Positions 1-31,854 of a stretch of 31,854 nucleotides of DNA are shown here, one piece after another. The first letter of the stretch is position 1, and each line of letters opens with the position of its first letter. Source of the DNA: a virus; IMG/VR virus record IMGVR_UViG_3300011992_000002, positions 1-31,854 of that record; one strand, written 5' to 3'. Position numbers and translations under genes: made by a program. The notes beneath the pieces were generated by a model. That model was not told the origin of the DNA. It saw only the letters and a list, made by a program, of their open reading frames with translations, and ran no database searches.

Positions 1-573
1 CTAATTAATAGACTTGCTGATCTTAAAGAGAGATACGACGTTCAAGTTCCTATTAAGATTGGCACACAGTCTACCTTTATTGAAGGTCGTGTAGAATGTT
101 ATTTAACACAAGAGGCGTGGGATTTCTTCGGCGATGTAGAAGAAAAATTTATAGCTGCTGCAATGGGTTCAGCGTGGGAAAATACTGCACTTCCTACTCT
201 AAGTAGGCTTGCATACTCTATGCTTAAAATGAGTATGCTTATCGCAGCATCTAGACGGCCAGCTACACAAGAGAATACTCTACAGATAGAATTATCAGAT
301 TTAAAGCAAGCAGCATATTACGTACAACGATGGGGTCAACATTCGCTTGATTTAATTATGCAATCAGAAAAGACGACTACAGAGAAGATGTTAGACCGTA
401 CTCTTAATTATATTAAATCAAGCCCGGAGGGAGTCACACAATCTCAAATAATGCAGCGGTTCCATTTAAGCTCTAGAGAAATGCGTGAAGTACGCGATAC
501 TCTGGAAGATAGAGGTTTAGTAGAATTAAACAAAGCGGGTCGTGGTTATAAAGTTAAAGCATTGGAGTATTAA
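1..573 (+). CDS. DUF3987-type primase/helicase, C-terminal part
   Basis: The reading frame is open from the left edge to a TAA at 571-573, giving 190 residues of a longer protein. The middle part has alternating hydrophobic helices with a LSRLAYSMLKMSMLIAASRR stretch followed by a helical segment ending in HSLDLI. This is the pattern I know from the C-terminal helical region of DUF3987 phage replication proteins, usually primase-associated helicases. The last 70 residues (SQIMQRFHLSSREMREVRD, then RGLVELNKAG) look like a winged helix-turn-helix, a common end of such proteins. The ATPase core would lie upstream of the window, so no Walker motif can be checked. Position immediately before replication genes fits a replicative role. 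An internal ATG at 163 exists but the frame clearly continues upstream of it. Confidence 0.55.
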   Translation, partial: LINRLADLKERYDVQVPIKIGTQSTFIEGRVECYLTQEAWDFFGDVEEKFIAAAMGSAWENTALPTLSRLAYSMLKMSMLIAASRRPATQENTLQIELSDLKQAAYYVQRWGQHSLDLIMQSEKTTTEKMLDRTLNYIKSSPEGVTQSQIMQRFHLSSREMREVRDTLEDRGLVELNKAGRGYKVKALEY

Positions 574-1052
574 TGAGAACTAAAGATGGAAAGGGACCTA
601 TGAGTGATAATGGAAATAGTGCGCGTCAACGAGGTATTCCACCGAACATTGAATGGGATGAGGACAATCCACCTGTAGTGTACACGTGTTCTGCTGATTT
701 AAAGCATGATCCTAATTGTGACGGTACATGCGACGAAATCAAGTTAGCTCATTACGAAACTCTCTTATCTAATGAAGCTAAAGAGTGGGCGCGTGTAGGA
801 TTAGATCCAGAAGGTATTGCAGCTAATTCACTAGATGCTGCTATGCAAGTTAATGCTATACGCGAGCTATTGGTAGAAGCTGGTGTTCTAAATCAAGAAG
901 ATGTAGACGAACGATACCGTAAGTTAAAGCTTACTATTTTACAAGATATGCGTAGTCAATTAGAACCACAGATCAGAGAAGCTAAGACAGCAGCAATGTT
1001 AGGTGTTAGACCTGGCCCAACATTACTCGGTCCTCATGGCGAAATATTGTAA
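573..1052 (+). CDS. Hypothetical acidic phage protein, 159 aa
   Basis: Not recognised. The ATG at 573 overlaps the previous stop as TAATG and has GGAG five bases upstream. A second ATG at 600 (MSDNGN) has AAGGGA at good spacing and could be the true start, giving 150 residues. Residues 36-55 carry CSADLKHDPNCDGTCDE with three cysteines and one histidine, possibly a small metal site. The C-terminal half is predicted mainly helical and charged. The gene sits in the replication operon and overlaps both neighbours by one base, so it is almost certainly translated, but its job is unknown. Confidence 0.7.
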   Translation: MRTKDGKGPMSDNGNSARQRGIPPNIEWDEDNPPVVYTCSADLKHDPNCDGTCDEIKLAHYETLLSNEAKEWARVGLDPEGIAANSLDAAMQVNAIRELLVEAGVLNQEDVDERYRKLKLTILQDMRSQLEPQIREAKTAAMLGVRPGPTLLGPHGEIL

Positions 1053-1357
1053 TGCAGAACACTGGTTTTGAAAGTGTTTTAAGCTGGTTGTATGCAGAAC
1101 GTGACGCATATCAAACAAAGAAGTTCAACTATGAAGAAGAACAAACAACAAGAATTAATGATGTAGATTACTGGATTCAGCAGTTTGATTCATATATACA
1201 ACGTCTACCATTATTCGGTCTGGATACACCGCAGGGTAAACAGGCAGCACTCAAGCTTGCTGCAACTGCTGTAGCATTGTGCGAACATTTAGCATTAGAT
1301 GGGCAACTACCTAAACCCGGTGTACCTAGTGGAACGATTGAAGAATGGAACGGGTAA
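1052..1357 (+). CDS. Hypothetical helical protein, 101 aa
   Basis: Starts by TAATG overlap with the previous gene and overlaps the next start by 13 bases. The sequence opens with FESVLSWLYAERDAYQ and continues to a helical segment TPQGKQAALKLAATAVALCE. I recall small phage proteins with an N-terminal AER.YQ..K motif and a C-terminal alanine-rich helix, often found near nucleotide-metabolism genes, but I cannot name a function. There is no signal peptide or membrane segment. The compact operon and ordinary codon use support a real gene. Confidence 0.65.
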   Translation: MQNTGFESVLSWLYAERDAYQTKKFNYEEEQTTRINDVDYWIQQFDSYIQRLPLFGLDTPQGKQAALKLAATAVALCEHLALDGQLPKPGVPSGTIEEWNG

Positions 1358-1572
1358 ATCATCCATCACATTACGGTGGTGACACTGTTTATGAAGTTAT
1401 AAAGGTTATCATCGCGTGGAAGTTAGGTTTCAATTTAGGTAATACTGTAAAATATATTGCGCGTGCTGGCAAGAAGGGTCGTCGTAAGAATGATAAACTT
1501 ATAGACCTTAAGAAAGCACAGTTCTATCTTAACTACGAAATAGAGTTACTAGAAGGTAAACGTGAAGTATGA
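1345..1572 (+). CDS. DUF3310 family protein
   Basis: The 75-residue product begins MERVNHPSHYGGDTVYEVI and contains the NHPSHY signature, a central KYIARAGKK segment, and a C-terminal KAQFYLNYEIE helix. This order (NHPxHY, then K-Y-hydrophobic-x-R-A-G-x-K, then a D-L-x-K-A-x-x-Y-L helix) is diagnostic of DUF3310 proteins, which are widespread in phages and sometimes annotated as SaV-like or nucleotide kinases without firm evidence. Molecular function is unknown. The start ATG lies inside the previous gene and the stop overlaps the polymerase start as ATGA, so it is probably translated with the polymerase. Confidence 0.85.
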   Translation: MERVNHPSHYGGDTVYEVIKVIIAWKLGFNLGNTVKYIARAGKKGRRKNDKLIDLKKAQFYLNYEIELLEGKREV

Positions 1573-3965
1573 CAATCCAAAGAAAGCACCCGTTAGCAGA
1601 ATGCGAGAAATGCCCTCTTGCAGCTAAACGCTGTTCGCCTACAATTGGGCCAGCAAATGCAAAAGTAGCATTTGTGTCTAGATCGCCTGGTAAGTACGAC
1701 GCAATGAGTGGTAAGCCATTTTCAAATCCGCATGGTACTAAACCTGTTCTAGAACATCTATTAGCTTTATATGGAGTTGATCGAAATGATATCATTACGA
1801 CAAACATGGTACTCTGTCAGACTGACGATCCACCTAATGAAGCTCTTGCTGCGTGCAGACCAAGGCTTGAAGCAGAAATTTCTAATTGCGAACTTGTTAT
1901 CGCTGGAGGAACTGAAGCGGTCACTGGTCTTACGAGATACAGAGCTGTCTTTACTGCGCGACCCTTCGTACATCACAGAACTTCTAGTACAGGAGTTAAA
2001 CAGCGAATTATCGCAACCAATAATCCCGCCCTTGTAATACGTGATAGCGATAGTTACCCGGATATGGTGGAGGACTTTCGTAGAGCATTTGATCCCCCAC
2101 CACCAGCAATATTTCCAGAAGTGGAGATAATTAACGATGCAGATAGAGGTATTATTGCGCTTGAAAGATGGCTCAACATGCGTTTTGAGAATCCCATTGC
2201 GTCCGACCTTGAATGGAAGCCCGACAATCAATACGTGTGTGCGGGATTCTCTGCAAGACCTGAGAAAGCAGTTGTATTCGGTATGGGAGCAATTAAGTCT
2301 GAAAGAGTCAGAACTCTCCTCAAAAGATTTTATGAAAGGACTGACGTTCAATTCATCTGGCACAACGGTAAGGCTGATACCAAAGTCCTTCGGATCAATT
2401 CTATATCCGGTAGAGTAGACGAAGATACATTTCTTATGTCCTACGCGCTCGATGAAAGACCCGGCTATCACAAATTAGAGTATCTCTTATCAAGTAGATT
2501 TGGTTGGCCTGATTACGAACCAGCTAGTGTTAAATCATTTAAAAAGACAGGTGAGTTTCTTGGAAAAACCCCACAGGAACAGAAACGTTCCGAACTTGAG
2601 TTATACAAGTACAATGGTTGGGACACGGCGGGAGCTCTACAGTTACACAATTACTTTGATCCGCGCCTAGATAAAGATAATGTCCGTACTTTGTATGAGC
2701 GGCTTATCTACGCTGCGGAACGATTCACAACAGTCGAATTAAATGGATTTAATTACGATGTTGAAGAAGCAGCGAACATCTTGGATAGAGCGGCTATTCC
2801 AGCAACTATAAATCTTAAACAACAGCTTCGTGAGATAAGTGGGCATGAGGGACTTAATCCTAATAGTCCTAAACAACTCGCTCCGATCTACTATCAGCAG
2901 TATGGGCTTAAACACAAACTACGTGATATAGGTAAGAAGAAGTTACAATATAGTACTGGCAAAGAAGTACGAGAAGAAATTTTAGACGGCAGGATTGAAT
3001 GCAAAATTGGTATGCGTGAAAAGCTTGTACGATTTGCAGAAGCACACCAGACTTACGCGAAAATTATCAAACTTCGTGGTAACTATCTTGAAGGTCTAAT
3101 CCTAAGGGCGAACTCAGATGATGGAAAACTTTATTGTCGTTTTAATATCGGTGGTACTGTTAGCGGCCGTAGTTCTTCTTCTGACCCCAACTTACAGAAC
3201 ATCGCTAGAGAGGGATACGCTGAAATCCCTGGCATACGGACTCTTTTTACTCCTAGCGATAATTGTGTCATCATTAGTGCTGATTATTCACAAGCTGAAC
3301 TTAGAACTTGCGCTAAACTTAGTGGTGATAGTTCTCTGCTCAATATCTATAGGGATAGTTCTAGATCACTTCATAAGGAACGTGCAGCGGCGTTCTACGG
3401 AGAAAACTACACCTACGAAGAATACGTGAAAGCGAAGAATATTAACTTCGGTGTGACGTATGGACAAGGTGCAGATGCTTTCGCACAAATGTATCATATG
3501 CCTAAAAGTGAAGCACAAGCTTATATAGATACTTGGTGGAATGAGTTTTACGAACTAAAGGAATGGACACTTGAAACCCAAGAACGTGCTCTACGAGAAG
3601 GATTCGTTCAATCACCATTTGGGCACAAACGGAGATTCACCCTCATTACTAACGATAACATCGGGGACGTTAAGAGAGAGGCTGTTAATTCGTTACCTCA
3701 AAATATTGCTGCTTGGCTTACTATTTCTGCTTTGTGCGATCTTGCGGATAATGGCGTTCGTGTCGTTGCTACTGTCCACGATTCTATCGTGGCCGATGTA
3801 CCAATTAAGGAAGTGGATGCTACAGCAAAATTGATGCGCGATATTATGATAGAACAGCCTATTAAACAGTTAGGTTGGACTACAGACGACATACCGTTCT
3901 TGGCAGATATTAGTGTAGGACGTTCATGGGGAGAATTGGAGGAATTGGAGTTGATTGCAGCATGA
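1569..3965 (+). CDS. Uracil-DNA glycosylase-like / 3'-5' exonuclease / family A DNA polymerase fusion
   Basis: This 798-residue replicative polymerase has three parts. Residues 8-175 resemble family IV UDG: C12, C15, C83 and C96 match the four Fe-S cysteines, PGKYDAMSGKPF (40-51) matches the catalytic motif, and ATNNPALV (149-156) matches the His-Pro motif with Asn replacing His. Residues 205-365 are a DnaQ-like exonuclease: D213 and E215 (Exo I), N266/D270 (Exo II), Y348/D352 (Exo III). Residues 375-798 are the polymerase: motif A DYSQAELR with D572 and E577, motif B with K623, F627 and Y631, motif C H737-D738-S739. The fusion is known from SPO1-like phage polymerases. By alignment the Arg equivalent to E. 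coli R754 is Y619, and E883 is S739. F627 is the F762 type. The gene starts by ATGA overlap with the DUF3310 gene. Confidence 0.93.
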   Translation: MTIQRKHPLAECEKCPLAAKRCSPTIGPANAKVAFVSRSPGKYDAMSGKPFSNPHGTKPVLEHLLALYGVDRNDIITTNMVLCQTDDPPNEALAACRPRLEAEISNCELVIAGGTEAVTGLTRYRAVFTARPFVHHRTSSTGVKQRIIATNNPALVIRDSDSYPDMVEDFRRAFDPPPPAIFPEVEIINDADRGIIALERWLNMRFENPIASDLEWKPDNQYVCAGFSARPEKAVVFGMGAIKSERVRTLLKRFYERTDVQFIWHNGKADTKVLRINSISGRVDEDTFLMSYALDERPGYHKLEYLLSSRFGWPDYEPASVKSFKKTGEFLGKTPQEQKRSELELYKYNGWDTAGALQLHNYFDPRLDKDNVRTLYERLIYAAERFTTVELNGFNYDVEEAANILDRAAIPATINLKQQLREISGHEGLNPNSPKQLAPIYYQQYGLKHKLRDIGKKKLQYSTGKEVREEILDGRIECKIGMREKLVRFAEAHQTYAKIIKLRGNYLEGLILRANSDDGKLYCRFNIGGTVSGRSSSSDPNLQNIAREGYAEIPGIRTLFTPSDNCVIISADYSQAELRTCAKLSGDSSLLNIYRDSSRSLHKERAAAFYGENYTYEEYVKAKNINFGVTYGQGADAFAQMYHMPKSEAQAYIDTWWNEFYELKEWTLETQERALREGFVQSPFGHKRRFTLITNDNIGDVKREAVNSLPQNIAAWLTISALCDLADNGVRVVATVHDSIVADVPIKEVDATAKLMRDIMIEQPIKQLGWTTDDIPFLADISVGRSWGELEELELIAA

Positions 3966-4159
3966 CGAAACAACCCCTAAGATATCCAACAATATCATGG
4001 ATTGAAGTTGTTCAATTAGCTGGACCAGTTGAGATGGGGATAGCAACATCGGCGATTAAATTAGTATACGGGTGTGGGCACGAAGTTCAAGTAATGAATG
4101 GTGATGCTACACACACCACTTGTCCGTATTGTTATGTATTAAGAATTGGGGTAAGTTAA
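3962..4159 (+). CDS. Small zinc-ribbon-like protein, 65 aa
   Basis: The ATG at 3962 overlaps the polymerase stop (ATGA), which decides the start over an in-frame ATG at 3926 lying inside the polymerase. C38-G-H40 and C54-P-Y-C57 form a plausible CxH...CPxC zinc-binding set separated by 13 residues, with short beta-type segments around it. The remaining N-terminal half has no recognised motif. The role is unknown; coupling to the polymerase suggests a DNA-metabolism accessory, which is inference only. Confidence 0.65.
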   Translation: MTKQPLRYPTISWIEVVQLAGPVEMGIATSAIKLVYGCGHEVQVMNGDATHTTCPYCYVLRIGVS

Positions 4160-4161
4160 GA

Positions 4162-4377
4162 ATGAAGATGTATAAGCCAACAATTAAAGAGAAACGTAAG
4201 TCTAGTCTTATCGGTTGGGTCAAGACTGGACCTAAGACGTTTGCATTCGGTTATGACCAACAAGGTGCAATAAACGATCCAGCTATTAAACCAATAGGTA
4301 AGCAAAACGCACGTAGAGGTACTACGTGGAAGAAACGCCATAAAGCAGCTAAATTGGCTAGAAGGCGTAATAGATAA
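4162..4377 (+). CDS. Small basic protein, 71 aa
   Basis: Start chosen at 4162 (MKMYKPTIKEKRKSS), two bases after the previous stop; a start at 4168 is also possible, and an in-frame ATG at 4120 lies inside the upstream gene. The product is strongly basic, with a C-terminal RRGTTWKKRHKAAKLARRRN tail, and has a central GPKTFAFGYDQQG segment. Basic tails of this kind often contact nucleic acid, but no known fold is visible. The stop overlaps the next start as TAATG. Confidence 0.6.
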   Translation: MKMYKPTIKEKRKSSLIGWVKTGPKTFAFGYDQQGAINDPAIKPIGKQNARRGTTWKKRHKAAKLARRRNR

Positions 4378-4550
4378 TGACTACAGTAATGAAAGTGCAG
4401 TGGAACATGCGTTTTAGTACTGATGTTAACTCGTCAATCTCGTTTGAACATTTAGTACAAAATGAAGAAGATGCGAAAGAAATGGGTGAGCAAGATAAAA
4501 AACTTTTTGATGCTTATATGGCTGGCTATGGTAGTGAAATAAATGACTGA
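4377..4550 (+). CDS. Hypothetical protein, 57 aa
   Basis: A short frame starting by TAATG overlap with the preceding gene and ending with a TGA eight bases inside the next gene. The translation runs MTTVMKVQWNMRF to AYMAGYGSEIND and is acidic in its second half. Nothing is recognised. It is called because it fills an otherwise empty gap in a tightly packed operon with the same overlap style as its neighbours. Confidence 0.5.
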   Translation: MTTVMKVQWNMRFSTDVNSSISFEHLVQNEEDAKEMGEQDKKLFDAYMAGYGSEIND

Positions 4551-4821
4551 GGACGTAGAGCTTTGTGGAGCACAAACACCTACTGGCCCTTGTACGCTAA
4601 AGAAAGGACACAGGCTAAACTATCACAGGCATAGGTTGTATGAACAGGTTACTTGGGCAATCTTCGCTGTCGGTAATATTGACGGTAAACACCTAGAAAG
4701 TGGAAAAGCGCGTGTGCCTCTTAATTACGCTGTTACTCGTCAACTAGAAGAACACGATAAACTAGTTATTCACATTACGCGATGGAACGGGCCGAATCCG
4801 TCTAAGCGTCTGGAAGAATGA
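4543..4821 (+). CDS. Small Cys/His protein, possible zinc finger, 92 aa
   Basis: The N-terminal third has C8, C17, then GHRLNYHRHRLYE, giving a C-x8-C-x5-H-x4-H-x-H pattern. Phage and actinobacterial proteins often carry a CGA....GPC.L..GH...H.H segment that probably binds zinc. The rest (TWAIFAVGNIDGKHLE and onward) is a mixed alpha/beta region with no known match. It overlaps the 57-residue gene by eight bases. Its stop is followed directly by the GC-rich element. A +1 shift at the stop would continue into a frame containing DPCIVCK, but I see no accepted frameshift signal. Confidence 0.6.
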   Translation: MTEDVELCGAQTPTGPCTLKKGHRLNYHRHRLYEQVTWAIFAVGNIDGKHLESGKARVPLNYAVTRQLEEHDKLVIHITRWNGPNPSKRLEE

Positions 4822-4863
4822 TCCATGTATCGTATGCAAAGCTGTATTCAACGCTGTGCCAAA

Positions 4864-4954
4864 GCTGCCCAAAACTGGGGTAGCTCGACCTGGCCTCGCT
4901 GCCCGTCAGAGAGGTACGCATACGATACCGTGGGGCAGGACGTAACGCTACCCC
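4864..4954 (+). promoter_or_regulatory. GC-rich foldable element, candidate structured RNA
   Basis: About 100 bases here are near 63% G+C by hand count, against about 40% in neighbouring genes. Five related blocks alternate in sense: GCTGCCC (4864-4870), GGGGTAGC (4877-4884), GCTGCCC (4898-4904), GGGGCAG (4932-4938) and GCTACCCC (4947-4954). They can pair as adjacent hairpins in two registers, or as an 8-bp outer stem (4877-4884 with 4947-4954) around CTGCCC/GGGCAG and GGTA/TACC. The mismatched positions become G-U pairs only in plus-strand RNA, the direction of transcription. It lies upstream of the resolvase gene, whose ribosome-binding site is poor. A 48-codon ORF (4825-4971) crosses the element; a DNA role such as protein binding or an origin is also possible. 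Confidence 0.4.
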
Positions 4955-4974
4955 ATAAAGTGAGTATCTGAATT

Positions 4975-5427
4975 ATGCGTGTAATTGCATTAGATCCAGG
5001 GGTTACAACAGGGTACGCAATAGGTGTAATTGACGGTGGACATATGTATGTAGTAACAGGAGAAGAACGGTGGAACCATCTAGCTTTTTGGGTGTTTTTA
5101 CATGAGAATGATCCAGATGTAGTTATTAGTGAACGATTTGAATTTCGCAATAAAGCACGTAAAGGCCTTGAACTATTTAGTCGTGAGTTGATCGGTGTGG
5201 CTAATTTGTATGTTCAAATAGGCTACAGCAAACCCCACGAACTTGTCCTACAAAACCCTCTTAAAGATAACGAAAGCACGTTCTTTAATGACGACAGACT
5301 AAAGAAAGACAAGATACATAAAGCCGGTAAAGGTCACGCTAATGATGCTGCTAGACATTTACTTACATGGTATCAGTTTAGATCAGGTTTTCAGTATAAT
5401 CAATCTGGATACGAAAGTGGTGTATGA
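4975..5427 (+). CDS. RuvC-like Holliday junction resolvase
   Basis: The 150-residue protein has the RNase H-fold order of RuvC-like resolvases: D7 in ALDPGVTTGYAIG, E53 in DVVISERFEF, and H121/D124 in GHANDAARHLL. These acidic residues would bind two metal ions to cut branched DNA. Phage members of this family resolve recombination and replication intermediates before packaging. The size is normal. The ATG at 4975 is only weakly preceded by GTGAG eleven bases upstream, and the foldable element ends 20 bases before it, so initiation may depend on RNA structure. The stop overlaps the next gene as ATGA. Confidence 0.85.
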   Translation: MRVIALDPGVTTGYAIGVIDGGHMYVVTGEERWNHLAFWVFLHENDPDVVISERFEFRNKARKGLELFSRELIGVANLYVQIGYSKPHELVLQNPLKDNESTFFNDDRLKKDKIHKAGKGHANDAARHLLTWYQFRSGFQYNQSGYESGV

Positions 5428-5585
5428 AACCAACACTTATTGATATACGTGCATTAGTTGATGAACAGGCGGAAGATGAGGCACTTTGGGCTATTTATCC
5501 ATTTGGCCAACAACCGATCGCAGAAGCTTATTTACAGCAAGAACTTCGACGCCTTCATGCGTTAATTGAAAAAGCTACAAATTAA
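5424..5585 (+). CDS. Hypothetical acidic helical protein, 53 aa
   Basis: Starts by ATGA overlap with the resolvase stop. The product (MKPTLIDIRALVDEQAEDEA, then a Trp-Pro-Phe-Gly turn and an amphipathic helix AYLQQELRRLHALIEKA) is probably a short helical protein. No family recognised. Confidence 0.55.
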   Translation: MKPTLIDIRALVDEQAEDEALWAIYPFGQQPIAEAYLQQELRRLHALIEKATN

Positions 5586-5590
5586 GTTCC

Positions 5591-5824
5591 ATGAGAGTTA
5601 ATTACAAACAATCACATATAGAACCATTTGATAAAGATACAATGAGTTGGTTTACTATGGCAGATAAACTTAATGAAGTGATAGAGGCATACAACAATCA
5701 TATCCATGTTCACGGAATTAATGATGTGAAAGATGGATTTCCTACTACGTCTTTACCTGCTCTATTTCCGTTGGACGTTCGGCAGAATATCCCGACCAAT
5801 GACCTACAAAGTTTGCATAAATAG
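5591..5824 (+). CDS. Hypothetical protein with NNHIHVHG motif, 77 aa
   Basis: Last gene on the plus strand. Residues 26-41 read LNEVIEAYNNHIHVHG, followed by PTTSLP. The N-x-H-x-H-G arrangement followed by a TTS/P segment is common in small phage tail-tip or baseplate proteins where His residues bind a metal, but here the gene sits with replication genes, so the role is open. No good ribosome-binding site is seen. Its last 80 bases overlap the convergent minus-strand membrane-protein gene. Confidence 0.55.
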   Translation: MRVNYKQSHIEPFDKDTMSWFTMADKLNEVIEAYNNHIHVHGINDVKDGFPTTSLPALFPLDVRQNIPTNDLQSLHK

Positions 5825-5942
5825 ATACGACGACTAAGTAAGGTATTCGCCAACTTGTTGGTACGAACCATATAACAATACCATTGATTACCCAAAACAC
5901 CATCATTATCAAATGGATTTTTCTAGCTTTATATGCTTTCAT
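5745..5942 (-). CDS. Small two-segment membrane protein
   Basis: The 65-residue product has two hydrophobic segments, about residues 9-27 (IHLIMMVFWVINGIVIWFV) and 32-48 (RIPYLVVVSIYANFVGH), then a short polar tail. The PYLV..S.YA..VGHWS pattern resembles a small membrane-protein family common in actinobacteriophages. A near-perfect ribosome-binding site (AAAGGAGG, core AGGAGG at 5953-5948) lies five bases before the ATG. It is the last gene of the long leftward operon and overlaps the 3' end of a plus-strand gene by 80 bases. A role in lysis or host-membrane modification is inferred only. Confidence 0.75.
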   Translation of the reverse strand: MKAYKARKIHLIMMVFWVINGIVIWFVPTSWRIPYLVVVSIYANFVGHWSGYSAERPTEIEQVKT

Positions 5943-5962
5943 AATAACCTCCTTTATAAAGG

Positions 5963-6012
5963 TTAAAGGGCCAGTCGCGCAGGAGAGAGATTAACGCAGG
6001 CTGGCCCTTTAA
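5963..6012. terminator. 12-bp perfect inverted repeat, candidate terminator/attenuator
   Basis: TTAAAGGGCCAG (5963-5974) and CTGGCCCTTTAA (6001-6012) are perfect inverted repeats around a 26-base loop. It lies between the end of the double-LuxR gene and the ribosome-binding site of the small membrane gene, in a 105-base gap between the two arms. A clear U-run follows on neither strand, so intrinsic termination is uncertain. A 12-base palindrome CCTTTATAAAGG (5951-5962) directly adjoins it and includes part of the Shine-Dalgarno region of the membrane gene. A protein-binding site is the main alternative. Confidence 0.45.
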
Positions 6013-6047
6013 CAACCCCCACAGGTGTGGAGGCATCTGTTTAAACT

Positions 6048-6782
6048 TTAACTAATAAACCCCATTCGGATAGCTGTAACTGTAAGATGTGTTCTGTTCC
6101 TACAATTAGTCCGTTTTAGTAAAAGACCGATTATAGTTTTAACAGTTTCTTTACTTATACCAAGTTTATCAGCTATTTCCTCATCTTGGAGTCCATCAGC
6201 TATGCAACAAATCAATTCACGCTCTCTAGGTGTAAATCCCCGCTTTTTAAGATCAGGCCATGTTTTTGCATCTAGCCACCATTTACCTGATTTAACTGGA
6301 GCAGCAATAACAGGTGGTGGTTTTGGTATTACATATCCTGCGGCTATTGAAACTGCTATTAACTCCATTAATGTATTGCACTCTAGATGCCATTTTGCAG
6401 ATGAGATTACCTTACTAATATTAGTTTCGTGTACTCCATACTTAGCTGCCATTTGTTTCATTGTTAATCCATCAGCATAATCTTGTGTAAATTGAACCTG
6501 TCTTATAGTTAATTTGGACCGTCTGCGCCCTGATACTGTGTATCTAGATGCTTTATGTATATCAGTTTCTGCAATGTCATCAGCAGCATTTCGTAAATTT
6601 TCAAGTAAATGATCCTCTGCCTCATCTGACATTGGAACATGTCTATGCCAATCTATTTTATCATGTATCGCAACAGCTATCTTCTTACCACGAGCAACCA
6701 TATACACTCGAGGTTTAACAAGCCTATTAGGGTTGCCAAGTATTAGATCGAATCTAGTTGATCTACTACCTCCACCTTTCAA
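6048..6782 (-). CDS. Regulator with two LuxR-type HTH domains
   Basis: The 244-residue protein contains two tandem GerE/LuxR-like helix-turn-helix regions: residues 91-151 (LTIRQVQFTQDYADGLTMKQ, then MAAKYGVHETNISKV) and 183-243 (FTPRERELICCIADGLQDEE, then IADKLGISKETVK). The second copy is closer to the family consensus; the first has drifted at the recognition helix. Residues 1-90 have no recognised ligand-binding or receiver domain. The start is taken as TTG at 6782, overlapping the stop of the upstream 37-codon ORF (TTGA); an internal ATG at residue 28 is an alternative. At the end of the lysis region it may control late or host transcription, but target sites are unknown. Confidence 0.8.
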   Translation of the reverse strand: MKGGGSRSTRFDLILGNPNRLVKPRVYMVARGKKIAVAIHDKIDWHRHVPMSDEAEDHLLENLRNAADDIAETDIHKASRYTVSGRRRSKLTIRQVQFTQDYADGLTMKQMAAKYGVHETNISKVISSAKWHLECNTLMELIAVSIAAGYVIPKPPPVIAAPVKSGKWWLDAKTWPDLKKRGFTPRERELICCIADGLQDEEIADKLGISKETVKTIIGLLLKRTNCRNRTHLTVTAIRMGFIS

Positions 6783-6892
6783 TGTTTATGCCTCATCATC
6801 CATTTATCGACAATTTTTAGGAACTTGTCTAGATCACCATCTAAGGTCAAAGTCTCATTACAAACAGTGCATACCCAGAACACTTTTACCAT
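6779..6892 (-). CDS. 37-aa CxxC mini-protein
   Basis: A short frame between holin and LuxR genes: ATG at 6892, one base after the holin stop, and TGA overlapping the TTG start of the regulator. The product starts MVKVFWVCTVCNETLTLDGD and ends with a helix KFLKIVDKWMMRHKH. CxxC plus W..xH at the end suggests a treble-clef or zinc-knuckle fold. No strong ribosome-binding site, so translation is probably coupled. Function unknown. Confidence 0.5.
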   Translation of the reverse strand: MVKVFWVCTVCNETLTLDGDLDKFLKIVDKWMMRHKH

Positions 6893-6893
6893 A

Positions 6894-7229
6894 TTACGGG
6901 GGCGGCAGCACGAAATCTGGGTTAGTTGTAGGACTTACTCCTCCACCTGTGGCTGTTTCTATCTTTCCAGTTGCGCCAGATGGTTTCCATACTGCTAAGT
7001 AGGTTGTCTTGGTAAGAGTGAATATAATGAATGCACTCGTTCCAAGATCATGTAGATTGAGTGTGCCTTTTGTGTAGCTTACTATTATACTAGCTACTGC
7101 ACAGGCACCCACCCCTACAGCCACTCTGATAAAATTACGCCAATGCTGTCTTTGAACAAAAGCTATCACAAGCGGCAGAAATAAACCAACTAATGCACTT
7201 ATCTGTGTAAGTTGATTAGAGATAAACAT
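6894..7229 (-). CDS. Putative holin (three membrane segments)
   Basis: The product from the ATG at 7229 is 111 residues; GGGAG six bases upstream favours this over the ATG at 7244. Hydrophobic segments lie at about residues 10-25, 33-53 and 68-81, followed by a Gly/Pro-rich tail ending in PPP. Size, three membrane segments and position immediately after the endolysin are typical of phage holins, which form the membrane holes that release or activate endolysin. The sequence itself has no unique holin motif, so the call rests on context. Confidence 0.65.
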   Translation of the reverse strand: MFISNQLTQISALVGLFLPLVIAFVQRQHWRNFIRVAVGVGACAVASIIVSYTKGTLNLHDLGTSAFIIFTLTKTTYLAVWKPSGATGKIETATGGGVSPTTNPDFVLPPP

Positions 7230-7230
7230 A

Positions 7231-7977
7231 TTATGCTCCCACATGAATCATTGAGTGGACTTCTTCTATAACCCGATCTTCTCTATAGCAAACTTGACCA
7301 CCATTTGAGTTATTACCTATTGCTGTGTTACCCTCTATGCTTGCGAACGTTCCTTTAGCTTGATCTAACCATTTGATAAACAAACCTGTATGGTCTGGTG
7401 TACCATCACGGTCCCAATCGAAAGTTATTACATCACCTGGTACAACAGGGTGTGCTATACTTAAATGATTACGACCAGCTTGTGCATCAGCAGCCATATA
7501 CGGTACATAGCTGTAGTAGTGTCCCTGCACGAATGCTCTACTACGAACTAATGCATAACAATAACTAACAAAGATATTGCACCAGGGCACCTTATCCATC
7601 CCATACCACACACCGAATTTTTGATGATTTGATCCTGGTGGATCTTCTGTTACACCTTTGAATTTCATTGCTATTGCTAAGGCTTTCTCACCTAATGATT
7701 TTTTCTTAAGAGCAGCGCGACGACGTTTTGCTCTTGACTTCATTATTGGACTTGTTGGCGCACCCCTTAAAAAGCCATAAAGCTGATCGCTTGCATTATG
7801 ATTCGGGTTAGCGTATCCTAACCAGTATTTGGCTCTGTAAGCTGCTTGCGCTGTTAATGGATCATACTCACTATTAACTGGCCCGTTGTAATAGTGCTTA
7901 CTAGTAAGCGCTCGCTGAAACGCTGCTACATCGTTGCCCTTCTCATGCGGGCTAGTTAAGACTAACAATCTACCCAT
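7231..7977 (-). CDS. Endolysin: peptidoglycan-binding region plus CHAP amidase/peptidase
   Basis: The 248-residue lysin has an N-terminal peptidoglycan-binding-like region (about 1-72, with GNDVAAFQRALTSKHYYNG and a later repeat-like DPLTAQAAYRAKYWLGY), a basic linker rich in Arg/Lys (about 78-95), and a CHAP domain (about 96-248). The likely catalytic Cys is C133 in VPWCNIFVSYCY, with H196 in TPDHTGLF and E215/N217 in SIEGNT. CHAP enzymes cleave peptide or amide bonds in peptidoglycan. There is no signal peptide, so holin-dependent release is expected. AGGAG lies five bases before the ATG. The binding domain at the N-terminus and the catalytic domain at the C-terminus are in the reverse of the commonest order. 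Confidence 0.9.
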   Translation of the reverse strand: MGRLLVLTSPHEKGNDVAAFQRALTSKHYYNGPVNSEYDPLTAQAAYRAKYWLGYANPNHNASDQLYGFLRGAPTSPIMKSRAKRRRAALKKKSLGEKALAIAMKFKGVTEDPPGSNHQKFGVWYGMDKVPWCNIFVSYCYALVRSRAFVQGHYYSYVPYMAADAQAGRNHLSIAHPVVPGDVITFDWDRDGTPDHTGLFIKWLDQAKGTFASIEGNTAIGNNSNGGQVCYREDRVIEEVHSMIHVGA

Positions 7978-7985
7978 AACTCTCC

Positions 7986-8327
7986 TTAATTACTACAATT
8001 GATACTAGAATATGCTTTTTGTGCGTTCTCTAATATTTTGAGTGATGTACGTAAATCTGTTGGTGATAACCCATCAAAACCTTTTGGATTTGCTTTTAAG
8101 AATTTTCTACTATTGCTTACTTGTAACTCGTTAATAACTTTCTGTGCACAAATAACTTTATGTGAGGCGACTCCTTCCTGCGCCAATCTACGATTGACGA
8201 TACCAAAAGAGTGATCTATATTAATCTGATGCGTTAATAAAAAAGCTACAACAACAAGAGAAATCACATTGAATAGAAAAGCTATTGCTACTTCCCAGCG
8301 TTTTAATGGGATAATTTTTAAGGGCAT
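7986..8327 (-). CDS. Single-pass membrane protein, 113 aa
   Basis: Start taken at the ATG at 8327 (MPLKIIPLKRWE), ten bases inside the collagen-like gene; a TTG at 8357 would add ten residues. A hydrophobic segment (VAIAFLFNVISLVVVAFLL, about residues 12-30) is followed by a polar helical domain with three Cys. Upstream of the endolysin and downstream of another anchored protein, it could be a lysis accessory or spanin-like protein, but I see no lipobox and cannot name a family. Confidence 0.6.
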   Translation of the reverse strand: MPLKIIPLKRWEVAIAFLFNVISLVVVAFLLTHQINIDHSFGIVNRRLAQEGVASHKVICAQKVINELQVSNSRKFLKANPKGFDGLSPTDLRTSLKILENAQKAYSSINCSN

Positions 8328-8923
8328 GGGTGTGGGTGTAGTTTTGTAGGTTTGCAAGACGAAGGTTTTGGTGTAGTCACTGTTTTACTAGGTGTAGTTA
8401 CTGTCTTAGTAGGTGTTGTTACAGGTGTTGTTACAGTTTTAACAGGTGTAGTTATTGTTTTACCAGGTGTGGTTACGGGTGTAGTTATTGTTTTACCAGG
8501 TGTGGTTACTGTTGTTGTTACTGTTGTTGTTACAGTGGTGATTTGTGTTGACCCATTTCCGTTGTCACCTTTATCACCCTTAGCACCAGGTGGTCCAGGT
8601 GGTCCTACTAATCCAGGTATACCACGTAAACCTATTACGCCCATAAATCCTCTCTGGCCTCTATTCCCTTTCGCACCTGTTTTGCCTGTTTTGCCTATTT
8701 TACCTTGTGAACCAGTTAAACCTTGTGGGCCTGGTACGCCTGCACGTCCAACAAGACCTATGTGTCCTGGTGTACCCTCTACTATCTGTCTTTCGTGAAT
8801 AACAATTCTCTTGATTGTAGTAATTTCATGTTGCTGTTTGGTATAAAGATAACCAGCGAAAATACCACTTAACGCTATCATTAGCCAGGCAAACGTAACT
8901 CTCGTACGGCGTGAAAAATTCAT
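8318..8923 (-). CDS. Membrane-anchored collagen-like protein with Thr/Pro-rich tail
   Basis: From ATG 8923, which overlaps the preceding stop as TAATG, the product is 201 residues. After a basic start (MNFSRRTR) comes a membrane segment (about 9-27, VTFAWLMIALSGIFAGYLY), a polar helix (28-49), then 25 uninterrupted Gly-X-Y triplets (50-124, for example GPPGPPGAKGDKGDN), then a 77-residue tail of TTV, TTP and KTITTPV repeats. The Gly-X-Y run implies a collagen triple helix; the anchor with no obvious cleavage site implies a type II membrane protein facing outwards. Most phage collagen-like repeats are in tail fibres, so an anchored version among lysis genes is unusual. A virion or fibre role is not excluded. 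Confidence 0.85.
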   Translation of the reverse strand: MNFSRRTRVTFAWLMIALSGIFAGYLYTKQQHEITTIKRIVIHERQIVEGTPGHIGLVGRAGVPGPQGLTGSQGKIGKTGKTGAKGNRGQRGFMGVIGLRGIPGLVGPPGPPGAKGDKGDNGNGSTQITTVTTTVTTTVTTPGKTITTPVTTPGKTITTPVKTVTTPVTTPTKTVTTPSKTVTTPKPSSCKPTKLHPHPCP

Positions 8924-9075
8924 TAGTGTATCGCCCACCATGCTATTGTTAATGTTGTAGCAATCACAAGATATACTAACATTAGTTGAGATCGCCAACA
9001 CCATAACCACTGCAACAAGCGTTCATACCAATTACGTGCTTTACCGTTTCTAGGACGCCACCTTAAGTCAGGCAC
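8923..9075 (-). CDS. Tryptophan-rich small membrane protein, 50 aa
   Basis: An ORF starting at GTG 9075 (or TTG 9084) and ending with TAA that shares a base with the collagen-like gene start. The product MPDLRWRPRNGKARNWYERL is basic and Trp-rich, then a membrane segment (MLVYLVIATTLTIAWWAIH) ends the protein. It fills a gap between two lysis-region genes in the same strand and overlap style. Start codon uncertain; AGAGAG lies ten bases before the GTG. Function unknown. Confidence 0.55.
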   Translation of the reverse strand: MPDLRWRPRNGKARNWYERLLQWLWCWRSQLMLVYLVIATTLTIAWWAIH

Positions 9076-9076
9076 T

Positions 9077-9271
9077 TCAATCAAGCTCTCTTGTTCCTAC
9101 TATTGTTTTAAAGAAAATCATTCCTGTTGCAGCAGGAATTAATGCAGGATTAGCCCCCTTGTCAACAAAACCAGCATATGTCATTAATACGACTCCTACA
9201 TATCTTACTAATGTAGGAAATATATCGTCGAATTTATGTCGTAATGATCGCTCCGTGAATTTATTAGGCAT
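9077..9271 (-). CDS. Small membrane protein, 64 aa
   Basis: After a charged N-terminus (MPNKFTERSLRHKFDDIF) there is a hydrophobic segment TLVRYVGVVLMTYAGFV, then GANPALIPAATGMIFFKTIV, suggesting one or two membrane passes. Small actinobacteriophage proteins near endolysin and holin share the pattern of a first hydrophobic helix, a polar turn with NPALI, and a second helix. It may be a holin-like or structural membrane protein. The ribosome-binding site is weak. Confidence 0.6.
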   Translation of the reverse strand: MPNKFTERSLRHKFDDIFPTLVRYVGVVLMTYAGFVDKGANPALIPAATGMIFFKTIVGTRELD

Positions 9272-9283
9272 TCTAAAAACCTA

Positions 9284-9706
9284 TTAATTAACAGAATTAC
9301 CGTACCACTGGCTATTGCTAAACCAGCATATACTTGACCCATTTACTACTATTTGTCCTTCTATCGCATCTTGTGGAGGATTACCAATAACAGGAATTTC
9401 TGATGAAGGAATGCCAAACCATGTATCACCAATTTTCCAATGTAACCCATTATCAAGTCCTATTACAATTTGTCCATTTACGGTGTCTTGTGGTATATCA
9501 CCAACAATAGATTTCTCACCTATTAATGAATACCACAGATTATTACTAAACCAATTAATAGAGTTATCTAAACCAATAGCAATCTGTCCATCCACAGCAT
9601 CTTGTGGTAAATCCGTCACATTATAAATCGGAAATGTAGGAGCTGTTTGTGGTTTATGAACCATATATTCAAGTGCGGATAGTCGTCGATGAAAAAGATC
9701 AATCAT
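9284..9706 (-). CDS. Fibre-type protein with three 35-40-aa repeats
   Basis: Start at ATG 9706, overlapping the upstream stop (ATGA); the longer frame to 9739 would overlap more. Residues 1-26 (MIDLFHRRLSALEYMVHKPQ, then APTFP) resemble the start of the upstream fibre-type protein. Residues 27-138 comprise three repeats, each with PQDAVDGQIAIGLDN followed by a W-rich end (SINWFSNNLWYS). The repeats look like short beta units that could trimerise. No catalytic motif is seen. Likely a small tail-tip or receptor-binding component. Confidence 0.65.
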   Translation of the reverse strand: MIDLFHRRLSALEYMVHKPQTAPTFPIYNVTDLPQDAVDGQIAIGLDNSINWFSNNLWYSLIGEKSIVGDIPQDTVNGQIVIGLDNGLHWKIGDTWFGIPSSEIPVIGNPPQDAIEGQIVVNGSSICWFSNSQWYGNSVN

Positions 9707-10644
9707 GCCGTAATGTACCACAACATAGCGCCCTTCCATGCATTTGCACCACTTGAATAAGCTTGTCCTGCACCATTAAAAGAGTTAATTACATCTCCTA
9801 CCATTAATGTACCTTGATCTATCTCATAGGTAGGATTTCCAGTTCCTGCAATTAAATAGGCGTCTGCTCCCCAAGATTGTGTATTTCGTAGATATGACTG
9901 TTTAGATCCTGCAAATCCTCTTGATTGTGCTTGTAAGAATCCATCATACCCACTTATACCACCAAAACCTCCAACACCACCGACTTTTGCGGTAATAAAA
10001 ATAACGAATAACATGCTACGATCCATTGAAACTGATCCTATAGTTGGAACAGTCAATGTTACTTGATTAGAAGTATATACCGTTGTGTTATGCCAAGATG
10101 TAGAAGCCTCCAATACAGGCCATGAATCAGGTATTCCTGGTTCAAAACGTATTAACCAGGTCGACATATAACGATCGTAAACAGGATTATCCCAAGTAGC
10201 GGTAATAGTGTCTACATTATGTGTTAAACCAAAACCACCCGATGTGGGGTCTGTAGCAAAATAACTGATATAAACACCATCGTTCACATTTGGTGAACTA
10301 GCTTCAAAATCAAAATTACTTTGACTCCAATAAGTATTTCCTTTATTATCTACTACTTGATAACACGAACCGAAGAGGGCACCACTTGATGGAGTCGATG
10401 GTGCCATAGCCATAACCCATATCATATCTGTGGATCGTACATCTTCATACTGTACTGTCATACTTAGTGTGTTGTCAAGAGTCCCGCTACCTACTGAACC
10501 AATTTCACCAACTGTAACTAGAAGCCCTCTTGATGCTGTAGCAGTTAAATCATACTTAGGCACAGTTGGAGCAGCATTAATACGTCTAGCAGCATTCTCG
10601 GCCTTAACAAGTCTATGATGAAACATTTCTTCTGGGGTACTCAT
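9703..10644 (-). CDS. Minor tail / fibre protein, 313 aa
   Basis: The N-terminus (MSTPEEMFHHRLVKAENAAR, then APTVPKYDLT) is a helical adapter followed by a beta-rich body (about 35-313) with many short Gly/Ser segments, for example VGGVGGFGGISGYDGF. I read it as a tail-tip fibre or receptor-binding type protein by position and composition, not by a named family. It overlaps the upstream gene by one base (TAATG) and the next gene by four (ATGA). Confidence 0.65.
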   Translation of the reverse strand: MSTPEEMFHHRLVKAENAARRINAAPTVPKYDLTATASRGLLVTVGEIGSVGSGTLDNTLSMTVQYEDVRSTDMIWVMAMAPSTPSSGALFGSCYQVVDNKGNTYWSQSNFDFEASSPNVNDGVYISYFATDPTSGGFGLTHNVDTITATWDNPVYDRYMSTWLIRFEPGIPDSWPVLEASTSWHNTTVYTSNQVTLTVPTIGSVSMDRSMLFVIFITAKVGGVGGFGGISGYDGFLQAQSRGFAGSKQSYLRNTQSWGADAYLIAGTGNPTYEIDQGTLMVGDVINSFNGAGQAYSSGANAWKGAMLWYITA

Positions 10645-11906
10645 TATCCCTCAGCTGTTCCCGCAGTTGCCACAGTGTTATAAATCTGCTTGAGAGTAAA
10701 GTCAACTACAACTTCACCCTCATCAGTAGTCGTTGCATTATAACTAACGAGTTGTTGTGGACTATCAATTTTATGTGCTATCATTTCGTAATTAATATAG
10801 ATAGCTCTACCTTTACGAAAAGTAGACCAAAAATTGCTTATACGTGCAGGATTAACCTTTAAAGGGATAATATGTTGAGGGTTCAGATCAAGTGAAAGCT
10901 GTTTCTGAGTTTTGGCTATAAGTTCATCTACATTACGAACATCTCCAAAATCATAATTTTGATCTAATCTAGTAAATACAATTTGATTAGTACTGTCACC
11001 GTAAGCTCTGGCTAACGTCGTTGCAGTAGCTAATCCAGCACCTGTACCCTCTACATGGGTTGCAGCAGGACCATTATTAGTAAACTCCAAGTCATCGGGT
11101 GTATGGGCGTCGTCACTCCCATCAAATGTATAGATAATCGTAGGAGATGAGTTATTACCATATCTATAAGGAGTAGCCCAAAAAATTTTCTTATCATGGC
11201 TAATCCACCAATCAAAGCCAATACCTATACCAGCTAAACTTGTAATAAGACTATTCATAAAACCGGTATCACCGAGCGTTAACTGATAATTTGTCTTAAC
11301 ACCAGACAGACTAGCTAGATTACTTATATCGAAGATTTGTCGATTAGGAACATTCATTGTAGTACTAAATATATCACTGAATATGCGTATAACATCTCGC
11401 AGACTTGCCTGATAAACAAGTCCAGCAGGTGTAAGGACACCAGAACCAGTTATTTCATCATTCTGGAAAGTATTAGTAAACTTGTAATCTTGTGTATGAT
11501 CTACAGGTGTATATGGTATAGTGCGACCGTCAAACGGATACATCCATCTTTCTAAATAATGTTCCCACGTTTTACCAGCAACACTCATTATATCTGAACC
11601 AAGTATAGTAGTCCATGAAACAGTAGGACCAGCTTGAATAACTACGTTACCATACCGTAATCTGTAATATGTTCTATAAGGTCCAATAAAATCGTGACCA
11701 GTAACTACCGTACCACCATCTTGGTCTAATGCAGACAGACTGTATTGCCAACTACAATTACCGACTCCATTGTTACTCAGCCCATTACCAATTTGATCGT
11801 CGAAAGCTAACTGTTCTGGATATGTCGAAACAAAGTTACCGGGTGCAAATAGAGGGTCTGCCGACAGATCTATGTAATACTTACCATCAGCGCTTACAGT
11901 AGGCAT
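10644..11906 (-). CDS. Minor tail protein, Siphovirus ReqiPepy6 Gp37-like hub
   Basis: The 420-residue protein has a beta-rich N-terminus (DGKYYIDLSADPLF), then a WTTILGSDIMSVAGKTWEHY segment, an extended loop, and a C-terminal domain with FDWWISHDKKIFWATP and DVRNVDELIAKTQKQ. The sequence pattern of an initial conditional loop, the AGKTWEHYLERW turn and a C-terminal FTLKQIYNT strand fits the Gp37-like family of siphophage tail-tip proteins, which form the hub at the distal tail and may carry the central channel. Position after the distal tail protein supports it. Confidence 0.72.
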   Translation of the reverse strand: MPTVSADGKYYIDLSADPLFAPGNFVSTYPEQLAFDDQIGNGLSNNGVGNCSWQYSLSALDQDGGTVVTGHDFIGPYRTYYRLRYGNVVIQAGPTVSWTTILGSDIMSVAGKTWEHYLERWMYPFDGRTIPYTPVDHTQDYKFTNTFQNDEITGSGVLTPAGLVYQASLRDVIRIFSDIFSTTMNVPNRQIFDISNLASLSGVKTNYQLTLGDTGFMNSLITSLAGIGIGFDWWISHDKKIFWATPYRYGNNSSPTIIYTFDGSDDAHTPDDLEFTNNGPAATHVEGTGAGLATATTLARAYGDSTNQIVFTRLDQNYDFGDVRNVDELIAKTQKQLSLDLNPQHIIPLKVNPARISNFWSTFRKGRAIYINYEMIAHKIDSPQQLVSYNATTTDEGEVVVDFTLKQIYNTVATAGTAEG

Positions 11907-11909
11907 GAT

Positions 11910-12707
11910 TTAGATAATACCATTGTCCGTATCAAAAGGTCCCCAATAACCAGTTGGATGTACAAAGTCCAACTCGCCTATTGATATCTGAGTTACTGTA
12001 GCAAACGTAGCTGAGTCTTGATATAAAACGTCTATACTAGAAGGTGTTGTTACACTTGTTACAGTTGTAGAATCAAGAATACCAGGATTATATATTTCGT
12101 TGCTACTAGGTGTAGTTACACTTTTAAGTGTAGCACTTTCAACATTTGTAAATCCACCACCAAAATCAGTTGCTCTCCACGTCGTATCAGCAGCACCGAA
12201 AATACCAATGTAACCTATTGAATATGTAGCATCTGTGACAGATACTTTATCAGTCCATACACCTGAGTTAAAGATCGCTAATACAAGAGAACTGCCATTA
12301 GCTCTGAACCAAAGTTTATCACCTGCTGATAAAGTAAATGCTGTATAATTTGTTATTGGTGTAAGCGTAGTATTTGCAGCTCGCCATATTCGTAGACCAG
12401 AGCCTGGAGCATACCAAGCAAAATAACCACCAAGACTTGAAGTATTTGGGTTTCCCACCCGCAACCATAAACCAATACCATCTACTGTATTTAATATTGG
12501 TAGTGTTAAAAATGCCTCACTATCAGCAAATTGTCTTGCATTCCAATAAGCACCACATCTAACCGCAGAAGTTGCCAAACATTGGTTACTTACAAGTTCT
12601 AAATTTGCATCAGTTGTAACTACCTTATTAGTCCATGCACCACCGTCAGAAGGCGGATTTTCATCCGCTCTCACCATCGAATCTAATACTCCATTGATCG
12701 GTGGCAT
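11910..12707 (-). CDS. Tail protein with ConA-like domain and three 20-aa repeats
   Basis: Residues 1-185 look like a concanavalin A-like jelly-roll: an opening D-S-x-V-R-A-D segment, then AYWNARQFADSEAF, GIGLWLRVGNPN, and a late TTWRATDFGGG turn, the order common in phage minor tail proteins that bind glycans. Residues 189-248 hold three copies of a repeat with ATLKSVTTPSS, TTVTSVTTPSS and SATFATVTQIS. The same repeat fills the 1162-residue protein at 28155-31643. The gene sits between distal tail protein and hub, so the domain may contact the host surface. Confidence 0.72.
   Translation of the reverse strand: MPPINGVLDSMVRADENPPSDGGAWTNKVVTTDANLELVSNQCLATSAVRCGAYWNARQFADSEAFLTLPILNTVDGIGLWLRVGNPNTSSLGGYFAWYAPGSGLRIWRAANTTLTPITNYTAFTLSAGDKLWFRANGSSLVLAIFNSGVWTDKVSVTDATYSIGYIGIFGAADTTWRATDFGGGFTNVESATLKSVTTPSSNEIYNPGILDSTTVTSVTTPSSIDVLYQDSATFATVTQISIGELDFVHPTGYWGPFDTDNGII
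11964..12143 (-). repeat. Three 60-bp coding repeats shared with the giant gene
   Basis: This part of the ConA-like gene encodes three consecutive units of about 20 residues with the core xTTPSSxx and an aromatic/Asp start (for example ILDSTTVTSVTTPSSIDVL). Their period and motif match the array at 28290-30215, about 16 kb away. Shared origin by duplication or recombination is inferred. Confidence 0.7.
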
Positions 12708-13187
12708 CTAAGACCAGTAGTATTTCGTGCCGCTAGTAAGACCTGTAAAATACGGTGTAGGACTAAAGAAGGTGATTAAATATTTACTGTAGCCAGGATA
12801 ACCACCCTCTTGCGGTGCACTGAAAGCATCTATACTAACATCACAGCCGAAATGTTCTGTCTGACCAGTCATTAGTATATCCAACGACCCATTTTTGCGT
12901 ACCGTAGGTGTGGCAAGACTTGCAGCGCCAAACAAAGCTGCAACTAAAGTAAGTCGTTTGCTAACATAGTCTGTGGCATCATTAGCAATTAAGTCACCTT
13001 CAATGTGTATTTCCATTTCACCACGATACGTGAATGTAGGCCAGATACCGTGTTGTTCCATCTTTTTACGCGAACGATCACTACGTTGCACAACACTTAC
13101 ATCTAAGTGCGTGAACGGCGATATATCATCATTGAGATTATACGCTACTGCTGTCTCACCATTTGTGTATACGCAGCTATCTATCAT
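12708..13187 (-). CDS. Distal tail protein-like (Dit), 159 aa
   Basis: Follows the tape measure gene with a four-base overlap (ATGA type). The product has a beta-rich N-terminal region (FTHLDVSVVQRSDRSRKKME, then GIWPTFTYRGEMEIHIEG) and a C-terminal part ending FFSPTPYFTGL. A Dit-like protein would form the ring at the tail end between tape measure and hub. The ordering tape measure, Dit, tip protein is standard for siphophages. Homology was not tested. Confidence 0.6.
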   Translation of the reverse strand: MIDSCVYTNGETAVAYNLNDDISPFTHLDVSVVQRSDRSRKKMEQHGIWPTFTYRGEMEIHIEGDLIANDATDYVSKRLTLVAALFGAASLATPTVRKNGSLDILMTGQTEHFGCDVSIDAFSAPQEGGYPGYSKYLITFFSPTPYFTGLTSGTKYYWS

Positions 13188-16100
13188 TGAGGATGCACCA
13201 TGTATTTAGTCCTGCTGACGAATTCAGCGTGTCTTAACTGAGTTTTCACACTAGCATGTTCACTCGTCGGAGCCGTGACGTTGTAATTATATGTCACGCT
13301 CTGCGGTGTTCTGCTGTGTGTGCCAATGATAGGTTTAGTTGTTGTGCTATGACCTTTGTATGTGTGCGCAGAACCAGGCCCATGAGTGGGTGATGGTTTA
13401 GCCTTAACTGCATTACTTAAATCCTTAGCTTTCTTAGCGTGCTTGGCTACTTCTGGTACACTAATGCCAAACATCTGGTGTATCAGAGACTTGATCTCAT
13501 TAGCCAAACCTAACCGCTTATCACGCATACCTGAGATGATTTGCATCGCAATATTATTACCATACTTTCTATAATCAGTAAGTTGTTGCCTTAATTGCGT
13601 CATCGTCTGGTTGTGCAACAATTTTTGTCCTTCATTGAACACACCTATATACTGTGCCCACTGATTCTTACCCATACCAGCTAAAGCCTTAATCGCAGGC
13701 AGCGCACTAGGTCCGGCAGCTATCAATTGCTGGATTAACTCCTGTGGCGCACCACGTTTTTGTAACTTACCTATCTCACCATAGAACGATTTGAACTGGC
13801 TTATCTGACTCTTTATATCTTTAAAGTAATCCTGTCCAGTAAGTTTGCCACCGAACTGCAATCTATCCTGTACTGCTGGTGACTGAGTATATGGGCCCTG
13901 GAACAGTGTACCCATTACAGACTGGTTCTGCTGCAACAGTTGATCGTACATAGACATAACATTGCTGGTTATGTCTTGTAATTGTGCAGCTGTATCTTTT
14001 GCAGATTTGGTTGTCGCGGATTTTTGTTGATTAAGCATATCATTAATAGCTGCTAGTTGAGCACCTGTAGCTTTCTTCTGTAAAGCTGCAAGTGCATCTT
14101 CATATGCTTTCCAACTAGCTATTGATGGGTGTTTCTCAGCAGCAGCTTTTAGTGCTTCTACATTTTTAATTGCTGTCATATAATCAAATGGTGGTGGTGT
14201 TACAGTCGTACCTTTTACTATAGTTTTTGCGTCTTTAACAGTCTTTTTCAGTTCTGGGAAGAATCCTTTTGGTATTTCACCGAACTTAACTATACTTGCA
14301 ACATCTTTCCACGCTTTTGTTTTCATTTCTCTCTTTAAAGCAGCAGCCTCTTTTCCTGCTTCCGAGTTATCAAACTTAATCTTCTCTTTATAAGCATTTA
14401 TCATAGCTATTGTAATTACAGCACCAGGTGTCCAAGTGCCCTTAGATTTCATCTGTGCTAGTAGTTTCTTAGCTATGTCTTGTTGAGAACCGTATGGACC
14501 TGAACCAGTTAAACGATTCATAAAACCACCAAAATCTTTAGTAGCATCTTGGCCCAAATTTTTCTCAGTTGTTCCTAAAAACCCTTTGTTATAATTAACG
14601 ATGGGATTACCTTTTGCATCATAACCTTGCAATCCCATAGTTGTATCAAATCCAGGTACACCACTACCCTTAAGACCTTTCTTTACAGCATCTTCAAATG
14701 TTCTACGATAATGGATGATTACGTATGCACTTATCACTAAACCTGCTATTGATAATAATGCTGTACGCAATCCAATAGCAGCAAGTCCTGCTTCACGCAT
14801 TTTGGTAGCTAAAACAACAAATTGTGTTATTGATCTACCTAATGAAAATGCAGTTAATGCAATAGTAAGTAGAGTGAGTACATTTTTAAGACCGCCTAAC
14901 GATTTAATTACTTCACCAACTTGTTTGTGATAATTGATTAATACAAATGCCGCGCCTGCTACCAATGGTGCCATTAAAAGAAATTTAGTACCAACAGATC
15001 CTACTTCTGACCCTAGCCCACCCATAACACCTTTAGTTGTAAGCATTTCTTCTACAACTTTTCCTAGGCTTCGTAGACGCATGAATGTATAAAATCTTGT
15101 AAATGAGCCAAGTAATATCATTAAACTACCACTTAGTAATGTGCCGATAGCCACAAATGCTGTTATTTCTCCAACTAAATGTTTAGTACTAGGACTGAGT
15201 TTATTAAACCAATTCACAGCAGCTTCGATAGGCTTAGCTAAAGCCTGGAATGCTGGTATAGCGCCAGTTCCTATCTCGATAGCAATTCCCTGTAACTGAT
15301 TCTTCAACTCTACCCATTTAACTCCTTGTGATGCACCTGTTGCTGCTGCTGTTGATGCAACCGTTCCCGCTGCACTAGCAGTAGTTATACTTCGCGTGAA
15401 TTGATCTAATTGCTTTGGATCTTGCATCATAAACGTTAATGCGTTTCTAGCATTTATATATGCTGCTGATCCACCATGTTTCTTGAAAAAGTTCGCTAAT
15501 TCTAGACCTACAACTGGTAATTTCTTACGTATTACATCAATTACTTGATTTATAGGTAGAAGGAACTTACCACTTGCATCAGTAATATTAATACCCTGAC
15601 CTTTTAGATTGGCAATTAATTTAGGATTCTCAAATGCTTGCAACAAACGTGCATAACCGACAGCAGCTCTAGCATAGTTCGGGAATTTTGTAGATAAGAA
15701 GGCTAATGTACTAGCCATTTGTTGGAAACTATAGCCAGCCGCTCTAGCTGGTGCAGCAGTTTGGTTAAGACCTGTCACAAACTGACCCATCGTTACACGA
15801 CCACGGTTAACTGCTAGCTGCATAACATCCATTTGTCTAGGCAGATTTTTTAGGCCAACCCCAAAACTGTTCATAATTGTCAGACCAGCTTGAGTTACCC
15901 CATTAAGATCAACGAGTCCGGAGTTAGCTTTAGCAACTTGATTAAATTCTTTAAGTAGATCAATAGTCTTTCTTGCTTGTGCGGTCGTCGAACCCTGTCT
16001 TACTATTGAACTACCAGATAAAAGTGTGTAAGCTGCTCCCGTATAATCAGCTGGTTTAGCTACTGCCTGTCCTGATGTTAATATACCCTGGATACCAGTT

Positions 16101-16996
16101 GATAGTTTTGTACCCATCCCCAAAATCTGTGATACACTTGTACCACGTCCGGGTACAATATTAGCCTGTGTAGCAGCCAACACAGATTGTGTTTGGAATT
16201 TTGCGGCACTACGCGCCATTAAACCAAATGCTGCTGTCGCAAGAAAGCCGAGCGTCTGAAATGCCCGGCCTAAATGTTCAACATATTGTGCTCTTGTACC
16301 TAAGTTTTCAAGGCTAGTCCCTTTAGCAATCGCAAGATCAAGTCGTGTTAATGCCTCAGTTTGTGCATTTATTTGAACTGTCGTCGCTTTGATTGTTTCT
16401 TCTGCTTTGATCTGTCCCTCTATATTAGCTTCAATACCAGCTTTTATAGCTGATTGTGAATGTATCGCAGCGGCTGCTTGTGCTGCCTCAGCATTTTGTA
16501 ATGCTTTTTGAGCAGTTGCAGCCTTTGATGTTATAGTTCCACTATCCACTTGTGCTTTATTTAACCGTGTTTGTATCTCATAGGCTCTGGTTCCAAACGG
16601 TGCAGCAGCCAATTCTTCTGGTTTAAATTTTGATGCTACTCTAGTTAACTGACTTAGTTGAGCAAGATTACCTAATCTCTGTCCTTCAATTTCTTTTATT
16701 TTTCGCTGTGCATTTTCAGCAGATACAACAGAAGCAGCTTGTAATCCAGTTTGTGTACTAATTAATTTATTTAACTGTGCCCGTTTAATGCCTGTACCTA
16801 AACTTACTTGTTCGGCCTGTGCTAGTGCCTTGGCGTCTGCTAATCTCTGTCTATTACCAGTAATAATAGTTTTTTGACCTTGTAGCTGACTAACATTACG
16901 CAACCTGCCCATATCAGCACCGACTTTACGCAAGTCGTTGCTAATAAAATTGCGGGCACGAAGCGCCAGCACCATTTCGTAATAGCCATTAGCCAT
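13184..16996 (-). CDS. Tail tape measure protein
   Basis: The longest late gene, 1270 residues. Residues 1-245 are mostly coiled-coil with Lys/Gln/Ala-rich helices. Residues about 265-545 match the TP901-type phage tail domain (for example GVTQAGLTIMNSFGVGLKNL and FQQMASTLAFLSTKFPNYAR). Four hydrophobic segments lie about 607-632, 668-686, 702-725 and 742-760, as expected for tape measures that help DNA cross the host membrane. The usual rule of about 0.15 nm per residue predicts a tail near 190 nm. The ATG at 16996 overlaps the end of the frameshifted chaperone by eight bases, a typical arrangement. No peptidoglycan hydrolase motif is seen. Confidence 0.93.
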   Translation of the reverse strand: MANGYYEMVLALRARNFISNDLRKVGADMGRLRNVSQLQGQKTIITGNRQRLADAKALAQAEQVSLGTGIKRAQLNKLISTQTGLQAASVVSAENAQRKIKEIEGQRLGNLAQLSQLTRVASKFKPEELAAAPFGTRAYEIQTRLNKAQVDSGTITSKAATAQKALQNAEAAQAAAAIHSQSAIKAGIEANIEGQIKAEETIKATTVQINAQTEALTRLDLAIAKGTSLENLGTRAQYVEHLGRAFQTLGFLATAAFGLMARSAAKFQTQSVLAATQANIVPGRGTSVSQILGMGTKLSTGIQGILTSGQAVAKPADYTGAAYTLLSGSSIVRQGSTTAQARKTIDLLKEFNQVAKANSGLVDLNGVTQAGLTIMNSFGVGLKNLPRQMDVMQLAVNRGRVTMGQFVTGLNQTAAPARAAGYSFQQMASTLAFLSTKFPNYARAAVGYARLLQAFENPKLIANLKGQGINITDASGKFLLPINQVIDVIRKKLPVVGLELANFFKKHGGSAAYINARNALTFMMQDPKQLDQFTRSITTASAAGTVASTAAATGASQGVKWVELKNQLQGIAIEIGTGAIPAFQALAKPIEAAVNWFNKLSPSTKHLVGEITAFVAIGTLLSGSLMILLGSFTRFYTFMRLRSLGKVVEEMLTTKGVMGGLGSEVGSVGTKFLLMAPLVAGAAFVLINYHKQVGEVIKSLGGLKNVLTLLTIALTAFSLGRSITQFVVLATKMREAGLAAIGLRTALLSIAGLVISAYVIIHYRRTFEDAVKKGLKGSGVPGFDTTMGLQGYDAKGNPIVNYNKGFLGTTEKNLGQDATKDFGGFMNRLTGSGPYGSQQDIAKKLLAQMKSKGTWTPGAVITIAMINAYKEKIKFDNSEAGKEAAALKREMKTKAWKDVASIVKFGEIPKGFFPELKKTVKDAKTIVKGTTVTPPPFDYMTAIKNVEALKAAAEKHPSIASWKAYEDALAALQKKATGAQLAAINDMLNQQKSATTKSAKDTAAQLQDITSNVMSMYDQLLQQNQSVMGTLFQGPYTQSPAVQDRLQFGGKLTGQDYFKDIKSQISQFKSFYGEIGKLQKRGAPQELIQQLIAAGPSALPAIKALAGMGKNQWAQYIGVFNEGQKLLHNQTMTQLRQQLTDYRKYGNNIAMQIISGMRDKRLGLANEIKSLIHQMFGISVPEVAKHAKKAKDLSNAVKAKPSPTHGPGSAHTYKGHSTTTKPIIGTHSRTPQSVTYNYNVTAPTSEHASVKTQLRHAEFVSRTKYMVHPQ

Positions 16997-17725
16997 TAAT
17001 TTTATCCATATCTGCTTTTTCTTTCTCGTCTATTATACTGATAATTCTAAGCATTTTTTTAATATCGCCGGGCTTCTGATCGTACAAACCCCCACAGGAG
17101 GGTAGGACACTTAGGCGCAAACAGAGTGATGTTATCTCCAGCCATTCTAATGCAGACTCTACGACAGATTTATCAACTACTCTTACTTCTGGCGTATCGT
17201 CAAGACTTCTGATTACGTTTCCGTCGCTATCTCTAATTGGTCTGACCCATCGCTCGCCGTCGAGTTCTTTCCCTCGTCCGTTAATGATGTATTCGATCGC
17301 ATCGTAAAATCCTCTAACATCAACTCATCTTCATCTTCGTTGAGAGAGTTAATGAGTCTTTCGATTTCACTACCGACTTTAGGGTTAAGTAACTTTAAAT
17401 CTAGTGGTCGTGAGAAATCTAACTTGCGCTGGTTCTGATCTGTAAGATTATGGTCGATGATGCAATTTGCGAAGTCAAACGCAACTGCCCATTCTGTCTG
17501 TGACTCTAATTCAACGGTCGATTCAGCTTGTGCCTTTTTAGCTTGAGCAGGATTAGACCGCATCATCATCTTAGTCGCCTTATCACGACGAGTCAATTTC
17601 ATACCATAAGGCAGCGGCCGTAGGACAATGAAGCCACTCTCATCATTAGGATCATTAGGATCAGCGGGAGCACTTTTTAGCTCAAACCGCTCAGATGCAG
17701 CAGGATCAATAGTAACGACTGGCAT
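16989..17725 (-). CDS. Tail assembly chaperone, frameshifted long form
   Basis: If ribosomes slip back one base at GGATTTT (17312-17306), translation leaves frame 0 after Phe140 and continues as YDAIEYIINGRGKELDGERW, through VRPIRDSDGN, to a stop at 16991-16989. The long form is 245 residues (140 plus 105). The -1 frame is open throughout, has no start of its own and ends eight bases inside the tape measure gene, which is the standard layout for the G/GT chaperone pair. The new C-terminal part has a basic helix end IIDEKEKADMDKING. Confidence 0.78.
17213..17725 (-). CDS. Tail assembly chaperone, short form
   Basis: The 170-residue frame-0 product precedes the tape measure. It is acidic and helical, beginning MPVVTIDPAASERFELKSAP, with a segment WAVAFDFANCIIDHNL, and ends in an acidic region NEDEDELMLEDF before a low-complexity tail. 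In siphophages the gene before the tape measure encodes a G-type chaperone whose short form binds the tape measure. AAGGAG lies nine bases upstream of the ATG, after the GA-rich leader. The slippery site is at codons 139-140, near the end. Confidence 0.8.
   Translation of the reverse strand: MPVVTIDPAASERFELKSAPADPNDPNDESGFIVLRPLPYGMKLTRRDKATKMMMRSNPAQAKKAQAESTVELESQTEWAVAFDFANCIIDHNLTDQNQRKLDFSRPLDLKLLNPKVGSEIERLINSLNEDEDELMLEDFTMRSNTSLTDEGKNSTASDGSDQLEIATET
17306..17312 (-). other. Programmed -1 frameshift site GGATTTT
   Basis: On the minus strand the frame-0 codons read GAG GAT TTT ACG. The heptamer G-GAT-TTT allows tandem slippage to GGA-TTT. GGAUUUU is the documented -1 shift site of red clover necrotic mosaic virus. 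About 50 bases downstream there is a small CTCG/CGAG hairpin. Confidence 0.7.
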
Positions 17726-17741
17726 TCTCTCTCTCTCCTTA

Positions 17742-17755
17742 TTTACTTAAGTAAA
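17742..17755. promoter_or_regulatory. 14-bp palindrome upstream of the tail chaperone gene
   Basis: TTTACTTAAGTAAA is a perfect palindrome just before the GA-rich leader and AAGGAG of the chaperone gene. It may be an operator or promoter element, or contribute to the end of the upstream transcript. No promoter boxes are identifiable with certainty. Confidence 0.35.
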
Positions 17756-17766
17756 ATAGGTACTAC

Positions 17767-17799
17767 GGGTTGGAGCTACCTTAAAGGTAGCCCCAACCC
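17767..17799 (-). terminator. 14-bp hairpin between tail tube and chaperone genes
   Basis: In the minus-strand transcript GGGTTGGGGCTACC pairs with GGTAGCTCCAACCC around a TTTAA loop, with one G-U pair that would be an A-C mismatch in plus-strand RNA. The orientation therefore matches transcription. A short U-rich tract (TATTTTA) follows eight or more bases later, so it may be a weak terminator, a processing site, or a structure setting expression of tail tube against chaperone. The end of the 32-residue ORF lies in it. Confidence 0.6.
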
Positions 17800-17879
17800 T
17801 TGAACGACGCAATTGTTGTCCAGACTGCAATTAATACTAAGCATACTGTATTCAACTTAGCTCTTGCTGGATCTGTCAT
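17781..17879 (-). CDS. 32-aa single-pass membrane mini-protein
   Basis: A short ORF between tail tube and hairpin: MTDPARAKLNTVCLVLIAVW and a tail TTIASFKGWGYL, with one hydrophobic helix. AGGGG overlaps the tail tube stop and lies six bases before the ATG. Its stop lies in the loop of the 17767-17799 hairpin. Short and unrecognised, so it is a candidate rather than a firm gene. Confidence 0.35.
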   Translation of the reverse strand: MTDPARAKLNTVCLVLIAVWTTIASFKGWGYL

Positions 17880-17887
17880 TGTAGCCC

Positions 17888-18898
17888 CTAGACTATGTTG
17901 ACAGGCGACTTGCACTCGATCGTATAACCATTACCACCAGCAATTGCAAGTGCTCGCATGGTAACAGCAGCACTCACAAGATCAGCCATACCCTTCGTAT
18001 CGACCGTATAAGTATCATATGCGGTGCGATAGTTAGTGATTCTAACGGCCTCAGTAGCAGCAGCAAAGGTACTACCAACACCGCCGGCTTTGTTGCTTTC
18101 TAGTTTAATCGAGCGTAACGTATCTACCTTGAAGTTATTGTATTCTGTCTTATCGAGGAAGTCAAGTTCTGTAGTAAGTGTAACATCTGTCATACCGTAT
18201 TTGATATAGTTAGCTGCTCTACTAGGCTGAATCCTGTTTTCAGCACTAGCGTTGTGGTTAATATCGTTAGTGTAGCCGTTGAACGCAACACTTAAAGTTG
18301 CGAATGCAGGCGCAAGACCAGCAGCATCTACAAAAATACTATGGGCGTCTGCACCGAACAAACTCGCATCAATCCACGATGGAGTAGCTGCAGCAGCAGT
18401 ATTAGCTTCTGCAAGACCGAGTACGGTCGCAGTACATTCAAGTACTCCACCAGTAATTGTAAACGAGAACTGTGAAAATACGCAACCACTGTAAAGGAAC
18501 CCAACACCATTACGAATGATACAGATAGATACACCCTTACCAGTTCCGCCCGGATATGTAGCTCCTTGAGCAGTTGGTACAGCCGTATAAATATACGGCC
18601 CTACACCAGACTTAGTTACCGTATGACGACTTGCATACAGTAGATACGGCAGGTAGTTAACATCTACCTCAAAGTGAATTGGCCCTTCTACGTGATACGG
18701 TGCAGGCACCACAGATGAGTACATAGCCTGCTGTCTAATCTGTGGACTGTAATACTTGGTTTCTGTGTAAATTAATGCTTCATCGAGTATAGGCATCCAA
18801 ACTCCTACACCCGCAGCAGTAGGATCTACAGCAGTACCATAGACAGTTTCAATACCCACCCAAATAGCATTATTAGCACCAATGTCTGCATTAGCCAT
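17888..18898 (-). CDS. Tail tube protein (major tail protein)
   Basis: The 336-residue product, MANADIGANNAIWVGIETVY..., is beta-rich with several features of siphophage tail tube proteins: a GIETVYGTAVDPTAA start, a CTATVLGLAEANTAAA segment, a central repeat-like NGYTNDINHNASAENRI loop, and a C-terminal AVTMRALAIAGGNGYTIECK end. It is positioned exactly where tail tube genes occur, between tail terminator genes and the frameshifted chaperone. It overlaps the upstream gene by one base. Confidence 0.82.
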   Translation of the reverse strand: MANADIGANNAIWVGIETVYGTAVDPTAAGVGVWMPILDEALIYTETKYYSPQIRQQAMYSSVVPAPYHVEGPIHFEVDVNYLPYLLYASRHTVTKSGVGPYIYTAVPTAQGATYPGGTGKGVSICIIRNGVGFLYSGCVFSQFSFTITGGVLECTATVLGLAEANTAAAATPSWIDASLFGADAHSIFVDAAGLAPAFATLSVAFNGYTNDINHNASAENRIQPSRAANYIKYGMTDVTLTTELDFLDKTEYNNFKVDTLRSIKLESNKAGGVGSTFAAATEAVRITNYRTAYDTYTVDTKGMADLVSAAVTMRALAIAGGNGYTIECKSPVNIV

Positions 18899-19242
18899 TA
18901 CATATCACCTGCTACTACTTCACTAGGCGTATCACTAGTAGTATCAACACTACTATCAGCGCTATTACTAGTATTGTCCACAACATCAGGTGTTACCTCC
19001 GCTGGTTGTGGTAATAATGACTTAACTTCGTCTGGTGATAATGCACTAGATCCACTTATAGTTGCAATACCACCTGCCGGGAAAGCATCCTCAACAGTTT
19101 TTCCTTGTGATGCAACGAACTGCCTTTCGGTATCTTCACTAATCTCTACGGTATTACCATTTAAAACAACCCCGAGATTATTGATACCAAATGCGTGACC
19201 ATGAGGAAAATGAGGATGCTCAAATGTAATCGTATAGCTCAT
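18898..19242 (-). CDS. Hypothetical protein with Thr/Ser/Asp-rich tail, 114 aa
   Basis: Begins MSYTITFEHPHFPHGHAFGI with a VVLNGNTVEISEDTERQF beta/helix segment; the last 45 residues are low-complexity with DNTSNSADSSVDTTSDTPS. Phages often place a small protein of this type, with an N-terminal fold and an acidic tail, near the tail terminator. Function not recognised. Confidence 0.55.
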   Translation of the reverse strand: MSYTITFEHPHFPHGHAFGINNLGVVLNGNTVEISEDTERQFVASQGKTVEDAFPAGGIATISGSSALSPDEVKSLLPQPAEVTPDVVDNTSNSADSSVDTTSDTPSEVVAGDM

Positions 19243-19700
19243 TTGAACCTCCGTTGCGAAATACCGAACCAGTTTAATCGTGTACTAATTATGGCCTCTC
19301 CTTTTGTTACTCTAGGAGGTAGAACACCTGCTATTTCACTTTCTACAAAACCATAAATTATATGATTGCCTAACGTCATATCTTTTTCTAGAAAAGATAT
19401 AACTTTGGTTGCCAATGCTAAATCTTCGTAGTTCCTAGTAACACGATCTACCATCATATCAGCGTGCAACACATGAAATGCAGCGCGCATTCCAATAAGA
19501 AAAGTCTCTGTACTGTGAAGCGTCTTATCGAAATTCGCAGCCTGGATATGTATTGCAGGATATTTTGGGATCATTACCTCGTCATATTTAGCTACATATT
19601 CAAAGCCTAGATCACTCTTTTCTACATAGTCAGCTAAGAACTCTACAAGTTCTTCTGGCCTAGTTATGGTTGTAGGTGTGGTAGCTGCTACTGGACTCAT
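19239..19700 (-). CDS. Tail terminator-like protein, 153 aa
   Basis: A mixed alpha/beta protein: RPEELVEFLADYVEKSDLGF, then PAIHIQAANFDKT, a helix NYEDLALATKVISFLEKDMT and a final strand STRLNWFGISQRRFK. This order resembles tail terminator (neck) proteins. Placed between a tail-completion gene and the tail tube, which supports the call. It overlaps its neighbours by four and one bases. Confidence 0.55.
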   Translation of the reverse strand: MSPVAATTPTTITRPEELVEFLADYVEKSDLGFEYVAKYDEVMIPKYPAIHIQAANFDKTLHSTETFLIGMRAAFHVLHADMMVDRVTRNYEDLALATKVISFLEKDMTLGNHIIYGFVESEIAGVLPPRVTKGEAIISTRLNWFGISQRRFK

Positions 19701-20434
19701 TATTTCCTACCGAACTGACCACTAGATAATCTAGGTTGTCCAGATGATGTGAAACCAATTATTGGTAATGAGCCGAGTATATTGTAGCCCATTGGTCTAA
19801 CAGATCCACCACCACCTGTGGGGAATTCTTCTATTAACTGTTCTCCAAACCAGTCATCGAACTCAGCTTCTATCAATGCTATATCAAACTCATTCAATCC
19901 TATAAATTCACGCTTTGGTAAGTTACGTCCTTTACCAGTCCCGCTCTTTAGTGCCTCTGCTTCTGCCGACGTAAATGTCGGTTTCGTCATACTAGTACGG
20001 ATTTTATTTAATGCACTACCAAGAGCTCCACTTTGACTACCAGCTTGATGAAATGACATATACTCTGGTAATGCTGCCGGAACGAACCATAAAGCATCTT
20101 CACTAATTATCCAGGCATTCTCACTAGTCGCAGCTTTCTTACCAGTACCGTCTAAGACAAGTATCTCATCTTCTGGTCCACCGTGCTGTGTTTTCCACTT
20201 AAGATAATCAGGATCTAGCGGCGCCCAATCAATTCCATCTGGTCCTTTTTGTTGATCGAAGTGTATTTGCGTTGATCCTATTGCTATTTCTCTAGCTGCA
20301 AGTAACGGAGTCAACATATTGTCATATCTATTAGCCAGAGCAATCATACGTTGTTCAAACACTTCTGGCGGTGGCGACCATTCTCCTACAATAAGTGTCT
20401 CACCATCATCTAGTATGACAAAAGTGTCCGCCAC
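19700..20434 (-). CDS. Tail completion / virion morphogenesis protein (Mu gpG-like)
   Basis: The 244-residue protein has FDQQKGPDGIDWAPLDPDYL, then EILVLDGTGKK, then YMSFHQAGSQS, and a late LPKREFIGLNEFDIALIEAE. The pattern Q-x-x-PDG-x-x-W-x-PL-x-P, L-x-x-TG, Y-x-x-x-HQ-x-G and P-x-R-x-F-x-G-L is that of the phage virion morphogenesis family (Mu G-like, tail completion). It would act at the head-tail joint. Confidence 0.72.
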   Translation of the reverse strand: MADTFVILDDGETLIVGEWSPPPEVFEQRMIALANRYDNMLTPLLAAREIAIGSTQIHFDQQKGPDGIDWAPLDPDYLKWKTQHGGPEDEILVLDGTGKKAATSENAWIISEDALWFVPAALPEYMSFHQAGSQSGALGSALNKIRTSMTKPTFTSAEAEALKSGTGKGRNLPKREFIGLNEFDIALIEAEFDDWFGEQLIEEFPTGGGGSVRPMGYNILGSLPIIGFTSSGQPRLSSGQFGRK

Positions 20435-20436
20435 AT

Positions 20437-20895
20437 CTAACCGAATTTATCAGCCATAGTAAAGTAAGGTCCATCAGCATTTTTATTTGGCCAAAAATCA
20501 GCAGACGACATTGCGAGTGTGCTAATAACTAAAGCTACATCTGTTACAGGATCTAGTAAAGTCATAACTCCTGATTTAATGTCAGCAAGTTCTTGTATTG
20601 CCATATTGTACAGGTCTTGTGCATATGGAGGAATATTGACGCTATCTTCCGAATATGTTTTCTTGTATAGATATGCTGCGATAATTTTACCTGCTACACT
20701 TCTAATTTGGTCGGGGGTAGTAGTTGGATCAGCCCATGCTGCTAAGATAACTGGCAGGAAGCTACTAGCAAGCTGACCACGAATCAAACGCCATGCCTCT
20801 ACTTGGAATTGCGCAGTATTGACATCATTGGCTTCTAACTTATCGTCAGGTAGCCAAGCATTTATATCCGCGTTGCTTGCTAGTAGCTGTGCCAT
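20437..20895 (-). CDS. Head-tail connector, DUF1320-like
   Basis: 152 residues, mostly helical, with AWRLIRGQLASSFLPVILAA and IRSVAGKIIAAYLYKKTYSE, then QDLYNMAIQELADIKSGVMT. The AAYLY.K.Y......P.YA..LY..A..ELA.I..G pattern is that of gp36/DUF1320-type head-tail connector proteins. It sits between the capsid block and the tail completion gene as expected. Confidence 0.62.
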   Translation of the reverse strand: MAQLLASNADINAWLPDDKLEANDVNTAQFQVEAWRLIRGQLASSFLPVILAAWADPTTTPDQIRSVAGKIIAAYLYKKTYSEDSVNIPPYAQDLYNMAIQELADIKSGVMTLLDPVTDVALVISTLAMSSADFWPNKNADGPYFTMADKFG

Positions 20896-20897
20896 TA

Positions 20898-21254
20898 CTA
20901 AGCAGTAGCCCCACTACTAGTTGTAGTGCTGCTATCATTTGTTGCACTAGGTTCTGTATCACCAGGAGTACCGCCAACGCCAGCAATCTCAGCTTCGAGT
21001 TTTTCGCGCTCTTTTCTGAGAATGTTAAGACGATGCTCATTAGGTGACATACCCGACTGAACAACACCCTTCGGGTATTTTGTATTACGAACAGAGCCAC
21101 CTTCTAAGAGAGTAGCCCATTCCTCATCATCTACATCTAGTTCATTCTGAGTAACTGTGTCACCAGGCTTTGCTATCTTCTTCTCTAATGAATCGCCTTC
21201 ACCAGTATGATAGTGAATGGGCGACCATGCGTAGTACGTGGAATCATTAGCCAT
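20898..21254 (-). CDS. Hypothetical protein after the capsid gene, 118 aa
   Basis: The N-terminal part has a YAWSPIHYHTGEGDSLEKKI segment and ELDVDDEEWATLLEGGSVRN; then a charged coiled-coil helix (HRLNILRKEREKLEAEIAGV) and a Thr/Ser-rich tail with DSSTTTSSGATA. Similar small proteins lie between capsid and connector genes in many siphophages. No function recognised. Confidence 0.6.
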   Translation of the reverse strand: MANDSTYYAWSPIHYHTGEGDSLEKKIAKPGDTVTQNELDVDDEEWATLLEGGSVRNTKYPKGVVQSGMSPNEHRLNILRKEREKLEAEIAGVGGTPGDTEPSATNDSSTTTSSGATA

Positions 21255-21271
21255 TTAACCATTCACCACCT

Positions 21272-22318
21272 TTACGTTACGGCTGCAACAGCGGTCTTGA
21301 ACAGATAACCAGCAGTAGACGAAATGACCTTAACATCGTACTTGAATGAAGTACGCACTAAGTCCGTCTTACGATTATCTGCACGCCACCTATCGCTAGG
21401 CCGTGTAGAACCATCAGGATACAACTGTGCGAACGTCTTAGCGAACGTCTTAGTTTTCTGACCAGGGATAGGATCAACAAGTCCTAACCAAACATCAGTT
21501 CCCCAAAACGTCTGAATGTTCTCAACACTATCAATGTTGTCGGAGGCATTGAACTTACTATCAACAACAAAGATATTGAGATTAGCAGTAGCTCCTGGCG
21601 GTAAGCCGAGAAGCTGCTTCCAAGCTTCATTATCAGTGATAGCAGTGTACTGGAAACGAGCAATTAAGCGAGGATGATTCTCAATAATACCAACAGCATC
21701 AAACGGAATGATGAAGGTATTAGGCCAACGGCCCGTATCAAGGAAAATCCTCTGCATTGCAGTTTTCAAGTTTGTTATAGGATCACTGTATGCTGTCGAA
21801 GGTTGTCCAGCAGTTGCCAGTGCGTAGTTAGACCACTGAGTACCAGTACCACCACCCGTAAGAGTGATAGTATGGCTAGAAGGATAGTTAGCTACGTTGC
21901 GGAATGTGTTACTAACCTTCTGCTCATGCTCTAACATAATGGAGCGAGTGATGTATCCTACTGCATCTGCTTCGGGGTCAATCTGCAATGCACCACCGAA
22001 TACAGGATCAGCTAAACCACCCTGAGAGATTAACTCTTGACGTTCCTCGTCGTAAATCTCAGCCTGCAACGAGTGTTCCTGCGTCTTGAAGTTATCCTCA
22101 CTCCACTTCTTCGCTCCAACCGTGTTAGCCTCAGTACCCGGCTCACGGCGTGAACGATGAATTAACCAGTCTGAACGATCGAATACACGATAACGTCCTG
22201 ACTGAGTTCTTACGGGAGTCTCAGGCGCAAGCCTAAGTCCGTAAATGTTCTGCTCATAAAACCCAACACTTAACTGAGTTAAGATCGGGTCTACATAAAG
22301 TGTACCAGGATCATACAT
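21272..22318 (-). CDS. Major capsid protein
   Basis: The 348-residue product starts MYDPGTLYVDPILTQLSVGF and has the block order of phage coat proteins: an N-arm with GLRLAPETPVRTQSGRYRVF, an extended loop region HRSRREPGTEANTV, a long helix AVGYITRSIMLEHEQKV, and a late beta core NTFIIPFDAVGIIENHPRLI then NIFVVDSKFNASD, typical of Mu/HK97-like folds. It follows the DUF2190-like decoration gene and the protease/scaffold gene. The overlap with the previous gene is TAATG. Confidence 0.88.
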   Translation of the reverse strand: MYDPGTLYVDPILTQLSVGFYEQNIYGLRLAPETPVRTQSGRYRVFDRSDWLIHRSRREPGTEANTVGAKKWSEDNFKTQEHSLQAEIYDEERQELISQGGLADPVFGGALQIDPEADAVGYITRSIMLEHEQKVSNTFRNVANYPSSHTITLTGGGTGTQWSNYALATAGQPSTAYSDPITNLKTAMQRIFLDTGRWPNTFIIPFDAVGIIENHPRLIARFQYTAITDNEAWKQLLGLPPGATANLNIFVVDSKFNASDNIDSVENIQTFWGTDVWLGLVDPIPGQKTKTFAKTFAQLYPDGSTRPSDRWRADNRKTDLVRTSFKYDVKVISSTAGYLFKTAVAAVT

Positions 22319-22719
22319 TACGGCACCTTACTCCCTGCGAGTGTCAACGAGATACCTAACTCGTCACCAGCAGCACCGCCACCATTCTCGTCACAAACAC
22401 CGAGAATAAAGTTACCAGTAGTGGCAGTAATAGCACGACCATCAGCAGCAGCCATAACATAGTCTCCGTTAGCAACTGTTGCACCTGCTTCGACAATCGC
22501 GCGACCATCTGTGATTACACTTGCTCCCTTACCGCGAGTAATCTCGGCAAGACTCACATTAAACAACGAAACACCCCAAGCACTTTCACCCTGAGCATCG
22601 CATTGCTTAACGCTCTCACCATCGGCGGCTGCTGCATCAATCTTTACGAACCGCTTTTTGGTAATTGCACCAGACGCATTTCTTCCTTTGGCCTGGTCAA
22701 TATTCATACTAGCTGGCAT
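22318..22719 (-). CDS. DUF2190-like capsid decoration protein
   Basis: The 133-residue product is rich in Gly/Ala with many short beta strands: MNIDQAKGRNASGAITKKRF, AWGVSLFNVSLAEI, AGATVANGDYVMAAADGRAI and a final GDELGISLTLAGS. This is the beta-sandwich pattern of DUF2190 proteins that bind the outside of the capsid as cement. It lies immediately before the major capsid gene. Confidence 0.72.
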   Translation of the reverse strand: MPASMNIDQAKGRNASGAITKKRFVKIDAAAADGESVKQCDAQGESAWGVSLFNVSLAEITRGKGASVITDGRAIVEAGATVANGDYVMAAADGRAITATTGNFILGVCDENGGGAAGDELGISLTLAGSKVP

Positions 22720-22723
22720 TTAT

Positions 22724-22972
22724 TCACCCCATCTCACTATCTGGAATATCAAACGTACTAGGATAAACCGGGTGCGTTACATCTACTCCCGGTCCTGTAG
22801 CTATATCAGTTTGATCTGTAATTGTAAGCCTTAAGTCAGGTACACTACCATCTTCACCTGCTGGCGGTGTAGTCCTACGCCAATTGTTCGGCGGACCTGA
22901 ACTATCTGCACCTATACGAATGTCATAAGCACCACTAGTACCAGGCTCCATAAATTGACGAGGGTCTGTCAT
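22724..22972 (-). CDS. Hypothetical proline-rich protein, 82 aa
   Basis: MTDPRQFMEPGTSGAYDIRI is followed by a polar Pro/Gly/Asp-rich body with PPNNWRRTTPPAGEDGSVPD and a VYPSTFDIPDSEMG end. Likely extended or disordered. It lies between scaffold and decoration genes. No family recognised. Confidence 0.55.
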   Translation of the reverse strand: MTDPRQFMEPGTSGAYDIRIGADSSGPPNNWRRTTPPAGEDGSVPDLRLTITDQTDIATGPGVDVTHPVYPSTFDIPDSEMG

Positions 22973-22974
22973 TA

Positions 22975-23589
22975 TTACTGTGCGTGTACTCCGTGGTAGG
23001 CTTCCGCTAACTTCGGGAACTTGTCTCCTGCGATCTTTACTGCCGTTAAGTAATCTTCGATTCCATCCTGCTTCATAACTTCCGTAACCTTCTCTGCAAA
23101 TGCTTTACGTACTTCTAAGACATTACCTCTCGGTACTTCATCAATGTCTGGTTCAACTTCACGCGTGGAACCCCTAGTACCGTAATCTACGATACCGTTA
23201 TTAGCAATAGAATCCAGAACCTTCTTAACGCCCGGAAGATCAGCAGTACCCTCATTGAACGACTTAGCAAGTCCTTCAATTTCATCAAGCACTAATGCAC
23301 TAAATCCAAGCGTAGTTGTCTCATCTGCATCGCCTTCCTTCTTAGTAAGGCGAGTCTTACTAAAAGCCTCAGAGAATTGCTTTGCCTGACGCTCCTGCTC
23401 ACTTTCTTCCAACTTCTGCATTCTCTTATATTCCTCGGGGAACTGCTCTGAGAAAGCCTTTTTCTCGTTATGCGCTTTAAGAGCCTCACGCATAGGAGTG
23501 ACCTCAGCGTGCATATCAGTAATAGTCTTGATAATGTCGGCATCATCGGGCAAGCCTAATGCCGTTCTAAGCTGCTTTTCAAGCTCCAT
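22975..23589 (-). CDS. Possible nested scaffold protein from an internal start
   Basis: An in-frame ATG at 23589 (residue 301, MELEKQLRTALGLPDDADI) begins a 204-residue product made only of the helical scaffold region. GGTGGTG lies about a dozen bases upstream, an imperfect ribosome-binding site, with AGGA immediately before the ATG. Mu gpZ and lambda Nu3 are precedents for a scaffold made from the 3' part of the protease gene. Confidence 0.4.
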   Translation of the reverse strand: MELEKQLRTALGLPDDADIIKTITDMHAEVTPMREALKAHNEKKAFSEQFPEEYKRMQKLEESEQERQAKQFSEAFSKTRLTKKEGDADETTTLGFSALVLDEIEGLAKSFNEGTADLPGVKKVLDSIANNGIVDYGTRGSTREVEPDIDEVPRGNVLEVRKAFAEKVTEVMKQDGIEDYLTAVKIAGDKFPKLAEAYHGVHAQ

Positions 23590-24489
23590 ATCCTGTTGTT
23601 CACCACCTTCATCTTCATTAGTGTTAGCAAGTGTATTTACTGCTTCTTCGTCCTCAAGTTCAACACCCTCTAAAGCAATCAAATCTTTTGCCTCATCTAC
23701 ACCCAAAGGTGCTTCAAAATCTATTACCTCATCACTGTGCGATTTATTACCTAACAAGCTTTTAGCCCTATTGATAACTCGGGCTTTAACGTTATCAGGT
23801 ACTTTAGCTCTAGGAGCTAATTGAACAACTTTCTGCAAATGTTCCGTATCAAGCGATCCATCTGAATGCTTGAACGGAAACATTCTAGTACCGTCGGGCG
23901 CGATATACATATATGCGCTGTCAGGTAATCCTTTACGTTCAGCAGCAGTTAAAGTAGCGTGCTGCTTTGCCTCAGCTTCCGTGATACCGAGTTCACTAAA
24001 GTTAAGTGGTGCCATACCCTTAACGTAGGGCTTGTTAGTTAGTGCACCACCCGAAAACACTAATTCGTCCTTAGTGCCCTTCTGTGGGTGAGTGAATTCA
24101 TCGTAATGTTCAGCAGACCAATAGTTCCATTCTCCTGCATCAATCTCTGCTTTTGCATTATCGGTGAACTGCACTAATCCCCACAGGCCAGGTTCGGTAA
24201 ATACTCCGCGTGATTCCTCCACTACTTTAAGCTCTACTATTTCTCCAGAAGCTTTGCTGCCCTTATTCTTGTCAAGACCGTGTTCAAAGTCTGAGAAGTA
24301 TTTATCATTGTAAACCTTTTTATCGAAACTCTCTTTTAACTTGGCAGCAGCATCAACATCAATTTTTGTATCGCTAAAGAAAGGATGCGTCCAACTATCG
24401 AACGGATACTGCTGCACCCATAACTTATTACCATCAATCCAATTAGCTGTGAATTTCTTAAGTGGATTGAGGTAAGAAATTTCGGTCAT
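22975..24489 (-). CDS. Prohead protease with C-terminal scaffold region (Mu I-like)
   Basis: The 504-residue protein has an N-terminal protease-like region (about 1-165) with DFEHGLDKNKGSKASGEI at 67-84 (H70), GLWGLVQFTDNAKAEIDAGE and YWSAEH (S125, H128), then GGALTNKPYVKGMAPL. These are the landmarks of Mu I-type phage proteases that cleave scaffold. Residues about 170-250 (LPDSAYMYIAPDGTRMFPF and LLGNKSHSDEVI) look like a DUF6582-type helical domain. Residues 275-504 are acidic and coiled-coil, as in scaffolds. Met301 could start a separate scaffold. Confidence 0.78.
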   Translation of the reverse strand: MTEISYLNPLKKFTANWIDGNKLWVQQYPFDSWTHPFFSDTKIDVDAAAKLKESFDKKVYNDKYFSDFEHGLDKNKGSKASGEIVELKVVEESRGVFTEPGLWGLVQFTDNAKAEIDAGEWNYWSAEHYDEFTHPQKGTKDELVFSGGALTNKPYVKGMAPLNFSELGITEAEAKQHATLTAAERKGLPDSAYMYIAPDGTRMFPFKHSDGSLDTEHLQKVVQLAPRAKVPDNVKARVINRAKSLLGNKSHSDEVIDFEAPLGVDEAKDLIALEGVELEDEEAVNTLANTNEDEGGEQQDMELEKQLRTALGLPDDADIIKTITDMHAEVTPMREALKAHNEKKAFSEQFPEEYKRMQKLEESEQERQAKQFSEAFSKTRLTKKEGDADETTTLGFSALVLDEIEGLAKSFNEGTADLPGVKKVLDSIANNGIVDYGTRGSTREVEPDIDEVPRGNVLEVRKAFAEKVTEVMKQDGIEDYLTAVKIAGDKFPKLAEAYHGVHAQ

Positions 24490-24662
24490 TATTCACCACC
24501 TTCTAAGTCTAACCGCTTGTCTAACCACTCATCTACTTTAGCAAAAGCTTTCTTCTTGTCAGTACGCTTACCAAATTTTATGATATTACTAATTGCTGCA
24601 AGGAAGCCGTCTATTTCCTCTAACGTATATTCCTTATTGACTGGAGTAAACGTAGTTGCCAC
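24489..24662 (-). CDS. Hypothetical helical protein, 57 aa
   Basis: The GTG at 24662 overlaps the portal stop (TAGTG) and the TAA overlaps the protease start (TAATG). The product reads MATTFTPVNKEYTLEEIDGF, then two Lys-rich helices to the end, EGGE. It occupies the place where many Mu-like phages have a minor head protein (Mu F/SPP1 gp7 type), but it is far too short for that family. Confidence 0.6.
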   Translation of the reverse strand: MATTFTPVNKEYTLEEIDGFLAAISNIIKFGKRTDKKKAFAKVDEWLDKRLDLEGGE

Positions 24663-26119
24663 TATGCACCACTCGATGGGCTTACGCCTACATTACCTGC
24701 TCCACCATTATTTGACTTGTCTGAACTTTTACCAAAGTCAGCGGGTTTGCCCGTTTCCTGAATAATTGTAGGACGCTGCTCTGGCGGAACAAACGGTGTA
24801 GTAAGTTTGGGCATTTCAAATACCTGACGAACCCAAGCCTCAGTTGCTTCATCAATCGTAATAGCGTCTGCATCGCGTAAGTTACGTAACGCGGCTGCAA
24901 ACATTTGTAAGTCTTTCGCTTCACCGATATTACGAATTCTAACCTCAGGAAAGTTATCGGTCGGAAAATTGTATGCAACGAGGTTAGGTATAAGATACAG
25001 GTTAATACTATCAGCGATCGAGTTAGCTATATGCCGCATGGACTTTAAAAACATATCCATGCTTGTGGCGCCAGTCGATCTTCCACCACTACTACCGCCC
25101 TCTACACCTGTACCTAAGTTAAGGAACTGAACCATGACATTCTTCATAATCATGGTATCGTGATGTTCCGCTGATCGTAATGGCTCTACAAGGTGTCCAC
25201 CAACCTCAGCGAAGCCTACCTTCATATTCGTCGTCCGAACAATATACGCCTTTTCGTTCGTGCGTAAGTTGCTGCCCAATTCGTGTGCAAAGTTTTTATC
25301 TTCGGGTGAATAACCGGATTGTAATTCAATGTCCGGTACGCCAATGCCGTGTCTTTCCTTTTGTATGGCATCAATTTTATAAAGGTGATCTTTGTAGTAC
25401 CAATTTCTATAAGCAGACCGCAAAATACTATTACCTCTTAAATCTCCGCCGTCTTGGTCGAATGTAAATACAACAAGCTTCTCTATAGGTATAGTTACTT
25501 TGCTAGTCTGGTTCTTCGAGTCAGTCGCCGTATGATCTACACTGATAGGCCCACCATTGTCGTCATAATTAAACTGTGAAATTGTTGATGGTGGCCTTGC
25601 TGCTAATTTACGCAACATAGTATATTGCTTACGATTAGCACCAGGTGTTGTTTTTCTAGGTGCCCACTCTCTTAACTCCCATACTGGCTCAAATACACTA
25701 AAACCGAATTCAAACATCTTTAGGATCTGTTCAAGAGTTTTCACCCACGGCGTCGTCATGCCGTTGAATAAATTAAACTGCACGAATTCAGCTATTGCTA
25801 TATCCTGAGCATTATCAGAGAATGGTTCTATATACCAGTCAGCGCCTAACACTGGTGCTTTACCAGCGCGTAGACTTATACGCACAGAAACGTCATCACG
25901 CACCATACTAGTGTAAGTGCGTAATGCTGTAGCTGGTGAAGATAGTGCAGGTACAGGATCGACAATAAACGTACCTCTTGCCGAACCCATCTCACTAAGA
26001 TTAGCTGGTTTAGGCGCATCAACAGCACCAGCAGCTTTATACCCCGTACCAGTATTCTGGCGCGTAGGTGTGCTATTACCGGGTTTGAGTGCTTTAGCTA
26101 GTCTATCGCGCAGGGCCAA
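24662..26119 (-). CDS. Portal protein, DUF935/Mu gp29-like
   Basis: The 485-residue portal has VRISLRAGKAPVLGADWYIE, then a FEFGFSVFEPVWELREW segment, the helical clip region and a C-terminal helix-rich part (for example YRNWYYKDHLYKIDAIQKER, and TGVEGGSSGGRSTGATSMDM). The FGFSVFEPVWE and GNSILRSAYRNWYYK motifs are DUF935 landmarks. Portals form the dodecameric ring at the packaging vertex. Its start lies three bases after the terminase stop. Confidence 0.86.
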   Translation of the reverse strand: MALRDRLAKALKPGNSTPTRQNTGTGYKAAGAVDAPKPANLSEMGSARGTFIVDPVPALSSPATALRTYTSMVRDDVSVRISLRAGKAPVLGADWYIEPFSDNAQDIAIAEFVQFNLFNGMTTPWVKTLEQILKMFEFGFSVFEPVWELREWAPRKTTPGANRKQYTMLRKLAARPPSTISQFNYDDNGGPISVDHTATDSKNQTSKVTIPIEKLVVFTFDQDGGDLRGNSILRSAYRNWYYKDHLYKIDAIQKERHGIGVPDIELQSGYSPEDKNFAHELGSNLRTNEKAYIVRTTNMKVGFAEVGGHLVEPLRSAEHHDTMIMKNVMVQFLNLGTGVEGGSSGGRSTGATSMDMFLKSMRHIANSIADSINLYLIPNLVAYNFPTDNFPEVRIRNIGEAKDLQMFAAALRNLRDADAITIDEATEAWVRQVFEMPKLTTPFVPPEQRPTIIQETGKPADFGKSSDKSNNGGAGNVGVSPSSGA

Positions 26120-26121
26120 GG

Positions 26122-27606
26122 CTACAACCTAAAATCGTCATCTAGCGTTATTGCGCTAGTGTAGGTGAAGAATGTATCTGCCTCAGTCCTGTTACCAATC
26201 CCACTATACAGGTCAGAGAGTGACTCATTACGACCAAGAATGAAATACTCGTTAAAGAAATATCTTAATGCATCTGTGCAATGATTGTCGTAATCATGTT
26301 CTGTTTGTTTTGCGTTATGTCCTTCTCTGCTCTCAGCATATCGCAACGTCTTAATCTGTCTAGTTAATTCCGTACATCTTGGGTGTATAAATAAACCCGG
26401 TAAACCGTCTTCACGAACTTTAAGGTGTCTGCGTATTACCTCATATCCTGCACTACGATCAACCGGGGTAGCGTTAGCACCACCCAACGCCCACGCAATT
26501 GTATTAATTGCATCTGGATCTCGTGGATCAGCAGCTATAGCATCCACATGATAACCTTTTGGACTCTCTCTATTCTTAAGTATTTGTGCATGTTCATGAT
26601 TAGTTTTATAACTTACTGCATATTCACGCCAAACATACACACGATCTTCTTGATCTATCATAATATCTAGACAAATGAAAGGATCAACAAACCCGAAGTC
26701 AAGTGCCATCCAATTTTTCCACTGAGGCATATATTCAAAATTACGAACATGAGTCATTTCATTAAATTCTGGATAGACCATACCCTCGAAAGCAGTAAAT
26801 TCGGCGCAATACTCTTGCAGCCAATACATGCGTGACGAGTTGTTGAAGATTCTTACTAATTCTTTGTTGCAGCTACATTTGTTGTACCTACTATGCATCA
26901 ACTGTCCTGAATCATTAGCACGGATATTTGGGCAGACAGGATCGAATCCGCCAGGATATTTTAGTGTATTAACCCAAGTCGGAAAGCGCCAACTAATGTA
27001 ATCTTCTAAATCATCCCTGTGAGTATTTTGTCCAAGCTCGTATAAACCTTTATACCAGTTGAACCCCTGTGGTGTACTTGGAAAGTCTGCTGTGCCAAGT
27101 TTGTCCGAGAGTGCAGGCTCAATATACATCTGCCAAGTGCTCATTTGGTGTTTCGCAGCCTCAGACATACATACATGATCTAATCCTTCACCGACTAATC
27201 CGTCCTTATGGCCTTCTTTAGCCGATTTAACCTCAAGCAAACTATTCATTTCTTTCCAATACAACCGCATATTACCCTGTTTTACGTTATATGATTTATT
27301 ACAACGATCAAGCAAACCCAACTTTTTAAAGTCAAACCAAGCAACTCTAAATTCTTTCTCACCGAGACTGTAATCCGGCCCGACGACCCAATTAACACTA
27401 TCAGGCACAAACATTTTAAGCGTTAATTCATGTCCTGCCCATTGCGATTTACCGAACCGTCTACCTGCACAAATAACCCTAAATCGTTGTTCTGCTCTAT
27501 GAGCATCCCACTGTTCTTTACCATGCGGTTCATAATCAAGCTGTTTAAATAACTTTTCTCGACTAATTGTTAATGCGGGTGTTGTACTAGACAGCCCAAA
27601 CACCAT
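26122..27606 (-). CDS. Terminase large subunit
   Basis: Walker A is AGRRFGKS at residues 47-54. Walker B looks like HVCMSEA with E149 but Ser rather than Asp before it. A central region has C225, C244 and C246 (CPNIRAND, then NKCSCN), a possible zinc insert between ATPase and nuclease. The nuclease domain has D303 in ALDFGFVDPF, D360 in AIAADPRDPDAI and D445 near the end (NHCTDALRYF). Together these give an ATPase plus RNase H-fold nuclease for DNA packaging. The start overlaps the upstream DUF6527-like gene by 20 bases. No clear small subunit is found in the window. Confidence 0.9.
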   Translation of the reverse strand: MVFGLSSTTPALTISREKLFKQLDYEPHGKEQWDAHRAEQRFRVICAGRRFGKSQWAGHELTLKMFVPDSVNWVVGPDYSLGEKEFRVAWFDFKKLGLLDRCNKSYNVKQGNMRLYWKEMNSLLEVKSAKEGHKDGLVGEGLDHVCMSEAAKHQMSTWQMYIEPALSDKLGTADFPSTPQGFNWYKGLYELGQNTHRDDLEDYISWRFPTWVNTLKYPGGFDPVCPNIRANDSGQLMHSRYNKCSCNKELVRIFNNSSRMYWLQEYCAEFTAFEGMVYPEFNEMTHVRNFEYMPQWKNWMALDFGFVDPFICLDIMIDQEDRVYVWREYAVSYKTNHEHAQILKNRESPKGYHVDAIAADPRDPDAINTIAWALGGANATPVDRSAGYEVIRRHLKVREDGLPGLFIHPRCTELTRQIKTLRYAESREGHNAKQTEHDYDNHCTDALRYFFNEYFILGRNESLSDLYSGIGNRTEADTFFTYTSAITLDDDFRL

Positions 27607-27838
27607 CTTTCAAAAAACCATGATAACTAAAATAGACAATACTAGGACTTACAGACAGTTTATCCCCATCAAACGTCCATGTATGATGTTCTGGAATTAG
27701 TGCTCCTGTATTACCTAACGGAGTCATCATAAATATTTCATCTCTCTCTCCATAAGGCGGTCTATACATCCTATGCTGCAATGAATATTCACCGAGTTCT
27801 TTCGGCATAGTATCATCTAGTAATCGTTTACCAATCAT
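27587..27838 (-). CDS. DUF6527-like protein, 83 aa
   Basis: Residues 50-79 contain HHTWTFDGDKLSVSPSIVYF followed by SYHGFLKDGVW, which fits the H-x-W-x-F-D-G..PTxSPSI..CH-x-F-x-x-DG layout of DUF6527. The N-terminal third is Arg-rich (LQHRMYRPPYGER). Function unknown. The gene lies directly before the terminase and overlaps it by 20 bases and the preceding gene by four. Confidence 0.62.
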   Translation of the reverse strand: MIGKRLLDDTMPKELGEYSLQHRMYRPPYGERDEIFMMTPLGNTGALIPEHHTWTFDGDKLSVSPSIVYFSYHGFLKDGVWAV

Positions 27839-28128
27839 ACTAAGTTAAAATCGAATGGACCTAAGATGGGTTCTTCACTACCGATAATAGGACGGATATA
27901 AAGCTCATAGTGTGCTTTAGGCCATGCTGTGCCAGTAATAGTATCAAGCAGACAATCGACACGCATCAATACGACATTAGTTGCAAGTGCCCAAGCTACT
28001 TGATCACTACCATCTTCTTTCGCAACTCTGAAATTTACCACATAAATACTTAAATCTGTTATAGCACCTAGTCTATCTGTAACGTCTACAGATACAATTT
28101 CTATTGTTCCAGCATTTAAGTCATCCAT
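27835..28128 (-). CDS. Hypothetical beta-rich structural protein, 97 aa
   Basis: MDDLNAGTIEIVSVDVTDRL, then VNFRVAKEDGSD, MRVDCLLDTITGTAWPKAHY and a final ELYIRPIIGSEEPILGPFDF. The alternating strands resemble a small beta-sandwich, common in phage structural proteins. RBS-like AAAGGGGG lies about a dozen bases upstream. No family name assigned. Confidence 0.58.
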   Translation of the reverse strand: MDDLNAGTIEIVSVDVTDRLGAITDLSIYVVNFRVAKEDGSDQVAWALATNVVLMRVDCLLDTITGTAWPKAHYELYIRPIIGSEEPILGPFDFNLV

Positions 28129-28154
28129 CTATCTAACAACACCCCCTTTAAAGG

Positions 28155-31100
28155 TTAAATTGCAGCTTTGGCTCTCCATCTAGTCGTCGTAGTTACTCCA
28201 AAACGTCCTATCGCAGCTTCTGTGTTCCAACGTCTATAAGCAGTACCAACTAAATATATTTCTGCAACAGGTCCATATCCAACTACTCTACTTATTGATG
28301 TAGTCGTCGATAATAAAGAGCTATCCACATACTGTGCATTCTCTGTATATGTTAGCACTGTATTACTACTAACCACTACAACATTTGTTGTCGTTAATCC
28401 TTCTGTATATATTAGTGCAGTAATGCCGGCTACTGTACTACTATCAGTGTAAGCTGCAAGGTCTGCGCTCAGCACCTTAGTAGCACCAGTCACCGATACA
28501 TTATCTGTACCTGCTAGTATGTCGGTAGGTATTACGTAAGTCACACCAGCAATAGTTGTACTATCTGTATAATTGTTATTCGCATTAGGCGTGTATATGT
28601 CACTGCTAAGTACGTATGTAGTACCTGTCGGTATTGCACTATCTATGTATGCAGCAAAATCGGTGGTACTTACTTGAGAAACTCCCACAGGGGTTGTGGC
28701 GTCTACATATTGTGCTGCATCAAGGGTCGTAACTGTCGTGTTAGATGACGTAGTGGAGTTATCAATGTAATTGCTAATCTCAATTGCGTTAGGTGTTGTA
28801 ATGTTAGTAGGGATTGAACTATCTATGTAAGCAGCTACATCTGTTGTGTTTAAACTAGTAGTACCGCTTACGGTAGGACTGTCTACATAGGCAGCTACGT
28901 CTAAAGTAGTAACTACCGTACTGGTGGCTAAGGTTTGTTGATCTACGTACTGTGCTGTATCTACGCTGCTAGGTGTAGTAACTGTAGTTAGTGTCGCACT
29001 ATCACCGCCGGCGCTAGATTCAAACTCTGTGGCACTTACAGTCGTAATACTCGTCAGTGTGGTATCATCTACATATTGTGCTGTATCTATACTACTTGGT
29101 GTGGTAACACTGGTTAAAGTGTTCAAATCAACTACATCATAAGCCTCTATAGTACTAATAGCTGTTTCACTAGTATTAGTGCTTAAATCGACGTAATTAG
29201 CTACATCAGCCGTACTAGGCGTACTCACACCACTGATAATCACACCATCTACATAGGCTGAAATATCGCTAAAAGATACCGATGTAATACTGGTTATTAT
29301 ACTAGAATCGGGTATATTGTGTTCTTCTAGCGAGGATAGGCTAGTAACACTATTTATTGATATACCATCTACATAAGCAGCCACATCTGTGCTATTTACA
29401 GATGTAATACCAGCTGTCGTGGACTGGTCTACAACACTTTCTATGTCGGTACTACTAGGTATAGTCACACTTTGTGGTGTATTTGCATCAACAAATACAA
29501 CTATATCACTTGTAGACAGGCTTGTTGTGCTACTTGTTGTAGAGGCATCTAGATAAGCAGCTATATCTGACGTAGTTACTGTTGTTTTACCACTGACCGT
29601 GGTACTATCTGGTATATCGTGTTCTTCTAATGCAGATGGTGTGGTAATACTAGTTAATGTGCTGCTATCAATATATGCTGCAACATCTGTCGTACTTAAA
29701 CTAGTCACACTAGTTAAGGTTGTGGCATCTACATAAGGAGATAACTCACTTGCAACCAGTGAGGTAACACTTGTCGTGGTACTACTATCTATTGCTGCAT
29801 ATATATTTGTGCTACTTGGCGTAGTAGTGCTGGCTGTGGTAGCACTCTCTACATATTGTGTGTTTTCAGTAGCACTTATGGACGTGACGCTGCTATCTAC
29901 GCTGCTATCTATGAATGCAGATATGTCAGTGCTAGACGGCGTGGTAATACCTGCCGGTGTGCTGCTATCAATATATGCTGCAACGTCCGTGCTAGTTAGA
30001 GAAGTCGTGCTACTAATTGTAGTAACATCATAGGTAGTATGTTCTTCTGTTGCACTTAATGATGTAACGCCGGCTACTGTTGCACTATCTACATATGCAG
30101 CTAATTCTGTACTAGATGGTGTTGTTATACCACCTATTGTAGCTACTTCTACATAAGCTGTCAATTCTGTACTAGATGGTGTAGTGATACTTGTTATTGT
30201 ACTAGTGTCTAGTGTAGGTGCAGCCGCCGCGCCCGCCTGGTAGTGTGACAAGACTTGTGCCGCCGACAACTCGACGTTGTAGACCGCGACCTCGTCTACA
30301 CGGCCGGTACAGAAGTTGCCGTTCGCGGGGTCGGACGCGCCGCGCGCCCCGATCACAAGCTGGTTCGTGATCGCCCCCAGCACCGTCGCAAAGCTTGTGT
30401 TCTGAACCGACTGGACACCGTTCAGATATACCGTCGCTGTAGTCGTCGAGTTGTTGTAGGTGACGACGACGTGGTAGGTGGTTGAGAGCAGAACCGTGTT
30501 CGCGGCCGTCGATTCCTGCCCCTGCGCGCCGCCGCCGCAGATCACCAGGGTCGCGTGGCCGTTTGTGCCGTCGCTGATGATCCTGAGCTCGTAGCCGCCG
30601 TCGTTGACACCGTCGAATATGCCGACGATGTTGCTCTCCGTCGCCGCCGCGCCGAGCGTCGTCAGGTTGAACCAACCCTCAAGCGACAGCGTCCCCGTAA
30701 TCTGCAAGTTCGCCGCGTTAGCAACCTCAACGTAACCGGACGTACCGTTCAACGTGATACAGGTGTTACCGTCATCGACGAAGCCAACAGAACCGTAGGT
30801 CGTCCCAGCCCCGACATGGTTCGACGGATTCGAGTCCTTACTGTCAGCGAACGTGCCCGATGCTTCACCGAGTCGCCAGTACGAGACGAGGCCCGTCTCC
30901 GCGAGGATCGTGCTCGCATAGGCACCCTTTGCGTACAAATCTGTACTAGATGGTGTAGTTACTCCACTAATAGTAGCTACTTCTGTATAATCAACGCTTT
31001 CTACACTAGATGGTGTAGTGATACTTGTAATTGTAGAGGCATCGACATATACAGCAGGCGATGGCGCGTAGCCTGGAGTAACAATGCTCTCGACCGCGCC

Positions 31101-31643
31101 ACCGTTCTCGAACACCGAAGTTGTTGCGGTGGCGCTCGTCGAAGTGTTCGCAGTGATCTGCAGATCAATCTGCATGTAGAGCTTGTCGCCGACCGCAAAG
31201 TCGGTCGCCGCTCCAGTACCAGATGCCGTAACCGTCTGACCTGCTGACGTGAACCCGGTTGATGCTGCCGCCATGTTGACGATCTCGGTATAGACGCCTG
31301 CCGAGTCTCGCTTACCCAGACGAACATGGATTACGCCCGTAAGGGTGCCCGACGACGAACTGAAGTGCATCGAGCACGACCACGAACCGGCCGCAATCGT
31401 TTGACCCTCCAGGGACGTGTCATCGAGGATGGCACCGTTTACGTCGCCGAATGCGGGCTCCGAGGCTGCACCCGCAAAGCCTGTGATGTAGTGTTGCGTA
31501 TGAAGAACGCCCCAACCGCTAGCCGACTTCCCCGTCTTGTTCGTAACGGACGTCGAAGACGCTGGAGCCGTAGCAAGCAGCGTATTGGCCGTCGTAACGG
31601 TTGTTGCGGCGGTGCCACTGAGATACGCGGTTAGCGCGGCCAT
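28155..31643 (-). CDS. Giant repeat protein with inserted LamG domain, 1162 aa
   Basis: Residues 1-197 form a beta-rich module (for example GDKLYMQIDLQITANTSTSA). Residues 198-238 hold two 20-residue repeats, then 245-470 a LamG/ConA-like domain (GLVSYWRLGEASGTF, YVEVANAANLQITGTLSLEG, RVDEVAVYNVELSAAQVLSH), then about 32 repeats (477-1117) such as YVDSATVAGVTSLSATE. The last 45 residues are a polar tail. G+C is about 60% in the module and LamG parts and about 40% in the repeats. By family analogy LamG modules bind glycans, so a host-surface role for a tail or virion protein is likely. Location at the 5' side of the terminase gene is unusual for a fibre. A virion-independent role is possible. 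Confidence 0.8.
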   Translation of the reverse strand: MAALTAYLSGTAATTVTTANTLLATAPASSTSVTNKTGKSASGWGVLHTQHYITGFAGAASEPAFGDVNGAILDDTSLEGQTIAAGSWSCSMHFSSSSGTLTGVIHVRLGKRDSAGVYTEIVNMAAASTGFTSAGQTVTASGTGAATDFAVGDKLYMQIDLQITANTSTSATATTSVFENGGAVESIVTPGYAPSPAVYVDASTITSITTPSSVESVDYTEVATISGVTTPSSTDLYAKGAYASTILAETGLVSYWRLGEASGTFADSKDSNPSNHVGAGTTYGSVGFVDDGNTCITLNGTSGYVEVANAANLQITGTLSLEGWFNLTTLGAAATESNIVGIFDGVNDGGYELRIISDGTNGHATLVICGGGAQGQESTAANTVLLSTTYHVVVTYNNSTTTATVYLNGVQSVQNTSFATVLGAITNQLVIGARGASDPANGNFCTGRVDEVAVYNVELSAAQVLSHYQAGAAAAPTLDTSTITSITTPSSTELTAYVEVATIGGITTPSSTELAAYVDSATVAGVTSLSATEEHTTYDVTTISSTTSLTSTDVAAYIDSSTPAGITTPSSTDISAFIDSSVDSSVTSISATENTQYVESATTASTTTPSSTNIYAAIDSSTTTSVTSLVASELSPYVDATTLTSVTSLSTTDVAAYIDSSTLTSITTPSALEEHDIPDSTTVSGKTTVTTSDIAAYLDASTTSSTTSLSTSDIVVFVDANTPQSVTIPSSTDIESVVDQSTTAGITSVNSTDVAAYVDGISINSVTSLSSLEEHNIPDSSIITSITSVSFSDISAYVDGVIISGVSTPSTADVANYVDLSTNTSETAISTIEAYDVVDLNTLTSVTTPSSIDTAQYVDDTTLTSITTVSATEFESSAGGDSATLTTVTTPSSVDTAQYVDQQTLATSTVVTTLDVAAYVDSPTVSGTTSLNTTDVAAYIDSSIPTNITTPNAIEISNYIDNSTTSSNTTVTTLDAAQYVDATTPVGVSQVSTTDFAAYIDSAIPTGTTYVLSSDIYTPNANNNYTDSTTIAGVTYVIPTDILAGTDNVSVTGATKVLSADLAAYTDSSTVAGITALIYTEGLTTTNVVVVSSNTVLTYTENAQYVDSSLLSTTTSISRVVGYGPVAEIYLVGTAYRRWNTEAAIGRFGVTTTTRWRAKAAI
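28290..30215 (-). repeat. Coding tandem array, about 32 units of 60 bp
   Basis: Each unit encodes about 20 residues in the pattern [YF][VI]DSSTxxSxTTxSSTDxAA. The period is 60 bases over nearly the whole array, so consecutive units fall in the same phase. A few units are two to six residues longer (near 28580-28600 and 29010). Units differ in many positions, more in the third codon base than in the TTPSS core by inspection. This is a protein repeat, not a CRISPR array: no spacer/repeat contrast, and it lies inside an open frame. Confidence 0.88.
30932..31052 (-). repeat. Two units of the 60-bp repeat before the LamG domain
   Basis: Encodes residues 198-238 with YVDASTITSITTPSSVES and YTEVATISGVTTPSSTDL. 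The G+C falls to about 40% between high-G+C flanks, as in the main array, so the LamG domain sits inside the array rather than beside it. Confidence 0.8.
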
Positions 31644-31730
31644 TTATGCTGCCGTGGCCGTAATAACGTATCCGCCTGTTGTTACCTCATCTACGGCGTT
31701 AGACTGTCCCTGTACGAATGCGATAACCAT
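31644..31730 (-). CDS. 28-codon ORF, possible truncated structural gene
   Basis: ATG at 31730 and TAA at 31646-31644; the next ATG (giant gene) follows at once. Product MVIAFVQGQSNAVDEVTTGG then YVITATAA, which looks like the first beta strands of phage structural proteins with an IAFVQ start. Either a small gene or the remnant of one cut by the insertion of the giant gene's high-G+C start. It has no strong ribosome-binding site. Confidence 0.35.
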   Translation of the reverse strand: MVIAFVQGQSNAVDEVTTGGYVITATAA

Positions 31731-31737
31731 TTAGTAG

Positions 31738-31771
31738 AACGCCCCATACTGCACTAGCAATACAGGGCGCT
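31738..31771 (-). promoter_or_regulatory. 15-bp hairpin with TAGT loop
   Basis: In minus-strand RNA AGCGCCCTGTATTGC pairs with GCAGTATGGGGCGTT around TAGT; 11 Watson-Crick and 4 G-U pairs are continuous. The G-U pairs would be A-C mismatches on the plus strand, so the structure suits leftward transcripts. It lies between a partial gene at the right edge and the 28-codon ORF. No U-run follows, so a processing site, attenuator or protein-binding RNA is as likely as a terminator. Confidence 0.5.
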
Positions 31772-31801
31772 CAGTTAAACGGTTTACGTGTTGCTACTTA
31801 C

Positions 31802-31854
31802 TTAACCGGATTTAATAGTAGCCGTAACCTTCTCTGTATCTCCATTAGCAAAGG
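31802..31854 (-). CDS. 3' end of a structural gene at the right edge
   Basis: The minus-strand frame is open from the right edge to TAA at 31804-31802, reading FANGDTEKVTATIKSG. The short piece resembles the last strand of a beta-rich protein, but 16 residues cannot identify the family. Confidence 0.4.
   Translation of the reverse strand, partial: FANGDTEKVTATIKSG

Follow-up and report, generated by a model that had tools for sequence, protein, structure and literature searches.

A 20-residue repeat array upstream of the terminase gene in uncultured phages: a candidate receptor-binding fibre with exchangeable domains

The stretch of DNA analysed here, referred to as the window, is an IMG/VR virus record of 31854 bases. 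It carried an ORF encoding a long array of 20-aa repeat units, and downstream of this ORF, on the same strand, a 97-aa ORF, an 83-aa ORF and the genes for the terminase large subunit (TerL), portal, protease, major capsid protein (MCP), tail tube and tape measure. The features needed below are as follows.

28155-31643, minus strand: array gene, an ORF of 1162 aa
31050-31643, minus strand: N-terminal 198 aa of its product, unnamed (60% GC, GC3 0.65)
30930-31049, minus strand: units 1 and 2 (20 aa each), which precede the inserted domain (position matrix)
30937-31035, minus strand: one copy of a two-unit block, flanking the inserted domain together with the next
30103-30201, minus strand: the other copy of the block, with 81% identity over 99 bp to 30937-31035
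30216-30929, minus strand: inserted Laminin_G_3 (ConA-like) domain (Pfam E 1.6e-20)
28272-30215, minus strand: main array, with 32 of the 20-aa units (position matrix; AF2 on the first ten units, 29616-30215)
28158-28271, minus strand: C-terminal basic aromatic tail (YRRWNTEAAIGRFGVTTTTRWRAKAAI)
27835-28128, minus strand: conserved 97-aa partner ORF (orf97), between the array gene and TerL
26122-27606, minus strand: TerL (phrog_2, 1e-24)
12147-12707, minus strand: globular domain encoded by gene 11910-12707 of the tail module, of a family also inserted in the array proteins of relatives
11910-12146, minus strand: about three 20-aa units and the conserved C-terminus of the same tail-module gene

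No family was found for orf97 in a family search; two of its 30 members gave a weak LtfC-like match (best E 0.0037), and there was a short resemblance to Wollypog gp88 (probability 11%), neither of which was adopted. The 83-aa ORF between orf97 and TerL (27587-27838, minus strand) gave a match to DUF6527 below threshold (E 0.00085). On the plus strand, a single ORF (1569-3965) combined a family A DNA polymerase (DNA_pol_A, 6e-66) with an N-terminal domain of the uracil-DNA glycosylase superfamily (UDG, 1e-14). A TerL search in genomes for the host returned only two loci, both remote.

The original prediction, made from the sequence alone, had placed an exact 60-bp array of 32 units here, and the array was indeed located there, on the minus strand within the ORF 28155-31643. 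With the window as training sequence, a position matrix detected 32 units in 28272-30215, as predicted, but also two more in 30930-31049, upstream of the inserted domain, for a total of 34. The period was nearly exact, as the spacing in the main array was 20 aa save for single spacings of 22 and 26 aa, and residue identity at a lag of 20 aa was 0.32 versus a maximum of 0.172 at any lag from 10 to 40 in 2000 shuffles. The sequence, in contrast, was diverged, with a mean pairwise unit identity of 36% for protein and 49% for DNA, and Tandem Repeats Finder (TRF) reported no 60-bp array over the gene. Neighbouring units were no more similar than distant ones, that is, no higher-order repeat was found in the array. 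The unit of the window read Y-V/I-D-S-S-T-I-T/S-S/G-V/I-T-T/S-P/V/L-S-S-T-D/E-I/V-A-A, and the array was rich in Ser, Thr and Ala and acidic, with only 3 Lys/Arg in 648 residues and a net charge of about -2 per unit. As had been anticipated, no family covering the unit was found in Pfam, PHROG, NCBIfam or PDB; a Pfam match to NCBP3 (4.8e-7) was dismissed as compositional, no single stretch passing alone. Judged from the sequence, the 20-aa unit is a new, unnamed repeat family, and the function of the protein appears to be of a known kind.

Relatives were gathered by the unit consensus (13 loci) and by a TerL profile (80 loci), and clustering of TerL at 90% identity yielded 51 groups, among which 41 phage groups had a testable ORF upstream of TerL. 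The period of this ORF was exactly 20 in 28 of the 41, 18 in five, 19 in one, 21 in one and other in two, and the rest had no clear period. The array gene lay upstream of orf97, TerL and portal, orf97 being conserved beside it in most relatives, and the family-wide unit was [YF][VT][DE][SA][AN]T[VI]x[VL]x[LI][TS]PS[SGA]T[ED]. Complete array ORFs contained 10 to 36 units with a net charge of about -2 per unit in most relatives (range -1.3 to -3.7), and usually ended in a short, basic, aromatic R-W/R-Y tail. Of 163 cases of extra inter-unit residues, 156 lay at the unit border (unit positions 16-20). Phage records gave no match to the arrays of relatives, and the 20-aa unit was seen in no isolate, although the low-complexity filter of BLAST may mask it. 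The composition given above would suit a Ser/Thr-rich linker that is disordered, has no rod structure and only spaces binding domains; such a linker is, however, quite unlikely in view of the strict 20-aa phase, with D3, T6, hydrophobic residues at 7, 9 and 11, P13 and D/E17 kept across many diverged phages, and of the clustering of insertions at one unit border.

Some arrays of relatives departed from that of the window. Arrays with an 18-aa period were present at the same place in L050 (6630-9416), L052 (6703-9690) and L051 (7266-9671), and the units of L050 and L052 were basic (RSPIKVLSATGTGVATLI) and almost without acids, yet with the aromatic tail at the end. Within a single protein of L013 (1-2649) and of L017 (6641-11341), runs of units were separated by a recurring cassette, about 35 aa long (QPLLIRLG..RLHNN.L.PADSVRVNY). 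Two or three successive array genes, each with its own domains, preceded TerL in L090 (4934-7471 and 7986-9674), L070 and L080.

Embedded between units 2 and 3 of the window's array was the inserted domain, a clear member of Laminin_G_3 (74.2 bits versus a gathering threshold of 27.6), which differs from the usual Laminin_G_3/ConA-like domains in sitting between two array repeat units. Its GC content was 62% and its GC3 0.80, versus a GC3 of 0.15-0.25 in the units; the values for TerL, MCP and tape measure were 0.27-0.41, and that for the N-terminal part (about 196-198 aa) was 0.65. Because of this alien GC3 and of the two-unit block duplicated with 81% identity on both sides, the domain looks like a foreign cassette caught in the array, with the flanking units duplicated. 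A search of viral_contigs revealed no relatives of the whole protein, the N-terminal part or the LamG domain, and the only match in phage records was the LamG region to Synechococcus phage S-SCSM1. The original prediction had overlooked this domain, both units on its far side and the second unit-bearing gene (11910-12707). Tandem repeats in a phage protein are also known from crAssphage, whose BACON repeats are of carbohydrate-binding type and are discussed as an evolutionary hotspot (PMC6949934); the crAssphage repeat is the whole BACON domain, whereas the repeat of the window is a 20-aa unit with binding-type domains inserted. The BACON profile had no match in the window (E 0.01) or the relatives (E 0.1).

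Comparison of close relatives revealed both domain exchange and differences in unit number, the latter resting on metagenome assemblies, in which repeats can be misassembled. L044 and L046 had 98.9% identical TerL DNA and 90-97% identity in the segments just outside the inserted domain, which itself was no more than 54.5% identical; conversely, the inserted domains of L044 and L054 were 92.2% identical, with 86.2% for TerL and 59.8% for the downstream array. A hypervariable binding-type domain was thus exchanged between close relatives, and related domains were N-terminal in some array proteins and internal in others. Three units of L046 were missing from L044. L042 and L043 shared 99.9% identity over 7986 bp, yet their arrays, with a 19-aa period, differed by 117 bp and 564 bp, and at both junctions the match blocks overlapped, by 24 and 32 bp, as would be expected if direct repeats had mediated a deletion or gain. 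Unit gain and loss, as had been proposed, is in agreement with the range of 10 to 36 units and with differences even between near-identical phages; a constant unit number, which would have spoken against the proposal, was not what the relatives had. Retention of the repeat while unit number changes and domains swap fits a rapid change of the phage adhesion target.

Ten units (29616-30215) were modelled with AF2 as a single chain, using 27 aligned natural runs, and were predicted to form a beta-solenoid with pLDDT 90.4 and pTM 0.82; the model of the C-terminal part was poor (pLDDT 52). The stacked beta structure suggested earlier was in this sense reproduced, with the serious caveat that AF2 is documented to give confident but unrealistic solenoids for 20-aa repeats, notably with stacked acids, 3p4g being the calcium exception among such solenoids (PMC11795689). 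Since the array carries about -2 net charges per unit, the predicted fold is provisional; aligning diverged natural units lowers the risk of this bias and does not remove it. Foldseek of the model against PDB gave no match at E 0.001, and a BFVD search was weak (best E 1.2e-3). Among solved chains, the model aligned most closely to 3p4g, the calcium-dependent ice-binding (antifreeze) RTX beta-helix of Marinomonas (Z 17.9, rmsd 2.0 across 191 aa), and to CsgA 8c50 (Z 18.9, but rmsd 8.3), with sequence identities to the array model of only 7% and 4%, respectively. The unit columns lacked the GGxGxDxUx of the RTX calcium beta-roll, and no HemolysinCabind match was found with Pfam. A beta-solenoid rises by about 0.48 nm per rung. 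If the solenoid model is right, the 32 rungs would span only about 15 nm, which does not agree with the long stalk initially proposed.

A rod about three times longer would result if the units, still serving in a fibre, instead formed a trimer resembling a triple beta-spiral (strand, Pro/Gly turn, strand). The family unit, T-V-x-V-x-L-x-P-S-G-T-E, does have alternating hydrophobics followed by a P-S-G/S-T turn, the pattern of trimeric viral shafts, and AF2, which was run on one chain only, is biased towards solenoids. We regard the trimer as possible and as the less probable fold, because the single-chain solenoid was confident from an alignment of diverged rather than perfect repeats, the period is 20 as opposed to about 15 in adenovirus shafts, no PDB fibre was matched by sequence, and the periods of 18, 19 and 21 at the same genomic position in some relatives are easy for a solenoid rung.

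The units were also found in the tail module, in the gene 11910-12707, which has a weakly Sipho_tail-like gene on one side and the next conserved gene of the tail on the other. In L003, L005, L099 and L100, a protein of 74-90 aa at the same place consisted of the unit part and the C-terminus alone; the gene of the window had acquired a globular domain whose family is otherwise seen in the array proteins of relatives. As Pfam gave no name to this domain, we do not call it a lectin. At one end of the tail module, 8318-9010 (minus strand) encoded a protein of 230 aa that combined a TTPVTTPGKTVTTP repeat with a collagen-like GxxGxxG stretch and a run of hydrophobic residues at the N-terminus. TRF reported arrays at 8370-8535, and a similar collagen-like protein was present at the same end in L102.

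The array gene had been described as transcribed before the packaging genes instead of with the tail fibres. The units in the tail module do not bear out this separation, nor is the position itself unusual: like the window, the cultured actinophages Shrew (Curtobacterium) and Wollypog (Arthrobacter) have large structural genes just upstream of TerL, namely gp43 and gp44, annotated as minor tail proteins, in Shrew, and gp89, annotated as a minor tail protein near the genome end, in Wollypog, in which TerL is gene 1. Two large predicted tail genes likewise lie just upstream of TerL in Arthrobacter cluster AQ phages (PMC5513430). The TerL proteins of Shrew and Wollypog were 28-34% identical to that of the window. 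Because gp43, gp44 and gp89 differ from the window's array in having neither a 20-aa period nor a match to the unit, the analogy is one of position only. By this analogy, and by the units in the tail-module gene, the array protein may be placed in the tail.

A head fibre or capsid decoration would agree with a gene co-directional with, and directly upstream of, the packaging and head genes; we consider it unlikely, given that both the 20-aa unit and the globular-domain family occur in the tail module and that the genes at the same place in cultured relatives are minor tail proteins, by annotation only. As the evidence for a virion location is indirect, the array protein could also be a product released or displayed apart from the virion, for instance a decoy that is secreted or a matrix protein, but its gene lies within a run of structural genes with the conserved orf97 and its unit recurs in the tail gene cluster, which makes such a product very improbable.

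Taken together, the Laminin_G_3 domain, domain swapping, unit gain and loss, insertions at unit borders, the AF2 model, the units in the tail module and the position next to TerL favour, at somewhat better than even confidence, a receptor-binding fibre of the virion, most likely a tail-attached one, in which a stacked-beta rod carries exchangeable domains. Each 20-aa unit would form one rung of the rod, and the border between units would accept loops and whole domains. Displayed on this rod would be the N-terminal domain and the lectin-fold domain inserted in the array, and these may bind host-surface glycans or other polymers, while the short C-terminal R-W/R-Y tail, perhaps with the 97-aa partner, would anchor it. 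Diversity would arise from exchange of inserted domains and from gain and loss of units by recombination between similar units. The adhesin role suggested at the outset is likewise favoured by the lectin-fold domain and domain swapping in the sequences. A conserved C-terminus with a variable N-terminus is, however, a reversed polarity unusual for tail fibres, and counts against a fibre. More tentatively, these proteins might represent a new class of fibre, a single-chain acidic beta-solenoid with rungs of 18-21 aa, a C-terminal R-W/R-Y anchor and exchanged lectin-type domains plugged in at rung borders, widespread in uncultured phages.

A widespread and hitherto unlabelled repeat family thus marks a probable host-recognition gene in a large group of uncultured phages. 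The array also offers a natural case in which to test if the solenoids predicted by AF2 for diverged 20-aa repeats exist. The units and the domains attached to them are shuffled, and the family may help to locate receptor-binding genes in viromes.
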